Of a stretch of 64,000 nt of DNA, positions 1-64,000 are shown in pieces. The stretch is from Thioalkalivibrio sp. ALE31 (GTDB lineage Bacteria > Pseudomonadota > Gammaproteobacteria > Ectothiorhodospirales > Ectothiorhodospiraceae), in contig NZ_KB905026.1 of assembly GCF_000377405.1 (NCBI RefSeq), positions 1-64,000 of the forward strand, read 5' to 3'. A program made the translations under genes and the position numbers. Below the pieces are notes generated by a model. That model searched no databases. It saw nothing but the letters and a program-made list of their open reading frames with translations, and was not told the origin of the DNA. Numbering within the stretch: the stretch's first letter is position 1; every line of letters begins with the position of its first letter.

Positions 1-421
1 AGCGGCGTTGCCTATGGTTAGGCGCAAACATGGGGATGCGTTCGGTTTTGACCTTCGCCTCCCGTATGGAGCCCCTTGCGGAAGGGTTCTCGGGCCGGCC
101 CGTTTTCTATAAATTCGGGGCGCTGGATGTCTGAGCGAAGCGCAGCGTAGCGAGTTCAGCGCCGCCGGCCCGAGGGCCCTGGAGCAAGGTTCCCGGGCGG
201 AATCCGGGTGCCCTTCTTTGGGTCCTTTCTTGGGCAAGCAAGAAAGGACCTCGCGGCGCGCTGGCGAGTCAGCGCCGGGCAGTATGTGGACCGAAGGCAC
301 CGTGAACACCCGAGGCCGAACCAGGACCAGCCACCACGAGGCAGGCGGCCGGACGGAGGCACGTAAAACCGAGAGCGCAAAGCCTGTCTCGCTGGGGGCG
401 AGGGCGAGAGAGGGGCGCGTG
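1..421. other. non-coding stretch with a perfect hairpin
   Basis: I see no convincing gene here. Bases 221-232 and 239-250 form a perfect 12-bp inverted repeat (GGTCCTTTCTTG / CAAGAAAGGACC) around a 6-base loop. The surrounding text (about 130-300) has the look of intergenic repeats scattered through many GC-rich gammaproteobacterial genomes. The leftward MFS gene ends at 422, so the hairpin lies downstream of it. It has no T-run in that direction, so a terminator role is unproven. Confidence 0.4.
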
Positions 422-1762
422 TCAGGCCTCGCCCATGAGCCAGGCGCTGGCGGCGCCGGCCAGACTCATCAGCGCGAGGACGAAGATCGCCACCTCGGTG
501 CCCGCCAGCTGCGCCAGCAGCCCGAACAGCCCGCCGACCAGCAGCAGGGCACCAATGACCGTGTTGCTGACCGCGGTGAACGCGGCCCGGGTCTCCTGCG
601 TGGCCATATCCACCAGATACGTCTTGCGCCCCAGGCGCACACCGGCATGACTGACCCCGAGCAGGAAGAACAACGCCGCATAGAGCCAGCCGCCGGGGAC
701 CAGTGCGTGGTCGGTATCCACCGGCACGAACCAGACGCCCACCGCGACCGCAATGCCAAGCCCGGCGGCCAGAAGGCCAGACAGGATCAGCACCCAGCGC
801 GCCGAGCGGTCGGACAGGCGCCCCCAGACCGGGGCGCTGACCGCCGAGGCCAGGCCGCTGGCCAGGATCAGCAGCCCCAGGGTTCCGAGATCGCCGGCGG
901 TGGCGTCCTCCGCGAGAAGGACGTAGAAGGGCAGGGCCAGCGCGGTGCTCATCAGCAGGGCGCGGGTCAGCACGAAGTGGCCAAAGGCGCGGTCGGTCCA
1001 CAGCAGGCGCATGGAGCGGATGGCCTCGGTCACCGCGTTGCCGCCGCCCTCGGTGGAGCCCGGGTCCTCGCGCAGCCGGGTAAAGGTCGCGGCGGCCACC
1101 CACCAGGCCCCGGCCGAGGCGGCCAGCAGGGCGACGAAGACCCCGATGCCGGCCTCTTCGAGGTTCGCCAGCGTCAGGTAGATACCCAGGCCCAGGGTGA
1201 AGAAGCCGGCGAGGGAGGCGGCATAGCCCATCACGGTTCCGCGCTGGTGCTTGGCGATGGTCTTGCCGAGCACATCCTTGGAAGCCACCGAGTTGATCCC
1301 CCGCGACAGGGCAAAGACGATCAGGAGCCCGAGGATGGCCCAGCCGGCGGCGGCGCCCTCCAGGGTCAGGGCGACGACAGCCATGCCGGCGACGGCCAGG
1401 CCGGACAGGACACTGCCCAGCACCCAGAAGCCCTTGCGGATCGCCCGGCGGCGAATGGAGGCGGCAACGAATAGTTGCGGCAGCAGGGAGCCGGATTCGC
1501 GGATCGGCACCAGGAAGCCGGCGAAGGCGGCCGGGGCGCCCAGGGCGCCGAGCAGCCAGGCCAGCACCAGTCGGGCCGAGGCGAGCTCGTCGCCAATCTT
1601 GCTCAGGGTGTTGGCGACCAGGTGGACGAAGAAATTGACCGGCTGGGCGCGGCAGGCGTTTTCGGGGATGTCCTTGCAGACGCGCGCGTCCTCGTCGCCG
1701 GCAATGGTTTCGTACAGTCCGATAATCGGGCGCGGAAGCTTGTCCAGGTCGTTGACGGTCAT
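422..1762 (-). CDS. MFS transporter
   Basis: Predicted inner-membrane transporter of the major facilitator superfamily, 446 aa, with about eleven or twelve hydrophobic segments and a basic loop (GRLSDRSAR, a motif-A-like sequence) between the two halves. I chose the ATG at 1762 (MTVNDLDKLPRP). The frame is open further upstream, but that part runs into a dispersed repeat at 1787-1902, and a GGAAAG stretch lies just before this ATG. An acidic and Cys-containing N-terminal section (DEDARVCKDIPENACRAQ) precedes the first helix, which is unusual for MFS. The substrate cannot be told from the sequence. It is last in a leftward gene array. Confidence 0.85.
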   Translation of the reverse strand: MTVNDLDKLPRPIIGLYETIAGDEDARVCKDIPENACRAQPVNFFVHLVANTLSKIGDELASARLVLAWLLGALGAPAAFAGFLVPIRESGSLLPQLFVAASIRRRAIRKGFWVLGSVLSGLAVAGMAVVALTLEGAAAGWAILGLLIVFALSRGINSVASKDVLGKTIAKHQRGTVMGYAASLAGFFTLGLGIYLTLANLEEAGIGVFVALLAASAGAWWVAAATFTRLREDPGSTEGGGNAVTEAIRSMRLLWTDRAFGHFVLTRALLMSTALALPFYVLLAEDATAGDLGTLGLLILASGLASAVSAPVWGRLSDRSARWVLILSGLLAAGLGIAVAVGVWFVPVDTDHALVPGGWLYAALFFLLGVSHAGVRLGRKTYLVDMATQETRAAFTAVSNTVIGALLLVGGLFGLLAQLAGTEVAIFVLALMSLAGAASAWLMGEA

Positions 1763-1786
1763 GAGGTCTTTCCGTTGCGTTGTCCC

Positions 1787-1902
1787 GTCATTGCGAGGAG
1801 CCGAAAGCGACGTGGCAACCTCCAGATGCTGGCAGGGCGGCGGGATCCGGTGGTGCCGGAAGGCAGATTGCCACGGTGCCTGCGGCACCTCGCAATGACA
1901 GG
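1787..1902. repeat. dispersed palindromic repeat (CGTCATTGCGAGG type)
   Basis: An imperfect inverted repeat with arms of about 35 bases at 1787-1822 and 1865-1902, both beginning GTCATTGCGAGG when read inward and sharing GTGGCAA. The type is a short non-coding palindromic element that I recognise from many proteobacterial genomes. Only one copy is in this window. It lies between the MetA-family gene and the MFS gene and would fold into a long hairpin in any read-through transcript. Confidence 0.7.
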
Positions 1903-1917
1903 GGCGGGTGCGACGCG

Positions 1918-2988
1918 CTACCGGCGCCCGGCCAGCGGGTCGCTCGGGTCGACGCTGTCGCGGAACGGCTTGCGCCGGTCGAGGTTGGTCAGCTGGTAGA
2001 CGTTGCCCAGCCAGTTATTGATCACCGCCAGCGCGGTGTCGTGCCAGGTGTTGTCGAGGCGGTCCAGCAGCAGCGCCTCGGGCAGGGCCGGGATCTCGGT
2101 GCAGTGTTCCAGGGCGGCCTCCACGTGCTCGCGGTGCTCGTCGAGGATAGCGGCGGCCTGCGGCATCAGGTAGTTCTCCGGCAGCGGCGGGTAGGCGTCG
2201 CGTTCGCCCTGGATGTAGCGCACCACCTCGCGTTTGTATTCCTTGAGCAGGCTGATCGAGTCGTATTCCGGGTGGCCCTGGAAGAAGACCATGCGAAAGC
2301 CGTCGGGCGAGGCCCCCAGGTGGATCCCGGACTGGTCACTCTCCACCAGCACGCGCAGGCCGTGGCGCTCGAACTGGTCGCGCGAGACATCGTTGTAGCG
2401 CGAGTGCGGCACGTCGAAACGGGTGTTCACGCCGGTGACCAGCGGATGCCCGCGGTCGACCACGCGATGCGGGAACACGCCCCACAGCTTCTCGCCCATA
2501 TGCCGGCGGTGCTCGCCGTAGCGCGCCTGCAGCACGGCGTGGGTCGCCAGGCAGGAGCACAGGGTGGAGGTCACGTTCTCCCAGGCCCAGTCGACCACCT
2601 CGGCCAGCGGTTCCCAGAAGGGTTCCAGGGCCAGGTCCGGCTGGGTCACGTTGGCGCCGGTGATGATCAGCGCGTCGAGGCCCTCCTTCTTCAGGTCCTC
2701 GAAGGATTCGTAGTACTGCTTGACGTGGTCGCGCCCCTTCGGCCCGCGCTTGAGTTGCGGCAGGGTGAACGGGTGGATATAGAACTGCGCGATCTGGTTG
2801 CTCTCGCCGATCAGGCGAAAGAACTGGCGCTCGGTGGCCGCGAGGGCGGCGTCCGGCATCATGTTCAGCAGCCCGATATGCAGGGCGCGGATCTCCTGCT
2901 GCTGGGCGAAGTCGCTGGGCAGTACGGTCTCGCCCTCGCTTTTCAGGCGGGCAAAGGTGGGCAGGTCGGAGTAGGCGACAAGTGGCAT
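1918..2988 (-). CDS. metA: MetA-family homoserine O-acyltransferase
   Basis: Predicted cytosolic acyltransferase that activates homoserine (with succinyl- or acetyl-CoA) as the first committed step of methionine synthesis. The 356-aa protein has the MetA/HTS fold signature: LNMMPDAALAATERQF near the N-terminus, a nucleophile region around CSCLATHA in place of the usual CWGAQA, then FDVPHSRYN, and HPEYD with the catalytic His and Glu. Acyl-donor choice cannot be read with confidence. The start codon overlaps the stop of the upstream ATPase gene (TAATG), so the two are probably translationally coupled. The changed residues around the nucleophile make it a divergent member. Confidence 0.85.
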   Translation of the reverse strand: MPLVAYSDLPTFARLKSEGETVLPSDFAQQQEIRALHIGLLNMMPDAALAATERQFFRLIGESNQIAQFYIHPFTLPQLKRGPKGRDHVKQYYESFEDLKKEGLDALIITGANVTQPDLALEPFWEPLAEVVDWAWENVTSTLCSCLATHAVLQARYGEHRRHMGEKLWGVFPHRVVDRGHPLVTGVNTRFDVPHSRYNDVSRDQFERHGLRVLVESDQSGIHLGASPDGFRMVFFQGHPEYDSISLLKEYKREVVRYIQGERDAYPPLPENYLMPQAAAILDEHREHVEAALEHCTEIPALPEALLLDRLDNTWHDTALAVINNWLGNVYQLTNLDRRKPFRDSVDPSDPLAGRR

Positions 2989-3839
2989 TACAGTCGCGCC
3001 TCCCGTTCCAGGGCCATGCAGACCAGGTCGTCGAAGTCGGCTGCGTTGCGCACCCGCGCCAGTTCCGTGGTGCTGATGGTGTAACCGTGGCTCTCGGCGA
3101 TCGCCTCGTAACGTGGCAGGCGTGCGCGGAACAGGCGCGAGAAGACCCAGCGCACAAACGCGTCGGGGTCGATCTGGGCGACGTAGTCCAGCCCCTCGTC
3201 GCGCATGTATTCGGCCAGCTGCTGGTCGAGGAAGGCCTCGCGGTAGTACAGCGGCTTGGGATCGCTCTCGGCGCGCTCGATCAGCTGGCGCTCGTCCTCG
3301 TCGGTCGCCTTGATGTAGAGGATCAGCGTGTGCTCCGCGAGGGTCTCCAGCACGCCGGGGCTGTCCAGCTCGCAGACCGAGCCGCCGGCATCGTTGACGA
3401 AGTGCGGATAGCCGAACAGCGTCTGGGACTTGCTGATGAAGTCGGGCACGTCGAGCATGGCCTGCACCTCGGCCTCGTGGTGCAGGGTCTGGCGGCGCTT
3501 GAACTCGGTCAGCGGCAGCCCGCCCAGCTCCGGGTTGCCGAGCTTGCCGAGGAAGCTCGCCACCGGGTGCAGGTTGTCCACCGTGATGTTGTTGATGATC
3601 TGGATCGAGTCCGAGCGCAGCAGATCGCGCAGGAATGGCACCGCCATCGCCTGGGCCTTGATGTTGTCCAGGATCGGTTCGCTCAGGTAGCGCGTGCCGA
3701 TGCGGTAGTCGCCGGAGTAGTGGAACCAGTCCTCGCGCCGCAGCATGTTGGACAGGCGCGTCTTGCCGACACCGGACATCCCCAGCAGGGTGATGCGGCG
3801 GTGGTCCTGATTGCGGTACTCGTCGGGGGTCAGGCGCAT
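2988..3839 (-). CDS. P-loop ATPase coupled to metA
   Basis: A 283-aa protein with a Walker A motif (GMSGVGKT, about residues 20-27) followed by LSNMLRREDWFHYSGDYRIG, so it is a P-loop NTPase that resembles a small kinase or ATPase. No signal peptide or membrane segment is visible. It sits directly upstream of the MetA-family gene with a one-base stop/start overlap, which argues for a joint role in sulfur amino acid metabolism. The function is not known to me; regulation or activation of the acyltransferase is only an inference. Confidence 0.75.
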   Translation of the reverse strand: MRLTPDEYRNQDHRRITLLGMSGVGKTRLSNMLRREDWFHYSGDYRIGTRYLSEPILDNIKAQAMAVPFLRDLLRSDSIQIINNITVDNLHPVASFLGKLGNPELGGLPLTEFKRRQTLHHEAEVQAMLDVPDFISKSQTLFGYPHFVNDAGGSVCELDSPGVLETLAEHTLILYIKATDEDERQLIERAESDPKPLYYREAFLDQQLAEYMRDEGLDYVAQIDPDAFVRWVFSRLFRARLPRYEAIAESHGYTISTTELARVRNAADFDDLVCMALEREARL

Positions 3840-3852
3840 GGCTCGGGTTCGG

Positions 3853-3993
3853 TTAGCGTCGCAGGATGAACAGGATACCGGCGATCACCGCCAGGCCGCT
3901 GATGACGTAGTGGTCGTACTGGAACTGCAGCCCCAGCAGGCCGCGCAGGCCGAACAGGATCAGCCACAAACCCAGCAGTATGTTTCCAAGCAT
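3853..3993 (-). CDS. 46-aa membrane protein
   Basis: A short gene encoding 46 residues with two hydrophobic helices (GNILLGLWLILFGLRGLL and VISGLAVIAGILFIL) joined by a polar loop with QYDHY, ending in two arginines. AGGG lies about 7 bases upstream of the ATG at 3993; an alternative in-frame ATG at 3999 is too close to it. It lies between the isochorismatase-like gene and the ATPase gene, with 30 and 13 bases of spacing, so it is probably co-transcribed. The function is unknown. Confidence 0.6.
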   Translation of the reverse strand: MLGNILLGLWLILFGLRGLLGLQFQYDHYVISGLAVIAGILFILRR

Positions 3994-4023
3994 GCGCATC
4001 CCTGCGTGTCTCCCGGTTCGTGA

Positions 4024-4599
4024 TTAGCGGATCAACTGGCTCAGTTCGCGGAACTGCGGATCGGCCGCGTCGCGCAGCCATTCGAACAGTACCGACTCGT
4101 GGTTGGTGATGATGGCGCCGGCGGCGCGCAGGCGCTCCAGTCCGTTGCGCTTGCGCCCGGCATCGCGCGAGCAGACCCCGTCCTCGACCACGAACACGGT
4201 CACGCCCGCCTCCAGCAGTTCCAGTGCCGTCTGGGTCACGCAGATGTGGGTCTCCGCGCCGGTCAGGATGATCTGGTCGCCGCGGGTCAGGCGGGTGTGC
4301 AGGTCGGCTTCGGCGCAGCAGGAGAAGGCCGTCTTGTCGGTGACCGCGCCCTCGCCGTCCAGCGCCTGCTGCAGGGGGGCGGTGACCTCGCCGAGGCCTT
4401 TGGGATACTGGCGCGATACCTCGATCGGGATGCCGAGCTTGCGCGCCGCCTCGATCAGGCGCGCGGCATTGCGCTCGACCTCGGCACGGGCCGCCTCGGG
4501 CATCGCGGCCAGCAGGCGTTCCTGCAGGTCGATCAGGACCAGGCGCGAGCGCGCCCGCTCGCAGCGGGCCCGTGGGTTATGCGTGGCGGAGGCGGACAT
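4024..4599 (-). CDS. isochorismatase-family cysteine hydrolase
   Basis: A 191-aa cytosolic hydrolase. The family's Asp-Lys-Cys catalytic residues are all visible: Asp in LVLIDLQERLL, Lys in VTDKTAFSCC, and Cys in LTGAETHICVTQTAL. The GAETHICV box is typical of the YcaC-like branch rather than true isochorismatases, and the real substrate (an amide or a vinyl ether) is unknown. The start codon overlaps the tolC stop (TAATG), so it is translated from the same message as the outer-membrane channel. Confidence 0.85.
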   Translation of the reverse strand: MSASATHNPRARCERARSRLVLIDLQERLLAAMPEAARAEVERNAARLIEAARKLGIPIEVSRQYPKGLGEVTAPLQQALDGEGAVTDKTAFSCCAEADLHTRLTRGDQIILTGAETHICVTQTALELLEAGVTVFVVEDGVCSRDAGRKRNGLERLRAAGAIITNHESVLFEWLRDAADPQFRELSQLIR

Positions 4600-5924
4600 T
4601 ACTCCAGCAGGTCGTCGATGGCCTCGAGGTCGGCCACGCTCAGGCGACCGGCGGCGCGCTGCAGGCGCAGCGATTCGCCGAGGAAGCCGTAGCGGGCCTC
4701 GGCGTAGTCGCGCTCGGCGCGGAAGACCTCGCGCAGGGCGAGCAGGACATCCACCTGGGTGCGGGTGCCGACCTCGAAGCCGGCCTCGGCCGCCTCGAAC
4801 GCGGACTGGGTCGAAACCAGCGCCTGCTCCAGCGCGCGCACCCGCGAGTTGTTGGAGATCACCGACAGGTAGGCGCTGCGGGTGTCCTGAGTGGTGCGGC
4901 GCTCCACCAGCGACTGGCCTTCCTGCGCGGCCTGGAAGTCCTCGCGGGCCTGGCGGGTCAGGGCGCTGACGCGCCCGCCGGTGTAGAGCGGGATCTCCAG
5001 TTGCACGCCGACCTGGGCGTCGGTGCCCTCGAAGAAGGCGCCTCTGGCATCAGCTGGTACATCCAGGCCGTGGTAGCGGTTCTCGCGCACCGAGGCGTTC
5101 AGGTTGAGCCGCGGCAGGCCCTCGGCGCGCTGGCGCTGGATCTGTTCGCGGGCGGTCTCGGTGCTCAGGCGCTGGGCGGCCAGTTCCAGGTTGTTGGCGA
5201 GCGCGATATCGACCCAGGCCTGCGGATCGGCCGGTTCCGGCGGGGTCAGCTCGGCCTCGTCGCGCAGCATGTCCAGCTCGTCCCAGTAGGTGTTGGTGAT
5301 CACCGCGAGCTGCTCGCGGGTCAGGTCCAGCTGGTTCGCGGCGGCGATGCGCTCGGCCTCGGCGATGTCGCGCTGGGCCTGGGCTTCGGTGACGTCGGTA
5401 CGGGCGACCAGGCCGACATCGAAGCGGCGCTGGGTCTGTTCCAGCTGGCGCTCGATCGCCTCGACCTCGGCCTCGCGGAAGGCCAGGGTTTCCTGTGCGA
5501 TGAGCACGTCGAAGTAGGCCTGGGCCACGCGCAGGATCAGGTCCTGGCGGGCGGCATCCAGTTCGGCCTCGGCGCGGGCGATCTCGAGATCCACCTGCGC
5601 CAGCTCGATGTAGTTGCGGCGGTCGTAGAGGCTTTGGGCCAGATTGACGCCGAAGCTGGTCTCGCGCCCATCAATGCTCGGTTCATTGCGGCCGTCGCGG
5701 TAGAACGCGCCGGCCTCGGCCTGCCCGGAGATCTGCGGCAGCAGGGCAGAGCGCGCGAGCGGCCGGTTCTCCAGCACGCTGCGGTACTCCGCCTCGGCGG
5801 TGCGCAGTTCGGCGTCTTCCGCGGCCGCGCGCTCGTAGACCTCCATCAGGCTGGAGGCGGTGGCGGGGGCCGAGATCACCAGGGCCAGCCCGGCGGCGGC
5901 GAGAAGCGACGGCAGACGGTTCAT
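4599..5924 (-). CDS. tolC: TolC-family outer-membrane channel protein
   Basis: An outer-membrane efflux/type I secretion channel of 441 aa. It has a signal peptide (ending about APATASS) and two tandem OEP repeats rich in Ala, Gln and Glu. Recognisable elements are SLMEVYERAAAEDAELR at the N-terminus, FGVNLAQSLYDRRNY, and the second-repeat VGVQLEIPLYTGGRV. The length fits TolC of proteobacteria. It lies 102 bases downstream of the PCMT-like gene in the same direction, an arrangement I have seen in related gammaproteobacteria. No inner-membrane pump or adaptor gene is nearby. Confidence 0.92.
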   Translation of the reverse strand: MNRLPSLLAAAGLALVISAPATASSLMEVYERAAAEDAELRTAEAEYRSVLENRPLARSALLPQISGQAEAGAFYRDGRNEPSIDGRETSFGVNLAQSLYDRRNYIELAQVDLEIARAEAELDAARQDLILRVAQAYFDVLIAQETLAFREAEVEAIERQLEQTQRRFDVGLVARTDVTEAQAQRDIAEAERIAAANQLDLTREQLAVITNTYWDELDMLRDEAELTPPEPADPQAWVDIALANNLELAAQRLSTETAREQIQRQRAEGLPRLNLNASVRENRYHGLDVPADARGAFFEGTDAQVGVQLEIPLYTGGRVSALTRQAREDFQAAQEGQSLVERRTTQDTRSAYLSVISNNSRVRALEQALVSTQSAFEAAEAGFEVGTRTQVDVLLALREVFRAERDYAEARYGFLGESLRLQRAAGRLSVADLEAIDDLLE

Positions 5925-6026
5925 GGACGCGACTCCGGAGGATATTAGGAAACGCCTATCCTATCAGAGCATGTTCCGGAATGGGGCCTCCGGCGCGCGC
6001 CCCGTGCCGGGGCGCAGGCGACCGGC

Positions 6027-6683
6027 TCAGAATTCGAACGCGGGCTTCGGCTCGAAGCCAACCAGCGGCTTCACGCGGGTCTCGAACAGGCCCTCGTGGC
6101 GGCAGTCGTCTTCGGTGGTCCGGGTGATCAGCTGGGCCTCCATGATCGGGCCATCGCCAGTGACCACGAACAAGCGGCCGCCGAGCGTCAGGTAGGGCTC
6201 GAGGAAGTCGTCGTATTCGGTCATGCCGCCAGTGAGGATGATCGCGTCGTAACGCGGGCGCGGCGGGGTCCAGTCACGGGTCACCGTGGCGGTGCGCAGG
6301 TGGGCGTTATCGAGACCCAGATCCGTCAGGCGGTTACGCGCCGCGAGACGCAGATCGTCGATCCGCTCGATGCTGTCGACCCGGGCCGCGAGGTGGGCCA
6401 GGCAGGCGGTCACGTAACCGGAACCGGTGCCGATCTCCAGTATCGTCTCGGTGGGCTGCGGCGACACGGCCTGCAGCAGCCGGCCGACCACCACCGGCGG
6501 CAGGGTGTTTTCGCCGTGCCCCAGCGGGATCTCGGAATCCGCATATGCCAGGGCCTGGTAGGGCTCGGGCATGAAGCGTTCACGCGGCAGGGTTTCCATC
6601 ACGTCCAGCACGCGCGTATCGAGCACGTCCCAGGGGCGAACCTGCTGCTCGACCATGTTGATCCGGGCCTTGGCGAAATCCAT
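6027..6683 (-). CDS. protein-L-isoaspartate O-methyltransferase family protein
   Basis: A 218-aa SAM-dependent methyltransferase of the PCMT family, which repairs isoaspartyl residues in damaged proteins. Visible elements are NMVEQQVRPWDVLD, RERFMPEPYQALAYAD, the GHGENTLPP active-site segment and the SAM motif ILEIGTGSGYVT. In the canonical enzyme the active-site segment is IGxGQTISQP. Here the TIS is altered (ENTLPP), so true repair activity is uncertain, and this tolC-linked subgroup may do something else. The N-terminal ATG at 6683 gives the standard family start (MDFAKARINMVEQQVRPW). Confidence 0.85.
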   Translation of the reverse strand: MDFAKARINMVEQQVRPWDVLDTRVLDVMETLPRERFMPEPYQALAYADSEIPLGHGENTLPPVVVGRLLQAVSPQPTETILEIGTGSGYVTACLAHLAARVDSIERIDDLRLAARNRLTDLGLDNAHLRTATVTRDWTPPRPRYDAIILTGGMTEYDDFLEPYLTLGGRLFVVTGDGPIMEAQLITRTTEDDCRHEGLFETRVKPLVGFEPKPAFEF

Positions 6684-6745
6684 CGCGGTTTCCTCTGTAC
6701 GCTAAACAGCCGCGAAAGAGTACGTTCACGCGCCGAAACAGGCAA

Positions 6746-6814
6746 GTAGGAGGCCAGCCCTCTGGCCGATGGGGTCTGGTCAACATTCCATCGGCCAGGG
6801 GGCTGGCCTCCTAC
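6746..6814. repeat. REP-type hairpin 1 of 3
   Basis: A 27-base arm at 6746-6772 beginning GTAGGAGGCCAGCC and its near-perfect reverse complement at 6788-6814 form a long hairpin. The GTAGGAG ends are typical of REP (repetitive extragenic palindromic) sequences of gammaproteobacteria. It lies in the 299-base gap between the PCMT-like gene, whose upstream region it occupies, and cca. Confidence 0.8.
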
Positions 6815-6828
6815 GGGGCCGAGTCCCC

Positions 6829-6905
6829 GTAGGAGCCTGCTTGCAGGCGAATGCCCCTGCCCGTGTCCGGCTTTGGCGGGGGCTTCGCCTGCGAGCAGGC
6901 TCCCA
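6829..6905. repeat. REP-type hairpin 2 of 3
   Basis: Starts GTAGGAGCCTGCTTGCAGGCG and ends with CGCCTGCGAGCAGGCTCCCAC. The core is the classic inner stem (CCTGCTTGCAGGCG) plus a complementary distal arm. The sequence differs from its neighbours, so the three units are a mixed cluster rather than a tandem duplication. Confidence 0.8.
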
Positions 6906-6919
6906 CGCTCCGGCCCCGC

Positions 6920-6986
6920 GTAGGAGCCGAGCCTCTCGGCGATTGGGTGTTGGACAGGCCCCATCGCCCAGAGGCTGGGCTCCTAC
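6920..6986. repeat. REP-type hairpin 3 of 3, overlapping the cca stop codon
   Basis: Arms at about 6920-6948 (GTAGGAGCCGAGCCTCTCGG) and 6960-6986 (ending GGCTGGGCTCCTAC). The distal GTAGGAG end, read leftward, supplies the TAG stop codon of cca (6985-6983), so the repeat begins inside the gene's last codon. Confidence 0.78.
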
Positions 6987-8215
6987 AGTTCGGGGTTGTC
7001 CGCGAGGGCCTCGGCAATGGCTCGGATGCGATCGCGCTGCAATGCCTCGCCCAGGGCCTTGCCCTTGTAGCCTTCGGCCATCAGGGCCTGCGGTTGCACG
7101 GCCTGCGCGGCGGCTACCGCGCGGCGTACGGCATCGGCCTGCGGGTAGGGCTTGTCCTCCCAGCCGGTGCGCCCGCGGAAATCCGCCTCCACCGCGAGCA
7201 GGAAGGGCTCGACGTTCTCCGGGCGGCGCAGGGCGTCCAGTCCGTCGACCAGCTTCATCACGGTCTTCGGGCGCAGTTCGAACACGCGATGGACCAGGCC
7301 GTGGTAGCGCGCCACGCGCACCGCGAGGTCGCGGTAGCGATTGGGGATGCGCAGGCGTTCGGACAGGGCGCGGATCAGGTCCACCCCGCGTTCCTCGTGC
7401 CCGTGGTGACTGGGCAGGATGTCGGGGTCGGTCGTGCCCTTCCCGAGGTCGTGCACCAGCGCGGCGAAGCGCACCTCCGGGGCGTCGGACAGGCGGGTCG
7501 CCTGGTCCAGGACCATCAGCGTATGCACGCCGGTGTCGATCTCCGGATGGTAGCGCTCGGGCTGGGGTACGCCGAACAGCCGCTCGATCTCCGGGAACAG
7601 GATGGCGAGTGCCCCGGCCTCGCGCAGTACCTCGAGGAAGCGCCGCGGTGCGGGGCTCTTCAGGGCCTTCTCGCATTCTGCCCAGACGCGCTCGGGGACC
7701 AAAGCGTCGACCTCGCCGGAGGTGACGAGCTCGCGCATCAGGGTCAGCGTGTCGGGGGCCACCTGGAAGCCCCAGGGCGCGAGCTGGGCGGCGAACCGGG
7801 CCACCCGCAGCAGACGTACCGGATCTTCGGCAAAGGCCGGGGAAACGTGGCGCAGCCATCGGGCTTCCAGATCTTCCCGTCCGCCATAGGGGTCGATCAG
7901 GCGGCCGTCGGTGTCCTCGGCCATCGCGTTGATGGTGAGGTCGCGGCGTTCGAGGTCGGCTTCCAGGGTGACCTCGGGCGAGGCGTTGAACTGGAAGCCG
8001 TGATAGCCCCGCGCGGTCTTGCGCTCGGTGCGCGCCAGCGCGTATTCCTCGTGGGTCTCGGGATGCAGGAAGACGGGAAAGTCGCGCCCGACCGGTCGAA
8101 AGCCCGCAGCCTCCATCGCCTCCGGCGTGCTGCCGACGACGACATAGTCGCGCTCCGTGAACGGGCGACCCAGCAGGCGGTCGCGAACCGCACCGCCGAC
8201 GAGATAGGTCTGCAT
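6983..8215 (-). CDS. cca: multifunctional CCA tRNA nucleotidyltransferase
   Basis: Adds or repairs the 3' CCA end of tRNAs. The 410-aa protein begins [17 protein letters not shown] prefer this ATG to an upstream in-frame one. It has the nucleotidyltransferase motif, [10 protein letters not shown], and [17 protein letters not shown]-terminal HD domain ([21 protein letters not shown]) gives the phosphohydrolase activities of the gammaproteobacterial bifunctional type. The stop codon lies in a REP element. It is 25 bases downstream of the NDUFA9-like gene in the same direction. Confidence 0.95.
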
Positions 8216-8240
8216 GGCGGCCCCGGGATCGCGATCCGGG

Positions 8241-9212
8241 TCAGCCGCGGCCCGATCCGCGGTTGAGGGTCCGCAGTTGCTGCATGCGGGCCTCGCGTCC
8301 GGCGCCGCCGCCACCCAGGTAGCCGGGGGCGATGGATTCCAGCCGGGTCGGGCAGGGTAGCTGCTGCTCGCCGTCGCAGACCGAGTCGATGGTCAGCGAG
8401 GCGAAGTTGTCGCGCGACAACGGTTTGCCGGGCACGAACTCGAGCACGCTGGCCTGCAGCTTGCCGGCCCAGTCGGGCAGGCCGATCACCGGGCGCCGGT
8501 AACCGGAGACGCGTCCGACGTAGCGCACCAGTTCGGCCAGGGTATAGGTCTTCGGGCCGCACAGTTCAAAGCCCTGCCCGAAGGTATCCGGGTCGTCGAG
8601 GGCCTCGACGAAGTGCTCGGCCACATCGCCGACATACACCGGGGCGAAACGCGCCCGGGCGCGGGCCAGGGGCATCATCGGCGAGAACTTCAGCAAAGTC
8701 GCGAAGCGGTTCAGGAAGGAGTCCTCGGGGCCGAAGATCACCGACGGGCGAAAAACCGTGACCGCCAGGGATTCGCTGGCGAATACCGCCTGTTCCGCCG
8801 CGCCTTTGCTGCGCAGGTAGTGGCTGGGGGCGTCGTCCATGTCCGCCTTGAGCGCGCTCATCTGCAGGAAGCGGCGCACGCCCTGCGCCTCGGCGGCGGC
8901 CAGGGCCTTTTCGGTCAGTTCGGTATGGGCGGTGCGGAAACCGGCGCCGCTGTGCCCGCGCTCGTTGAGGATGCCGACCAGGTTGATCACCGCGTCCTGC
9001 CCCGCGAAGACGCGCTCCAGGGTGGCGGGGTCATGGGCGCTGCCTTCGACCAGATCCACCTCGGGGTTGACCAGGAGATCGCGGTGGCGATGCGGACGGC
9101 GGGACAGCACGCGGACCTTCAGGCCGCGATCAATCAGTCGGCGAATGATGTGGTGGCCGACGAAGCCCGTGCCGCCCAGCAGGCAGACATTGCGAATCGA
9201 ATCGATCGACAT
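8241..9212 (-). CDS. NDUFA9-like NAD(P)-binding epimerase/reductase
   Basis: A 323-aa extended short-chain dehydrogenase of the complex I NDUFA9-like family. It has the N-terminal Rossmann motif [26 protein letters not shown], and [12 protein letters not shown] in place of the usual YxxxK. I chose ATG 9212 because AAGGACC lies upstream and the GGTGFVG motif falls at residues 12-18. The substrate is unknown; related proteins bind NAD(P)H and may act on ubiquinone or sugar-nucleotide substrates. It is divergent from the aldehyde dehydrogenase gene, sharing a 104-base promoter region. Confidence 0.85.
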
Positions 9213-9316
9213 GGTGGCAAGGTCCTTCCGAAAGCGAGTGCGGGACGTCTTATACTCGGGTGACCTGCATTGTTCAAACAAGCCCGTATTTCGGGCCCTG
9301 ACGCCGAGGCACCGAT

Positions 9317-10684
9317 ATGCCCGAACTGACTGCGATCAATCCTGCCACCGGCGAGACCCTCGCGCGCTACCCGCGCATGAACGAGGAAGCGCTGGAGGCC
9401 GCATTGTCTCGTGCCGCGAGCGCGGCGCCGGACTGGGCGGCGCGCCCCGTGACGGAGCGCGCCGCGCGCCTGCGCGATCTGGCCGGCGTGCTGCGCGAGG
9501 AACGCGAGACCCTGGCGACCACTGCCACACAGGAGATGGGCAAGCGCCTGGCCGAGGCGCGGGCCGAGGTCGACAAGTGTGCCGCCGCCTGCGAGTACTA
9601 CGCTGAACACGGCCCGGATTACCTGCAGGACACCATGATCGCCTCGGACGCGAGCCGCTCGTTCATTGCCTGGCAGCCGCTGGGGACCGTGCTGCTGGTG
9701 ATGCCCTGGAATTTTCCCTACTGGCAGGCCTTTCGCCAGGCGATCCCGGCCACGCTGGCCGGCAACACCGTACTGCTCAAACATGCCTCTAACGTTCCTG
9801 GCTGCGCCGAACACCTGGAGCGGGTGTTCCTGGCGGCCGGGTTCCCCGAGGGCGTGTTCCGCAATCTGCCGGTGGGCTCCGACGCGGTGGAAGGCATCAT
9901 CACCGACACCCGCGTGCAGGGCGTCAGCCTGACCGGATCCGAGGGGGCCGGCCGCGCGGTTGGGGCGGCTGCAGGCAAGGCGCTGAAATCCTCGGTGCTG
10001 GAGCTGGGCGGGTCGGATGCCTTTGTGGTGCTGGCCGACGCGGACCTTGACCATACAGTCGAGCAGGCGGTGCGCGGGCGCTTCCAGAACAACGGCGAGA
10101 CCTGCATCGCCGCCAAGCGCTTCATTGTGGAGGAACCCATCGCGGATGCCTTCGTGGAGCGCTTCCGGGCCGCTATCGAGGCCCTGGTCATCGGTGACCC
10201 GATGGACGAGGGCACGAACATCGGCCCGTTGGCGCGCGACGACCTGCGCAGTGAGCTGCACGATCAGGTCACCCGCAGCGTGGCCGCCGGGGCCCGCCTG
10301 GTCGCCGGCGGCGCGCCGCGTGTCGGCGCCGGCTACTTCTACCCGCCGACCCTGCTGGATGGCGTGGAACCCGGCATGCCGGCCTTCGACGAGGAGACCT
10401 TCGGCCCGGTTGCAGCGGTCACCTGGGCGCGCGACGCGGACCATGCCGTCGAGCTCGCCAACCGCTCGCGCTTCGGCCTGGGCGGAAGCGTCTGGACCGC
10501 CGACCCGGCCCGCGGCGAGGCGCTGGCCCGGCGGCTGGAATGCGGCTGCGCCTTCGTCAACGGCATCGTCAAGAGCGACCCGCGCCTGCCGTTCGGCGGC
10601 GTGAAGGACTCCGGCTACGGCCGCGAACTCTCCGAACTCGGCATCCGCGAGTTCCAGAACGCCAAGACCATCTGGGTCGCTTGA
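9317..10684 (+). CDS. NAD(P)-dependent succinate-semialdehyde dehydrogenase family
   Basis: Aldehyde dehydrogenase of 455 aa, oxidising an aldehyde (probably succinate semialdehyde) to the acid. Visible are the cofactor region MPWNFPYWQAFRQAIP, the general base Glu in VLELGGSDAFVV, and the nucleophile Cys in NNGETCIAAKRF. The C-terminal PFGGVKDSGYGRE is also present. It belongs to the short GabD2/YneI-like branch. There is no gabT beside it, so the metabolic context is not evident. Confidence 0.9.
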   Translation: MPELTAINPATGETLARYPRMNEEALEAALSRAASAAPDWAARPVTERAARLRDLAGVLREERETLATTATQEMGKRLAEARAEVDKCAAACEYYAEHGPDYLQDTMIASDASRSFIAWQPLGTVLLVMPWNFPYWQAFRQAIPATLAGNTVLLKHASNVPGCAEHLERVFLAAGFPEGVFRNLPVGSDAVEGIITDTRVQGVSLTGSEGAGRAVGAAAGKALKSSVLELGGSDAFVVLADADLDHTVEQAVRGRFQNNGETCIAAKRFIVEEPIADAFVERFRAAIEALVIGDPMDEGTNIGPLARDDLRSELHDQVTRSVAAGARLVAGGAPRVGAGYFYPPTLLDGVEPGMPAFDEETFGPVAAVTWARDADHAVELANRSRFGLGGSVWTADPARGEALARRLECGCAFVNGIVKSDPRLPFGGVKDSGYGRELSELGIREFQNAKTIWVA

Positions 10685-10716
10685 TTTGCCCCGCCCGGGG
10701 GAGGATCCGCGTCTCC

Positions 10717-11136
10717 CTAGTGGGCCGGCGCGGTCCTCGGCCGCGCGCGGTAGAGGCCCAGTTCGAGCCGGTTGTGGGGGTCGGCCTGGTCGCGCTTGGC
10801 GATGATGCGGGCGACCAGGGGCTCGTCGCGGTCGAGGAGGTCGGCGGCGAGCTGGTTCTGTTCGCGTGGCAGATAGCCGAGCTGGTGGTCGATCCAGTCG
10901 ATGGCAACGGCCTTGTCATCGTGCGGGTTCAGCCGCTCGCGGCGCAGGGTCAGGGCCTGGCCGCGCTTCAACGCATTCCACAGCTTCGGGGCGTCGTGGT
11001 GGCGGTAGCCGGCCAGCGGGATGGTCTGCAGCAGTTCCTCGGTGGTGGCGGTGGCGTTGTAGCGGCCGCGCTGGGCGTAGTAGCCGCGCAGTACGGGGGT
11101 GCGGCGAGCCTGGCGGTTGGGGGTGTTCGATTGCAT
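10717..11136 (-). CDS. HIRAN-domain protein
   Basis: A stand-alone 139-aa protein with a HIRAN domain over roughly residues 35-115 (IPLAGYRHHD, LRRERLNPHDDKAVAIDW, LGYLPREQNQLAADLLD). In larger proteins this domain binds DNA ends or nucleic-acid structures. Arg-rich N- and C-terminal tails flank it. I chose ATG 11136 because the part upstream in frame looks non-coding. It lies 70 bases downstream of the MOSC gene, in the same direction, with a hairpin between. Confidence 0.8.
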   Translation of the reverse strand: MQSNTPNRQARRTPVLRGYYAQRGRYNATATTEELLQTIPLAGYRHHDAPKLWNALKRGQALTLRRERLNPHDDKAVAIDWIDHQLGYLPREQNQLAADLLDRDEPLVARIIAKRDQADPHNRLELGLYRARPRTAPAH

Positions 11137-11174
11137 GGTCGCGCTCCATCTGGGGGGTTGCGACCTTTGTAGCA

Positions 11175-11206
11175 CCGGGGGTGGCTCACAGAATGAGCCA
11201 CCCCGG
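11175..11206. terminator. hairpin immediately after the MOSC gene
   Basis: Arms 11175-11188 and 11194-11206 (TGGCTCA cagaa TGAGCCA extended by GGGG/CCCC) form a stable GC-rich hairpin directly after the MOSC stop codon. No T-run follows in either direction, so it may be an inefficient terminator or a 3'-end stabiliser. Confidence 0.4.
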
Positions 11207-11731
11207 CTAATCGTGTCTTGCGGGCCCCGGGGCGGCCTCCCAGTGCACGGGGTCGCCCCGCCGGATGGTGCCCGGCTCCAGTGGCCGCAGGCAGATGCCG
11301 CTGTCCTGGCGCAGGGCGCCGGCGAGGTTGTAGCCGACCACCTGGTTGAGCCAGCCGCAGGGCGGGCGCGGCCGTGTGATGGCAAAACGCACAACACCGA
11401 TGCGCAAGGTTCCCGCGCGCGGGCTGCGCCGGAGGCCGCTGACCACGAGGTTGCGGCGGTGGTCGCCGGGCGTCGGGGTCGCGGGCTGGCGCAGGCGCCG
11501 CGCCCGCCGCGTGGCGCGGTCCAGCTCGGCGCTGCAGATCAGGGTGACGGGGCAGGATTCCACCGTGTGCCAGTGGCCCTGCCCGGTGGCGTAGCGGTCA
11601 CCGGTCAGGCCCGCTTCGGTGACCTCCACGGCGGCGCACGCGTGCATGGGGGTGCCGGCCCGATCGGCGATCCAGATCGCTTCCAGCCGGCCGGAGGCGG
11701 CTTTGTGGCGGGCCAGCCAGCGGCGCAGCAT
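11207..11731 (-). CDS. MOSC-domain protein
   Basis: A 174-aa protein with a MOSC beta-barrel (AGLTGDRYATG, RRNLVVSGL, GNxAGAL-like GYNLAGALRQDSGICLR), a family of molybdenum-cofactor sulfurase C-terminal-like domains that carry sulfur or bind Moco. The family's conserved Cys is probably the one in QDSGICLRP. Its start overlaps the WYL regulator stop by one base (TGATG), so the two are coupled. The WYL regulator probably controls its own operon, including this gene; that is an inference. Confidence 0.82.
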   Translation of the reverse strand: MLRRWLARHKAASGRLEAIWIADRAGTPMHACAAVEVTEAGLTGDRYATGQGHWHTVESCPVTLICSAELDRATRRARRLRQPATPTPGDHRRNLVVSGLRRSPRAGTLRIGVVRFAITRPRPPCGWLNQVVGYNLAGALRQDSGICLRPLEPGTIRRGDPVHWEAAPGPARHD

Positions 11732-12699
11732 CAGGACGAAGCCGCGTATTGCGCAGCGGCCTCGCGCAGCGTGGTGGCGACACGGGTGCGCAGGCTTTCG
11801 GGGGCCAGGACCTCGACCCCGGGACCGTGGCGCAGGATCTCCTGGATCAGCTCGGTGGGATCCCCGAAGGGCACCCGCAGGTGGTAGTGGTCGCCCTCGA
11901 AGTGGCCGGTCTGGTCCGGGTGCCAGGTCTCGTCCGCGACCCAGCGGGCGTGTTCCGGGGTGAAGCGCAGCACCGCCCATTCCTGTGCGGGGCCGGTGAA
12001 GATGCCGAAGGCCGCGCCGGTGTGGGCATCCAGGGTCGCTTCGTCGATGTCGTGGTAGGGGCCATCGGTCGCCCGGGTGGACCGGATGCGTTCCAGCGCG
12101 AAGGTGCGCAGGGCCCGGGCCTTTTCGCACCAGGCGATCAGGTACCAGTTGTCGCGGTAGTACAGCAGTCGCTGGGGATGCACGACGCGTTGGGTGGCGG
12201 AGTCGCGGGCACGGCCGTGGTACTCGATCGCGATCGGCTGTTCGTCCAGGGTCGCGGCGGCTACGGCCTGAAAGCCGTCGCTGCGGTTGCCGCGCTGGGC
12301 CAGGGGCTGGATGCGGATGCGGCGGCGCACGGCGTCCGGCTGGTGCCCGCCGCTGGCGAGCAGCTCCCGGATACGCTCCTTCAATGGCCCCAGTGTGGGC
12401 GCCAGCAGACCCGGCTGCACGTCCTCCAGGAGCTGCTCCATGGTCAGGAGCGCGAGCAATTCGGATTCGTTGAACCATAGCCCCGGCAGCTCGAAGGCCG
12501 GGACATCCTGTGCGTAGCGGTAGCCGTTGGCCTCCGCGTCGTACTCGATCGGTGCCTGCATGAAGTCGCGCATGTACTCGAGGTCGCGCTTGATGGTCGC
12601 GCGCGAGACCTCGAGCGCCTCCATCAGGTGCGCCAGCGACGGCGGCTGGCGCGCCTGGAGCAGGCGGTGCAGATGGAAGATCCGCTCGGCGCGGTTCAC
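11731..12699 (-). CDS. WYL-domain transcriptional regulator
   Basis: A DNA-binding regulator of 322 aa. The N-terminal winged HTH is at about residues 5-60 (LAHLMEALEVSRATIKRDLEYM) and the WYL domain at about 135-225 (YYRDNWYLIAWCEKARALRTFALERI). A C-terminal WCX-like extension follows. Such proteins often sense nucleotides or other ligands through the WYL barrel. It begins 4 bases after the stop of the Fur-box orphan gene, so all three genes to the MOSC gene may form one transcript. Confidence 0.9.
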   Translation of the reverse strand: MNRAERIFHLHRLLQARQPPSLAHLMEALEVSRATIKRDLEYMRDFMQAPIEYDAEANGYRYAQDVPAFELPGLWFNESELLALLTMEQLLEDVQPGLLAPTLGPLKERIRELLASGGHQPDAVRRRIRIQPLAQRGNRSDGFQAVAAATLDEQPIAIEYHGRARDSATQRVVHPQRLLYYRDNWYLIAWCEKARALRTFALERIRSTRATDGPYHDIDEATLDAHTGAAFGIFTGPAQEWAVLRFTPEHARWVADETWHPDQTGHFEGDHYHLRVPFGDPTELIQEILRHGPGVEVLAPESLRTRVATTLREAAAQYAASS

Positions 12700-12703
12700 G
12701 AAG

Positions 12704-13180
12704 TCAATGCAGGGATGGACATTTCCGGAACGCTACGTGGAGAACCTGCCCCTTGGCAATGTCACGGGTTTTTTTCGTCGGCTGCGTCGCTCCGGGGCCC
12801 TGAGCACAGGTCATTCGTCGAGAGCGGCTGCGAGCGGTGGCGGGCTCGCAAGACGCGCCTCCCGGATGGGGATTGCGGGTGGGGTGGTCGTCGCTGTCCG
12901 CAGGCCGTTTCATGGACGCGGACATGTCTGGCCGCGGCTCCGGTGGTCTGCGCTGGACGGTGATACCTTCGAGGCAGGCCTCCAGGATGAGCTCGCGGAT
13001 CGTTTCGTGGGCCTGGTCGCGGGCCTGCGGTCCGCAGCAATCCGCGGGGGCGATGATCCCCGTCTCCAGCAGATCGCGGAGTTCCTGGCCGCGCCACTCG
13101 GCCACGATCCGGCGCGACGGCTCGTCGATGATCCGGAGCGAGGGGTCGGGGTTTTCCAGCCATGCGTCGAGCGTGAACAT
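12704..13180 (-). CDS. small protein of unknown function behind a Fur box
   Basis: A 158-aa protein. The first 80 residues look folded (MFTLDAWLENPDPSLRIID, EWRGQELRDLLETG, ETIRELILEACLEG). The rest is Arg/Pro/Ser-rich, compositionally odd, and may be disordered or a read-through into non-coding frame. The ATG at 13180 is fixed by a perfect AGGAGG five bases upstream. A Fur-type operator lies at 13195-13213, so iron-repressed expression is likely. I do not recognise the family. It is followed after 4 bases by the WYL regulator. Confidence 0.6.
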   Translation of the reverse strand: MFTLDAWLENPDPSLRIIDEPSRRIVAEWRGQELRDLLETGIIAPADCCGPQARDQAHETIRELILEACLEGITVQRRPPEPRPDMSASMKRPADSDDHPTRNPHPGGASCEPATARSRSRRMTCAQGPGATQPTKKTRDIAKGQVLHVAFRKCPSLH

Positions 13181-13194
13181 TGTGCCTCCTAAGA

Positions 13195-13243
13195 AATGAG
13201 AACCATTCGCATTCATAGTCGTCGAGGGAGAGGCGCGAGTCAA
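13195..13243 (-). promoter_or_regulatory. promoter with Fur box for the orphan gene
   Basis: AATGAGAACCATTCGCATT (13195-13213) is an imperfect palindrome matching the proteobacterial Fur box; 7 of 9 positions are symmetric. On the minus strand a -35 TTGACT (13243-13238) and a -10-like GACTAT (13220-13215) are 17 bases apart. The box lies just downstream of the -10 over the expected start site, the usual place for repression. Confidence 0.65.
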
Positions 13244-13415
13244 GCATTGAATGCGAGCGATCATGAAGATCGGTGGATTTTGTGGGCCGGTCCGCTTTCT
13301 CCGGCCCTGCCCGGGGCAGAGGACCGAGGGCCGTCAGTGTCTCCTCGGGGGAGCCTGACGGACTGACTCTGCCAGACGCGCAGCAGATCCGTCCCGGGTC
13401 CGACGGGCTTGCGGG

Positions 13416-14063
13416 TCAGGGGTGGTCGAGTCGTACGAGCAGGCGCTGTTGATCTCCCGCAACCGGCGGCGAGCGATGGACGGCTCCAAGCCCCCCGCAC
13501 GTAGGTGAACGTTCGCCTTTCATGAGGATCACGGATCCGCTCTCAAGTGCCAAGGGCGGATGGCCTGCAAGAACGCCCTCGTTGTCGCCGCAACGGAGCC
13601 GGTCGCGGTTCAGGAAACGGTCGTCTGCATATTCGGTTCCGGGGCCGGTGTAGCTGCAGACCATCCGCAGCACGTTGTTGTCCACGTGAAACAGCGGGCA
13701 TGGCTGGTGGGCCAGCACTTCGAGCTGGAGGCGGACACTGATCGCATGCGCGACGACGGCAAAGTTGTGCGCCAGGCGCTCCAGATCGTATGCCAGACGA
13801 TGAATCCTGAACGGTGCCCGGTCGATGGCGCCGTGCAACCGTTCGCGCACCTGGTCCGGTCGGCAGTGGATGTCCAGAATCATCCCGGGGCCGCGGGACA
13901 GCAGCGCCCGGGCCTGGTCCCGGAGTTGCGGATCCAGGCTTCGGCGCCAGATCAGCGCGTTCACATCGTGGCGGTGAATGCCCTTGAGCTCGGCGGCGCG
14001 GTCGACGAAGCGGTGCCTAGACGGCGCGCGCTCGACCGGGTGCGACGTTCGCGCAGTGTTCAT
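13416..14063 (-). CDS. DUF1826 protein of the Zur-type cluster
   Basis: A 215-aa protein of family DUF1826, which I know from zinc-starvation gene clusters beside COG0523 GTPases. The motif CPLFHVDNNVLRMVCSYTGP shows His126-x-Asp128. Further on come GAVHRSPP (His196) and a late Arg, together resembling the iron-binding triad of Fe(II)/2-oxoglutarate oxygenases. That reading is my inference. It overlaps the COG0523 gene by four bases (ATGA), so the two are translationally coupled. No signal peptide. The 155 bases downstream hold no gene I can support. Confidence 0.8.
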   Translation of the reverse strand: MNTARTSHPVERAPSRHRFVDRAAELKGIHRHDVNALIWRRSLDPQLRDQARALLSRGPGMILDIHCRPDQVRERLHGAIDRAPFRIHRLAYDLERLAHNFAVVAHAISVRLQLEVLAHQPCPLFHVDNNVLRMVCSYTGPGTEYADDRFLNRDRLRCGDNEGVLAGHPPLALESGSVILMKGERSPTCGGLGAVHRSPPVAGDQQRLLVRLDHP

Positions 14064-15322
14064 GCGGTTACGTCCGGGCGGGACTCTCGGGTTTCCGGGG
14101 CATCCACCTCGGGCTCGGCGGTCTCGGACCCCAGGCGCCAGACCGGGAAGGGATCCGCGTAGCTCAGCCAGCGTTCCGGGCCTTCCAGCATCTCGTCGTC
14201 GGTGAGCAGGCAGGCGTCGAGACGTTTGCGCATCGCATCCGCGTCCATGTGGATGCCGATCAGTACAATCTCCTGACGTCGGTCCCCGAATCGGTCATCC
14301 CAGACCGGCGCGATTGCCGTCTCCCACCAGTCTTCGTGGGTGGGGCGCTGCTCCGGGGATACGGCAGCCCACCAGAACCCGGCAGCGTGGTGGGTCAGCG
14401 CCCCGCCGGCCTGAGACAATGTGCCGGCCCAGTCGGGGCGCGAAGCCAGCCAGAACCAGCCCTTGCTGCGGATGATGCCAGGCCATTCCTCGTGCAGCAG
14501 GGCAAAAAAGCGTTCCGGATGAAATGGCCGATTGACGCGGTATACGATGCTGGAGATGCCGTATTCCTCGGTCTCCGGGGTGTGGCCACCCATCATCTCC
14601 TGGGCCCAGCCGGCGGCCTGGGACGCGCGGTCGAAGTCGAAGCGTCCGGTGCCCAGCAGGGACTCCGGCGCGATCTGGCCGTGTGTGGTTTCGATGATTC
14701 TGGCGTCCCGGTTAAGGGCGCGCACGACGCTGCGGACGGTATCCAGTTGTTCCGGCGACGGGCGATCCACCTTGTTCAGGACAATGACGTCCGCGAACTC
14801 GATCTGATCCACCAGCAGGTCAACGACGGTACGGTCGTCTTCCTCCCCCAGGGATTCGCCGCGGTCGCCCAGGAAATCGCTGGACGCGTAGTCCTGCAGC
14901 AGGGCACCTGCATCCACCACCGTGACCATCGTGTCGAGGCGGGCGACATCGTCCAGGGACTGGCCGTCTTCGTCGCGGAAGGCGAAGGTGGCCGCGACCG
15001 GCATGGGTTCGGAAATGCCGGTGGATTCGATGACCAGGTAGTCGTACTGCCCGGATTCGGCGAGGCGGCGCACCTCCACCAGCAGGTCGTCCCGCAGCGT
15101 GCAGCAGATGCAGCCGTTGGTCATCTCGACCATGCGGGCATCGGTACGTGTTACGGCATCCTGGCCGCCGCGCACCAGGGCGCTGTCGATGTTGACCTCG
15201 CTCATGTCGTTGACGATGACCGCGACGCGCAGCCCCGACTGGTTGTGCAGGATGTTGTTCAGCAGTGTGGTCTTGCCGGCGCCGAGAAAGCCGGAGAGGA
15301 CGGTGACGGGCAGGCGTTTCAT
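14060..15322 (-). CDS. COG0523 (CobW/ZigA-type) GTPase, putative zinc chaperone
   Basis: A G3E GTPase of 420 aa thought to deliver metal to client proteins during zinc limitation. It has Walker A GFLGAGKT (11-18), the metal-binding CICC (71-74, within NGCICCTLRDDL) and NKVD (183-186). The C-terminal CobW-C domain (FHPERFFALLHEEWPGIIRSKG) is complete. The length of about 400 aa and the long C-terminus fit the ZigA/YciC branch, which is Zur-regulated in other bacteria. It follows the dksA2-like gene by 65 bases and shares the ATGA overlap with DUF1826. Confidence 0.9.
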   Translation of the reverse strand: MKRLPVTVLSGFLGAGKTTLLNNILHNQSGLRVAVIVNDMSEVNIDSALVRGGQDAVTRTDARMVEMTNGCICCTLRDDLLVEVRRLAESGQYDYLVIESTGISEPMPVAATFAFRDEDGQSLDDVARLDTMVTVVDAGALLQDYASSDFLGDRGESLGEEDDRTVVDLLVDQIEFADVIVLNKVDRPSPEQLDTVRSVVRALNRDARIIETTHGQIAPESLLGTGRFDFDRASQAAGWAQEMMGGHTPETEEYGISSIVYRVNRPFHPERFFALLHEEWPGIIRSKGWFWLASRPDWAGTLSQAGGALTHHAAGFWWAAVSPEQRPTHEDWWETAIAPVWDDRFGDRRQEIVLIGIHMDADAMRKRLDACLLTDDEMLEGPERWLSYADPFPVWRLGSETAEPEVDAPETRESRPDVTA

Positions 15323-15387
15323 GGTACCTCCAGGGAATCGGGATGCCCGGGCGTCGGAATGTGCCCGGATGGAAGGGTTGGGCAGGC

Positions 15388-15789
15388 TCAGCGCACGAAC
15401 ACGTGTTCGGCCTTTTCCTGGCGTTCCTTGACCTCGATGCAGAGGGTCGCCGTCGGGCGGGCCAGCAGGCGGGGCAGACCGATCGGTTCGCCGCTCACCT
15501 CGCAGTAGCCGTAATCGCCGGTTTCGATGCGATGCAGGGCCGCATCGATCTTTCGCAGCAGGCGGCCTTCGCGCTCCTGCACCCGCATCGACAGGAGGCG
15601 CGACTCCTCCATTGCCGCGCGGTCAAGCTCGTCCGGGGTGCGTTCGTTGTCGCGCAATCCGTCCCGGGCACCCTCCATGTCGGCCAGGATCTCGTCGCGC
15701 ATTTCGAGCAGGCGCTCGCGGAAGTACGCGAGCTGGGCCTCGTTCATGTAGGCCGCGGCAGGCATGGCCAGCAGTTCGTCGCGGGTCAT
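15388..15789 (-). CDS. dksA2: DksA-like RNA polymerase regulator with two zinc cysteines lost
   Basis: A 133-aa DksA/TraR-family protein that would bind the RNA polymerase secondary channel and work with ppGpp. The coiled-coil tip keeps the DxxDxA motif (Asp53, Asp56, Ala58). The zinc finger is degenerate: Cys96-x-x-Ser99 and Cys117-x-x-Val120 replace two CxxC pairs. This matches the pattern of DksA2 paralogues that work without zinc. A Zur box lies 24 bases upstream of the start. It heads the leftward dksA2-COG0523-DUF1826 operon. A start at MPAAAYMNEAQ (residue 9) is possible. Confidence 0.88.
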   Translation of the reverse strand: MTRDELLAMPAAAYMNEAQLAYFRERLLEMRDEILADMEGARDGLRDNERTPDELDRAAMEESRLLSMRVQEREGRLLRKIDAALHRIETGDYGYCEVSGEPIGLPRLLARPTATLCIEVKERQEKAEHVFVR

Positions 15790-15812
15790 GGGGTTCCGTC
15801 GGTTGCGATCAG

Positions 15813-15833
15813 GATGTTATACCATAACGTTTC
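15813..15833. promoter_or_regulatory. Zur box between dksA2-like and folE2
   Basis: GATGTTATACCATAACGTTTC contains the perfect palindrome GTTAT-ACC-ATAAC (15816-15828). It agrees closely with the enterobacterial Zur consensus ATGTTATAnTATAACAT. It sits between divergent genes starting at 15789 and 15905, so one Zur dimer pair could repress both. Confidence 0.85.
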
Positions 15834-15904
15834 GATTGCGCCCCGACAACACGGATCGGCCACCGTCCTGTGATGGGGTCGACCCGCCTGCAAAAAGGTG
15901 TCTT

Positions 15905-16849
15905 ATGTCCTCTACCTGTGTGTCTCCGGCCTCGCCGGATACGGAAACCTCCGCGACCGATCCGCTACCGGATATTGCCGCGTCGGCTGCTACGCACGCC
16001 TCCGCGCTCGACTGGGTGGGTATGGAAGACATCACCCTTCCGCTGTATCTGACCGGCCAGCCAGTGATCGCCCGGGCAAGCGCGGGGGTGAGCCTCGACG
16101 ACGCGGGCGCGCGCGGTATCCATATGTCACGGCTCTACGGGGCCCTGCGACAGCTGGAGTCCCGCGAGCTGGACGTTGCGCGGCTGTGGGGCGTGCTCGA
16201 AGCGTTTCTGGCTTCGCACGATGGCCTGTCCAGCGTGGCCGAGGTCCGTCTGGCCGGGGAGCTGCCGCTGGAACGGCCGGCCCTGGTCAGTGCCGCCGCG
16301 GGCTGGAAGCGCTACCCGTTCCGGATCGCTGCGCGCAGCGAGTCCGGGGCGGTGTCTCTGGAGCTGGAGGTTCAGGTGGGCTATTCCTCCACCTGTCCGT
16401 GCTCCGCCGCCCTGGCGCGGCAGGCGATCCAGGAGCAGTTCGACCGTGACTTCACGCGAGCGGCCGTGGATGCGGCAACCGTGCGCGAATGGCTGGGCCG
16501 GGCCGAGGGGATCGTCGCGACGCCCCACAGCCAGCGCAGCGAGGCAACCGTCACGGTCGGTCTGGAACCGCTGGTCTCAACGCTGCCCCTGCCCGATCTG
16601 ATTGATCGCGTGGAACAGGCGCTGGGCACCGCCCTGCAAACGGCGGTAAAGCGCGTGGACGAGAAGGCCTTCGCGCTCGCCAACGGCCGCAACCTGATGT
16701 TCTGCGAAGACGCCGTACGGCGCCTGGACAGCGCCCTGCGCCCGGAGTACTACGCCCGCGGCTATCGCATCCAGGTTCGCCACCGCGAGAGCCTGCATGC
16801 ACACGACGCCGTGGCGCGGGTCGTGCGTCTGCCGTCAGCGGAACGCTGA
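15905..16849 (+). CDS. folE2: GTP cyclohydrolase IB (FolE2)
   Basis: Converts GTP to 7,8-dihydroneopterin triphosphate for folate synthesis. It replaces zinc-dependent FolE when zinc is short, because it can use other metals. The 314-aa protein has GIHMSRLY (71-78) and GYSSTCPCSAALAR with Cys164 and Cys166, plus the late His-rich RHRESLHAHDA. I chose ATG 15905, preceded by AAAAAGGTG, over the long upstream extension that crosses the Zur box. A Ser/Thr/Ala-rich N-terminus precedes the catalytic region. Zur control from the box at 15813-15833 is expected. Confidence 0.92.
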   Translation: MSSTCVSPASPDTETSATDPLPDIAASAATHASALDWVGMEDITLPLYLTGQPVIARASAGVSLDDAGARGIHMSRLYGALRQLESRELDVARLWGVLEAFLASHDGLSSVAEVRLAGELPLERPALVSAAAGWKRYPFRIAARSESGAVSLELEVQVGYSSTCPCSAALARQAIQEQFDRDFTRAAVDAATVREWLGRAEGIVATPHSQRSEATVTVGLEPLVSTLPLPDLIDRVEQALGTALQTAVKRVDEKAFALANGRNLMFCEDAVRRLDSALRPEYYARGYRIQVRHRESLHAHDAVARVVRLPSAER

Positions 16850-16937
16850 AGCAGCCAGTCGGAGCGTGGACCGCCACAAGGCGGTGGGGTTGGTCAGGCA
16901 TCTGCCAGGTCGCTCTTCGGCAAGCGTGTGGACACGT

Positions 16938-16968
16938 AAAAAAGCCGCCGGAAACGCAATCCGGCGGC
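16938..16968 (-). terminator. intrinsic terminator of the small RNA
   Basis: A perfect 9-bp stem GCCGCCGGA / TCCGGCGGC (16968-16960 and 16952-16944) with a 7-base loop is followed on the minus strand by six T (16943-16938). The T-run is only on the minus side, so it does not serve folE2. It could also end read-through from the znu operon. Confidence 0.85.
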
Positions 16969-17052
16969 AATGCTTACGGAGGATGGAGAGACCAAAGGCA
17001 GGAAGTCACCTTTCGTCCTGGCGACACACAGCTGTCCGGGCTGCGCATCGAA
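16938..17052 (-). ncRNA. candidate Fur-repressed small RNA
   Basis: No gene covers this stretch between convergent folE2 and the methyltransferase gene. On the minus strand a sigma70 promoter overlapped by a Fur box precedes about 115 bases that end in a strong intrinsic terminator. There is no credible ORF with a ribosome site in it. A pyrimidine-rich, probably unpaired stretch (CTCTCCATCCTCCG, 16990-16977) is an anti-Shine-Dalgarno sequence. The organisation matches RyhB/PrrF-type iron-sparing RNAs. I saw no sequence similarity to those, so the assignment rests on architecture alone. Confidence 0.6.
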
Positions 17053-17086
17053 ATGAGAATCATACGCACTTGCGGTGCATTGTCAA
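17051..17086 (-). promoter_or_regulatory. sigma70 promoter overlapped by a Fur box
   Basis: On the minus strand TTGACA (17086-17081) and TATGAT (17064-17059) are separated by 16 bases. The plus-strand sequence AATGAGAATCATACGCACT (17052-17070) overlaps the -10 and resembles a Fur box: the left half is canonical and 6 of 9 positions are symmetric. Confidence 0.7.
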
Positions 17087-17134
17087 GCGGACTGAGGCCT
17101 GCTCGGGCCCAGGGGGGCGATGGCGTAGCCCGTG

Positions 17135-18013
17135 CTACGGCCCGGACGGCACTGACTGAGAGGTGCCTGCCGCGTCGGGCAGGCTGCGATGCCGGTCGGC
17201 CATCGGCTCGGCCGTGATCAGGTAATCCGCCCCGTGCCGCAGGCCCTCCTTGCTTCGGGCCAGCGGCAGGGCGGTTTCCCGCAGCGCCTCGATCTTCTGG
17301 TGCATGGCCTTTGCCAGGCCATCGTCATTGAAGTGCGACAGCTGGCGCAGGCACAGGTCGAGCTGGCCGTTGACGAAGCGCTCGCGGTAGTGAATCGGGA
17401 AATAGCGGACATCCAGAACCCGGAAGCCGGCGATTCCGAGATGGCGCATGACCCAGGACGAAGGGTATTCGCGATAGGGGCGGTTCCCCGCGAGCAGCAG
17501 GCAGGCATCCCGCAGGCGACCGATTTCGCGCACGATGCGGTCAGACTCGGTCTTGGGTTCGGTCAGTACATAGGGTTCCACGCCGACGAGATACAGCCGC
17601 TCGCCCACATGAGGCCGTAGTCGATGCAGCGCGCGGTCCTGCCAGTAGGGCGAGAAGCCCTCGATTGCTCCGATGAAGTAGTCGAGCAGGACGGTGTCGA
17701 AGCGCTCGCCGAACAGCAGCTGGTCCGACATCCAGTTGCCGACGAGGATGCGATCTTCGCGTCGTCGGTCTTTTCCTGCCGCCTTCTTCACCGTGTTCGC
17801 CATCTCCTGCGAGGCCGTGACGGCGGTCCAGCGCTCGGTCTCCAGCGCACAGATCCACTCGATGGATGCGCGTCCGGTTCCGGCATCGAGCACACTTCCC
17901 CAGGGTCGGTCGCCCTGCAGCTTCTCGATCGCCTGGAAGATCGGCGAGTGGGTGCCCTGGCGCTTCGGCCCGCCGGATGGGGTTGCACCATGGGGGGTTG
18001 GCTTCGGGGGCAT
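17135..18013 (-). CDS. SAM-dependent methyltransferase in the znu operon
   Basis: A 292-aa class I methyltransferase-like protein. SAM motif I is VLDAGTGRASIEW, near residue 36, followed by TAVTASQEMANTVKKA and a post-motif acidic strand FDTVLLDYFIGAIEGF. It resembles the spermidine-synthase-like fold, but I cannot assign a substrate. The C-terminal half (RYFPIHYRERFVNGQLDLCL, FNDDGLAKAMHQKIE) is unfamiliar. ATG 18013 is preceded by GGAG and lies 31 bases after the znuB stop, so it appears to be the last gene of the Zur-controlled operon. Confidence 0.75.
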   Translation of the reverse strand: MPPKPTPHGATPSGGPKRQGTHSPIFQAIEKLQGDRPWGSVLDAGTGRASIEWICALETERWTAVTASQEMANTVKKAAGKDRRREDRILVGNWMSDQLLFGERFDTVLLDYFIGAIEGFSPYWQDRALHRLRPHVGERLYLVGVEPYVLTEPKTESDRIVREIGRLRDACLLLAGNRPYREYPSSWVMRHLGIAGFRVLDVRYFPIHYRERFVNGQLDLCLRQLSHFNDDGLAKAMHQKIEALRETALPLARSKEGLRHGADYLITAEPMADRHRSLPDAAGTSQSVPSGP

Positions 18014-18044
18014 GATTCTGCTCCGCGGTGACTTCTCGATCGGT

Positions 18045-18818
18045 TCAGGGACGTGACATTGCGAGCAGTCGGGCCGCCAGGGCGAGGCCGACATTGACCA
18101 GGACGAGTACTGGCGCAAACGGCTGATCCAGCGGCAGGCTGACGCTCCAGGCGATCAGGAAGCCCGCGAGGGCCAGGGCCTGGGCCCACAGGAATAATCC
18201 GCGCAGATTGCGTGCGAGATAGGCGGCGCCCCAGGCGGGCAGGAGCAGCGTGGCGAGGGCAGCGGGCAGGCCCAGCACCATGCTGCCCAGCACCACTGCG
18301 GCCACCAACCAGGCGATCTCCGTGAGGCGCAGCCACGTGCGCGGGCTGCGCGTGCCGGGGACGTCGGGGGCGAGCTGTGCGTGTCGCCAGACGTGGTACA
18401 GCCCGGGCGCGAACACGAGGCTGGCCAACCCGAGCGCGACCACTGCCCATAGTTCGCGCGGTCCGGCGAAGTACAGCTGGCCCTCGGCCCAGGCGGCCGC
18501 GGCGAGGCTGGCCTGCGCGAAATTGGCGGCCAGCAATGTCACTGCCGCCAGTCCGGCCAGAAAAACGGCCAGCGGCAGGCGCTCGCGGTCAGAGCTGCGT
18601 TGCAGCAGGGCCATGACTCCGGCCCCGAGTGCCAGGGCTACAGGCAGCACCGGCCAGTGGACGACCGACGCCAGGACGCCCCCGACGGCGGCCCACTGTC
18701 CGAGTGCCAGCGCCTGCCAGACCGACCCGCGCAGGAACAGGCCGGCCCCGGCCAGGGCCAGCACGCCCGTGATCAGCAGCCCGGAGACAAACGGTTCGAA
18801 CAACAGGTCACCGAGCAT
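18045..18818 (-). CDS. znuB: zinc ABC transporter permease ZnuB
   Basis: Inner-membrane permease of the ABC-3 metal transporter family, 257 aa, with about seven to eight hydrophobic helices. The N-terminus LLFEPFVSGLLITGVLALAG and the central TEIAWLVAAVVLGSMVLGLP fit the family. It pairs with ZnuC, whose gene it overlaps by 11 bases. It is somewhat short and Ala/Leu-rich. Metal choice (Zn) is inferred from the Zur-controlled surroundings. Confidence 0.88.
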   Translation of the reverse strand: MLGDLLFEPFVSGLLITGVLALAGAGLFLRGSVWQALALGQWAAVGGVLASVVHWPVLPVALALGAGVMALLQRSSDRERLPLAVFLAGLAAVTLLAANFAQASLAAAAWAEGQLYFAGPRELWAVVALGLASLVFAPGLYHVWRHAQLAPDVPGTRSPRTWLRLTEIAWLVAAVVLGSMVLGLPAALATLLLPAWGAAYLARNLRGLFLWAQALALAGFLIAWSVSLPLDQPFAPVLVLVNVGLALAARLLAMSRP

Positions 18819-19407
18819 CGAGGTAGTCCGTCAATGGATGGTTCTCGACCCCGACGGCCTGCAGGAACTCGTCGTCGTGGCTGGTCATCACCAGTGTCGT
18901 AGCAGCCGGGAGGGAGGTAATCAGGTCGACCGCATCGCCGCGCACCTCGGCGTCGAGGTGGTTGGCGGGCTCGTCCAGAAGGACCAGGCGTTCCCCCGGT
19001 GGCCGGTGGGCGCTGCTGTGCAGGGCCGCGGCCAGGCGCAGCAACTGCCACTGGCCGCCACTCAGGCGGTCGAGGCGACGATCCAGCAAGGCCTGCACCC
19101 GGGGTTGATCGGGCGGGGTGGCGCCCATCGCCCTGAACCAGTCGTGACCGCACAAGGGCCAGGGGTCCCGCCGGGGGTGGTCCTGCGCCAGCAGGCTGAC
19201 ACGCGTCGCGGGGCCAAGCCGCAGGGTGCCTGAGTGGACCCGAGCCTGGCCGGTTACGGCCTTCAGCAGCAGCGACTTGCCGATGCCATTGGGGCCGGTC
19301 AGGGCCCATCGGGTCCCCGTGGGTACGTCGAGGGACAGCGGGCCCAGCACCGGACGATCAAAGCCGAGGTGCGCGGCCTCTGCGTGCAGCGCGGTTTGAG
19401 GGGGCAT
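18808..19407 (-). CDS. znuC: zinc ABC transporter ATPase ZnuC
   Basis: The 199-aa nucleotide-binding subunit that powers zinc import. Walker A GPNGIGKS, Q-loop LLAQDHPRRD, signature LSGGQWQLLRL, Walker B VLLDEPANHLD and the H-loop TSHDDEF are all present. It is shorter than typical ZnuC (about 250 aa) and lacks the usual C-terminal His-rich tail. It is separated from znuA by 91 bases containing a perfect hairpin, and overlaps znuB. Confidence 0.9.
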   Translation of the reverse strand: MPPQTALHAEAAHLGFDRPVLGPLSLDVPTGTRWALTGPNGIGKSLLLKAVTGQARVHSGTLRLGPATRVSLLAQDHPRRDPWPLCGHDWFRAMGATPPDQPRVQALLDRRLDRLSGGQWQLLRLAAALHSSAHRPPGERLVLLDEPANHLDAEVRGDAVDLITSLPAATTLVMTSHDDEFLQAVGVENHPLTDYLDAR

Positions 19408-19441
19408 GCGGACTCGAAATCGTTGGAGGGGCCTGAATGAT

Positions 19442-19473
19442 ATCGGGCCCGGAAAGCATTTTCCGGGCCCGAT
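19442..19473. terminator. perfect intercistronic hairpin between znuA and znuC
   Basis: ATCGGGCCCGGAAA (19442-19455) and TTTCCGGGCCCGAT (19460-19473) form a perfect 14-bp stem with a 4-base loop. There is no T-run after it in the direction of transcription. It may act as an attenuator or mRNA stabiliser that gives more binding protein than transporter, as in other ABC operons. That role is inferred. Confidence 0.6.
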
Positions 19474-19498
19474 CGTGAGGAAGATGTTTCGCCCCGGG

Positions 19499-20425
19499 TT
19501 AGCGTTGGGGCAGCGTTTGCGCCCAGGTGGTCATCAGGTCCAGGTACCCATCCAGGCTGGAGTCGGCCGGCGGATCCAGAGGGACCGCATGGCTCGGCCA
19601 GCCCAGGTTGCGTTCGAGGAATTCGGCGCCGCGAGGCGGCTGGAACTCGGCGTACAGGACAGTGCCCTCGGTGCCTTCGAGATCATCCACGAGGCTGCGC
19701 AGATGGCGCGCGGTGGGCGGGATCCCCGGCGCCGGTTCCAGATAGCCGACGATCTCGACCGGCAGCCACTCTTCCAGATAGTCGAGGTCCTCGTGGTAGA
19801 CCACGATGCGCTGCTCCGGCACGACCTGCTCGGCCAGCGTCTCGGCGTGTGTACGCAGGCGGTCGGCGGTGCGTTCCGCTCGCTCCATGAAGCTGTCGGC
19901 ATGGTCCGGACGCAGTTCGCCCATGCGCTGGCCCAGTGCGAGGGCGAGTTCGGCCATGCGCCGCGGGTCGGCGTTGAAGTGCGGGTTCCCCTCTTCATGC
20001 ACGTGCCCCATGTTCGGGCCATCCATGGTGATGGAGCGGCGCAGCTCGATCATGTCCGCAGCGCGGAAGTGCCCCGGCTGCCCGGAATTGATGGCACGGT
20101 TGCTGGCACCCCGCTGCGCGGCCGGCAGCCAGCCCTCTTCCAGGCCGGCGCCCAGCTCCAGCAGCATGTCGGCCCGGCGCAGGGCGGCCATGAAGCTGGG
20201 GCGGGCATCGAGATAGTGGGCGTCGCGGTCCGGTGGCGCGAGTACGCGGACCTCGGCCTGGTCGCCGCCAATTTCGCGGGCCAGGGCGCCGAGGCTGGAG
20301 GTGGTGGCGACGACGTTAAGACCGGCCGCGGCCTGGGCGGGCGCCAGGACCAGCGCGGTCAGGGTAAGGGCGGCGATGGAAATCAGCCACCGGGTGCTGC
20401 GGGTGCGAGTCTTGCGAAAGAACAT
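19499..20425 (-). CDS. znuA: zinc ABC transporter periplasmic binding protein ZnuA
   Basis: Periplasmic zinc receptor, 308 aa, with a signal peptide (cleavage near residue 34). Probable metal ligands are His70 (RDAHYLDARPS), His149 (EGNPHFNADP), His211 (VVYHEDLDYL) and Glu260 (YAEFQPP), the cluster A-I pattern of three His plus an acid. The usual long His-rich loop is cut to a short GHVHEEGNPH. AAGGAG precedes the ATG. It is 107 bases downstream of the His-rich outer-membrane protein in the same operon. Confidence 0.9.
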   Translation of the reverse strand: MFFRKTRTRSTRWLISIAALTLTALVLAPAQAAAGLNVVATTSSLGALAREIGGDQAEVRVLAPPDRDAHYLDARPSFMAALRRADMLLELGAGLEEGWLPAAQRGASNRAINSGQPGHFRAADMIELRRSITMDGPNMGHVHEEGNPHFNADPRRMAELALALGQRMGELRPDHADSFMERAERTADRLRTHAETLAEQVVPEQRIVVYHEDLDYLEEWLPVEIVGYLEPAPGIPPTARHLRSLVDDLEGTEGTVLYAEFQPPRGAEFLERNLGWPSHAVPLDPPADSSLDGYLDLMTTWAQTLPQR

Positions 20426-20501
20426 GCGGGACTCCTTGGGGGATATGGTGTGCTAGCACGGTACCGATGCCGGCCGGATTGGCCGACACGGGCGGAAGCG
20501 A

Positions 20502-20521
20502 GCGGGCCCGGGCGGGCCCGC
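20502..20521. other. intercistronic hairpin between the outer-membrane gene and znuA
   Basis: GCGGGCCCG and CGGGCCCGC, separated by two bases, form a GC-rich palindrome in the 107-base spacer. It is the second hairpin in this operon, so stepped expression downstream is possible. No T-run follows. Confidence 0.45.
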
Positions 20522-20532
20522 GCGAGTGGGCA

Positions 20533-21834
20533 TCAGAAGCGATGGGCGCCGTGGGCGCCGAGGGCCACGTTCAGCTGCAGCATGAACTCCAGCCCGCGGT
20601 CGCGGTGGCCGTCGTCATCGATGAAGTCATTCTGCGACAGCTGGGCGCGCAGGAACACCGGCTCCACCGGGCGGAAAGTGACCTGGGCGGAGTGGCGATA
20701 GGAGGTACCGAAGGAGTCGCCGTCGCCGCGGCCGACGTCGTTGGTCAGGCCAAGGGCCTCGGCGCGAAGACCGGCCTCCCAGCGCGGGGCAAAGCCGTAG
20801 ACGCCCTGGACGTAGATACCGTCCTGCTTGTTCTTGAAGCTTTGCTCGTTGCGCACGAAACCCACGGGGCCATTGCCGTCTGCCTCGAAGTTCACGTCAC
20901 GGCGGTCGACGTCGATTTCGCGGTAGAAGTACTCGCCCTGCAGCCGCCAGTCGCCATGGCCGTAGGCGCGCCCGGCGCTGTACTTGTAGACGGCATCCAG
21001 GCCGGCGAACCAGGCGCTGCCGTCCCAGTCCTCGAAGCGGGTGGAGTGCTCGTCCGTCACCTGATAGCTGCGGGCGTAGCCACCGGAGACGCCGAACTGC
21101 GCGGCGTGGTCAGGGCCAAGATCCGGGCCGAACTTGGCGAAGGCGGTGACCAGGCGCGGGCCGGAGCGGTCCCGAAGAATGCGTTCCTGACCGTTGAGCG
21201 CCGACTGACTACCCTCGTAGTTGGCGATTCCGCTGGTTTCGCCCTGCAGCAGTTCCACCCCGAGTTGGGTGTAGGCCTCGGTCGGTGCGACCCAGGTGGC
21301 CTGGACGCCGGTTTCCTGGAGGCCGTGGTCGCCGAAGATGTACTCGTTTACCAGCGGACGGTCGACGAAGTCCCAGTCGTGGCCGTGGCGGCTGTTGATG
21401 TACCCGATATCGGACAGGAACTTACCGGCCTTGATCTGGAAGCCGCCGGGCAGGGCGCGGGTAGTCAGGTAGGCCTCTTCGACTTCGATGTCGCTGTCGT
21501 CGAAGCCGAGCATCAGCACGCCGTCGAACAGGTCGCCCAGGTTGGCCTGGAAGACCAGCTCGCTGTGGCCCAGGTTGAATCCGTCGTCGAAGCCATGATC
21601 GTGTCCGTGGTCGTGACCATGGCCGTGGTCGTGGCCATCGTCGAAGCCGGCGGGTTCGTCGATCCCGTGCGAGAGTTCGTTGTAGTAGACGCCTTCCAGG
21701 ATCAGCGAAACGTCCAGACCCCAGGAACGGTCTTCGGACTGGGCGCTCCATTGCGCGGCAGCGGCCCCGGGGGCGGCGAGGGCCAGGGCGGTGAGTCCGG
21801 CAAGGACGGGGCGGGCGTATGGGGCGCGGGACAT
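20533..21834 (-). CDS. His-rich outer-membrane protein of the zinc operon
   Basis: A 433-aa exported protein with a signal peptide (residues 1-27) and a pattern of short amphipathic strands, ending in HRF (a terminal aromatic as in beta-barrels). It is probably an outer-membrane barrel. Residues 65-90 hold a histidine-rich loop of repeated DHGH units, a likely metal-gathering surface. It lacks an obvious TonB box. First in the operon, it has AAGGAG before the ATG and two Zur boxes 66-105 bases upstream. It probably admits zinc at the outer membrane; homologues beside znuABC exist, but the mechanism is not established. Confidence 0.75.
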   Translation of the reverse strand: MSRAPYARPVLAGLTALALAAPGAAAAQWSAQSEDRSWGLDVSLILEGVYYNELSHGIDEPAGFDDGHDHGHGHDHGHDHGFDDGFNLGHSELVFQANLGDLFDGVLMLGFDDSDIEVEEAYLTTRALPGGFQIKAGKFLSDIGYINSRHGHDWDFVDRPLVNEYIFGDHGLQETGVQATWVAPTEAYTQLGVELLQGETSGIANYEGSQSALNGQERILRDRSGPRLVTAFAKFGPDLGPDHAAQFGVSGGYARSYQVTDEHSTRFEDWDGSAWFAGLDAVYKYSAGRAYGHGDWRLQGEYFYREIDVDRRDVNFEADGNGPVGFVRNEQSFKNKQDGIYVQGVYGFAPRWEAGLRAEALGLTNDVGRGDGDSFGTSYRHSAQVTFRPVEPVFLRAQLSQNDFIDDDGHRDRGLEFMLQLNVALGAHGAHRF

Positions 21835-21899
21835 GTCGAGCTCCTTGTTGCACGGCAGACTGCAGCCAGGATCAGTGGGTCCGCCGATGAAGGTGAGTT

Positions 21900-21939
21900 G
21901 TTATAGCGTAACGTCAAGGCATGAACGTTATACAATAAC
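21900..21939 (-). promoter_or_regulatory. two tandem Zur boxes upstream of the zinc-import operon
   Basis: GTTATACAATAAC (21927-21939) matches the Zur core exactly in its GTTAT/ATAAC halves. GTTATAGCGTAAC (21900-21912) is a one-mismatch copy. Their centres are 27 bases apart. They lie upstream of the outer-membrane gene that starts at 21834, and just beyond the end of the glycosylase gene (21969), so they should control only the znu-side operon. Confidence 0.8.
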
Positions 21940-21968
21940 AACCCTGGGTTCAACCCCGTTCCAGCCAG

Positions 21969-22496
21969 TCAGCTTGTGGCGGATCGGTCTCGGGGGAGGC
22001 CCGCGCGGGCGAACGCCGCGCGCCAGGGCTCCAGCTTTTCGGTCAGGCTCAGGCGGGCATTGGCGGGGCTGGTGGAGGGCAGGCGCAGGGCCTCGACGCC
22101 CAGGGCGCGGGTCTCGCGGATGCGCCGCGCGCTCTCGGCGCCGTTGTGGATGATCACGCGCAGGCCCGGGGCCTCGCGGGTCAGGCGGGCCAGATCGTTG
22201 GGGACCGGTTCGCGGATGGCGCTGTCCAGGCTCCCCTCGCGCGAGCAGGCCCCGTAGACGTCCCAGAGGCCCACGCCGTGGTCGAGCAGGCGCTGGATGC
22301 GCTCCGGGTAGTCCAACTCCGGGAAGGGTTCGCCGAGGATCTGCCCGGCAATGGGCCAGAACTGGTTGCGCGGGTGGGCGTAGTAGGCCCGGGCCTCCAG
22401 CGACGCCACGCCGGGAAAGCTACCCAGCACGACCAGTCGGGTATCCGCTCGCAGGATCGGTGGGAACGCTTCAAGGGTGGCTGAGCCAGCGGTCAC
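21969..22496 (-). CDS. uracil/hypoxanthine-DNA glycosylase family protein
   Basis: A DNA repair glycosylase of the UDG superfamily. The motif VVLGSFPGVASLEARAYYAH and the later RLPSTSPANARLS match family 6 (deoxyinosine/hypoxanthine-DNA glycosylase), which lacks the canonical water-activating Asp. I chose GTG 22496 (VTAGSATLEAFPPI), giving 175 aa, the usual size. An upstream GTG at 22574 would add 26 odd residues and overlap zur. It follows zur in the same direction but has no evident link to zinc. Confidence 0.78.
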   Translation of the reverse strand: MTAGSATLEAFPPILRADTRLVVLGSFPGVASLEARAYYAHPRNQFWPIAGQILGEPFPELDYPERIQRLLDHGVGLWDVYGACSREGSLDSAIREPVPNDLARLTREAPGLRVIIHNGAESARRIRETRALGVEALRLPSTSPANARLSLTEKLEPWRAAFARAGLPRDRSATS

Positions 22497-22534
22497 AGGA
22501 AGGTGGAGCAAGCGGGCTGAGAGGGTGGGCGGTG

Positions 22535-23017
22535 TCAGGCGCGGTCCTGCTGACTCCGACGGCAGTCGCCGCACTGGCCGTGCAGTTCCACCATGCGCGA
22601 CTCGATAGCGAAGTCCTGTACCTCGGCCTCCTCTTCCAGTGCGCGGCTGGCCGGTTCCGGGGTGTGGAACTCGGTGATCTGGCCGCAGCCGTCGCAGATC
22701 ATCAGCGCGGACTCGTGGCGCTCGCCCGGATGCGAGCAGGCGACGAATCCGTTCAGGCTCTCGATGCGGTGGATCAGCCCCTGCTCCAGCAGGAAGGCCA
22801 GGGTGCGGTAGACCGTCGGCGGCTTGATGCTGTGATCGTCGGAGGACAGGGCGTGGATCAGGTCGTAGGCCTTGATCACGCCCTCGGTGCGCAGGATCTG
22901 TTCGAGGATGCGCCGGCGCTGCTCGGTCAGGCGCGCACCCTGGCGGGCACAGACGCGTTCGGCGTCGGCAAGGGCCTGTTCGATGTCCGGCGTCTGGGTC
23001 TCGGCGGCGGCAGTCAT
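22535..23017 (-). CDS. zur: Fur-family zinc-responsive repressor Zur
   Basis: A 160-aa Fur-family repressor. The DNA-binding helix region is KPPTVYRTLAFLLEQGLIHRIES. The structural zinc site is Cys108-x-x-Cys111 with Cys149-x-x-Cys152, and the likely sensing site includes His83, Cys94 and His101, the Zur pattern. Its position beside znu genes and three Zur boxes supports Zur rather than Fur or PerR. No Zur box is visible upstream of zur itself, so autoregulation is not indicated. Confidence 0.92.
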   Translation of the reverse strand: MTAAAETQTPDIEQALADAERVCARQGARLTEQRRRILEQILRTEGVIKAYDLIHALSSDDHSIKPPTVYRTLAFLLEQGLIHRIESLNGFVACSHPGERHESALMICDGCGQITEFHTPEPASRALEEEAEVQDFAIESRMVELHGQCGDCRRSQQDRA

Positions 23018-23066
23018 GCGCCTAGCATAGCCCAAACACTCATCGCGTCCGTAACCGCCCCGGCCA

Positions 23067-24095
23067 TCAGGCGGGTTCGGCATCGGTCGCGGGCTCCGGG
23101 TCGGGCTGTTCGGGGCGCGTGGCGTCGGGACGGGCGAAGATCTCAGCGGACCAGCGGGCGCGGTCGGCCGCCGGTTCGGTCTCGCGCGCCACCATGTGCG
23201 CGTCCACGGCGGTGATCCGGTGGTCCAGGCCCTCGCCATTGGCGATCTGGATGGCGAGCCCCGGGCGAGCATTGAGCTCCAGGATCAGCGGTCCGCGGTC
23301 GGCGTCGATGACCACGTCCACTCCCAGGTAGCCGAGCTGGCTCAGCTCGAAGCAGCCCGCGGCGAGCTCCATCAGCTGGCCCCAGTCAGGAATCTGCAGA
23401 CCGACGATGCTCTGCTCGCTGTCAGGGTGTTCGCGGCAGGGCTTGTTGTAGCGCACCCCGCCGATGGTCCGGCCGGAGCCCAGGTCGATGCCCGTGCCGA
23501 CCGCGCCCTGGTGCAGGTTGGCCTTGCCGTCGGAGTCCTGGGTCGGCAGGCGCATCATCGCCATGACCGGGTAGCCGCGATAGACGACCGTGCGGATGTC
23601 CGGCACGCCCCGGTGCGAGACCGCGTCGAACACCGAGGAAAAACGCACCCGCTGTTCGATCATGGCGACGTCCGGGCGCCCGCCCAGGCTGTACATCCCT
23701 GACAGGATGTTGGAGATGTGGTCGTCCAGCTCGCTCAGCTCCATGGCGCGCCCGCCCGCCCGCCGCGGCCGGTCGCCGCGCCAGCCCTCGATCACCAGGA
23801 TGCCGTCGCCCGCGGCGCCATGCGCTGGCTTGATCACGAAGCCGTCTTCGTAGTCCCGCAGCTGGCGGCGCACGTCGCGGATCTGGCGGTGGGTGCGCAC
23901 GACCCCGTAGAGATCGGGCACCGACAGGCCGGCATCCAGCGCCAGTTTCTTGGTCTGCAGCTTGTCATCCACCCGCGGGTAGAAGCGCCGGGAGTTCCAG
24001 GCCGCGATGTAGCGGGCATTGCGGGCGTTCATGCCCACGATGCCCTGTTCCTTCAGCAGCTTCGGTCGCACGAAGCGCGGGAACCAGGCCGGCAT
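23067..24095 (-). CDS. ATP-grasp alpha-L-glutamate ligase-like protein
   Basis: A 342-aa ATP-grasp enzyme. KPAHGAAGDGILVIEG is the ATP-binding loop, and ILELNARPGLAIQIAN near the C-terminus carries the metal ligands (Glu, Asn). MNARNARYIAAWNSRR opens the family. These RimK-like ligases join an amino acid, often glutamate, to a carboxyl group; the substrate here is unknown. The start overlaps the stop of the membrane protein gene by one base (TGATG). It is the third gene of a conserved three-gene operon. Confidence 0.87.
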   Translation of the reverse strand: MPAWFPRFVRPKLLKEQGIVGMNARNARYIAAWNSRRFYPRVDDKLQTKKLALDAGLSVPDLYGVVRTHRQIRDVRRQLRDYEDGFVIKPAHGAAGDGILVIEGWRGDRPRRAGGRAMELSELDDHISNILSGMYSLGGRPDVAMIEQRVRFSSVFDAVSHRGVPDIRTVVYRGYPVMAMMRLPTQDSDGKANLHQGAVGTGIDLGSGRTIGGVRYNKPCREHPDSEQSIVGLQIPDWGQLMELAAGCFELSQLGYLGVDVVIDADRGPLILELNARPGLAIQIANGEGLDHRITAVDAHMVARETEPAADRARWSAEIFARPDATRPEQPDPEPATDAEPA

Positions 24096-25630
24096 CAGTC
24101 GGGCCTCCGCATCGCGTCCTGGATACGGCCGAAGCGGAACAGTTCCGTCAGGCGGTAGCCGGTGTAACGCCCGAGCAGCAGGGTCACAGCCAGCAGCACC
24201 AGCAGCAGTTCCGGGAACACGAACAGCAGGTGCTCCAGCTGACGGTTGGCCATCAGGCCGTAGGCGGCGGCCGCGACGACCAGGCTGCCGATGCCCTGGG
24301 TGATGGCGTCGGCCGGCCCGTGCTCCTCCCATACGACCGACATGCGCTCGATGGTCATGGCGAGGATGACCATCGGGAACAACGACAGCGCCAGGGCCCG
24401 CTCGAAGCCCAGTTGATGCGACAGCACGCTGATCCCGAGCATCAGCATGATGACCACGCTGACCACCGCGGCCAGGCGGGGGACCAGCAACAAGCGCAGG
24501 TGCTCCAGGTAAAAGCGCACGGCCAGGCCCAGCGACACGATCAGGGTGAACAGGATGATCCCGGCCAGCAGCTGGGTTTCGCGGAAGGACAGCGCGATCA
24601 GCACCGGCATGAAGGTGCCGAAGGTCTGGATGCCGATCACGTTGCGCAGGAACACGATGATCATCGCACCCAGGGGCACCATCAGCAGCACGCGGTAGGT
24701 GTTCTGCGTGCCCAGCGGCAGGTTCAGGGTGGAGAAGTCGAGGATGCGGGTGTCCAGGGTGTCGCCGAAGCGCTGGATGGTCGCCAGGGCATCCTGGACT
24801 CCCCGCGAGACCGCGAACCGGACCTCGGCGGCCTCGCCATTGGATACCTCGAGCAGCGGGGCGCTGCCGTGCGACCAGACGACTACGTCCGCGGGATACT
24901 CGATCTCGCCGGTCTCCGGGTCGATGGGGACCCAGCGCCGGGTGTTGTGGACCTCCAGCCAGGTCTGCGGCTCGATGTCGCGGCGGCCATCGACCAGCCG
25001 GAGGGCCGTCACCTGGCGCGCGGGGATCCGCGCGGTGGCCAGCAGTTCGATCAGGGTCTCGGTGCGGCGCGTGCGGTTGTCGTCGCTCTCGATGAACACC
25101 GCCGCGTTGGATGCGGGGGCGGCGTTGGCGAGGTCATTGACCAGCACCGAGGCAAAGCTCTGGATATCCGAGGAGCGGCCGCGTACGTCGTCGATCAGGG
25201 CATCGGCGGCGGAACGGAAGGGCTCGGTCCAGTCGGGTACGGCCACCGGCCCGGGGTACTCCGACTCCGAGCGGTCGTTGCCGTCGCGATAGAGCGTGGC
25301 GCGGTAGTAGAGAACCTGTTCACCGCGTGGCTGGCGGGTGGTCCACTGGGCCAGGCGATCCTCGGCCTGGGTAATGGAGTTCAGGCCGTAGCCGCGCGAG
25401 ACGAAGCCTTCGTCCAGAATGGAGAAATTGGGCAGGCGATGCGGGATGCGCAGCTCCACCGTGGCCGCGCCGCCGGTGGGCTGATAGCGCACCCGTGCCT
25501 CCACCTGCCAGGTCTCGGCGGTGGCGTCCGGCTGCAGGGGCATGCCCAGCGCGCTGACCTTGTAGGCGAAGACCCCGAGCCCGACCGCGCTCAGCAGCAC
25601 GATCAGGATCGGCAGGTGAAAGTGCTTCAC
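24095..25630 (-). CDS. inactive transglutaminase-like protein with 7 TM helices
   Basis: A 511-aa membrane protein. An N-terminal anchor helix (LPILIVLLSAVGLGVFAY) leads into a periplasmic part of about 270 aa with a transglutaminase-like fold (TLIELLATARIPARQVTAL, WLEVHNTRRWVPIDPETG) that lacks a clear catalytic Cys. About seven transmembrane helices follow from residue 300. It begins with GTG overlapping the previous stop (GTGA). The family always travels with the retropepsin-like and ATP-grasp genes; its exact role is unknown to me. Confidence 0.87.
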   Translation of the reverse strand: MKHFHLPILIVLLSAVGLGVFAYKVSALGMPLQPDATAETWQVEARVRYQPTGGAATVELRIPHRLPNFSILDEGFVSRGYGLNSITQAEDRLAQWTTRQPRGEQVLYYRATLYRDGNDRSESEYPGPVAVPDWTEPFRSAADALIDDVRGRSSDIQSFASVLVNDLANAAPASNAAVFIESDDNRTRRTETLIELLATARIPARQVTALRLVDGRRDIEPQTWLEVHNTRRWVPIDPETGEIEYPADVVVWSHGSAPLLEVSNGEAAEVRFAVSRGVQDALATIQRFGDTLDTRILDFSTLNLPLGTQNTYRVLLMVPLGAMIIVFLRNVIGIQTFGTFMPVLIALSFRETQLLAGIILFTLIVSLGLAVRFYLEHLRLLLVPRLAAVVSVVIMLMLGISVLSHQLGFERALALSLFPMVILAMTIERMSVVWEEHGPADAITQGIGSLVVAAAAYGLMANRQLEHLLFVFPELLLVLLAVTLLLGRYTGYRLTELFRFGRIQDAMRRPD

Positions 25631-26175
25631 TGGTCATCCGCCGCGCAGTCGGGCGCGCGCAGGTGTTTCTCGCCGGAATCGACCAGGATATGGCCGGCCA
25701 TGTGGCTGCGACCGATCAGGGCCTGATAGGTCAGTGCCGTGCGGTCGATCAGGCTGGTGTCGGCGGTCAGGAGCTGGTTGCCAATGCAGAACTCCATGCG
25801 CACGACCGGGCGCTCCTGCGACTCGCCGCTGTGGCGCCGGATACGGACGATCCGTTCGATCGGGCGCTCGAGGGTGATGCGGGCGTCCTCGTCTTCCGGA
25901 TCGATGATCTCGAAGCGGATCCAGTCCTCGCCGTCCTTTTCGAAGCGTTCCTTGTTCAGCGCGTTCAGGGAGGAGGAGGTCGCACCCGTGTCCATGCGTG
26001 CCTCCAGCACGACGTCTTCCTCGACGATCTGTACGTCCTCCACCGCGCCCAGGATGGCCATGGACGGGCCCGATTCGTGGGCCACGGCGGATTGCGCGAG
26101 GAACGCCAAGCCGAGCAGCATGGTCGGCAGGATGGAGTGGGTTAAGCTGGAACGACGGGCGGCTGGGGCAGTCAC
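25627..26175 (-). CDS. retropepsin-like aspartic protease (RimK-associated)
   Basis: A 182-aa periplasmic protein with a signal peptide (about residues 1-32) and a single aspartic-protease motif, Asp62-Thr-Gly in ARMDTGATSSSL. It is followed by QALIGRSHMAGHILVD. It matches the family annotated as ATP-dependent zinc protease, though the visible chemistry is retropepsin-like and dimeric. It begins with GTG 26175 and heads the operon, divergent from ppsA. Confidence 0.87.
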   Translation of the reverse strand: MTAPAARRSSLTHSILPTMLLGLAFLAQSAVAHESGPSMAILGAVEDVQIVEEDVVLEARMDTGATSSSLNALNKERFEKDGEDWIRFEIIDPEDEDARITLERPIERIVRIRRHSGESQERPVVRMEFCIGNQLLTADTSLIDRTALTYQALIGRSHMAGHILVDSGEKHLRAPDCAADDQ

Positions 26176-26220
26176 GCAGTCTCCTGAAGGTTACAAAACA
26201 TCGAAGTCTAGCTGATCATA

Positions 26221-26250
26221 GTGGTTCACCCCTGTTAAGGGGTTCACAAA
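26221..26250. promoter_or_regulatory. repeat motif in the ppsA / retropepsin divergent region
   Basis: The 123-base divergent spacer has a direct repeat of GGTTCAC (26223-26229 and 26241-26247) around a small CCCCT-gtta-AGGGG hairpin. It could be an operator, but I know no matching regulator. Confidence 0.3.
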
Positions 26251-26298
26251 CCCGCGGCCGTCTTCGTGCCGGCCGGTCACCGCAGTCCAGGAGTCGCC

Positions 26299-28671
26299 AT
26301 GCACTGGGTAGTCGATCTCGCCGACCTGACCATGAACGATGTCGCGAAGGTGGGCGGCAAGAATGCGTCCCTGGGGGAGCTGCTCGGACAGCTGGGCGCG
26401 GCCGGGGTGCGCGTGCCGGGCGGGTTCGCCACCACCGCGGATGCCTATCGCGCCCTGCTGGCGAAGGACAGCCTGGATGAACGGATCAAGGCGCGCCTGG
26501 CGGATCTGGATATCGACGACATCGAGGCGCTGCGCGCCGCCGGGCGCGAGGTGCGCGGCTGGATCGAGCAGGCCGAACTGCCGGCCGAGCTGGAACAGTC
26601 GGTGCGCGAACACTACGCGCAACTGGGGGACGAGGTCCCGGTGGCGGTGCGCTCCTCGGCGACCGCCGAGGACCTACCCGAGGCCTCGTTCGCCGGACAG
26701 CAGGAGACCTTTCTCAATGTGCGCGGCATCGATGCCCTGCTGCAGCGGCTGCGCGAGTGCTTTGCCAGCCTGTACAACGACCGCGCCATTGCCTATCGCG
26801 TGCACAACGGTTTCGCCCATGACGAGGTCGCGCTGTCGGCCGGTATCCAGCGCATGGTGCGCTCCGACGTCGGCGCCAGCGGTGTGATCTTCACGCTGGA
26901 TACCGAGAGCGGCTTTCGTGATGCGGTGTTCATTACCGGGGCCTGGGGCCTGGGCGAGACGGTGGTGCAGGGCGCGGTGAATCCCGACGAGTATCAGGTC
27001 TACAAGCCGGCGCTGGCGGCCGGCAAGCGCGCCATCATCGGCCGCACCCTCGGCACCAAGGCGGTGCGCATGGTGCTGACCGGGGATGGCACGCGCACCG
27101 AGGACACCCCGGAGGACCTGCGCCAGCGCTTCTGCCTGTCGGATGCCGACGCCGAGCAGCTCGGGCGCTTTGCGGTGGCGATCGAGCAGCACTACGGCCG
27201 GCCGATGGACATCGAGTGGGCGCAGGACGGAGAGACCGGCGAGCTGTTTATCGTGCAGGCGCGCCCGGAGACCGTGGAGAGTCGCTTCGAGCTGGGCGCG
27301 GGCGAGCGCTACGAACTGGCGCCGCACGAGGCGGAGCCGCTGGTCACCGGCCGGGCGATCGGCGCGAAGATCGGGGCTGGCGTGGTGCGCGTGCTGGATT
27401 CCCCGGATGCCATGCACACCATGGAGGAGGGCGACATCCTGGTCGCGGACATGACCGATCCCGACTGGGAACCGATCATGAAGCGCTCCGCCGCGATCGT
27501 CACCAACCGCGGCGGGCGTACCTGCCACGCGGCGATCATCGCCCGCGAGATGGGCATCCCGGCGGTAGTGGGCTGCGGCAATGCGACCGAGGTGCTCTCC
27601 GACGGGATGCAGGCGACCGTCTCCTGCGCCGAGGGGGATGATGGTCACGTGTATCCGGGCAAGCTGGAATACCAGGTCAAGAAGACCGACATCGGCGAAC
27701 TGCCGGAGCTGCCGGTCAAGCTGATGCTCAATGTGGCCAACCCCGGCCGCGCCTACGCCTTCTCGCAACTGCCACACGCGGGGATCGGCCTGGCGCGGCT
27801 GGAGTTCATCATCAACGGCACCATCGGCGTGCATCCGCTGGCGCTGCTGGACTACGCCGAGGACCCGGGCCGCCTGGACCCCGAGGTGCAGGAGCGCATC
27901 GCCGAGCGGCTGCATGGATTCGACGACGGCCCGCGCGAGTTCTTCGTGCGCAAGCTGTCCGAGGGCATCGCGACGCTGGCGGCGGCCTTCGCGCCGGAGC
28001 CGGTGATCGTGCGCCTGTCGGACTTCAAGTCCAACGAGTACGCCCACCTGATCGGGGGGCGCGGCTACGAGCCGCAGGAAGAAAACCCCATGCTCGGCTT
28101 TCGCGGGGCCTCGCGCTACCGCTCGGAGACCTTCCGCCCGGCCTTCGCGATGGAGTGCGAGGCCCTGCGGCGGGTGCGCGACGACATGGGACTGGACAAC
28201 GTGCAGATCATGGTCCCGTTCGTGCGCACCCTGACCGAGGCCGAGGACGTGATCCGGGTGCTGGACGAGGAGGGGCTGCGCCGCGGCGAGAACGGCCTGA
28301 AGGTCGTGATGATGTGCGAGATCCCCTCCAACGCGCTGCTGGCGGCGCGTTTTCTCGAGCATTTCGACGGCTTCTCCATCGGCTCCAACGATCTGACCCA
28401 GCTGACCCTGGGAGTGGACCGCGACTCCGGACTGGTGGCGGAGTCGTTCGACGAGCGCGACGATGCGGTGAAGGCGCTTCTGAGTATGGCCATCCGGGCC
28501 GCCCGGCGCGCCGACAAGTACGTCGGTATCTGCGGCCAGGCCCCGTCCGACTATCCGGAGCTGGCGGCCTGGCTGATGAACGAGGGCATCGAGTCGCTGT
28601 CGCTGAACCCCGATTCGCTGTTGTCCACCTGGGAACAGCTCGCACAGGGGCGGGAGCCCGGTAATGGCTGA
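26299..28671 (+). CDS. ppsA: phosphoenolpyruvate synthase
   Basis: Converts pyruvate and ATP to phosphoenolpyruvate, AMP and phosphate for gluconeogenesis. The 790-aa protein starts at [15 protein letters not shown], preceded by AGGAG; an upstream in-frame start is unlikely. The N-terminal ATP-grasp has [20 protein letters not shown]. The swivelling domain has the phospho-His site [18 protein letters not shown]. The C-terminal PEP-binding barrel has [13 protein letters not shown] and [12 protein letters not shown]. It overlaps its regulator ppsR by 8 bases. Confidence 0.96.
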
Positions 28672-29494
28672 TGCCGCCGCCCAGTGCCCGCAGGTCTACC
28701 TGGTTTCGGACGGGACCGGGATCACCGCGGAGACGCTGGCGCGCTCGCTGTTCACCCAGTTTCCGGATGTCGACCCGGCCTGGCACCGACTGCCATTCGT
28801 GCAGACCCCCGGCCGCCTGGCCGGCGTGTTCGCCCGGGCCGAGGCCGGTCCGCAGCCGGCCCTGGTGGTCGCTACCCTGGCGAATGCCGACCTGCGGGCC
28901 GACCTGCGCCATTGCCCGGTGCCGGTGATCGATGTCTTCGGCGAGCAGGTGGAGCGACTGGAGGGCCTGCTGGGGGTCGCGTCGCAGTCTGTGTCCGGAC
29001 GGGCCCATGGCATGGGCGACGTCAGCCGCTACGACCGCCGCATCGAGGCGCTGAACTACACCCTGGCCCATGATGATGGCCTGGCCACTCAGGATCTGTC
29101 GGTCGCCGACGTCGTGCTGCTGGGGGCCTCGCGTTCCGGCAAGACACCCACCAGTCTCTATCTGGCGATGAACTACGCCCTTTTTGCCGCCAACTACCCG
29201 CTGGTCCCGGAGGACCTGCACCAGGGCGATATCCCGCACATGCCCGAAGGGCTGCGGGGGCTCGGCGGTCGACTGGTGGGCCTGACCATCACGCCACAGC
29301 GCCTGGCGCAGATTCGCGAGGGGCGCCGCCCCGACAGCCGCTACGCGAGTCTGGCGCAGTGCCGGGCGGAATGCGTGGCGATCCAGGAGTTCTTCGATAC
29401 CTGGCGGATCCCGCACCTGGACGTGACCGAGCTGTCGATCGAGGAGATCGCCACCCGGGTGCGCGACTGCATGGATGCCCGCCGCGGCGGCTGA
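28664..29494 (+). CDS. ppsR: PEP synthase kinase/pyrophosphorylase
   Basis: A bifunctional regulator that inactivates PpsA by ADP-dependent phosphorylation and reactivates it by phosphate-dependent release. The 276-aa protein has the DUF299 signature: [19 protein letters not shown] near the start, the P-loop-like [17 protein letters not shown], and [19 protein letters not shown]. The 8-base overlap with ppsA indicates coupled translation. Confidence 0.95.
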
Positions 29495-29594
29495 GCCGCG
29501 CCGGCAAGCCGCACCGGACGCGTCACAGCTTGGCATCCCGTCGGGCTTGCCGGAGAATGGGCGCGGTTAACTCGCTGCACCGCAAGGAGCCCGC

Positions 29595-30158
29595 ATGCCC
29601 GCCGCCGGAACCGGACAAGAGATCGCCATCTTCCTCGTCAGCGTTGTCTTCGGGATCTACATCATCCTGCTGATCCTGCGGACGATCTTCGGCCTGGTGC
29701 GGGCCGACTACTACAACCCGATCTCGCAGACCATCGTGATGCTGACCGATCCGCCGCTGCGGGTGCTGCGGCCGGTGATTCCGTCGGTAGGGCGGGTCGA
29801 TCTCGCCGCGATCGTGCTGATGATCGTGCTCAAGTTCATCGAGATCTGGTTGCGCGTGCTCATCGTTGGCGTGGACGTGGGGCTCGGGCTCATCCTGGCC
29901 GTGGCGATCCGCGAGCTGCTGACCACCGTGATCTGGGTCTTCATCATCGCGCTGATCGTCGAGGTGGTGATGAGCTGGATCCAGGCCGGGGGCGGCGGGG
30001 CCGCCAACAACCCCATCATGCGCCTGGCCGGCGCGGTGAACCGTCCCATCCTCGGCCCGCTGCGCCGGGCCCTGCCGAACACCGGTGCGATCGATTTTTC
30101 GCCGATGATTGCCCTGGTCGGGCTCTATATCCTGCTGATTATCGTCCGCTCTTTCTGA
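29595..30158 (+). CDS. YggT-family membrane protein
   Basis: A 187-aa inner-membrane protein with two YggT domains. The repeated pattern (NPISQTIVMLTDPPLRVLRPVI and NNPIMRLAGAVNRPILGPLRR) sits between hydrophobic helices. Related proteins are linked to cell division and osmotic tolerance, but the mechanism is unresolved. A GC-rich inverted repeat (CCGGCAAGCC at 29501-29510, GGCTTGCCGG at 29544-29553) lies between ppsR and this gene. Confidence 0.88.
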   Translation: MPAAGTGQEIAIFLVSVVFGIYIILLILRTIFGLVRADYYNPISQTIVMLTDPPLRVLRPVIPSVGRVDLAAIVLMIVLKFIEIWLRVLIVGVDVGLGLILAVAIRELLTTVIWVFIIALIVEVVMSWIQAGGGGAANNPIMRLAGAVNRPILGPLRRALPNTGAIDFSPMIALVGLYILLIIVRSF

Positions 30159-30297
30159 ATCCGCCGAGCGGGGGTCGGCACGCGCGCCGCCACCCCCGGT
30201 TTCAATCGCAGCAAAAGCGGCTAGACTCGAAGACAGGGGTACCTGAGAGCCTGTCTCCGCAGGGCCCCGCTTTCCCCATCAGGCAAAGGAGTCAGCC

Positions 30298-30750
30298 ATG
30301 GCAAGAGTGCATCGGGTCTTTACCGGCTTTCTCGTCGCTTTGGCGGCGGTCGCTCTCGGCAGCTCGATCGCATCCGCCAACGAGGCGGAGTTCGACAATT
30401 ACGTCGTCCACTACAACGTGATCAACACCACCTTCCTGTCGCCGGAGGTCGCGCGGGCCTATGACGTGCGGCGCAGTTCCAACCGGGCGATGGTCAACGT
30501 CAGCGTGATGGAGCGGGGCGATAACGGTCTGCAGGCGGTCTCCGCCGAGGTCACCGGGTCGGCCACCAACATGAACGACCAGATGCGCAACCTGCGTTTC
30601 CGCGAGATCCAGGATGGTGATGCCATCTACTTCCTGTCGGAGGTGACGGTTCGCAGCGGCGAGACCCTCGACTTCGCGATCGATGTCGCCCCGGCGGGCA
30701 GCGAACGCGTGCTGCCGGTGCGCTTCTCGCGCGACTTTTTCGTGGACTGA
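30298..30750 (+). CDS. DUF4426 secreted protein
   Basis: A 150-aa exported protein with a signal peptide ending near IASANEAEF. The rest is a single beta-rich domain of family DUF4426 (NYVVHYNVINTTFLSPEVA, GVVSVxVME-like MVNVSVMERGDNGLQAV). The function is unknown. AAAGGAG lies eight bases before the ATG. Confidence 0.85.
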   Translation: MARVHRVFTGFLVALAAVALGSSIASANEAEFDNYVVHYNVINTTFLSPEVARAYDVRRSSNRAMVNVSVMERGDNGLQAVSAEVTGSATNMNDQMRNLRFREIQDGDAIYFLSEVTVRSGETLDFAIDVAPAGSERVLPVRFSRDFFVD

Positions 30751-30773
30751 GCCCCGCCCGGGGCCTTCAGAAT

Positions 30774-30797
30774 GATCCCCCGCCCGGGCGGGGGATC
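30774..30797. terminator. perfect 24-base palindrome between convergent genes
   Basis: GATCCCCCGCCC followed by its exact reverse complement, ending at the stop codon of the TauE/SafE-like gene (30798-30796). A smaller GCCCCG/CGGGGC hairpin lies at 30751-30764. There is no T-run, so termination would be inefficient or Rho-assisted, but a bidirectional role is plausible. Confidence 0.5.
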
Positions 30798-31458
30798 ACA
30801 TCGCCACACTCAGCAGCATCCAGACCCCGTACAGCGCGACCCCGCCGCCGGCGATCCGGCGGACCCAGGGGCGGCGCACGAAGGCCGCCAGGCGTGCGGC
30901 GAACACCCCCATCAGCAGCAGATTGGGCAGCGTGCCCAGGGCAAAGGCACCCATCAGCGCGGCGCCCTCCAGGGCCCCGCCGGCGCCCAGTGACCAGGCC
31001 AGCACGCTGTACACCAGCCCGCAGGGCAGCCAGCCCCACAGCCCGCCGACCACCAGGGCCTGCCCGGCGTGGCGCACTGGCAGGAAGCGCCGCCCCAGCG
31101 GTTCGATGCGCCGCCACAGCACCCCGCCGGCCTGTTCCAGGCGCGCGAGGATCGGCCACCAGCCGGCGAGATAGAACCCGAGCAGGATCAGGAAGACCGC
31201 AGCGAAGCTCTGCAGGATCGCCTGACCGGCCGGCAGGCCGCCCAGCAGACTGGCCCCCAGCCACCCGGCCAGGGCCCCGGCAACGACATAGCTCGCCATG
31301 CGCCCGAGGTTGTAGGCCAGCAGCAGGTCCAGCCCCGGCCCGCGGCGACCGTGGCCCATGGAGATTGCGCCGACGATGCCGCCGCACATCCCCAGGCAGT
31401 GCACGCCGCCGAGGATGCCCACCGCCAGCGCGGCCAGCAGGGTACCCGGGTCACCCAT
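30796..31458 (-). CDS. TauE/SafE-like (COG2836) membrane protein
   Basis: A 220-aa inner-membrane protein with six or so helices. The conserved HCLGMCGG motif is in the first helix and GWLPCGLVYS is in the middle, a pattern seen in heavy-metal/copper handling proteins near cbb3 oxidase genes. The Cys-rich motifs suggest metal binding rather than sulfite export. The N-terminus starts 40 bases from a MITE-like element (31498-31784). Confidence 0.85.
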   Translation of the reverse strand: MGDPGTLLAALAVGILGGVHCLGMCGGIVGAISMGHGRRGPGLDLLLAYNLGRMASYVVAGALAGWLGASLLGGLPAGQAILQSFAAVFLILLGFYLAGWWPILARLEQAGGVLWRRIEPLGRRFLPVRHAGQALVVGGLWGWLPCGLVYSVLAWSLGAGGALEGAALMGAFALGTLPNLLLMGVFAARLAAFVRRPWVRRIAGGGVALYGVWMLLSVAM

Positions 31459-31497
31459 CAGTGCGTGCCCCGGTCAGTCCGGATCGGCCGCATCGCC

Positions 31498-31784
31498 CAG
31501 GGAAACACTGCTTGATGTATACGCTCGCGCTCGAGTCGCTTTTGCGTGCGAACAAGGCGCGGTGACTGCCGTGCAGTCATTCTGCACAAGGGAACCGCAA
31601 CGCTGTGCGCGCGCAAAAGCGGCCGAGCCCCTGCATTGAATGGTTTGTGGGGTTGGCACCCCAGGTTCCCCGATACGGCGTTGCGCCGCTTGCGGGTAGA
31701 ACCACTACCCGCTGCACGACGCGCCTTGTCTCGAAGAACCTGGGGTGCCAACGCGAGCGTGTACATGAATCAGTGTTTCCCTAG
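31498..31784. mobile_element. MITE-like element with 31-bp terminal inverted repeats
   Basis: Ends AGGGAAACACTG..TT.ATGTA.ACGCTCGCG (31499-31529) and its inverted copy (31752-31782) match at 28 of 31 positions. Inside are further nested inverted repeats: CGCTTTTGCGTGCG against CGCGCGCAAAAGCG (left), perfect 16-bp arms TTGGCACCCCAGGTTC (31653-31668) and their complement (31736-31751), and an inner GCGGGTAG/CTACCCGC hairpin. It contains no transposase. I could not define target-site duplications. The right end supplies the last codons and stop of the TerB-like gene. Confidence 0.65.
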
Positions 31785-32231
31785 GACCTCGTGCTTGGTC
31801 CGGATGAAGGTGGCGTGCGGCACGTAGAGCAGGTCCGCGAGGTGCCGGATGACCGCCTCCTGACGTTTGTGCAGGTCGCGGTTGGCCCAGGCGGCGCGCC
31901 ACAGGGCGCGCAGTATGTCGGCCTTCTGCTCGGCATCGAAGGCCGCATTGACCTCGCGCACCATCGGGTGGATGGAGATCAGCGCGTCGCTCTCCTCCTG
32001 CGCGATCTCCAGCAGCGCATCGGCGGTATCGTTGTCCAGGCGGAACAACTCGATCAGGCTGCCACGTACCGATTCGAGCTCCTCCGCGCGCAGTTCGAAG
32101 TCGGCGCGGCAGACTTCCATGATCAGGGCCGCGGCGGCGCGCTGCAGGCGCTGTTCGGGATCGCCCTCGGCGCGATCGCTGCGTTCGGCGCCCAGCAGGC
32201 GCTGCCAGTGGCTGCGTAGTTGTTCAATCAC
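31770..32231 (-). CDS. TerB-like protein with a repeat-derived C-terminus
   Basis: A 153-aa helical protein of the TerB/COG4103-type family (LQRAAAALIMEVCRADFELR, FRLDNDTADALLEIA, HPMVREVNAAFDAEQKADIL). It is cytosolic, and its function is unclear. I chose GTG 32231 because GGAG precedes it and the frame upstream overlaps the QueC-like gene. The last codons (Leu-Gly-Lys-His-stop) come from the right terminal repeat of the MITE-like element, so the native C-terminus has been replaced or trimmed by a few residues. Confidence 0.75.
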   Translation of the reverse strand: MIEQLRSHWQRLLGAERSDRAEGDPEQRLQRAAAALIMEVCRADFELRAEELESVRGSLIELFRLDNDTADALLEIAQEESDALISIHPMVREVNAAFDAEQKADILRALWRAAWANRDLHKRQEAVIRHLADLLYVPHATFIRTKHEVLGKH

Positions 32232-32274
32232 CGCGTGGTCTCCGTCTACTCGCGCTGTGCGGTATGGTGCCCGA

Positions 32275-32916
32275 ATGGAATCCGTTCGGCCCGAATCCCC
32301 CGATCTCCTCCTGCTCTCCGGCGGCATCGAGAGCAGCGCCCTGCTGGCGCAGTGCCATGCAGCCGGCCAGGTGCTGCGCGCCGTCTGGGTCGACTATGGC
32401 CAGCGCAATGCGGTCCGCGAATGGGCGGCGGTGGAGCATCTGGCCGGGGTCTACGGCGCGACGCCCGTCGCGCTGGACCTGCAGTCCCTGCGCGCGGCCT
32501 TCACCCGGCGCAACGACTGGGTCGGGCATGTGCCGTTGCCCCAGCGCAATCTGCTGGTGCTGGCGCTGGCGGTCAACCTGGCCGAACACCACGGTGCCGG
32601 GCGTATCCTTTTGGCCCTGAACCGCGAGGATCAGGGGCATGGGCCGGGTTCGCAGCCCGGGTTCGTGCAGCAGGTCTCGGCGCTGGCCGGGACCCTGGTC
32701 CCGCATCTGCAGGTCGAGGCGCCGCTGATCGAGCAGTCGAAGGCGGAAATCATCGCCACGACGGATCCGCTGGGGATCGACTGGCGCCGCACCTGGAGCT
32801 GCCTTCTGGCACAATCGCGCCACTGCGGGCGCTGCCCGCAGTGCCAGGCCCGGCGCGCCGCGTTCGCCGCGGCCGGCATCCCCGACCCGACCGACTACCG
32901 CGAAGCACCCCGATGA
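32275..32916 (+). CDS. QueC-like 7-cyano-7-deazaguanine synthase family protein
   Basis: A 213-aa ATP-pyrophosphatase. The PP-loop reads SGGIESS (residues 15-21) instead of SGGxDS, with a Glu in place of the Asp. The zinc site C-x7-C-x2-C-x2-C (in SCLLAQSRHCGRCPQC) and the VDYGQRNA segment are QueC features. Either it is a divergent queuosine enzyme or a paralogue with another amide/nitrile-forming role. No queD or queE is nearby. Divergent from the TerB-like gene, it overlaps the next gene by four bases (ATGA). Confidence 0.75.
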   Translation: MESVRPESPDLLLLSGGIESSALLAQCHAAGQVLRAVWVDYGQRNAVREWAAVEHLAGVYGATPVALDLQSLRAAFTRRNDWVGHVPLPQRNLLVLALAVNLAEHHGAGRILLALNREDQGHGPGSQPGFVQQVSALAGTLVPHLQVEAPLIEQSKAEIIATTDPLGIDWRRTWSCLLAQSRHCGRCPQCQARRAAFAAAGIPDPTDYREAPR

Positions 32917-33152
32917 CCGATGCCGCCATTCCCCGCCATGTCTCCGAGCGTCTGGAGATCGCCATCCTCACCGGCGAAACCCTGCAACTGAACTGGGCCG
33001 AGCCCGGTTCCAGTCAAGCCTGGTGGGGCAAGGTAACGCCCCGCGAAGTGCGCGAGGCGGATGGTTATCACTGGCTGGATGGCGAGTGCGAAGGCCGGCC
33101 GGTGCAGATCCGCCTGGACCTGATCCGCAACCTGCCGACCCCGGTCAAGTAG
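32913..33152 (+). CDS. small conserved-looking protein, possibly Rof-like
   Basis: A 79-aa acidic protein (MTDAAIPRHVSERLEIAILT, then GYHWLDGECEGRPVQIRLDL). Its alternating hydrophobic/charged strands suggest a small beta-barrel and vaguely resemble Rho-binding antiterminators. That resemblance is weak. It starts inside the QueC-like stop (ATGA), so it is coupled to that gene. It overlaps the convergent HAD gene by eight bases. Confidence 0.6.
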   Translation: MTDAAIPRHVSERLEIAILTGETLQLNWAEPGSSQAWWGKVTPREVREADGYHWLDGECEGRPVQIRLDLIRNLPTPVK

Positions 33153-33900
33153 CCGCCGAATCGCCGGCCCGGTCTCTCGTGGCGGGCAGGCCGGACATCA
33201 GGTCCGCGAGCGACTCCAGCAGCACGAAGTCCTCCGAGTGCATGGGCTCGCCGCGCTCGTCCGGGTATCGAATGCCGCGCAGCTCTGCGATGCCCGCCCC
33301 GGCGGCGCTCGCCAGCGCCAGCAGGTTGTCGTCCACCAGCAGGGTGCGCTCCGGGTCATGGGGGGCGATCCGCTGCAGGCGCTCCCAGAACGCGGCCTCT
33401 TCCTTCGCGCAATCCAGATCGTGGGCGGAGACGATGGTGTCCAGGCGGTCGCCGATGCGGGTGAGCCGGTGCTTGAAGGCGTAGACCTGCGGGTGGGCAT
33501 TGGTCACCAGCACCCGCCGTCGGCCGGCACGTTGCAGGGCGGCCAGCAACGCATCGGCATGCGGTTTCAGGGCGATATGATGGGCCAGTTCACGTTTCAG
33601 GCCCAGGATGTCCAGCCCGGTGAAGCGCGTCCAGTGATCCACGCAGTACCATTCCAGCTTGCCGCGCACCCGCTGCATCTCGTCCTCCAGGCGGCGGCGT
33701 GCGCATTCCGGGTCGTCCGGCTGGCAGCGGATGTACTCCCGCGGGATCAGCTCGCGCCAGAAGCGGTTGTCGAAGTGCAGGTCGAGCAGCGTGCCGTCCA
33801 TGTCGAACAGCACGGTGTCGATGCGACTCCAGTCCACGGCGAGCGCGGGGGCGTGCGGATTTTTTTCGGGGTTTTGCGGGTCCACAGCAGACGGCCACAT
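33145..33900 (-). CDS. yrfG: HAD-family GMP/IMP nucleotidase
   Basis: A 251-aa phosphatase resembling YrfG, which dephosphorylates GMP and IMP. HAD motif I is VLFDMDGTLLDLHFD with the nucleophile Asp; motif II is VLVTNAHP and the motif IV region is TLLVDDNLLALASA. The FDNRFWRELIP segment after motif I is typical of this subfamily. It is divergent from the gene at 33918. Confidence 0.88.
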   Translation of the reverse strand: MWPSAVDPQNPEKNPHAPALAVDWSRIDTVLFDMDGTLLDLHFDNRFWRELIPREYIRCQPDDPECARRRLEDEMQRVRGKLEWYCVDHWTRFTGLDILGLKRELAHHIALKPHADALLAALQRAGRRRVLVTNAHPQVYAFKHRLTRIGDRLDTIVSAHDLDCAKEEAAFWERLQRIAPHDPERTLLVDDNLLALASAAGAGIAELRGIRYPDERGEPMHSEDFVLLESLADLMSGLPATRDRAGDSAAT

Positions 33901-33917
33901 GATCGAGGGGATTGGTT

Positions 33918-34631
33918 ATGGCTCTCATGGTACCCCAGGTGCGGTTTCTGCCCGCGCCCCTTCTTGCCGCGCTTCTGGCCCAGCCGGGCCCCACCCTGGC
34001 GATGGACCCGGATGATCCGGACTATGATCCGCTGGAGGATGATGCCCTGTGGGGCGAGACGGTCTCCCCGGACCAGACCCAGACGACCAGCCCGGAGCTG
34101 ACGTTCCTGCTGGAGGAGCCGGACCGGACGCCGCATCACCACCAGAATCAGATCCGCATCACGGCCTCCTCCCTGAAGGACGGATGGGCCGATCTGCGCC
34201 AGTGCCACAACGATGTGGCGGCCATTCGGCGCATGGTCATTGTGTACAATGAGGCGACCATCGACGAACTCCAGGTCGAGTCCACCCGCAACATCGAATC
34301 CGCGCGCGCCGAGGGTGATCGTGTGGATCTGCGCGGGGTGGAGAAGGACGCCGAGGTCTGTGTGACCGCGCGCATGAAGATCGTCGAGCACGAGGGGGAC
34401 GGCGTCTATCGCCTGGAGAACGGCCCGTTCGTTCGCCGCTTCCTCGACGGCTATTTCCCGATGCGCGTCACCATGGCCGTGAGCTGGGGCGATCTGGATC
34501 TGCGCCTGGCGGAGACCGAGCCGGCCGAGCAGGACGGGTTCGAGGTGGTGACCTCCGATCACGGGTTCATGTTCGACACCCTGTTCGAGGGCGAACTGCG
34601 GACCCTGGTGCGTCTGCGCAACAGCCACTGA
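33918..34631 (+). CDS. secreted protein of unknown function
   Basis: A 237-aa protein with a hydrophobic signal-like N-terminus (FLPAPLLAALLAQ) and a very acidic stretch after it (DPDDPDYDPLEDD). A folded-looking C-terminal half follows (VAAIRRMVIVYNEATIDELQ, GVYRLENGPFVRRFLDGYFP). I do not recognise the family. GAGGGG precedes ATG 33918. It is 16 bases upstream of nudE and may be co-transcribed with it. Confidence 0.65.
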   Translation: MALMVPQVRFLPAPLLAALLAQPGPTLAMDPDDPDYDPLEDDALWGETVSPDQTQTTSPELTFLLEEPDRTPHHHQNQIRITASSLKDGWADLRQCHNDVAAIRRMVIVYNEATIDELQVESTRNIESARAEGDRVDLRGVEKDAEVCVTARMKIVEHEGDGVYRLENGPFVRRFLDGYFPMRVTMAVSWGDLDLRLAETEPAEQDGFEVVTSDHGFMFDTLFEGELRTLVRLRNSH

Positions 34632-34647
34632 CCGCCCGGGAGGGCGC

Positions 34648-35193
34648 ATGAGCCGAGACAAGCCGGATGTCCAGGGGCGACGCACGGTCGCCAGCAGTCG
34701 CCTGTTCGAGGTGGAAGAGCTGGACCTCGAGTTCAGCAATGGCGCGCGCACCTGCTTTGAGCGCCTGGTCAGCCGCGGCCATGGTGCGGTGATCATCGCC
34801 CCGGTGCAGGCCGACCGGACAATCCTCCTGATCCGCGAATACGCCGCGGGCACCCACCGCTACGAGCTGGGCCTGCCCAAGGGACGGATCGAGGCGGGCG
34901 AAGACATCCTGGCTGCCGCCAACCGGGAGATCATGGAGGAGGTGGGGCACGCCGGACACCGCCTGACCCACCTGGGCGCGTTGACCGTGGCGCCCGGCTA
35001 CATGGCCCACCAGACGCATCTGGTGCTGGCCGAGGATCTCTATCCCGAGACCGCAGAGGGCGACGAGCCGGAGGCGATCGAGGTGGTGCCCTGGTCGCTG
35101 GACCGCCTGACGGAGCTGGTTGCACGCGAGGACCTGACCGAGGCGCGTTCCATTGCCGCCCTGTACATGGTGCGCGACTACCTCGACGGATAG
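34648..35193 (+). CDS. nudE: ADP-compounds hydrolase NudE
   Basis: A 181-aa Nudix enzyme that hydrolyses ADP-ribose, Ap3A and NADH-type compounds. The Nudix box (GLPKGRIEAGEDILAAANRE followed by IMEEVG) contains all the conserved Gly, Glu and Arg residues. HLGALTVAPGYMAHQTHLVL is the NudE-type follow-on. It lies 85 bases before cysQ, the usual gammaproteobacterial pairing. Confidence 0.93.
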   Translation: MSRDKPDVQGRRTVASSRLFEVEELDLEFSNGARTCFERLVSRGHGAVIIAPVQADRTILLIREYAAGTHRYELGLPKGRIEAGEDILAAANREIMEEVGHAGHRLTHLGALTVAPGYMAHQTHLVLAEDLYPETAEGDEPEAIEVVPWSLDRLTELVAREDLTEARSIAALYMVRDYLDG

Positions 35194-35278
35194 AGGCCTC
35201 CTGGCGCGCGCCGGTGTTCCCCCGGGGCCGCAACCCTGCCAAGCTAGGGGGAATGTTCCGGGAAAACGGGAGTTCCCC

Positions 35279-36112
35279 ATGCATGCTCCGCCGAAGGATG
35301 CGGCCCTGACTGCCCTGATGCACGAGGTTTCGAGCCTGGCCGACGCGGCCGGCCACGCCATTCTCGAGCTCTACGAGACCCGTTTCGCGGTCACCGAGAA
35401 GGCCGACCATTCGCCGCTGACCGAGGCCGATCTGGCCGCCCACCGTATCCTGATCGGCGGGCTGTCGGATATCGACCCGGACTGGCCGGTGCTGTCCGAG
35501 GAGGGGCAGGACGTGCCCTTCGCGCGGCGTCGGCAGTGGCCGACCTACTGGTTGATCGATCCCCTCGACGGGACCCGCGAGTTCGTGAAGCGCAATGGCG
35601 AGTTCACCGTGAACGTGGCGTTGATTCACAACCACGAGCCGGTCCTCGGCGTGGTCTGGTGTCCGGTGCTCAAGCGGCTGTATGCCGGGCACCGCGACGG
35701 GGTGGCGATCCGGCGGGACGAAGACCAGGCCCCGCGCACGATTGCGGTCGCCAGCGAGCGCATCGGCACGGATCATCCCGTGGTGGCGGGCAGCCGTTCA
35801 CACGGGGCGGAACGCCTGAAGCTCGCGCTGGACCGGCTGGGCCCGCACGAGCTGGTCAGCATGGGCAGCTCGATGAAGCTGTGCCTGGTGGCCGAGGGCG
35901 CCGCCGATATCTATCCGCGCCTGGGGCCCACCAGCGAATGGGATACCGCGGCGGCCCATGCGGTGGTGCGGGCGGCCGGCGGCCGGGTGACCGACCTCCA
36001 GGGCCAGGAGCTTCGCTACAACACGCGCGAGAGCCTGCTGAACCCCGAGTTTCTGGTGTGCGCCGGCAACCCCGACGGCTGGCTGCGCCGCCTGGGATTG
36101 CCGGAGGCCTGA
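35279..36112 (+). CDS. cysQ: 3'(2'),5'-bisphosphate nucleotidase CysQ
   Basis: A 277-aa phosphatase of the inositol monophosphatase superfamily that clears 3'-phosphoadenosine 5'-phosphate from sulfate assimilation. The metal motif WLIDPLDGTREFVKRNGEFT is complete, with the upstream Glu in VLSEEGQD and the later PTSEWDTAA. ATG 35279 is the best start; an in-frame upstream extension overlaps nudE. It pairs with nudE. Confidence 0.93.
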   Translation: MHAPPKDAALTALMHEVSSLADAAGHAILELYETRFAVTEKADHSPLTEADLAAHRILIGGLSDIDPDWPVLSEEGQDVPFARRRQWPTYWLIDPLDGTREFVKRNGEFTVNVALIHNHEPVLGVVWCPVLKRLYAGHRDGVAIRRDEDQAPRTIAVASERIGTDHPVVAGSRSHGAERLKLALDRLGPHELVSMGSSMKLCLVAEGAADIYPRLGPTSEWDTAAAHAVVRAAGGRVTDLQGQELRYNTRESLLNPEFLVCAGNPDGWLRRLGLPEA

Positions 36113-36139
36113 GGGAAACTCTGAGCGCGCGCCGCCGCG

Positions 36140-38626
<2,487 letters not shown>

Positions 38627-38670
38627 CGGGCGGATCTCCAGAAAGGGGGTAGAAGCGCCGATGCCCGGAA

Positions 38671-39960
<1,290 letters not shown>

Positions 39961-39967
39961 CAGGACC

Positions 39968-41533
39968 TCAGTGGCGGAAGTGGCGCATGCCGGTGAACAG
40001 CATGGCGATGTCGTGCTCGTTGGCGGCGTCGATCACCTCCTGATCGCGCATCGAGCCGCCCGGCTGGATCACCGCGGTGATACCGGCCTCGGCTGCGGCG
40101 TCGATGCCGTCGCGGAACGGGAAGAAGGCATCCGAGGCCATCACCGAGCCGGCGACCTGCAGGCCTTCGTCCGCGGCCTTGATGCCGGCGATGCGCGCGG
40201 AGTACACGCGGCTCATCTGGCCCGCCCCGACCCCGATGGTCTGCTGGTCGCGGGTATAGACGATGGCGTTGGACTTGACGTACTTGGCGACCTGCCAGGC
40301 GAAGCACAGGTCCTTCATCTCCTGTTCCGACGGCGCGCGCGCGGTCACGGTCTTCAGTTCCACATCGGCCAGGCTGCCGCGGTCCGCATCCTGGACCAGC
40401 AGCCCGCCGCCGATGCGCTTGTAGTCCAGGCCCGGGCCAACGCCCGCCGGCGGGATCTCCAGTACCCGGACGTTCTTCTTCGTGGCCAGCGCGCGCAGCG
40501 CGCCCGGCGTGATCTCGGGGGCGATCACGACCTCGACGAACTGGCGGCTGACAATCGCATGCGCGGTGTCGCCGTCCAGCGGGCGGTTGAAGGCGATGAT
40601 GCCGCCGAAGGCCGAGGTCGGGTCGGTCTGGAAGGCGCGCTCGTAGGCCATCAGCTGACTCGGCGCGACCGCCACGCCGCAGGGGTTGGCGTGCTTGACG
40701 ATCACGCAGGCCCCGGCCTCGAACTGGCGTACGCATTCCCAGGCGGCATCGGCGTCCGCCAGGTTGTTGTAGGACAGCGACTTGCCCTGGTGCTGGCGGT
40801 AACTGGCCAGGGTGCCGGGTGTGGGCTGCGGATCGCGGTAGAACGCGGCGCGCTGGTGCGGATTCTCGCCGTAGCGCAGGGTCTCGACGCGCTCGAAGGT
40901 GGCGTTCAGCTGCCCGGGGAAGGGCGTCGTTTCACCGTCCTCGTCGAGGGCCGACAGATAGTTGCTGATCGCGGCGTCGTACCGCGCGACGTGATCGAAG
41001 GCCGCCACCGCCAGGCGGAAGCGCAGGGACTGCGGCACCTCGCCCTGGTCACCAATGGCCGCGACGATCTCGCCGTACTGGTCGGGGCTGGTGGCCACGG
41101 CCACGTCACGGTAGTTCTTGGCTGCCGCACGCAGCATCGCGGGCCCGCCGATGTCGATGTTCTCGATGGCATCCTCCAGGCTGCACCCGGGTCGGGCCAC
41201 GGTCGCCTCGAAGGGATAGAGGTTCACCACCAGCAGGTCGATCGGGGGGATGTCCTGCTCGGCCATCACCGCGGAGTCGATGTCGCGCCGCCCCAGCAGG
41301 CCCCCGTGGATGCGCGGGTGCAGGGTCTTGACCCGGCCATCCATGATCTCGGGGAAGCCCGTGTGCGCGGAAACCTCGGTCACCGGAAGGTTGTTTTCGG
41401 CCAGCAGGCGGGCCGTGCCGCCGGTGGACAGGAGCTCCACGCCGCGCTCGTGCAGGGCGCGGGCGAGCTCCACGACGCCGGTCTTCTCGGAGACCGACAA
41501 AAGGGCACGCTGGATGGGGCGGCTGGGGGTCAT
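39968..41533 (-). CDS. purH: bifunctional AICAR transformylase / IMP cyclohydrolase
   Basis: Last two steps of purine synthesis. The 521-aa protein starts at ATG 41533 ([20 protein letters not shown]); the open frame upstream is not coding. The IMP cyclohydrolase domain has [19 protein letters not shown] and [19 protein letters not shown]. The transformylase domain has [32 protein letters not shown] and [13 protein letters not shown] -10-like TATAAT on the minus strand at 41570-41565 is the probable promoter element. Confidence 0.97.
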
Positions 41534-41640
41534 GCGGGGCCTCGGGATCGCTGCAAAAACCGCCATTATATCGAACGCGTGACGCCCGTGGAGGCGCCTC
41601 CGACCCGGCCGTGGCACAGCGGGCGGGCCGGGGTTCAACT

Positions 41641-42022
41641 TGTAATTTTTGCGCAAAACCTTCAGGGTATAAAAACGATTTCGGACACAACGCCCGCGTT
41701 CAGACGCAGCGCGAGGCGCCGTAAACGATCCCCGAGCCAGGCGGGATGGGCCCGCCAGACCACGGCTCGGCATCCGGGTAATGAAGAGCCCTCCGGATGT
41801 GCAGGATGAACCGGCCAGGCCGGTAGCGGGCGCTGCGAACAACGCGCCCGTTGCATTGCTACCCGAACACCAGGCCTGGCCTGGGCGGATCGGGCGAATG
41901 GCGAGACCGCCGGGACATGCGGGGGTCGCGGTTCTCTGCGTTTGCGGGGTGTTGTGCCGACGGATCGGCCGCGGGCCGTCCGTTCACGCTTACGACAGCA
42001 GCAAAAGCCAAGAGGAACCAGC
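41641..42022 (+). promoter_or_regulatory. long structured leader of the betaine operon
   Basis: No gene is supported in this stretch. A TATAAA-like -10 lies at 41668-41673, and no convincing -35 is visible. Several hairpins follow: CCGAGCC/GGCTCGG (41732-41738 and 41764-41770) enclosing GGCGGG/CCCGCC, CATCCGG/CCGGATG (41771-41777, 41793-41799), ACCGGC/GCCGGT (41810-41824), and a larger GTAGC..GCTAC stem (41823-41861) with inner GGGCGC/GCGCCC. If transcribed, the 5' leader would be over 300 bases. A Shine-Dalgarno-like AGAGGA precedes the gsmt ATG. Confidence 0.5.
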
Positions 42023-42841
42023 ATGGCAGCGAACATCAAGAATGATCAGGATTTCGGTGACAAGCCGACCGAACGTCGCGATACCGAGAACTACCTCAAC
42101 GAGTACACCACCGGTTTCGTCGACAAGTGGGACGACCTGATCGACTGGGACAACCGCGCCAAGAGCGAAGGCACCTTCTTTATCGAAGAACTGAAGAAGC
42201 GTGGCGCCAAGCGCGTGCTGGACGTGGCCGCCGGTACCGGTTTTCACTCCGTACAGCTGCGCGAAGCGGGCTTTGACGTGGTGACCGCCGACGGCGCCCC
42301 GGAGATGCTCGTCAAGGCCTTCGAGAACGGCCGCAAGCGCGGGCACATCCTGCGCACCGTGCAGGCCGACTGGCGCATGCTCAACCGCGATATCTACGGC
42401 CGTTACGACGCCGTGGTCTGTCTGGGCAACTCGTTCACCCACCTGTTCAACGAACATGACCGCCGCAAGGCCCTGGCCGAGTTCTACTCCGCCCTGAACC
42501 ACGATGGCGTGCTGATCCTCGACCAGCGCAACTACGACACCATCATGGACCACGGCTACTCGTCCAAGCACACCTACTACTACTGCGGCGACGACGTGCA
42601 GGTGCAGCCGGCCCATGTCGACGAAGGCCTGGCCCGCTTCCAGTATCGCTTCCCGGATGGCTCCGAGTACTTCCTGAACATGTTCCCGCTGCGCAAGGCC
42701 TATGTGCGCCGCCTGATGCGCGAGGTCGGTTTCCAGAAGATCGAGACCTACGGGGACTTCCAGGAGACCTACCGCGAGACCGATCCCGACTTCTTCATCC
42801 ACGTTGCCGACAAGCGTTATATCGAGGGCGAGGAACGATGA
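42023..42841 (+). CDS. gsmt: glycine/sarcosine N-methyltransferase
   Basis: Methylates glycine to sarcosine and then dimethylglycine with SAM, the first half of de novo glycine betaine synthesis. The 272-aa protein has SAM motif I VLDVAAGTGFHSVQLREAGF, YDAVVCLGNSFTHLF and ILDQRNYDTIMDHGYSSKH, close to the halophile GSMT family. It overlaps the second methyltransferase gene by four bases (ATGA). Salt-induced expression through the long leader is likely but unproven. Confidence 0.95.
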   Translation: MAANIKNDQDFGDKPTERRDTENYLNEYTTGFVDKWDDLIDWDNRAKSEGTFFIEELKKRGAKRVLDVAAGTGFHSVQLREAGFDVVTADGAPEMLVKAFENGRKRGHILRTVQADWRMLNRDIYGRYDAVVCLGNSFTHLFNEHDRRKALAEFYSALNHDGVLILDQRNYDTIMDHGYSSKHTYYYCGDDVQVQPAHVDEGLARFQYRFPDGSEYFLNMFPLRKAYVRRLMREVGFQKIETYGDFQETYRETDPDFFIHVADKRYIEGEER

Positions 42842-43686
42842 GCGAGAACTACTCCGACGTCGTCGAGACGGCTCGCGACTATTACAACAGCGAGGACGCC
42901 GACACCTTCTACAAGATGGTGTGGGGCGGTGAAGACCTCCATATCGGGCTGTACGAGTACAAGGACGAGCCGATCGGCGACGCCAGCCGGCGCACGGTCG
43001 CCCATATGTCCGACCTGCTCGGCGAGCCGCAGCCGGAATGGCGCGTGCTCGACATGGGTGCCGGCTACGGCGGTGTCGCGCGCTATCTGGTGGAGAACTA
43101 CGGCTGCGAGGTCACCGCGCTGAACCTGTCCGAAAAGGAAAACGAGCGCGACCGCGAGATCAACAAGGCGCGCCACCTGGACCACAAGATCACCGTGGTC
43201 GACGGCAGCTTCGAGAAGGTCGACGAGCCGGACGCGTCCTATGACGTAGTTTGGTCCGAAGACTCGTTCCTGCATAGCGAGAACGAAAACAAGAAGAAGG
43301 TGATTCAGGAGGCCGCTCGAGTGCTGAAGCCGGGTGGCTGGCTGATCTTCACCGATCCGATGCAGACCGACGATTGCCCGGACGGCGTGCTGGACCCGAT
43401 CCTCGCCCGCATCCATCTGGATTCGCTGGCTAGCCCCGAGTTTTACCGTGAGGCGGCCAAGGCAGCGGGTCTGGAAGAGGTCGGTTTCGAGGAGCATTCC
43501 AGCCAGATCGCGACCCACTACGGCCGCGTGAAGCAGGAGCTCGAGTCCCGCGAGGACGAGCTGAAGCACTACATCTCGCAGGACTACATCGACCGCATGA
43601 AGCAGGGCCTGCAGCACTGGGTCGATGGCGGCAACTCGGGCTACCTGACCTGGGGCATCTTCCGCTTCCGCAAGCCGGCCCGCTAG
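42838..43686 (+). CDS. sdmt: sarcosine/dimethylglycine N-methyltransferase
   Basis: Completes betaine synthesis by methylating sarcosine and dimethylglycine. The 282-aa protein has VLDMGAGYGGVARYLVENYG as motif I and DVVWSEDSFLHSENE, with LKPGGWLIFTDPMQTDD after it. It is translated from the same message as GSMT (ATGA overlap). Together the two enzymes use three SAM per betaine. Confidence 0.95.
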   Translation: MSENYSDVVETARDYYNSEDADTFYKMVWGGEDLHIGLYEYKDEPIGDASRRTVAHMSDLLGEPQPEWRVLDMGAGYGGVARYLVENYGCEVTALNLSEKENERDREINKARHLDHKITVVDGSFEKVDEPDASYDVVWSEDSFLHSENENKKKVIQEAARVLKPGGWLIFTDPMQTDDCPDGVLDPILARIHLDSLASPEFYREAAKAAGLEEVGFEEHSSQIATHYGRVKQELESREDELKHYISQDYIDRMKQGLQHWVDGGNSGYLTWGIFRFRKPAR

Positions 43687-43725
43687 GTCGCGCTTGCGAA
43701 GCAGGGACCGAGGGGCTGGCCGCCG

Positions 43726-44460
43726 TCAGGCGGGCAGTCGCCTCCAGACCCCGTCCATGCGGCCTTCGAGCGGCTGGAAGCGGGTCTTGTATTCCATCTT
43801 CGGCGCCTGGTCGATCCAGTAGCCGAGGTAGACATGGGGCAGACCGAGGCGGTGCGCATGCGCCACCTGGGTCAGGATCGCGAGGGTGCCCAGGCCGCGG
43901 CGCGGCTGATCCGGATCGAAGAAGCTGTACATCGCCGACAGCCCCTGCGGGGTGCGGTCGGTGACGGCTACCGCGACCAGCGTGCCGGCCTGGCGGAATT
44001 CGATCAGATCCACCGGGCCGTTATGGTGGGCCAGCATGCCCGTGTATTCCTCGCGCCCCATCTGCTCCATGCCCCCGCCCGCGTGGCGGGCGGTCTGGTA
44101 GCGCGAGAACAACGGCATGTGCTCGTCGAGATCGGCGGCGGGCCCGGTGCCCGGCTGCTCCGGCGGGCGCCGGATCGCCACCGCGAGATCCTGATTGCGG
44201 TCCAGGCAACGGCGCTGGCTGCGATTCGGGCGAAAGCTCGCGACCGGAATGCGTACCGGCACGCAGGCGGCGCATTCGGGGCAGTGATGCCGGTAGACAA
44301 ACTGACCGCTGCGGCGAAAGCCCTCGGCCAGTAGCTGGCCGAAGCGGGCACCGCCCAGGCTGACCGCGGGGTCGACCAGGAGGCTCTGCATCTCGCGGTC
44401 GTCCAGATAGGGGCAGGCCTGCGGGGCAGTGATGAACCAGCGGATTGGATGTTCCTGCAT
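43726..44460 (-). CDS. bpt: aspartate/glutamate leucyltransferase (Bpt)
   Basis: Transfers leucine from Leu-tRNA to N-terminal Asp or Glu of proteins, marking them for ClpS/ClpAP degradation. The 244-aa protein starts at ATG 44460 (MQEHPIRWFITAPQACPYL). It has the Cys motifs CPYLDDREMQ and HHCPECAACVPVRI of the ATE N-terminal domain, and the C-terminal FFDPDQPRRGLGTLAIL and YLGYWIDQAPKMEYKTRF. It is convergent with sdmt. Confidence 0.93.
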   Translation of the reverse strand: MQEHPIRWFITAPQACPYLDDREMQSLLVDPAVSLGGARFGQLLAEGFRRSGQFVYRHHCPECAACVPVRIPVASFRPNRSQRRCLDRNQDLAVAIRRPPEQPGTGPAADLDEHMPLFSRYQTARHAGGGMEQMGREEYTGMLAHHNGPVDLIEFRQAGTLVAVAVTDRTPQGLSAMYSFFDPDQPRRGLGTLAILTQVAHAHRLGLPHVYLGYWIDQAPKMEYKTRFQPLEGRMDGVWRRLPA

Positions 44461-44614
44461 GGCGCTATCGTGACATCTCCGTGCACGGGCGCAAACAGGG
44501 GCATCCCAGACCGCCACGAGATACGAAAGAGCCTGCCGGAAGGGTGGGCTCCACGACCGGGATGGAACCCCGGCGTGTACACTTATCCCATTCGAAACCA
44601 ATGGTGTACGGCAC

Positions 44615-48406
<3,792 letters not shown>

Positions 48407-48460
48407 CACCCCGGTCCCGTCTCCGGGCCGACCCGTGCGAGCGGGCGGGTCCGGCAAACT

Positions 48461-48506
48461 GCGAGCCCCGCATCAGGGAATCCCCGGTGCGGGGCTCGCT
48501 TTGTCT
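48461..48506 (+). terminator. intrinsic terminator after metH
   Basis: A perfect 12-bp stem GCGAGCCCCGCA / TGCGGGGCTCGC (48461-48472, 48488-48499) with a 15-base loop is followed by TTTGTCT. It lies 55 bases after the metH stop. Confidence 0.8.
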
Positions 48507-48555
48507 GGGTGGCCGCGCCAAACTGTTCGGGTCCGCCCGCAACCGGAGTTCGTGC

Positions 48556-48948
48556 ATGTCCGCCCGTGAACCCGCGATCGACGCCCGACCGGCGATGTTC
48601 CGCAACCACCCGTTCGGTTTCATCCTCAGCCTGGTACTGATCCCGGCCTTCGGGCTCGGCCTGCTGATCCTGCTTTGGTGGTATCTGCAGACCCGCTCGG
48701 TACGGCTGCGCATCGATGCCGACCAGGTCCATCTCGAGCGCGGTCTGTTGTCGAAGTCGCATGTGGATCTGGATATCGGCCAGATCCGCACGGTGAAGGT
48801 GGACCAGAGCTTTTTCGACCGCATCTTCCGGGTGGGCCGCATCGCGGTGTACACCACTGGCGACAACCCGGAGTTCCGGGTCACCGGCATCCCCGACCCC
48901 AATCGCGTGCGCGAGTACGTGCGCGGTCGCCGCGAGGCCCTGGCATGA
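48556..48948 (+). CDS. PH-domain (bPH2-like) membrane protein
   Basis: A 130-aa protein with one hydrophobic region (GFILSLVLIPAFGLGLLILL, WWYLQ) followed by a bacterial PH domain (LRIDADQVHLERGLLSKSHVD, IRTVKVDQSFFDRIF, GRIAVYTTGDNPEF). It is probably anchored to the inner membrane with the domain in the cytosol. The function is unknown. It shares an ATGA overlap with the next gene. Confidence 0.8.
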   Translation: MSAREPAIDARPAMFRNHPFGFILSLVLIPAFGLGLLILLWWYLQTRSVRLRIDADQVHLERGLLSKSHVDLDIGQIRTVKVDQSFFDRIFRVGRIAVYTTGDNPEFRVTGIPDPNRVREYVRGRREALA

Positions 48949-49268
48949 GCCGGAGTGATCGCTCCGACAGCCGCCTGGCGCTGCGCATCCTGCTGGGCAC
49001 CTCGGCGCTGGTGGCGTTGCTGGTGGCCCTGCTGGTGCTGGCGGCGGCGGTCTCCCTGCCGGGGCTGTCGGACTGGGTGGCGATGACCTTCGACGACGGC
49101 ATGGGCCTGAAGAACGCCGCGCTGGTCGCGGCCATCGTGTCAGTCCTGATCTCGATCGTGTTTGCCCTGGCCGCCGGCGAGGGCCTGATCGGGGAGCTGC
49201 AGTTCATGATCCCCGGCTTTTTCCTGTTCTTCGTCTTCTTCTGGCTGATGCTGGCCTGGATCTTTTGA
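48945..49268 (+). CDS. small multi-helix membrane protein
   Basis: A 107-aa protein with three hydrophobic helices (LRILLGTSALVALLVALLVL, LVAAIVSVLISIVFALA, IPGFFLFFVFFWLMLAWIF) and a polar link (MTFDDGMGLKN). I do not recognise the family. It is coupled to the PH-domain protein (ATGA overlap), so the two may form a membrane complex. Confidence 0.7.
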   Translation: MSRSDRSDSRLALRILLGTSALVALLVALLVLAAAVSLPGLSDWVAMTFDDGMGLKNAALVAAIVSVLISIVFALAAGEGLIGELQFMIPGFFLFFVFFWLMLAWIF

Positions 49269-49325
49269 TCCCGGCCGGTGCACCGTGCATCCTGCGTTTC
49301 CTTCTCAATCCCCGGAGCCCCGAGC

Positions 49326-50879
49326 GTGACGACCGACGCGGACAACGAATCCAATCCCCAGCACCACCTGACCCTGCGGCCGACCCGGATCGAGGACTAC
49401 GAGGACATCCGCGAGATCATGGAGCGGGTCTATCACGACCTGGACGGCGCCTGGAGCGAGGCGCAGTTCCGCTCCCAGGTGAAGCGTTTTCCCGAGGGCC
49501 AGATCTGCATCGAGGACAACGGCAAGGTGGTGGCCGCGGCGATCAGCCTGATCGTCGAATACAAGCGCTTCGGCGATCACCACAACTACTGGCAGATCAC
49601 CGGCAACGGCTTCCTGACCACCCATGACCCCGACGGCGACACGCTCTACGGCGTGGATATCTTCGTGCATCCGGACTATCGCGGGCTGCGTCTGGGACGG
49701 CGGCTGTACGACGCGCGCAAGGAGCTGTGCGAGAAGCTGAACCTGCGGGCGATCGTCGCCGGCGGGCGCATCCCCGGCTACGAGCAGTACCGCGACGAGC
49801 TGACCCCGCAGCAGTACGTGCGCCGGGTGAAGAACCACGAGATCACCGATCCGATCCTGACCTTCCAGCTGGCGAACGACTTTCACGTCCGCAAGATCAT
49901 CACCAACTACCTGCCGGACGACGAGAAGTCCGGGGCCTACGCCACCCTGATCGAGTGGCTTAACATCTACTACGAGGAGAAGGAGAAGCTGATCGGCGGC
50001 AGCCGCTCGGACGTGCGCATCGGCGTGGTCCAGTGGCAGATGCGCCCGACAGTGGATCTCGATGCCCTGTTCCAGCAGGTGGAGTACTTCGTGGATGCGG
50101 TCTCCGGCTACCGCGCGGATTGCGTGCTGTTCCCGGAATTCTTCAACGGCCCGCTGATGGGGGCGTTCAACCAGGACTACCCGGCCGAGGCCGTACGCCG
50201 CCTGGCCGAATACACCGAGGCGGTGCGCGAGGAAATGGTGCGCCTGGCGCTGGCCTACAACATCAACATCGTGGCCGGGTCGATGCCCGAATACACCGAG
50301 GACGTGCTCCGCAACGTCTCTTACCTGTGCCGCCGCGATGGCACTTGGGACCGCCAGTACAAGGTCCACGTGACCCCCGACGAGGTCTCCTACTGGGGGC
50401 TGCAGGGGGGCGACGAGGTACACGTCTTCGATACCGACTTCGGCAAGATCGGCATCCTGATCTGCTACGACGTGGAATTCCCCGAACTGCCCCGGGTGAT
50501 GGCCGATCATGGCCTGCAGATCCTGTTCGTCCCCTACTGGACCGACACCAAGAACGCCTACCTTCGGGTGCGGCGCTGTGCCCAGGCACGCGCCATCGAG
50601 AACGAGTGCTACGTGGTGATGTCCGGCTCGGTGGGCAACCTGCCCAAGGTCGAGAACATGGACATGCAGTATTCCCAGGCCGCGGTCTTCACCCCGTCCG
50701 ACTTCGCCTTCCCGCATGACGCGGTGGCGGCGGAGGCGACTCCGAATACCGAGATGACACTGATCGTGGACCTCGACCTCGATAACCTGAAGGAGCTGCG
50801 CAACCACGGCTCGGTGCGCAACCTGCGCGACCGCCGCCGGGATCTCTACTCGGTCAAGTGGAAGTCCAAGCCAGTGTAG
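49326..50879 (+). CDS. GNAT acetyltransferase fused to a nitrilase-like amidohydrolase
   Basis: A 517-aa fusion. The N-terminal GNAT domain is at about residues 10-190 (LRPTRIEDYEDIREIMERVY, HPDYRGLRLGRRLYDARKEL). The C-terminal carbon-nitrogen hydrolase domain is at about 225-500, with catalytic Glu in VLFPEFFNGPLMG, Lys in DRQYKVHVTPDEV and Cys in GILICYDVEFPEL. It probably handles an amide; the substrate is unknown. I chose GTG 49326 because CCGGAG lies 7-12 bases upstream. Confidence 0.88.
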   Translation: MTTDADNESNPQHHLTLRPTRIEDYEDIREIMERVYHDLDGAWSEAQFRSQVKRFPEGQICIEDNGKVVAAAISLIVEYKRFGDHHNYWQITGNGFLTTHDPDGDTLYGVDIFVHPDYRGLRLGRRLYDARKELCEKLNLRAIVAGGRIPGYEQYRDELTPQQYVRRVKNHEITDPILTFQLANDFHVRKIITNYLPDDEKSGAYATLIEWLNIYYEEKEKLIGGSRSDVRIGVVQWQMRPTVDLDALFQQVEYFVDAVSGYRADCVLFPEFFNGPLMGAFNQDYPAEAVRRLAEYTEAVREEMVRLALAYNINIVAGSMPEYTEDVLRNVSYLCRRDGTWDRQYKVHVTPDEVSYWGLQGGDEVHVFDTDFGKIGILICYDVEFPELPRVMADHGLQILFVPYWTDTKNAYLRVRRCAQARAIENECYVVMSGSVGNLPKVENMDMQYSQAAVFTPSDFAFPHDAVAAEATPNTEMTLIVDLDLDNLKELRNHGSVRNLRDRRRDLYSVKWKSKPV

Positions 50880-51047
50880 CCCGCGCGGACAAAACGTGAA
50901 CGCGTTCCGGTTGCCCGTTGGCTGCCACTGGCATCCGGAGGCCGCGCCCCTTAGTCTTGCTGGTACAGGGAGCATCGGTCGCGGTCCGTCGGCCATGATC
51001 GAGGCCGCGCCGTCACTGGACGGGCGGATGTCAGTCAGGGGGAAGGA

Positions 51048-52421
51048 ATGAACGAGCAGACGCCGGATCCGAAACGCGCCGCGATTCTCGTGGTGGATGA
51101 CTCCAAGGTCATCCGGGTCGCGTTGCAGCGCATCCTGCAGGGCCAGCACACGGTCTACGAGGCCGCCGATGGCGAGCAGGCCCTGGAGCTGCTGCAGCAG
51201 TATCCGGATATCGGCCTGGTCCTGACCGATCTCTCGATGCCGGGGATCGACGGCCAGGATTTGCTGCTCCGTGTGCGCGATGGCATCGAGAATGTCCCCG
51301 CCGATCTCCCGGTGGCGATCGTGACCGGCCAGGAGAGCGACGAGGCCGCCAGCGACGAATGGCGTTCGCTGGGCGCCAGCGCCGTCCTGATGAAGCCGTT
51401 CGTGCCGACCCGTGTGCGCGAGGTGGTGGCCGAACTGCTGCCGCCGCCCCCGGAGCCGGAGCTCGCGAGCGCCGGCGCGGAAGTCGATACCGCCGAGGCC
51501 GCGGCGCTGCGCGAAGAGGTCGAGCGCCTGCGTCGCGAGCTGATGCTGCGCCAGCAGTCCGCCAATGAGCGCGAGGCGCAGAAGGAACTGGAGCGCCTGC
51601 GCAATGCCCTGGGCGAGGCTCGCGATGAATCCACGGCGGCCTTCCAGCGCGCCGAGGAACGCGAGCGCGAGATCGAGACCCTGCAGGCCCGGCTGGAGGA
51701 GACCGAGACGGCGCTGGCCGAGGCGCGGGCGCGCGACGAGGAGGCCGCGGCCACCGGCGAGCAGGCCGAGGCCCGCGAGGCCGAACTGGCCACGCTGCGC
51801 GCGCGGGTCGAGGAGCTGGAGGCCGAGGAGGCCGGGGCACCCGCGGCGGCCAGCGAGGCGACCGAGCAACTGCGCAGCCGGGTGCGCGAACTGGAGGGCG
51901 AGAACGTTCGCCTGGATCATGACCTGGTCGAGCTGGAGCGCCAGCGCGACGCGGTGCAGAAAGAGCTGCAGGACGCGCGAGCCGAGGCCGATCGCCTGCG
52001 CCGCGAGCGCAATCAGCAGTGCGAGCGGGCGGCCGCCGCGGAGAAGGCCCAGGCGGAGGCGGAGCAGCGCTGCGCGGACACCGGGGACTCGGCGGCGGAT
52101 CTGGGCGAGCGCCTGGTAGCGCGCGAACAGGAACTGGCCGAGTCTCAGCAGCGCAATCAGGAGCTGCGTGGCCGTATCCGCGATCTGGAACACGCCCTGA
52201 CCGGACACAGCACCACGGCGGCCGCAGAGCCCGAGCGCCCGGCCGATCCCGAGGGGTCGGTCAAGGCGGAGCCGGAGGACCGCCTGCGCGCGCCAGCGTC
52301 AGACCCGCCGCACAGGCGTTCCGAGCGCCTGGGGCGCCGGCGCTGGTTCCGGGTGGCCTTCGTGGGAGTGCTGGCGGTTGTGGTCGCCCTGGGTGTGGCG
52401 ATCTACCTGCGTGGATACTGA
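51048..52421 (+). CDS. response regulator with long coiled coil and C-terminal membrane anchor
   Basis: A 457-aa protein. An N-terminal receiver domain is at about residues 10-130, with Asp17/Asp18, the phosphoacceptor Asp61 (LTDLSMPGIDG), Thr93 and Lys116 (VLMKPF). A Glu/Arg/Ala-rich coiled coil of about 240 residues follows (about 145-385), then a linker, then a single terminal transmembrane helix (FRVAFVGVLAVVVALGVAIY). No output domain or histidine kinase is nearby. The arrangement suggests a tail-anchored scaffold whose coiled coil is controlled by phosphorylation. Confidence 0.8.
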   Translation: MNEQTPDPKRAAILVVDDSKVIRVALQRILQGQHTVYEAADGEQALELLQQYPDIGLVLTDLSMPGIDGQDLLLRVRDGIENVPADLPVAIVTGQESDEAASDEWRSLGASAVLMKPFVPTRVREVVAELLPPPPEPELASAGAEVDTAEAAALREEVERLRRELMLRQQSANEREAQKELERLRNALGEARDESTAAFQRAEEREREIETLQARLEETETALAEARARDEEAAATGEQAEAREAELATLRARVEELEAEEAGAPAAASEATEQLRSRVRELEGENVRLDHDLVELERQRDAVQKELQDARAEADRLRRERNQQCERAAAAEKAQAEAEQRCADTGDSAADLGERLVAREQELAESQQRNQELRGRIRDLEHALTGHSTTAAAEPERPADPEGSVKAEPEDRLRAPASDPPHRRSERLGRRRWFRVAFVGVLAVVVALGVAIYLRGY

Positions 52422-52463
52422 CGTCGCCGGAGGGCCCGGCGATTCGATGAGTTGTTGGGAGGT

Positions 52464-52491
52464 GGCGGGCCCGGGTGACCCGGGGCCCGCC
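52464..52491. terminator. bidirectional hairpin between convergent genes
   Basis: GGCGGGCCCGGG (52464-52475) and its complement with one bulged G (52479-52491) form a very stable hairpin between the response regulator (ending at 52421) and the leftward hydrolase (ending at 52503). No clear T-run. Confidence 0.45.
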
Positions 52492-52502
52492 GGGGGCATT
52501 TC

Positions 52503-53300
<798 letters not shown>

Positions 53301-53494
53301 CGAACACCTCCTTGATCGTCGAATCGACTCTCGATAGACCCGGACCCTCGAGTATGGTTCGTTGCCCCGCCGGGTTACAACGATCGGGACAGCGGCTACA
53401 GTAGAGACGTCCGGGCCGTGTCAGCGCGCCGGCCCGGGAACAGGACGAGTGGGGCGAAGCGATCGGCGCTTCGCTCCGGCAAGAGGATCCATCC

Positions 53495-54391
53495 ATGTCC
53501 GAGCGTTCCGCCAACGATTCCCTGGAGGCCCGGGTCCAGTCGGCCGACAAGCTGCTGGCGATGCCGCAGGTGGTATTCGAGGTCGCGCGTCTTCTGGAGG
53601 ACGACAACGCGACCGCGGTCCAGATCGCGAACAGCCTGAGCCGCGACCCCGGCCTGGTGGCCCTGGTCCTGCGCATCGCCAATAGCCCCGCCTACGCCCC
53701 CGCGCGGACCATCGACTCGGTGGACCGCGCGATCGCGATGCTGGGGCGCGATGCCCTGCAGCGCCTGGTGGTGGCCAGTGCGATCACCCGCGCGACGGCC
53801 AGCATCCCCGATCAGGAGCGCCTGCCGCTGGAGGTCTTCTGGCGGCATTCCGCCTACTGCGCGGTGATCGCGCGTCAGCTGGCGATGCGGGTGCTGCCAC
53901 GCCAGGCCAGCGGGATCTTCCTGGCCGGTCTGCTGCATGACCTGGGCAAGCTGCTGCTGTTCTCGCAGTCGCCGGAATCGGCCCATCGGGCCTTCCTCTC
54001 CAGCCTGGATGTCGGCGACGGGCTCAGCCCGCAGGGTGCGGAACGTGCCCAGCTGGGGTTTGATCACGCGGAGCTGGGCGGGGCCCTGGCCGAGCACTGG
54101 GGACTGCCGGAGCTGCTGGTCGATTGCCTGGCCGGTCATCATCAGCCCATGCAGGCGCCGGAGCGCCACCGCACCGCCGTGATGCTGGTGCACCTGGCCA
54201 ATACCGGCGCCCATCTGGCCGAGATCGACTCGCGCGACTGGGCCGACGCCCCACCGGTGGACCCGGCGGTCTGGGAGGCCCTGCACCTGGCCCCCGAGGT
54301 CCTGCTCTCCGCCGTGGAGGAGGCCCAGCACGAGGTGCTGGCGGTGCAGGACCTATGCGATCCGGCGCACGACGCGGAGCCGCGCGCGTGA
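53495..54391 (+). CDS. HDOD-domain protein
   Basis: A 298-aa signalling protein with an HDOD domain over about residues 15-215 (LLAMPQVVFEVARLLEDDNA, IANSLSRDPGLVALVLRIAN). It includes LAGLLHDLGKLLLF, which keeps the His-Asp pair. Such proteins act in cyclic di-GMP and stress signalling, but usually lack confirmed phosphodiesterase activity. No other signalling domain is attached. It is followed by two lipoprotein genes. Confidence 0.85.
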   Translation: MSERSANDSLEARVQSADKLLAMPQVVFEVARLLEDDNATAVQIANSLSRDPGLVALVLRIANSPAYAPARTIDSVDRAIAMLGRDALQRLVVASAITRATASIPDQERLPLEVFWRHSAYCAVIARQLAMRVLPRQASGIFLAGLLHDLGKLLLFSQSPESAHRAFLSSLDVGDGLSPQGAERAQLGFDHAELGGALAEHWGLPELLVDCLAGHHQPMQAPERHRTAVMLVHLANTGAHLAEIDSRDWADAPPVDPAVWEALHLAPEVLLSAVEEAQHEVLAVQDLCDPAHDAEPRA

Positions 54392-54435
54392 GAGCGTGGC
54401 GTGAACCCGCGCCGGCCTCCGGGGTCGGAAGCATT

Positions 54436-55020
54436 ATGTCGATGTCCGCCTGTATCAACCCGGGTCTGCGCGTGTGGTTCGCGGCCGGCCTGCTGTTCCT
54501 GCTGGCGGGCTGCGCCGGGGTGCCGGCGTCGCTGGCCCCGTTGCCGGCCGCGGCACCGGATCGCGAGCAGGTGCTCGCCGACCCCGAGGCGGTGAAGGGC
54601 GAGGTCGTGGTCTGGGGCGGAGTGATCGCGGCCATCGAGAACACCGACGGCGGCACCCGGCTGGAGGTGGTCGCCCGCGAGCTGGATCGCCAGGGCCGCC
54701 CGCGGGAGGCTGACCGCTCCCCGGGGCGCTTTCGCGCGGTCAGCGGCGGATTCCTGGACCCCCAGGTCTATGCCGAGGGCCGCGAGGTCACCGTACGCGG
54801 CGTCATCCAGGGCACCGAGGAAGGCAGTATCGGTGACTACGCCTATACCTTCGTGACCCTGCAGGCGGATGCGGTGTACCTGTGGCCACGCCGGCCGCCG
54901 CCGTCCGAGCGGTATTATCGCGACCCGTTCTACGACCCCTTCTACGATCCGTTCTACAGCCCCTGGGGCCCGCGTTACGGGGTCTACGGGCGTTATCACC
55001 CGCATCCGTGGTACTGGTGA
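54436..55020 (+). CDS. Slp-type outer-membrane lipoprotein 1
   Basis: A 194-aa lipoprotein. The signal with lipobox LLAGC (Cys26) predicts acylation and outer-membrane anchoring. The Slp-like core has VWGGVIAAIENTDGGTRLEV, GRFRAVSGGFLDPQVYAEGR and GVIQGTEEGSIGDYAYTFVT. The C-terminus has three DPFY repeats and is Tyr/Pro/His-rich. It is a tandem paralogue of the next gene. Slp proteins are linked to stationary phase and stress in enterobacteria. Confidence 0.87.
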   Translation: MSMSACINPGLRVWFAAGLLFLLAGCAGVPASLAPLPAAAPDREQVLADPEAVKGEVVVWGGVIAAIENTDGGTRLEVVARELDRQGRPREADRSPGRFRAVSGGFLDPQVYAEGREVTVRGVIQGTEEGSIGDYAYTFVTLQADAVYLWPRRPPPSERYYRDPFYDPFYDPFYSPWGPRYGVYGRYHPHPWYW

Positions 55021-55022
55021 GT

Positions 55023-55514
55023 ATGTCCCGATTCCGGTTTCCCCTGGCAGCCCTGCTGCTGCCCCTGTTTCTGATCGGCTGTGCCTCCGGCCCGCTGGAG
55101 GCGCCTGACGACCCGTCCGTGCAGGTCGAACCGCGGGCCGTCACGGCGGACAGCCTGCCCGCCGACGAGCAGGTCTGGGGCGGCGTCATCGCTCGGGTGG
55201 ACAATCGCGCCGAGGCCACCTTCGTCGAGGTGGTTGGCTACCCACTGACTCGCCAGGAGCCGCAGACCCGGCAGTCCACCACCGGGCGCTTCCGCCTGCG
55301 GGTGGACGGTTTCGCCGACCCGGTGGACTATCGCGCCGGTCGCCGCATCACGGGCGTAGGCACGGTTACCGGCGTCGAGGAAGGGCGGATCGGTGAACTG
55401 GACTACGTCTTCCCGGTGCTGGATGCCCACTCGGTGCATCTGTGGCCGGAGCCCGACCCGCCGCGTTCATCCGGCGGCGTGCGCTTCGGCATCGGGATCG
55501 GTATCGGCCTGTAG
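55023..55514 (+). CDS. Slp-type outer-membrane lipoprotein 2
   Basis: A 163-aa lipoprotein with lipobox FLIGC (Cys20). It shares the core pattern VWGGVIARVDNRAEATFVEV, GRFRLRVDGFADPVDYRAGR and GVEEGRIGELDYVFPVLDAH with the gene before it, two bases upstream, so the pair arose by duplication. Unlike its neighbour it ends in a Gly-Ile repeat (GIGIGIGL) instead of DPFY repeats. Confidence 0.87.
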   Translation: MSRFRFPLAALLLPLFLIGCASGPLEAPDDPSVQVEPRAVTADSLPADEQVWGGVIARVDNRAEATFVEVVGYPLTRQEPQTRQSTTGRFRLRVDGFADPVDYRAGRRITGVGTVTGVEEGRIGELDYVFPVLDAHSVHLWPEPDPPRSSGGVRFGIGIGIGL

Positions 55515-55574
55515 CGCGGGACCGGGTCGTCCCGGCGCGCGGGCACAACCATTCGAATTTGTCTGGGAGGTCCC

Positions 55575-56573
55575 ATGCGAGCAGTGGTGTTTGACGAACC
55601 CGGCACCGCCGAGGTCCTGCGCCTGGACGAGGTGGCGGAACCGGCGTTGACGGCCCCCGACCAGGTCCGTGTCCGGATGCTGGCTGCCGGCGTCAACCCG
55701 GTGGATACCAAGGTGCGCGGCGGCGGCATGATCGTCCCCGGCGCCCCCCGCAACACCCCCGGTTGCGATGGCGTCGGCATCGTCGAGGAATGCGGCAGCG
55801 CGGTACACCACGCGCGGCCGGGGCAACGTGTGGCCTTCTGTTTTGGCGGGGTCGGCGCCGATCCGGGTACCTACGCCGAGCAGGTGGTGGTGCCGGAGGC
55901 CGCGGTGGTCCCGGTGCCCTCGGCGGTGTCCGATATCCAGGCCGCGGCCCTGCCGCTGACCTGGCTGACCGCGTGGGAGGCCCTGTTCGAGCGAGCCGAT
56001 CTGCAGCGCGGACAGAGTGTGCTGGTGCATGCGGCGGCCGGTGGCGTGGGCCAGATGGCGGTGCAGATCGCGCGGGCGGCTGGCGCTCGGGTGCTGGGGC
56101 TGGTGCGGCGCGACGAGGCCGCCGCCATTGTCACGGCCCTGGGCGTGGATGTCGCCGATCTGCGCAAGCCGGACGCCGGGGAGGCCATTCGCCGGTACAC
56201 CGATGGCCAGGGCTTCGATGTCGTGCTGGATACCGTGGGGGGCGAGACCTTCCGCGAGGGCCTGGCCCAGGTGGCCTATGGCGGCGACCTGGTGACCCTG
56301 CTGGCACCCCCGGCGGATGTCGACTGGAACCCCGCGCGGTTGCGCAACCCGAGTATCAGCCTGGAACTGATGCTGACCCCGATGCTGGAGAACGATCGCC
56401 GGCGCCTGAAGCACCAGGGGACCCTCGTGGCCGAGGGCCTGGCCCGGCTGGCCAGCGGGCGGTTGCAGGTCAATGTCGAGGACACCCTGCCCCTGGCCGA
56501 GGCGGCCGAGGCCCACCGCCGCATCGAGGCCGGCGGCCGCCGCGGCAAGCTCGTCCTGCGCATCCCCGAGTAG
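55575..56573 (+). CDS. NADPH:quinone reductase-like (zinc-less MDR) protein
   Basis: A 332-aa medium-chain dehydrogenase/reductase of the quinone oxidoreductase branch. VNPVDTKVRGGGMIVPGAP, GCDGVGIVEECG and the cofactor motif VLVHAAAGGVGQMAVQIARA are present. No structural zinc cysteines are seen. It would reduce quinones or other electrophiles with NADPH. A snap-back repeat follows directly. Confidence 0.9.
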   Translation: MRAVVFDEPGTAEVLRLDEVAEPALTAPDQVRVRMLAAGVNPVDTKVRGGGMIVPGAPRNTPGCDGVGIVEECGSAVHHARPGQRVAFCFGGVGADPGTYAEQVVVPEAAVVPVPSAVSDIQAAALPLTWLTAWEALFERADLQRGQSVLVHAAAGGVGQMAVQIARAAGARVLGLVRRDEAAAIVTALGVDVADLRKPDAGEAIRRYTDGQGFDVVLDTVGGETFREGLAQVAYGGDLVTLLAPPADVDWNPARLRNPSISLELMLTPMLENDRRRLKHQGTLVAEGLARLASGRLQVNVEDTLPLAEAAEAHRRIEAGGRRGKLVLRIPE

Positions 56574-56581
56574 GTATTGGG

Positions 56582-56844
56582 TTCACCACGAAGCACACGA
56601 AGGCACGAAGAAGGGCAGGGTCAAGGGCGCTTGCACCACAGAGGGCACAGAGGACACGGAGAAAGGCATTACTTGGTTTGAGAGCACCCGCAGGGATTGG
56701 CCGCTCACCGGACATAAGAATTACAGCGGAACCGGGTCAACGCAGCTGGAAGGATGGGCCCTTTCTCCGTGAACTCTGTGCCCTCTGTGGTGCAAGCGCC
56801 CTTGACCTTGCCCTTCTTCGTGCCTTCGTGCCCTTCGTGGTGAA
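56582..56844. repeat. snap-back inverted repeat with 85-base arms
   Basis: Arms 56582-56666 and 56760-56844 are near-exact reverse complements, with a unique centre of about 93 bases. They contain smaller repeats (CACCACGAAG, AAGGCACGAAG, CACCACAGAGGGCACAGAGG). This sequence type recurs in many bacterial genomes and looks like a non-autonomous mobile element or its relic. It has no ORF of its own. It separates two genes and leaves no >300-base gap unexplained. Confidence 0.75.
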
Positions 56845-56859
56845 ATCAATCAGCCCTTG

Positions 56860-58074
56860 CTAGCCGCCGAAGAGGTGGCTGAAGACGCGGGCGCCGCCGA
56901 TGTAGGTGCCGGCGGCGGAGCCCAGGGTGGTCAGCAGGAAGACCAGCAGCACGCGCGAGACGCGGTTGCGCCACCAGCCGCGCGGGGTGGTGGTGTCCTG
57001 GCGCAGGCTGGCGAAGTCGGAGACCCGGGGCTTGCGCAGGAACAGCTCGGCCGCCGCCGCGACAAAGCCCACCCCGATGGTGGGGTTCAGCGAGGTCAGC
57101 GGGGCGGCCAGGGCGGCGGTGAGCACGGTCAGTGGGTGGGCCAGCGCTACGATCGCGCCGATCGCCGCCAGGCCGCCATTGATCAGGACCCAGTCGGTGA
57201 CCATCTGCACCCCGATGTCCGGGTTGCGCGAGAAGCCGATGGCGAAGCCGGCCAGGATGACCCCGATCACCACCCACGGGATGACCTTCGGCCAGCGCGC
57301 CTTGGGCGGGGCCTGGTCGAGCGCCTCGAGGATCGCGTCTGGCGGGGTCAGGTGATCCTCGGCCTGTTCGGCAATCCCGGGCAGGTGCCCGGCCCCGACC
57401 ACCGCGAGGATGCGGCGGGTGTCCGGGTTGGCCGCGAGCCGGCGCAGGTGGGCGGCCATGTAGTGGTCGCGCTCCTCGATCAGCGTGCGGTAGAGATCCT
57501 CGGACTGCTCGGCAAACTCGCTGAAGGTGGACTCCAGCATGTCGCCTTCCTTGAGCCGCTCGATCTCCGATTCGTCGATCTTCTCGCGCGACAGCACCGA
57601 GCCGAACAGGCCGCCGATCAGCCCCATGCGCTCCCACCAGCGTACGGCGCGGTAGGTACGGCGCAGGGTCAGGCCGATGTCGCGGTCGATCAGGGCCAGC
57701 GGCAGGCCGCGGTCCAGGGCGCCGTCCATCGCCGCGCGCATCTCGGCCCCCGGCTCGATGCCGTACTGGTCGGCCAGGCGTTGTTGATAGGCGCCCAGCG
57801 CCAGGCTGGCGGCGATCATCGGGGCCTGGCCCTTGCGCATCACGCTGAACAGGTCCATGCGGCCGATGGCATCTGGATCCAGCATGGCTCGCTGGCGGCT
57901 CTCGCACAGCTCGATGGCGACGCTGTCGAAGGCGCCGGTGTCCACCAGCGCGCGCACCTTGTCGGCGCTGGCGCGCGAGACGTGCGCGGTCCCCAGCACC
58001 ACGACCTCGGTGTCGCCCAGCTGCAGGACGCGGTGGGGTTCGTCGGCGATCAGTTCCTGGACGGCGGGATTCAT
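56860..58074 (-). CDS. TraB-family membrane protein
   Basis: A 404-aa protein of the TraB/PrgY (pheromone shutdown) family. The N-terminal domain has VVVLGTAHVSRASADKV with GxxH and VAIELCESRQRAML with its Glu. AVVGAGHLPGIAEQ lies near the middle. Several hydrophobic helices in the C-terminal half (VIPWVVIGVILAGFAIGFS, NPTIGVGFVAAAAELFL, VLLVFLLTTLGSAAGTYIGG) anchor it in the membrane. A metalloprotease-like role is suspected in the family. Confidence 0.88.
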   Translation of the reverse strand: MNPAVQELIADEPHRVLQLGDTEVVVLGTAHVSRASADKVRALVDTGAFDSVAIELCESRQRAMLDPDAIGRMDLFSVMRKGQAPMIAASLALGAYQQRLADQYGIEPGAEMRAAMDGALDRGLPLALIDRDIGLTLRRTYRAVRWWERMGLIGGLFGSVLSREKIDESEIERLKEGDMLESTFSEFAEQSEDLYRTLIEERDHYMAAHLRRLAANPDTRRILAVVGAGHLPGIAEQAEDHLTPPDAILEALDQAPPKARWPKVIPWVVIGVILAGFAIGFSRNPDIGVQMVTDWVLINGGLAAIGAIVALAHPLTVLTAALAAPLTSLNPTIGVGFVAAAAELFLRKPRVSDFASLRQDTTTPRGWWRNRVSRVLLVFLLTTLGSAAGTYIGGARVFSHLFGG

Positions 58075-58165
58075 GCGTGGCGGGCTCTTGCTCCGGTGGG
58101 CGGGCGTATTCTACGGCGAATGCGTGCGGCCCGCAGCGCCGGAAGGGGGCGTTGCGGGGAGGTGG

Positions 58166-59287
58166 TCAGGGGGCCTCGGGTTCGGCTTGCGGCACGTCGG
58201 CGGGCGGGGTCGCCTCGTCGGTCGCGGGCAGGGGTTCCGGCACGCGCAGGCTCTCCAGGCGCTCGATTACCCGCAGGGCGCGCTCGTGGGCGGTGATCAG
58301 TCCGGCGTGATCGGGGGCCAGGTCGAGCCCTTCCTGCCAGTGCTCCAGGGCCTCTTCGATGCGCCCGGCGGAGTAGTGCCCGCGCCCCGCTTCCAGCAGT
58401 TCCTCGGCGCGTGCGTCGCGGCGTTCGCGCCATTCCTCGCACAGCACGCGGTGCGCCCGCTGCGCGGCCTGGTCCGGGCCGGAGGCGTCGGCATCGGGGG
58501 TGATCTCGCTGCGGCACCAGCGCGCGGCCGTGGCCAGGTCGTCGGCCTCCAGGGCCTGGCGCAGGCGTGCGTTGATGGTGGAGCGCGGGACCTCGTCCTC
58601 GACCGCGGGGGCCTCGGCCTCGCGCAGTTCCTGCTCCAGTTCCGCGATGCGCCGCGCGCGTTCCGAGGCGGGTGCCAGGTTCTGGGCCAGGCGCAGCAGC
58701 TCCAGGCGTTCCTCGCCCTCGGTATCCGCGGCGTAGCCGTCCAGCGACCGGGCCAGGGGGTCGCGGCGCTGGGCCAGGCGGTCGGGATCGTCCGGCAGCT
58801 GTTCGCTGCGCCGCACCAGCGGACGCATCACCTCCAGCAGGCGCAGCTGCTGGACCAGGGCGCGGGCCTCGAGGATGTCGTGGCGTTGTTCCAGGGTCTG
58901 CAGGCCGACTTGCCGCTGGCGCTCGAGTTGCTCGATGTACTGGCGCCGTTCGCTGGCGGGCGGCAGCTTCTGCTCGGCGTCCTCGAGGATCTCCAGGGCG
59001 CGGGCCACGGCGCCCTCGGCCGAGGCGGCGCGCGCCTCATCCATGGCCGCGGCCGCGGCGGTCTCGGCCGCGCGCTCGATTTCCTCACGGCGCTCGGTCC
59101 ATTCCGCTTGCGGTTCCGGCTCGTGCTGCTCGATCAGCTCCAGGGCGCGCTGGTAGTCGCCGGCCTCCAGCGCGCGCTCGATGCGCTGCTCCGGCGGGGC
59201 GAAGGGGTCCAGGGCCGCGCAGCCCTGGACCAGCAGGACCGCCAGCAGGATGCCCGCGAGCGGGAGGAGGCCGCCGCGTGTGGTCAT
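58166..59287 (-). CDS. TPR-like coiled lipoprotein in the cyclase operon
   Basis: A 373-aa protein with a lipoprotein signal (LLVQGC, Cys about 23). Long helical repeats follow that look like tetratricopeptide-type or coiled-coil segments (ALEAGDYQRALELIEQHEPE, AGRIEEALEHWQEGLDLAPD). The Ala/Glu/Arg-rich sequence resembles helical adaptors. It overlaps the cyclase gene by four bases (ATGA). The C-terminus is Pro/Glu-rich and probably disordered. The function is unknown. Confidence 0.72.
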   Translation of the reverse strand: MTTRGGLLPLAGILLAVLLVQGCAALDPFAPPEQRIERALEAGDYQRALELIEQHEPEPQAEWTERREEIERAAETAAAAAMDEARAASAEGAVARALEILEDAEQKLPPASERRQYIEQLERQRQVGLQTLEQRHDILEARALVQQLRLLEVMRPLVRRSEQLPDDPDRLAQRRDPLARSLDGYAADTEGEERLELLRLAQNLAPASERARRIAELEQELREAEAPAVEDEVPRSTINARLRQALEADDLATAARWCRSEITPDADASGPDQAAQRAHRVLCEEWRERRDARAEELLEAGRGHYSAGRIEEALEHWQEGLDLAPDHAGLITAHERALRVIERLESLRVPEPLPATDEATPPADVPQAEPEAP

Positions 59288-60678
59288 GCGCGGTCCAGGA
59301 CCCGGGTGACCGGAACGGCCTCGCTGACGCCGTGCAGCTCGTGGGTGCCCCAGTCTTCGGTGCGGAAGTGTCCCTTCACCTGCTCGTGCTCCATGAATGC
59401 GGCGGTCGTGACCAGCCCGCCGGGGGGCGCGACCGTGACCAGGCGGGCGGCCAGGTTGACGGTGTCGCCGACTACGGTGAACTGCATGCGGTCCTCGGCC
59501 CCCATGTTGCCGGCCAGCATCTCGCCGGCGTTCAGGCCGATACGGAATTCCACCCGGGTCTCGCCCCGGCGTTCGCGTTCGGCATTGATCGAGGCGACGG
59601 TTTCCAGCAGGGCCAGGCCGGTCTGCACAGCGGTCAGGCGGTGGTTGCCGGCGTCCGTCCCGAGGCCGAAGACCGCCATGGTACAGTCGCCCATGTACTT
59701 GTCCACCGTGCCTCCGTGACGGGCAATGCATTCCGACATCGGGCCGAAGAATTCGTTGAGCATCCGGCCCAGGGCCTCCGGGCTGCAGCGCTCCGACAGC
59801 GCCGTATAGCCCTGGATGTCGGCAAACAGGACCGAGCCCTCCACCGCGCGCCCGCCCAGCTCGACCCGGTCCAGGTTCTCCAGGATGTCCTGGGCGATGG
59901 CGTCCGATACGTAGCGGCGCAGGGCGGCCTCGACCTGGTCCTTGCGCAGCAGGTCGCGCGCCATGTCGTTGAAGGCATCGGTCAGCTGGGCGATCTCGTC
60001 CTGGCGCACCATGGGCAGGGGGTTGCCCTCGGCGTCCATCGGCCGGAAGCGCGAGCGCATGCTCTCGGCCAGGCGTTCCAGCGGCCGCACCAGGCGCTTG
60101 CTGATGTCGATCGCCAGCAGCAGGCTCAGCAGGAAGACCCCGATGGCCGTGGCAATCCCGGCATTCAGGGTGTTGCGGATGAGTTCCTGCATGGGCGAGG
60201 TGTCGATATAGGCCTCGATGTAGCCCACCTGCACATCCTGAAAGAGGACCTCGCGGCGGTACGGTTCCACCGTGGGCGCCAGGGGCCACACGCCGTCGGT
60301 GAGAGACTGCTCCGGCGGGGTTCCGGCACGCGCGACCTGGCCGCGATCGATCGCGTAGGCGGCGATGGATTCGACCCGCCCCTCCTCCACCAGCGAGTTC
60401 AGCAGGGTCTCCAGGGTCAGGTAGTCCTCCGCCAGCATCAACTCGGCCGAAGTGCGCGCGACCGGCGCCACCGTGATCTCGGCCTGGGCGCGAATCTGGT
60501 TGTCCAGCACATTGCTGACCTGGTTCAGCACCACGGCCGACAGGGTCACGATCCCGGCCAGCGTAAGCCCGGCGATGGCCGCCACGATCTTCCATGCGAT
60601 CGGCAGATAGCGGGGCGTGAAGTCGGCCCCGCCGACATTCAGGCGGGCGCTGACACCGCGCTTGCGCCGCCCGATCAC
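59284..60678 (-). CDS. membrane-bound class III adenylate/guanylate cyclase
   Basis: A 464-aa protein. An N-terminal helix (WKIVAAIAGLTLAGIVTLSA) is followed by a periplasmic sensor of about 120 residues and a second helix (IATAIGVFLLSLLLAIDI). A HAMP-like linker and a C-terminal cyclase domain complete it. The domain keeps the metal Asp in VLFADIQGYTALSE, the second Asp in YMGDCTMAVFG and VVGDTVNLAARL. GTG 60678 overlaps the IMPase stop (GTGA). It would make cAMP or cGMP in response to an envelope signal. Confidence 0.85.
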   Translation of the reverse strand: MIGRRKRGVSARLNVGGADFTPRYLPIAWKIVAAIAGLTLAGIVTLSAVVLNQVSNVLDNQIRAQAEITVAPVARTSAELMLAEDYLTLETLLNSLVEEGRVESIAAYAIDRGQVARAGTPPEQSLTDGVWPLAPTVEPYRREVLFQDVQVGYIEAYIDTSPMQELIRNTLNAGIATAIGVFLLSLLLAIDISKRLVRPLERLAESMRSRFRPMDAEGNPLPMVRQDEIAQLTDAFNDMARDLLRKDQVEAALRRYVSDAIAQDILENLDRVELGGRAVEGSVLFADIQGYTALSERCSPEALGRMLNEFFGPMSECIARHGGTVDKYMGDCTMAVFGLGTDAGNHRLTAVQTGLALLETVASINAERERRGETRVEFRIGLNAGEMLAGNMGAEDRMQFTVVGDTVNLAARLVTVAPPGGLVTTAAFMEHEQVKGHFRTEDWGTHELHGVSEAVPVTRVLDRA

Positions 60679-61505
60679 GAGGCATCCTCGCGTGGTGCGA
60701 GCCAGGGGGCCAGCCAGGCCCGCCAGTCGGCGAGCAGGGCGGAGGAGCGGGCCGCTACCGCGGAACGCTTGGCCAGGGAGCGACCGAACACCGGGCGGCC
60801 CCCGAGGTCGCACATGGCCCCGCCCGCGCGGGCGAGCATCAGTCCGCCGGCCGCGCTGTCCCAGGGGGCCTGTCCGCCATGCAGGTACAGATCGGCGCGC
60901 CCGGCCGCCAGCCAGGCCCACTCCAGGGCGCAGGCCCCGAGGTTGCGTTGCGACCGGAACGGGGCATGGCTGGCCAGTTCGCGCGCCAGTGGGGCGTCCA
61001 GCCGCTTGTAGTCGACCAGGGCGATGGCGCGTTTCAGCTCCGGGACCGGTGGTCGCCGGGCCGCCGGCGGGGTGGCGGCGTTGAGCTCCAGCGCGGTGTC
61101 CTCGGTCGCGGTGAACAGTTCGTCGCGAACCGGGTCGTAGGTCGCCCCGTGGGTGACCCGGTCGCCTGCAATGCGGGCGATGGAGATGGCGAAGAAGGGC
61201 ATGCCGCCGGCGAAATTGGAGGTGCCGTCGAGCGGGTCCACCAGCCAGAAGGCCGGGGCGGTCTCCAGGACCTGTGCCTGTTCCGCGCGCGCCTGCTCCT
61301 CGCTCAACACCGGTTCGCGCTGCCCGTGCAGTCGCAGCAGCTCGCGCACCCGGGCGTCCACCGCGTGGTCGGCCTCGGTGATCACGCTGCCGTCGGCCTT
61401 GTAGTCCACGTCGATGCCGGCTTCGAAGCGCGGCAGGAGTTCTTGCTGTCCGATCACGCGCAGACCCCGGGCGAGATCGGAAAAGGGGATGGAGGTGGCA
61501 GTCAT
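60675..61505 (-). CDS. inositol monophosphatase-family phosphatase
   Basis: A 276-aa phosphatase. The metal-binding motif WLVDPLDGTSNFAGGMPFFA, the Glu in PVLSEEQAR and the late APWDSAAGGLMLARAGG are all present. Substrate may be inositol phosphate or a nucleotide bisphosphate; I cannot decide. It is the first gene of a leftward IMPase-cyclase-lipoprotein operon, joined by GTGA and ATGA overlaps. It is divergent from the DUF3301 gene. Confidence 0.88.
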   Translation of the reverse strand: MTATSIPFSDLARGLRVIGQQELLPRFEAGIDVDYKADGSVITEADHAVDARVRELLRLHGQREPVLSEEQARAEQAQVLETAPAFWLVDPLDGTSNFAGGMPFFAISIARIAGDRVTHGATYDPVRDELFTATEDTALELNAATPPAARRPPVPELKRAIALVDYKRLDAPLARELASHAPFRSQRNLGACALEWAWLAAGRADLYLHGGQAPWDSAAGGLMLARAGGAMCDLGGRPVFGRSLAKRSAVAARSSALLADWRAWLAPWLAPREDAS

Positions 61506-61601
61506 GCAGCCCTGGCAACGCCGATTGCGGAGTGAGTGAGCCGGATGCGGCCCGGTCGGCCCGGGCGAACTCGGCTACGAATGTGCTTATCATACCGGTC
61601 C

Positions 61602-61958
61602 ATGACCGGCTTGATCATAATCCTCGCCCTGGCACTGGTCGCGTTCTACGTGAATGACACCTGGCGGGCCAACGAGCGGGCTCGCCGGGTGGGGCGCCAG
61701 GCGTGTGAACGGGCGGGGGTCCAGCTGCTGGATGCGACCGTTGTGCGTACCGGTCAGCGCCTGACGTGGGGCGAGCGCGGCCTGGCCCTGCAACGACACT
61801 ATCGCTTCGAGTTCTCCGCCGACGGGGCGGGCCGCCACCCCGGCGAGATCTCTCTGGAAGGTCGGCAACTGAAGCGTGTGACCCTGGACTGGCCGGATGG
61901 TGGTCGCGAGTTTCAGGGGCCGGAGCGCGACGACCCGAGCGCGGGTGGTCCGGGGTGA
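61602..61958 (+). CDS. DUF3301 single-pass membrane protein
   Basis: A 118-aa protein with an N-terminal membrane anchor (LIIILALALVAFYVND) and a cytosolic or periplasmic domain of family DUF3301 (ERAGVQLLDATVVRTGQRL, ALQRHYRFEFSADG). I chose ATG 61602. It overlaps oxyR by four bases (GTGA) and is probably co-translated with it. The function is unknown. Confidence 0.8.
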   Translation: MTGLIIILALALVAFYVNDTWRANERARRVGRQACERAGVQLLDATVVRTGQRLTWGERGLALQRHYRFEFSADGAGRHPGEISLEGRQLKRVTLDWPDGGREFQGPERDDPSAGGPG

Positions 61959-62908
61959 CGCTGAACGAGCTGCGTTATGTGGTGGCCGTCGCGGATGCCC
62001 GGCACTTCGGGCATGCGGCCGAGGCCTGTCATGTCAGCCAGCCGTCGCTGTCGGTCGCGGTGCGCAAGTTCGAGGAGGAGCTGGGGGTCACGCTGTTCGA
62101 ACGCGGCCGCGGCGAGGTCTCCGTGACGCCGGCGGGTGAACAGGTCATCGCGCAGGCGCGGCGGGTGCTGGCCGAGGTGGAGCAGTTGCGTTCGGTCGCG
62201 GTGCAGAGCCAGGATCAGCTGTCCGGCCCGCTGCGGCTGGGCGCGATCTACACCATCGGCCCCTATCTGCTGCCGGAGCTGATTCCGGCGCTGCGCGAGC
62301 GCGCCCCGCATATGCCGCTGGTGATCGAGGAGAACTACACCGCGCGGCTGCGTGAACGGCTCAAGCAGGGCGAGCTGGACGCGATCATCATCTCGCTGCC
62401 GTTCGAGGAGTCCGGGGTGGTCACCCTGCCCCTGTACGACGAGCCGTTCATGGCCGTGCTGCCGGCGGCGCACCCGCTGAAGGACAAGGATCCGCTGCGT
62501 CTGGAGGATATGGCCGATGCCACGCTGCTGATGCTGGGCGCGGGCCATTGCTTCCGCGATCAGGTGCTGGAGCGCTGCCCCGACTGCCAGCGGACCGTGA
62601 CCGCGGACGGCAGTACGCCGCGCAACCTCGAGGGCTCCTCGCTGGAGACGATCCGCCACATGGTGGCCTCGGGAATGGGGGTCACCATTCTGCCGTGTAC
62701 GGCGGTGGGGGCGGATCGCTATGCCCAGCGCCTGCTGGCCGTGCGGCGTTTCGAGGATCCGGCCCCCAGCCGCCGGGTAGCCCTGGCCTGGCGCGCCAGT
62801 TTCCCGCGCCCGGAGGCCATCGAGGCCCTGCGCCGGGCGGTGTTGTCGACCCCCCTGACCTGCGTCGATTTCATCCAGCCCGGCTCGGGTCAGGGCAACC
62901 CGGATTGA
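61955..62908 (+). CDS. oxyR: hydrogen peroxide-sensing regulator OxyR
   Basis: LysR-family activator of peroxide defence, 317 aa. The HTH (AAEACHVSQPSLSVAVRKFE) is at about residues 21-40. The redox pair Cys199 and Cys208 (GAGHCFRDQVLERC) is at the same numbers as in E. coli OxyR. GTG start, coupled to the DUF3301 gene. No catalase or peroxiredoxin gene is adjacent. Confidence 0.95.
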   Translation: MTLNELRYVVAVADARHFGHAAEACHVSQPSLSVAVRKFEEELGVTLFERGRGEVSVTPAGEQVIAQARRVLAEVEQLRSVAVQSQDQLSGPLRLGAIYTIGPYLLPELIPALRERAPHMPLVIEENYTARLRERLKQGELDAIIISLPFEESGVVTLPLYDEPFMAVLPAAHPLKDKDPLRLEDMADATLLMLGAGHCFRDQVLERCPDCQRTVTADGSTPRNLEGSSLETIRHMVASGMGVTILPCTAVGADRYAQRLLAVRRFEDPAPSRRVALAWRASFPRPEAIEALRRAVLSTPLTCVDFIQPGSGQGNPD

Positions 62909-62929
62909 CCCGCCCGCGGCGGGTGGATG

Positions 62930-63853
62930 TCAGTTGCCGGCCAGCACGCGGTTGCGGCCGGCCTGCTTGGCGGCGTACAGGGCCTCGTCGGCGGCTTGGT
63001 AGGCCGACTGCAGAGTGGTATTGGGCCCGATGCCGGCCACGCCGATGCTGGCGGTCACCTTGACCGCGCCATCGCTCTCGAGCGTGGACTGGTCGCCTGC
63101 CGTGGCGGCGGTTCGCAGCGCGCCGATGGCCAGGCGGATGCGCTCGGCGCATTCCATCGCACGGCTCAGGTCGGCACCGGGCAGGACCGCCAGGAACTCC
63201 TCGCCGCCCATGCGCACGCACAGGTCGGATTCACGGGTGGTGCTGCGCAGGGTCTGCGCGACCAGACGCAGGATGTCGTCCCCCACGCTGTGGCCGTATT
63301 CGTCGTTGATCTGCTTGAAGTGATCGAGATCGATGGCCAGCACCGACAAGGGCCGCCCCTGACGGCGGCAGTCGGCCAGCCAGCGGGCGCCTTGTTTCTC
63401 GAATGCGCGGCGGTTGCCCAGGCCGGTCAGTTCGTCGGTCTCCAGGTTCTCGTTCAGGCGCTTGAAGCGCAGGGCATTGGCAAGCGCCGGAGCGGCCAGG
63501 CCCAGCAGGGCCTCGATCAGTTGCTGTTCGTCGTCGCTGAAGCGGCGCCCGCGCATCAGGATCAGCGAGCCCATGGTTTCGCCGTTCGCGCTCATCCCGT
63601 ATTCGATGCGATGGCGATCCTCGTCGCCGCCGGACCAGGTCTCGTCGCTCTCCTGCAGGATGAAGAACCAGCCGCTGTGGTGAACCTGGGCATGCAGGTG
63701 CTCCTGCAGCCGGGCGAGGACCGTGCCCAGCTCCAGGCTGGATGACAGCGACTGGACAAACGCCAGGGCGTCAAAGGGGGTGCCGGCATCGCCGGTGGTC
63801 TTGCCCTTGGCGGATACCAGTCGCAGGTTGTGGGCGTTCCCGTCGCGGTTCAT
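62930..63853 (-). CDS. diguanylate cyclase with GAF-like sensor
   Basis: A 307-aa signalling enzyme that makes cyclic di-GMP. The N-terminal 150 residues look like a GAF-type sensor (FVQSLSSSLELGTVLARLQE). The GGDEF domain follows with DELTGLGNRRAFE and the active-site signature GGEEF (CVRMGGEEFLAVLPGADLS). No I-site RxxD is obvious just upstream of it. It lies at the window's right edge, with about 147 bases of upstream sequence; a GACGGAATTCCGTC palindrome at 63962-63975 is nearby. Confidence 0.9.
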   Translation of the reverse strand: MNRDGNAHNLRLVSAKGKTTGDAGTPFDALAFVQSLSSSLELGTVLARLQEHLHAQVHHSGWFFILQESDETWSGGDEDRHRIEYGMSANGETMGSLILMRGRRFSDDEQQLIEALLGLAAPALANALRFKRLNENLETDELTGLGNRRAFEKQGARWLADCRRQGRPLSVLAIDLDHFKQINDEYGHSVGDDILRLVAQTLRSTTRESDLCVRMGGEEFLAVLPGADLSRAMECAERIRLAIGALRTAATAGDQSTLESDGAVKVTASIGVAGIGPNTTLQSAYQAADEALYAAKQAGRNRVLAGN

Positions 63854-64000
63854 GGCTGTCTCGCTCGCAAAGATCCTGGGGTCGAAGGTAATGCGAGATC
63901 CATGCCATCGATCAAAACAATCGTCGAAACAGTGACTTGTTTGTCCTTTTGGTGTGCGAAAGACGGAATTCCGTCGGATTTTTGCCGCTTCCGGCAGGTG

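What the first reader, a model, noticed from the sequence alone, without database searches (positions are those of the whole stretch)
16938..17086. Candidate Fur-repressed small RNA between folE2 and the znu operon
On the minus strand a TTGACA / 16 bp / TATGAT promoter is overlapped by a Fur-like box (AATGAGAATCATACGCACT). About 115 bases without a credible ORF follow, ending in a perfect 9-bp GC stem plus six T. An unpaired-looking CTCTCCATCCTCCG could pair with Shine-Dalgarno regions. This is the architecture of RyhB/PrrF-type iron-sparing RNAs, placed inside a zinc-response island. I recognise no sequence homology to known RNAs, so it may be a new family.
Basis: partly seen in the sequence, partly recalled or inferred. 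Interest (0 to 1): 0.85.

Follow-up and report, generated by a model that had tools for sequence, protein, structure and literature searches.

The report
Iron-switched small RNA in Thioalkalivibrio
A soda-lake sulfur bacterium and some of its relatives carry a small RNA gene, absent from the Rfam library, whose conserved shape, promoter and terminator suggest that it is switched on when iron is scarce, much like RyhB in E. coli, though no transcript has been seen here.

Summary
On the minus strand a strong promoter (TTGACA-16-TATGAT) overlaps a Fur-like box; about 115 non-coding bases follow, closed by a 9-bp terminator stem with six T (16968-16938). It is conserved: 14 copies in 12 of 47 held genomes of the order, all in one genus, Thioalkalivibrio (12 of 30; two genomes hold two copies). 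Transcript and helices are kept while the flank past the terminator is not; 10 of 30 base pairs changed on both sides. No reading frame is kept, and Rfam has no match above cut-off. The box is more Fur-like than Zur-like and also stands before a PA4570-like gene, whose P. aeruginosa namesake is listed with a Fur box; two copies score at background. Best reading: a Fur-repressed, iron-sparing RNA whose C-rich stretch pairs with Shine-Dalgarno regions; a new sequence family of a known functional kind. The best target lead is msrB, a proven RyhB target: 9 nt of exact pairing at its ribosome-binding site in 5 of 8 genomes read, 8 in one, 6 in two. The window's own copy has a unique change there that shortens it. 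Every copy lies in or near zinc-island or metE genes. No transcript or binding data exist here.

The parts
17081..17086 (-). -35 hexamer TTGACA
   Evidence: TTGAC kept in 13 of 14 copies
17059..17064 (-). -10 hexamer TATGAT, 16 nt from the -35
17051..17070 (.). Fur-like box (AATGAGAATCATACGCACT on +) overlapping the -10 and the likely start site
   Evidence: a similar box lies at 13194-13210
16938..17055 (-). small RNA, about 112-117 nt depending on the true start
   Evidence: covariance model and matches; start inferred from the promoter
17022..17050 (-). helix 1 hairpin
16989..17018 (-). helix 2 hairpin
16977..16990 (-). conserved presumed seed CUCUCCAUCCUCCG (CUCUCCAACCUCCG in most relatives); the window copy has a unique change at 16983
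16938..16968 (-). intrinsic terminator: 9-bp stem and six T
13194..13210 (.). second box of similar type, upstream of the PA4570-like gene
12704..13180 (-). gene whose N-terminal part resembles the PA4570 family, below that model's cut-off
   Evidence: NF050178, 55.7 bits, cut-off 100
15814..15830 (.). Zur-type box between dksA2 and folE2 (contrast, not part of the RNA gene)

Best explanation
It is a free-standing small RNA gene with its own sigma-70-type promoter. Iron-loaded Fur sits on the box across the -10 and start site and blocks it; when iron is short the promoter opens and an RNA of about 115 nt is made. Two hairpins and a terminator flank an exposed C-rich stretch (CUCUCCAACCUCCG) that pairs with Shine-Dalgarno regions of selected mRNAs and stops their translation, sparing iron. 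Shown here: gene anatomy, conservation, structure by covariation, lack of a kept frame. Inferred: transcription itself, Fur as the regulator, base pairing as the mode, help from Hfq (not tested), msrB as one target.
For: 14 copies in 12 of 47 genomes. Transcript 88-92% identical between the window and G018, G019, G023, G024, while the stretch past the terminator is 36-42%, the level of shuffled sequence. Covariation: 97.1% of cells paired and 10 of 30 pairs changed on both sides, reached by 0 of 500 shuffles (the alignment was fitted to the model, so it leans that way); 6 of 30 on the unfitted alignment of 12. Box: 6 of 11 sites of GCGNATGATTNTCATTT (up to 2 mismatches) in 4 genomes lie at the RNA (3) or before the PA4570-like gene (3), reversed-pattern control 0. 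PA4570 is listed with a Fur box (PMC5145850, table passage). In ALJT (G025) the RNA neighbours a heme receptor. msrB pairing (SelR domain 178.6 bits) with the RyhB precedent (PMC3650055, abstract and passages).
Against: No transcript, Fur binding or iron response was seen. Fur consensus scores are modest: against shuffles of the same stretch only 9 of 14 copies are under 0.05. The PA4570-like box of the window scores about equally on the Fur (0.009) and Zur (0.011) consensus. A classical Fur box (GATAATGAGAATCATTATC, up to 3 mismatches) was found in 0 of 4 genomes; of 22 TonB receptor loci one, the ALJT heme receptor, reached 14 of 19 and two reached 12 in the 250 nt before a roughly guessed start. 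18 of 30 genomes of the genus gave no copy, 6 of them under 90% complete. Seed-complement sites are not enriched: 80 against 161 for the reversed pattern in 4 genomes. The window's own seed change cuts msrB pairing to 6 bp plus 2; msrB of G023 and G024 pairs over 6.
Confidence: 0.7

Rival explanations
1. A real small RNA, but controlled by Zur (zinc) or by the third Fur-family protein rather than by Fur, acting for example in zinc sparing.
For: All 14 copies lie in or near the zur/znu/folE2/dksA2/cobW island or metE; each of 4 genomes searched has three Fur-family proteins; the PA4570-like box scores 12 of 22 on the Zur consensus.
Against: Two Zur-type boxes in the island match the recalled Zur consensus at 17 and 15 of 22 positions; the 14 RNA promoters match at 9-11, near background. 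The similar box stands before a PA4570-like gene.
Confidence: 0.15
2. A leader or riboswitch-like element of a neighbouring gene.
For: Structured, terminator-ended RNA; the genus has published leader candidates such as mgtE and aceE-II (PMC11109978, passages).
Against: The gene that follows differs between genomes and folE2 is convergent in the window; a strong terminator closes the RNA.
Confidence: 0.05
3. A small protein gene of about 24-29 codons.
For: Open frames exist in the window copy.
Against: The -10 frame is closed by TAG in 12 of 14 copies, no ATG start is common to the 12 copies, indels shift frames, and changes follow helix pairing.
Confidence: 0.03

Closest known systems
RyhB (Enterobacteria)
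   Same: Short RNA with a Fur-type box at its promoter and a terminator; possible shared target msrB (PMC3650055, abstract and passages)
   Different: Not among the Rfam matches at E up to 5; different seed and neighbourhood
PrrF1/PrrF2 (Pseudomonas)
   Same: Fur box; two copies in some genomes; one paper table lists Fur boxes for both prrF1 and PA4570 (PMC5145850, passage)
   Different: Not among the Rfam matches; the two copies in ALJ7 are 3.7 kb apart, not in close tandem as recalled for PrrF
FsrA / IsrR (Firmicutes)
   Same: C-rich single-stranded stretch aimed at Shine-Dalgarno sequences; IsrR was found in all screened Staphylococcus genomes, a genus-wide RNA (PMC9410917, passages)
   Different: Different hosts; described there as using different chaperones and as unrelated to RyhB and PrrF; no direct sequence comparison was run here
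Thioalkalivibrio structured RNAs of Narunsky et al. 2024 (PMC11109978)
   Same: Same genus, intergenic RNA candidates
   Different: Term search of the main text: folE 0, metE 0, znu 0; outline and passages seen, supplement not readable, so overlap is not excluded

Membership tests
Fur-repressed iron-sparing sRNA (functional class) | own promoter overlapped by a Fur box | tested here: met
   Fur-like by sequence only, at background in 2 of 14 copies
Fur-repressed iron-sparing sRNA (functional class) | induced by iron limitation through Fur | not testable with these tools
   needs RNA and Fur-binding data
Fur-repressed iron-sparing sRNA (functional class) | pairs with mRNAs of iron-using proteins | tested here: inconclusive
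   msrB 9 nt in 5 of 8 genomes read; 0 of 585 sampled start regions reach 9 nt, but that sample missed three of the four msrB genes it should have held
RyhB / PrrF / NrrF by descent | match to the Rfam family | tested here: not met
   E up to 5: gntR-DTE, SorX, Hrs13, Xoo8 only, all far below cut-off; Hrs13 and Xoo8 overlap the RNA at E about 0.3; 0 in the window
Zur-controlled RNA | Zur box at the promoter | tested here: not met
   9-11 of 22 in 14 copies against 17 and 15 in two island boxes
Hfq-type sRNA with intrinsic terminator | terminator stem and U run; Hfq binding | tested here: inconclusive
   terminator present; Hfq presence and binding not tested

The most novel reading that the evidence does not exclude
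An independently arisen iron-response RNA has settled inside the zinc-response island and ties iron to zinc and methionine repair: under iron shortage it represses msrB, as RyhB does in E. coli, while its neighbours (folE2, dksA2, znu) answer to zinc. Unrelated RNAs would then have converged on the same enzyme.
Probability: 0.25. Interest if true: 0.75.

Novelty: new member of a known kind. Interest (0 to 1): 0.52.

Why it matters
Iron-sparing RNAs are known mostly from pathogens and model species (general knowledge). Here is a candidate in a chemolithoautotroph of soda lakes, where iron is poorly soluble and sulfur oxidation leans on heme proteins (both recalled). It offers a defined, conserved gene to test, and a chance to ask whether unrelated iron RNAs converge on the same targets, such as msrB.

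Tried and rejected
Fur box near fur: AGAAATGAGAATCTTGATC-type sites beside fur in four genomes proved to be the start of a divergent lipoprotein-like reading frame (MIKILISIA..., read by eye in the sequence; bamE by recall) and were dropped as evidence.

Matches outside the genus: 5 of 370 genomes of the class (E 3e-5 to 5e-4) show a terminator but, by eye, no such promoter or box. The ninth record of the genome-collection scan, L075, has no covariance match. A first pattern search of the 47 family genomes failed through my own wrong spacer length (0 of 47).

Targets: the 14-mer seed complement with 2 mismatches gave 80 sites in 4 genomes, 5 of them the RNA gene itself; no recurring start region stood out in the filtered print. 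For GGAGGTTG followed by ATG in six genomes, 77 rows against 40 for the reversed pattern (Shine-Dalgarno sites alone would raise it), 57 of 77 rows were read (and earlier loci). Duplex energy did not single out msrB: the one msrB in that set, G025, ranked 27 of 585. Longest exact pairing to the seed reached 8 in 4 of 585 (one is G025 msrB) and the reversed seed reached 8 in 6 and 9 in 1 of 585. That sample is crude: msrB of G000, G024 and G023 lay in its stretches but their starts were not called, so '0 of 585 with 9' is not a clean negative. Island genes pair over 4-6 nt.

Papers: searches (0 papers; 0 papers) listed no report of this RNA as far as titles and abstract starts show; only the papers named were opened, as passages or outline.

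Full report
Observation. The promoter is the only sigma-70-like site at the tool's threshold in 15000-19000 (11 of 12 matches; 0.2 in shuffles), and the terminator has 9 pairs. The RNA folds at -48.5 kcal/mol, below 200 of 200 shuffles. Rfam gives nothing at cut-off over the window. At E up to 5 in 16500-17600 there are four matches far below their cut-offs; two, Hrs13 (E 0.29) and Xoo8 (E 0.31), overlap the RNA and I take them as chance.

Conservation. A DNA search of the 47 held genomes of the family, which are also all that is held of the order, found 12 copies in 10 genomes at E below 1e-20. A covariance model of these 12 added one copy each in G012 (E 4e-11) and G021 (E 1e-7): 14 copies in 12 of 47 genomes, 12 of the 30 of one genus. 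The weaker matches that I printed are terminator-type stretches or the second RNA told below. A scan of the genome collection with an exact promoter-box-seed pattern gave 9 records: 8 named Thioalkalivibrio (ALJ3, ALJT, ALJ24, ALJ21, ALE14, ALJ7, T. halophilus HL17, one MAG) and one uncultured bacterium that fails the covariance model. In 370 genomes of the class three genus members matched strongly; five others match at E 3e-5 to 5e-4 by the terminator.

Selection and structure. Between the window and G018, G019, G023 and G024 the transcript is 88-92% identical and the stretch past the terminator 36-42% (shuffled mean 39%, maximum 47%). The upstream stretch is 35-59% (shuffled mean 37%, maximum 43%), so it still aligns in part in three of the four; the 37-nt promoter stretch is 62-68%, for which no shuffled control was run. 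G032 has 74% in the transcript; G017 is nearly identical throughout and says nothing. On 14 copies (13 distinct) 97.1% of cells pair and 10 of 30 pairs have changes on both sides, 0 of 500 shuffles reaching either; the count of further pair types is reached by 16 of 500; sliding the partners drops pairing to 35-48%. That alignment was fitted to the model and so is generous; the unfitted alignment of 12 gave 6 of 30 such pairs. The frame from the -10 ATG is closed by TAG after four codons in 12 of 14 copies, and no ATG start is shared by the 12 copies translated. The conserved unpaired stretch is CUCUCCAACCUCCG; the window differs by one base, G020 by one and G021 by two, one of them a missing base.

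Regulator. The box region overlaps the -10 in every copy. Best matches to the recalled Fur consensus are 10-14 of 19; against background stretches of the window p is at most 0.009 in 10 copies, 0.036 in 2 and 0.114 in 2, and against shuffles of the same stretch p is under 0.05 in 9 of 14. Matches to the recalled Zur consensus are 9-11 of 22, p 0.048-0.42, whereas two of the island's Zur-type boxes reach 17 and 15. The window's PA4570-like box scores 12 of 19 for Fur and 12 of 22 for Zur, so it does not separate the two by itself. GCGNATGATTNTCATTT with up to 2 mismatches in four genomes gave 11 sites, 0 in the reversed control: 3 at the RNA, 3 before the PA4570-like gene, 5 not tied to a gene start. 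In the own genome the only two sites are these two. PA4570 of P. aeruginosa is listed with a Fur box and falls 22.1-fold under a treatment that the paper's title links to higher iron availability (PMC5145850, passage); another paper suggests joint control by Fur and PrrF (PMC8534726, passage). The assignment here is below the model's cut-off (55.7 against 100 bits). Against Fur: the classical consensus had no match within 3 mismatches in 4 genomes, and of 22 TonB receptor loci only the heme receptor beside the RNA in ALJT reached 14 of 19, two others 12. Each of four genomes has three Fur-family proteins.

Neighbourhood. In the window, G017, G016, G023, G019 and G024 (copy a) the RNA lies between folE2 and a weakly methyltransferase-like gene followed by znu genes; in G032 between folE2 and a znuB-like gene; in G018 (copy a) between folE2 and metE; in G020, G024 (copy b) and G025 beside metE, in G025 also beside a heme receptor; in G018 (copy b) directly upstream of the PA4570-like gene; in G012 and G021 within 2 kb of zur. 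Family searches back folE2, dksA, cobW and DUF1826, znuA, an ABC-3 permease, an ABC ATPase, metE and a LysR regulator, tested in one genome each; the orthologues elsewhere are by likeness. Zur is the best match of its protein but under that model's cut-off (127 and 137 against 167 bits).

Targets. Seed-complement sites are not enriched (80 against 161 reversed). GGAGGTTG followed by ATG in six genomes gave 77 rows (40 reversed). Of the 57 rows read, one gene recurred as a start region: msrB, in G016, G017, G018 and G020; its product in G000 is a SelR-domain protein (178.6 bits). Reading msrB also in G000, G025, G024 and G023 gives 9 nt of exact pairing in 5 of 8, 8 in G025 and 6 in G023 and G024. 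Of 585 sampled start regions none reaches 9 nt, but a reversed seed does once, and the sample missed three msrB starts in its own stretches. Since msrB was picked by this very pattern, the evidence is moderate. No compensating change was seen: G000's msrB is unchanged although its RNA differs, which leaves 6 bp plus 2 there. The independent precedent is that RyhB represses E. coli msrB, an iron-binding enzyme, at its short 5' leader (PMC3650055, abstract and passages).

Conclusion. A real small RNA gene: very likely. Fur control: likely. Iron sparing by pairing to ribosome-binding sites: plausible. msrB as a target: a good lead. By kind it is known; by sequence it is a new family limited to one genus, as far as Rfam 15 and the searches named here can tell.

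Noticed in passing
L059:1501-1608 (own genome C1:654346-654453 +); also L060, L068, L053: A second terminator-ended RNA stretch, downstream of a gene with only a weak sulfur-oxygenase-reductase match, shows CUCUCCA in a predicted hairpin loop, the same motif as this RNA's seed. It could be a 3'-end-derived RNA with related targets.
   Followed up: partly
window 16983: The window's RNA has a base change inside the seed (CCAUCC for CCAACC) seen in none of the other 13 copies, weakening pairing to msrB; its sister genome G017 lacks it.
   Followed up: partly
L032:2453-2571 and L032:6135-6252: Two copies of the RNA 3.7 kb apart in ALJ7, one just upstream of the PA4570-like gene with its own box; G024 has two copies on different contigs.
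   Followed up: partly
window 20533-21834: Histidine-rich predicted outer-membrane protein upstream of znuA with no confident family (BBP2 porin match under its cut-off) behind Zur-type boxes at 21898 and 21925; candidate zinc porin.
   Followed up: no
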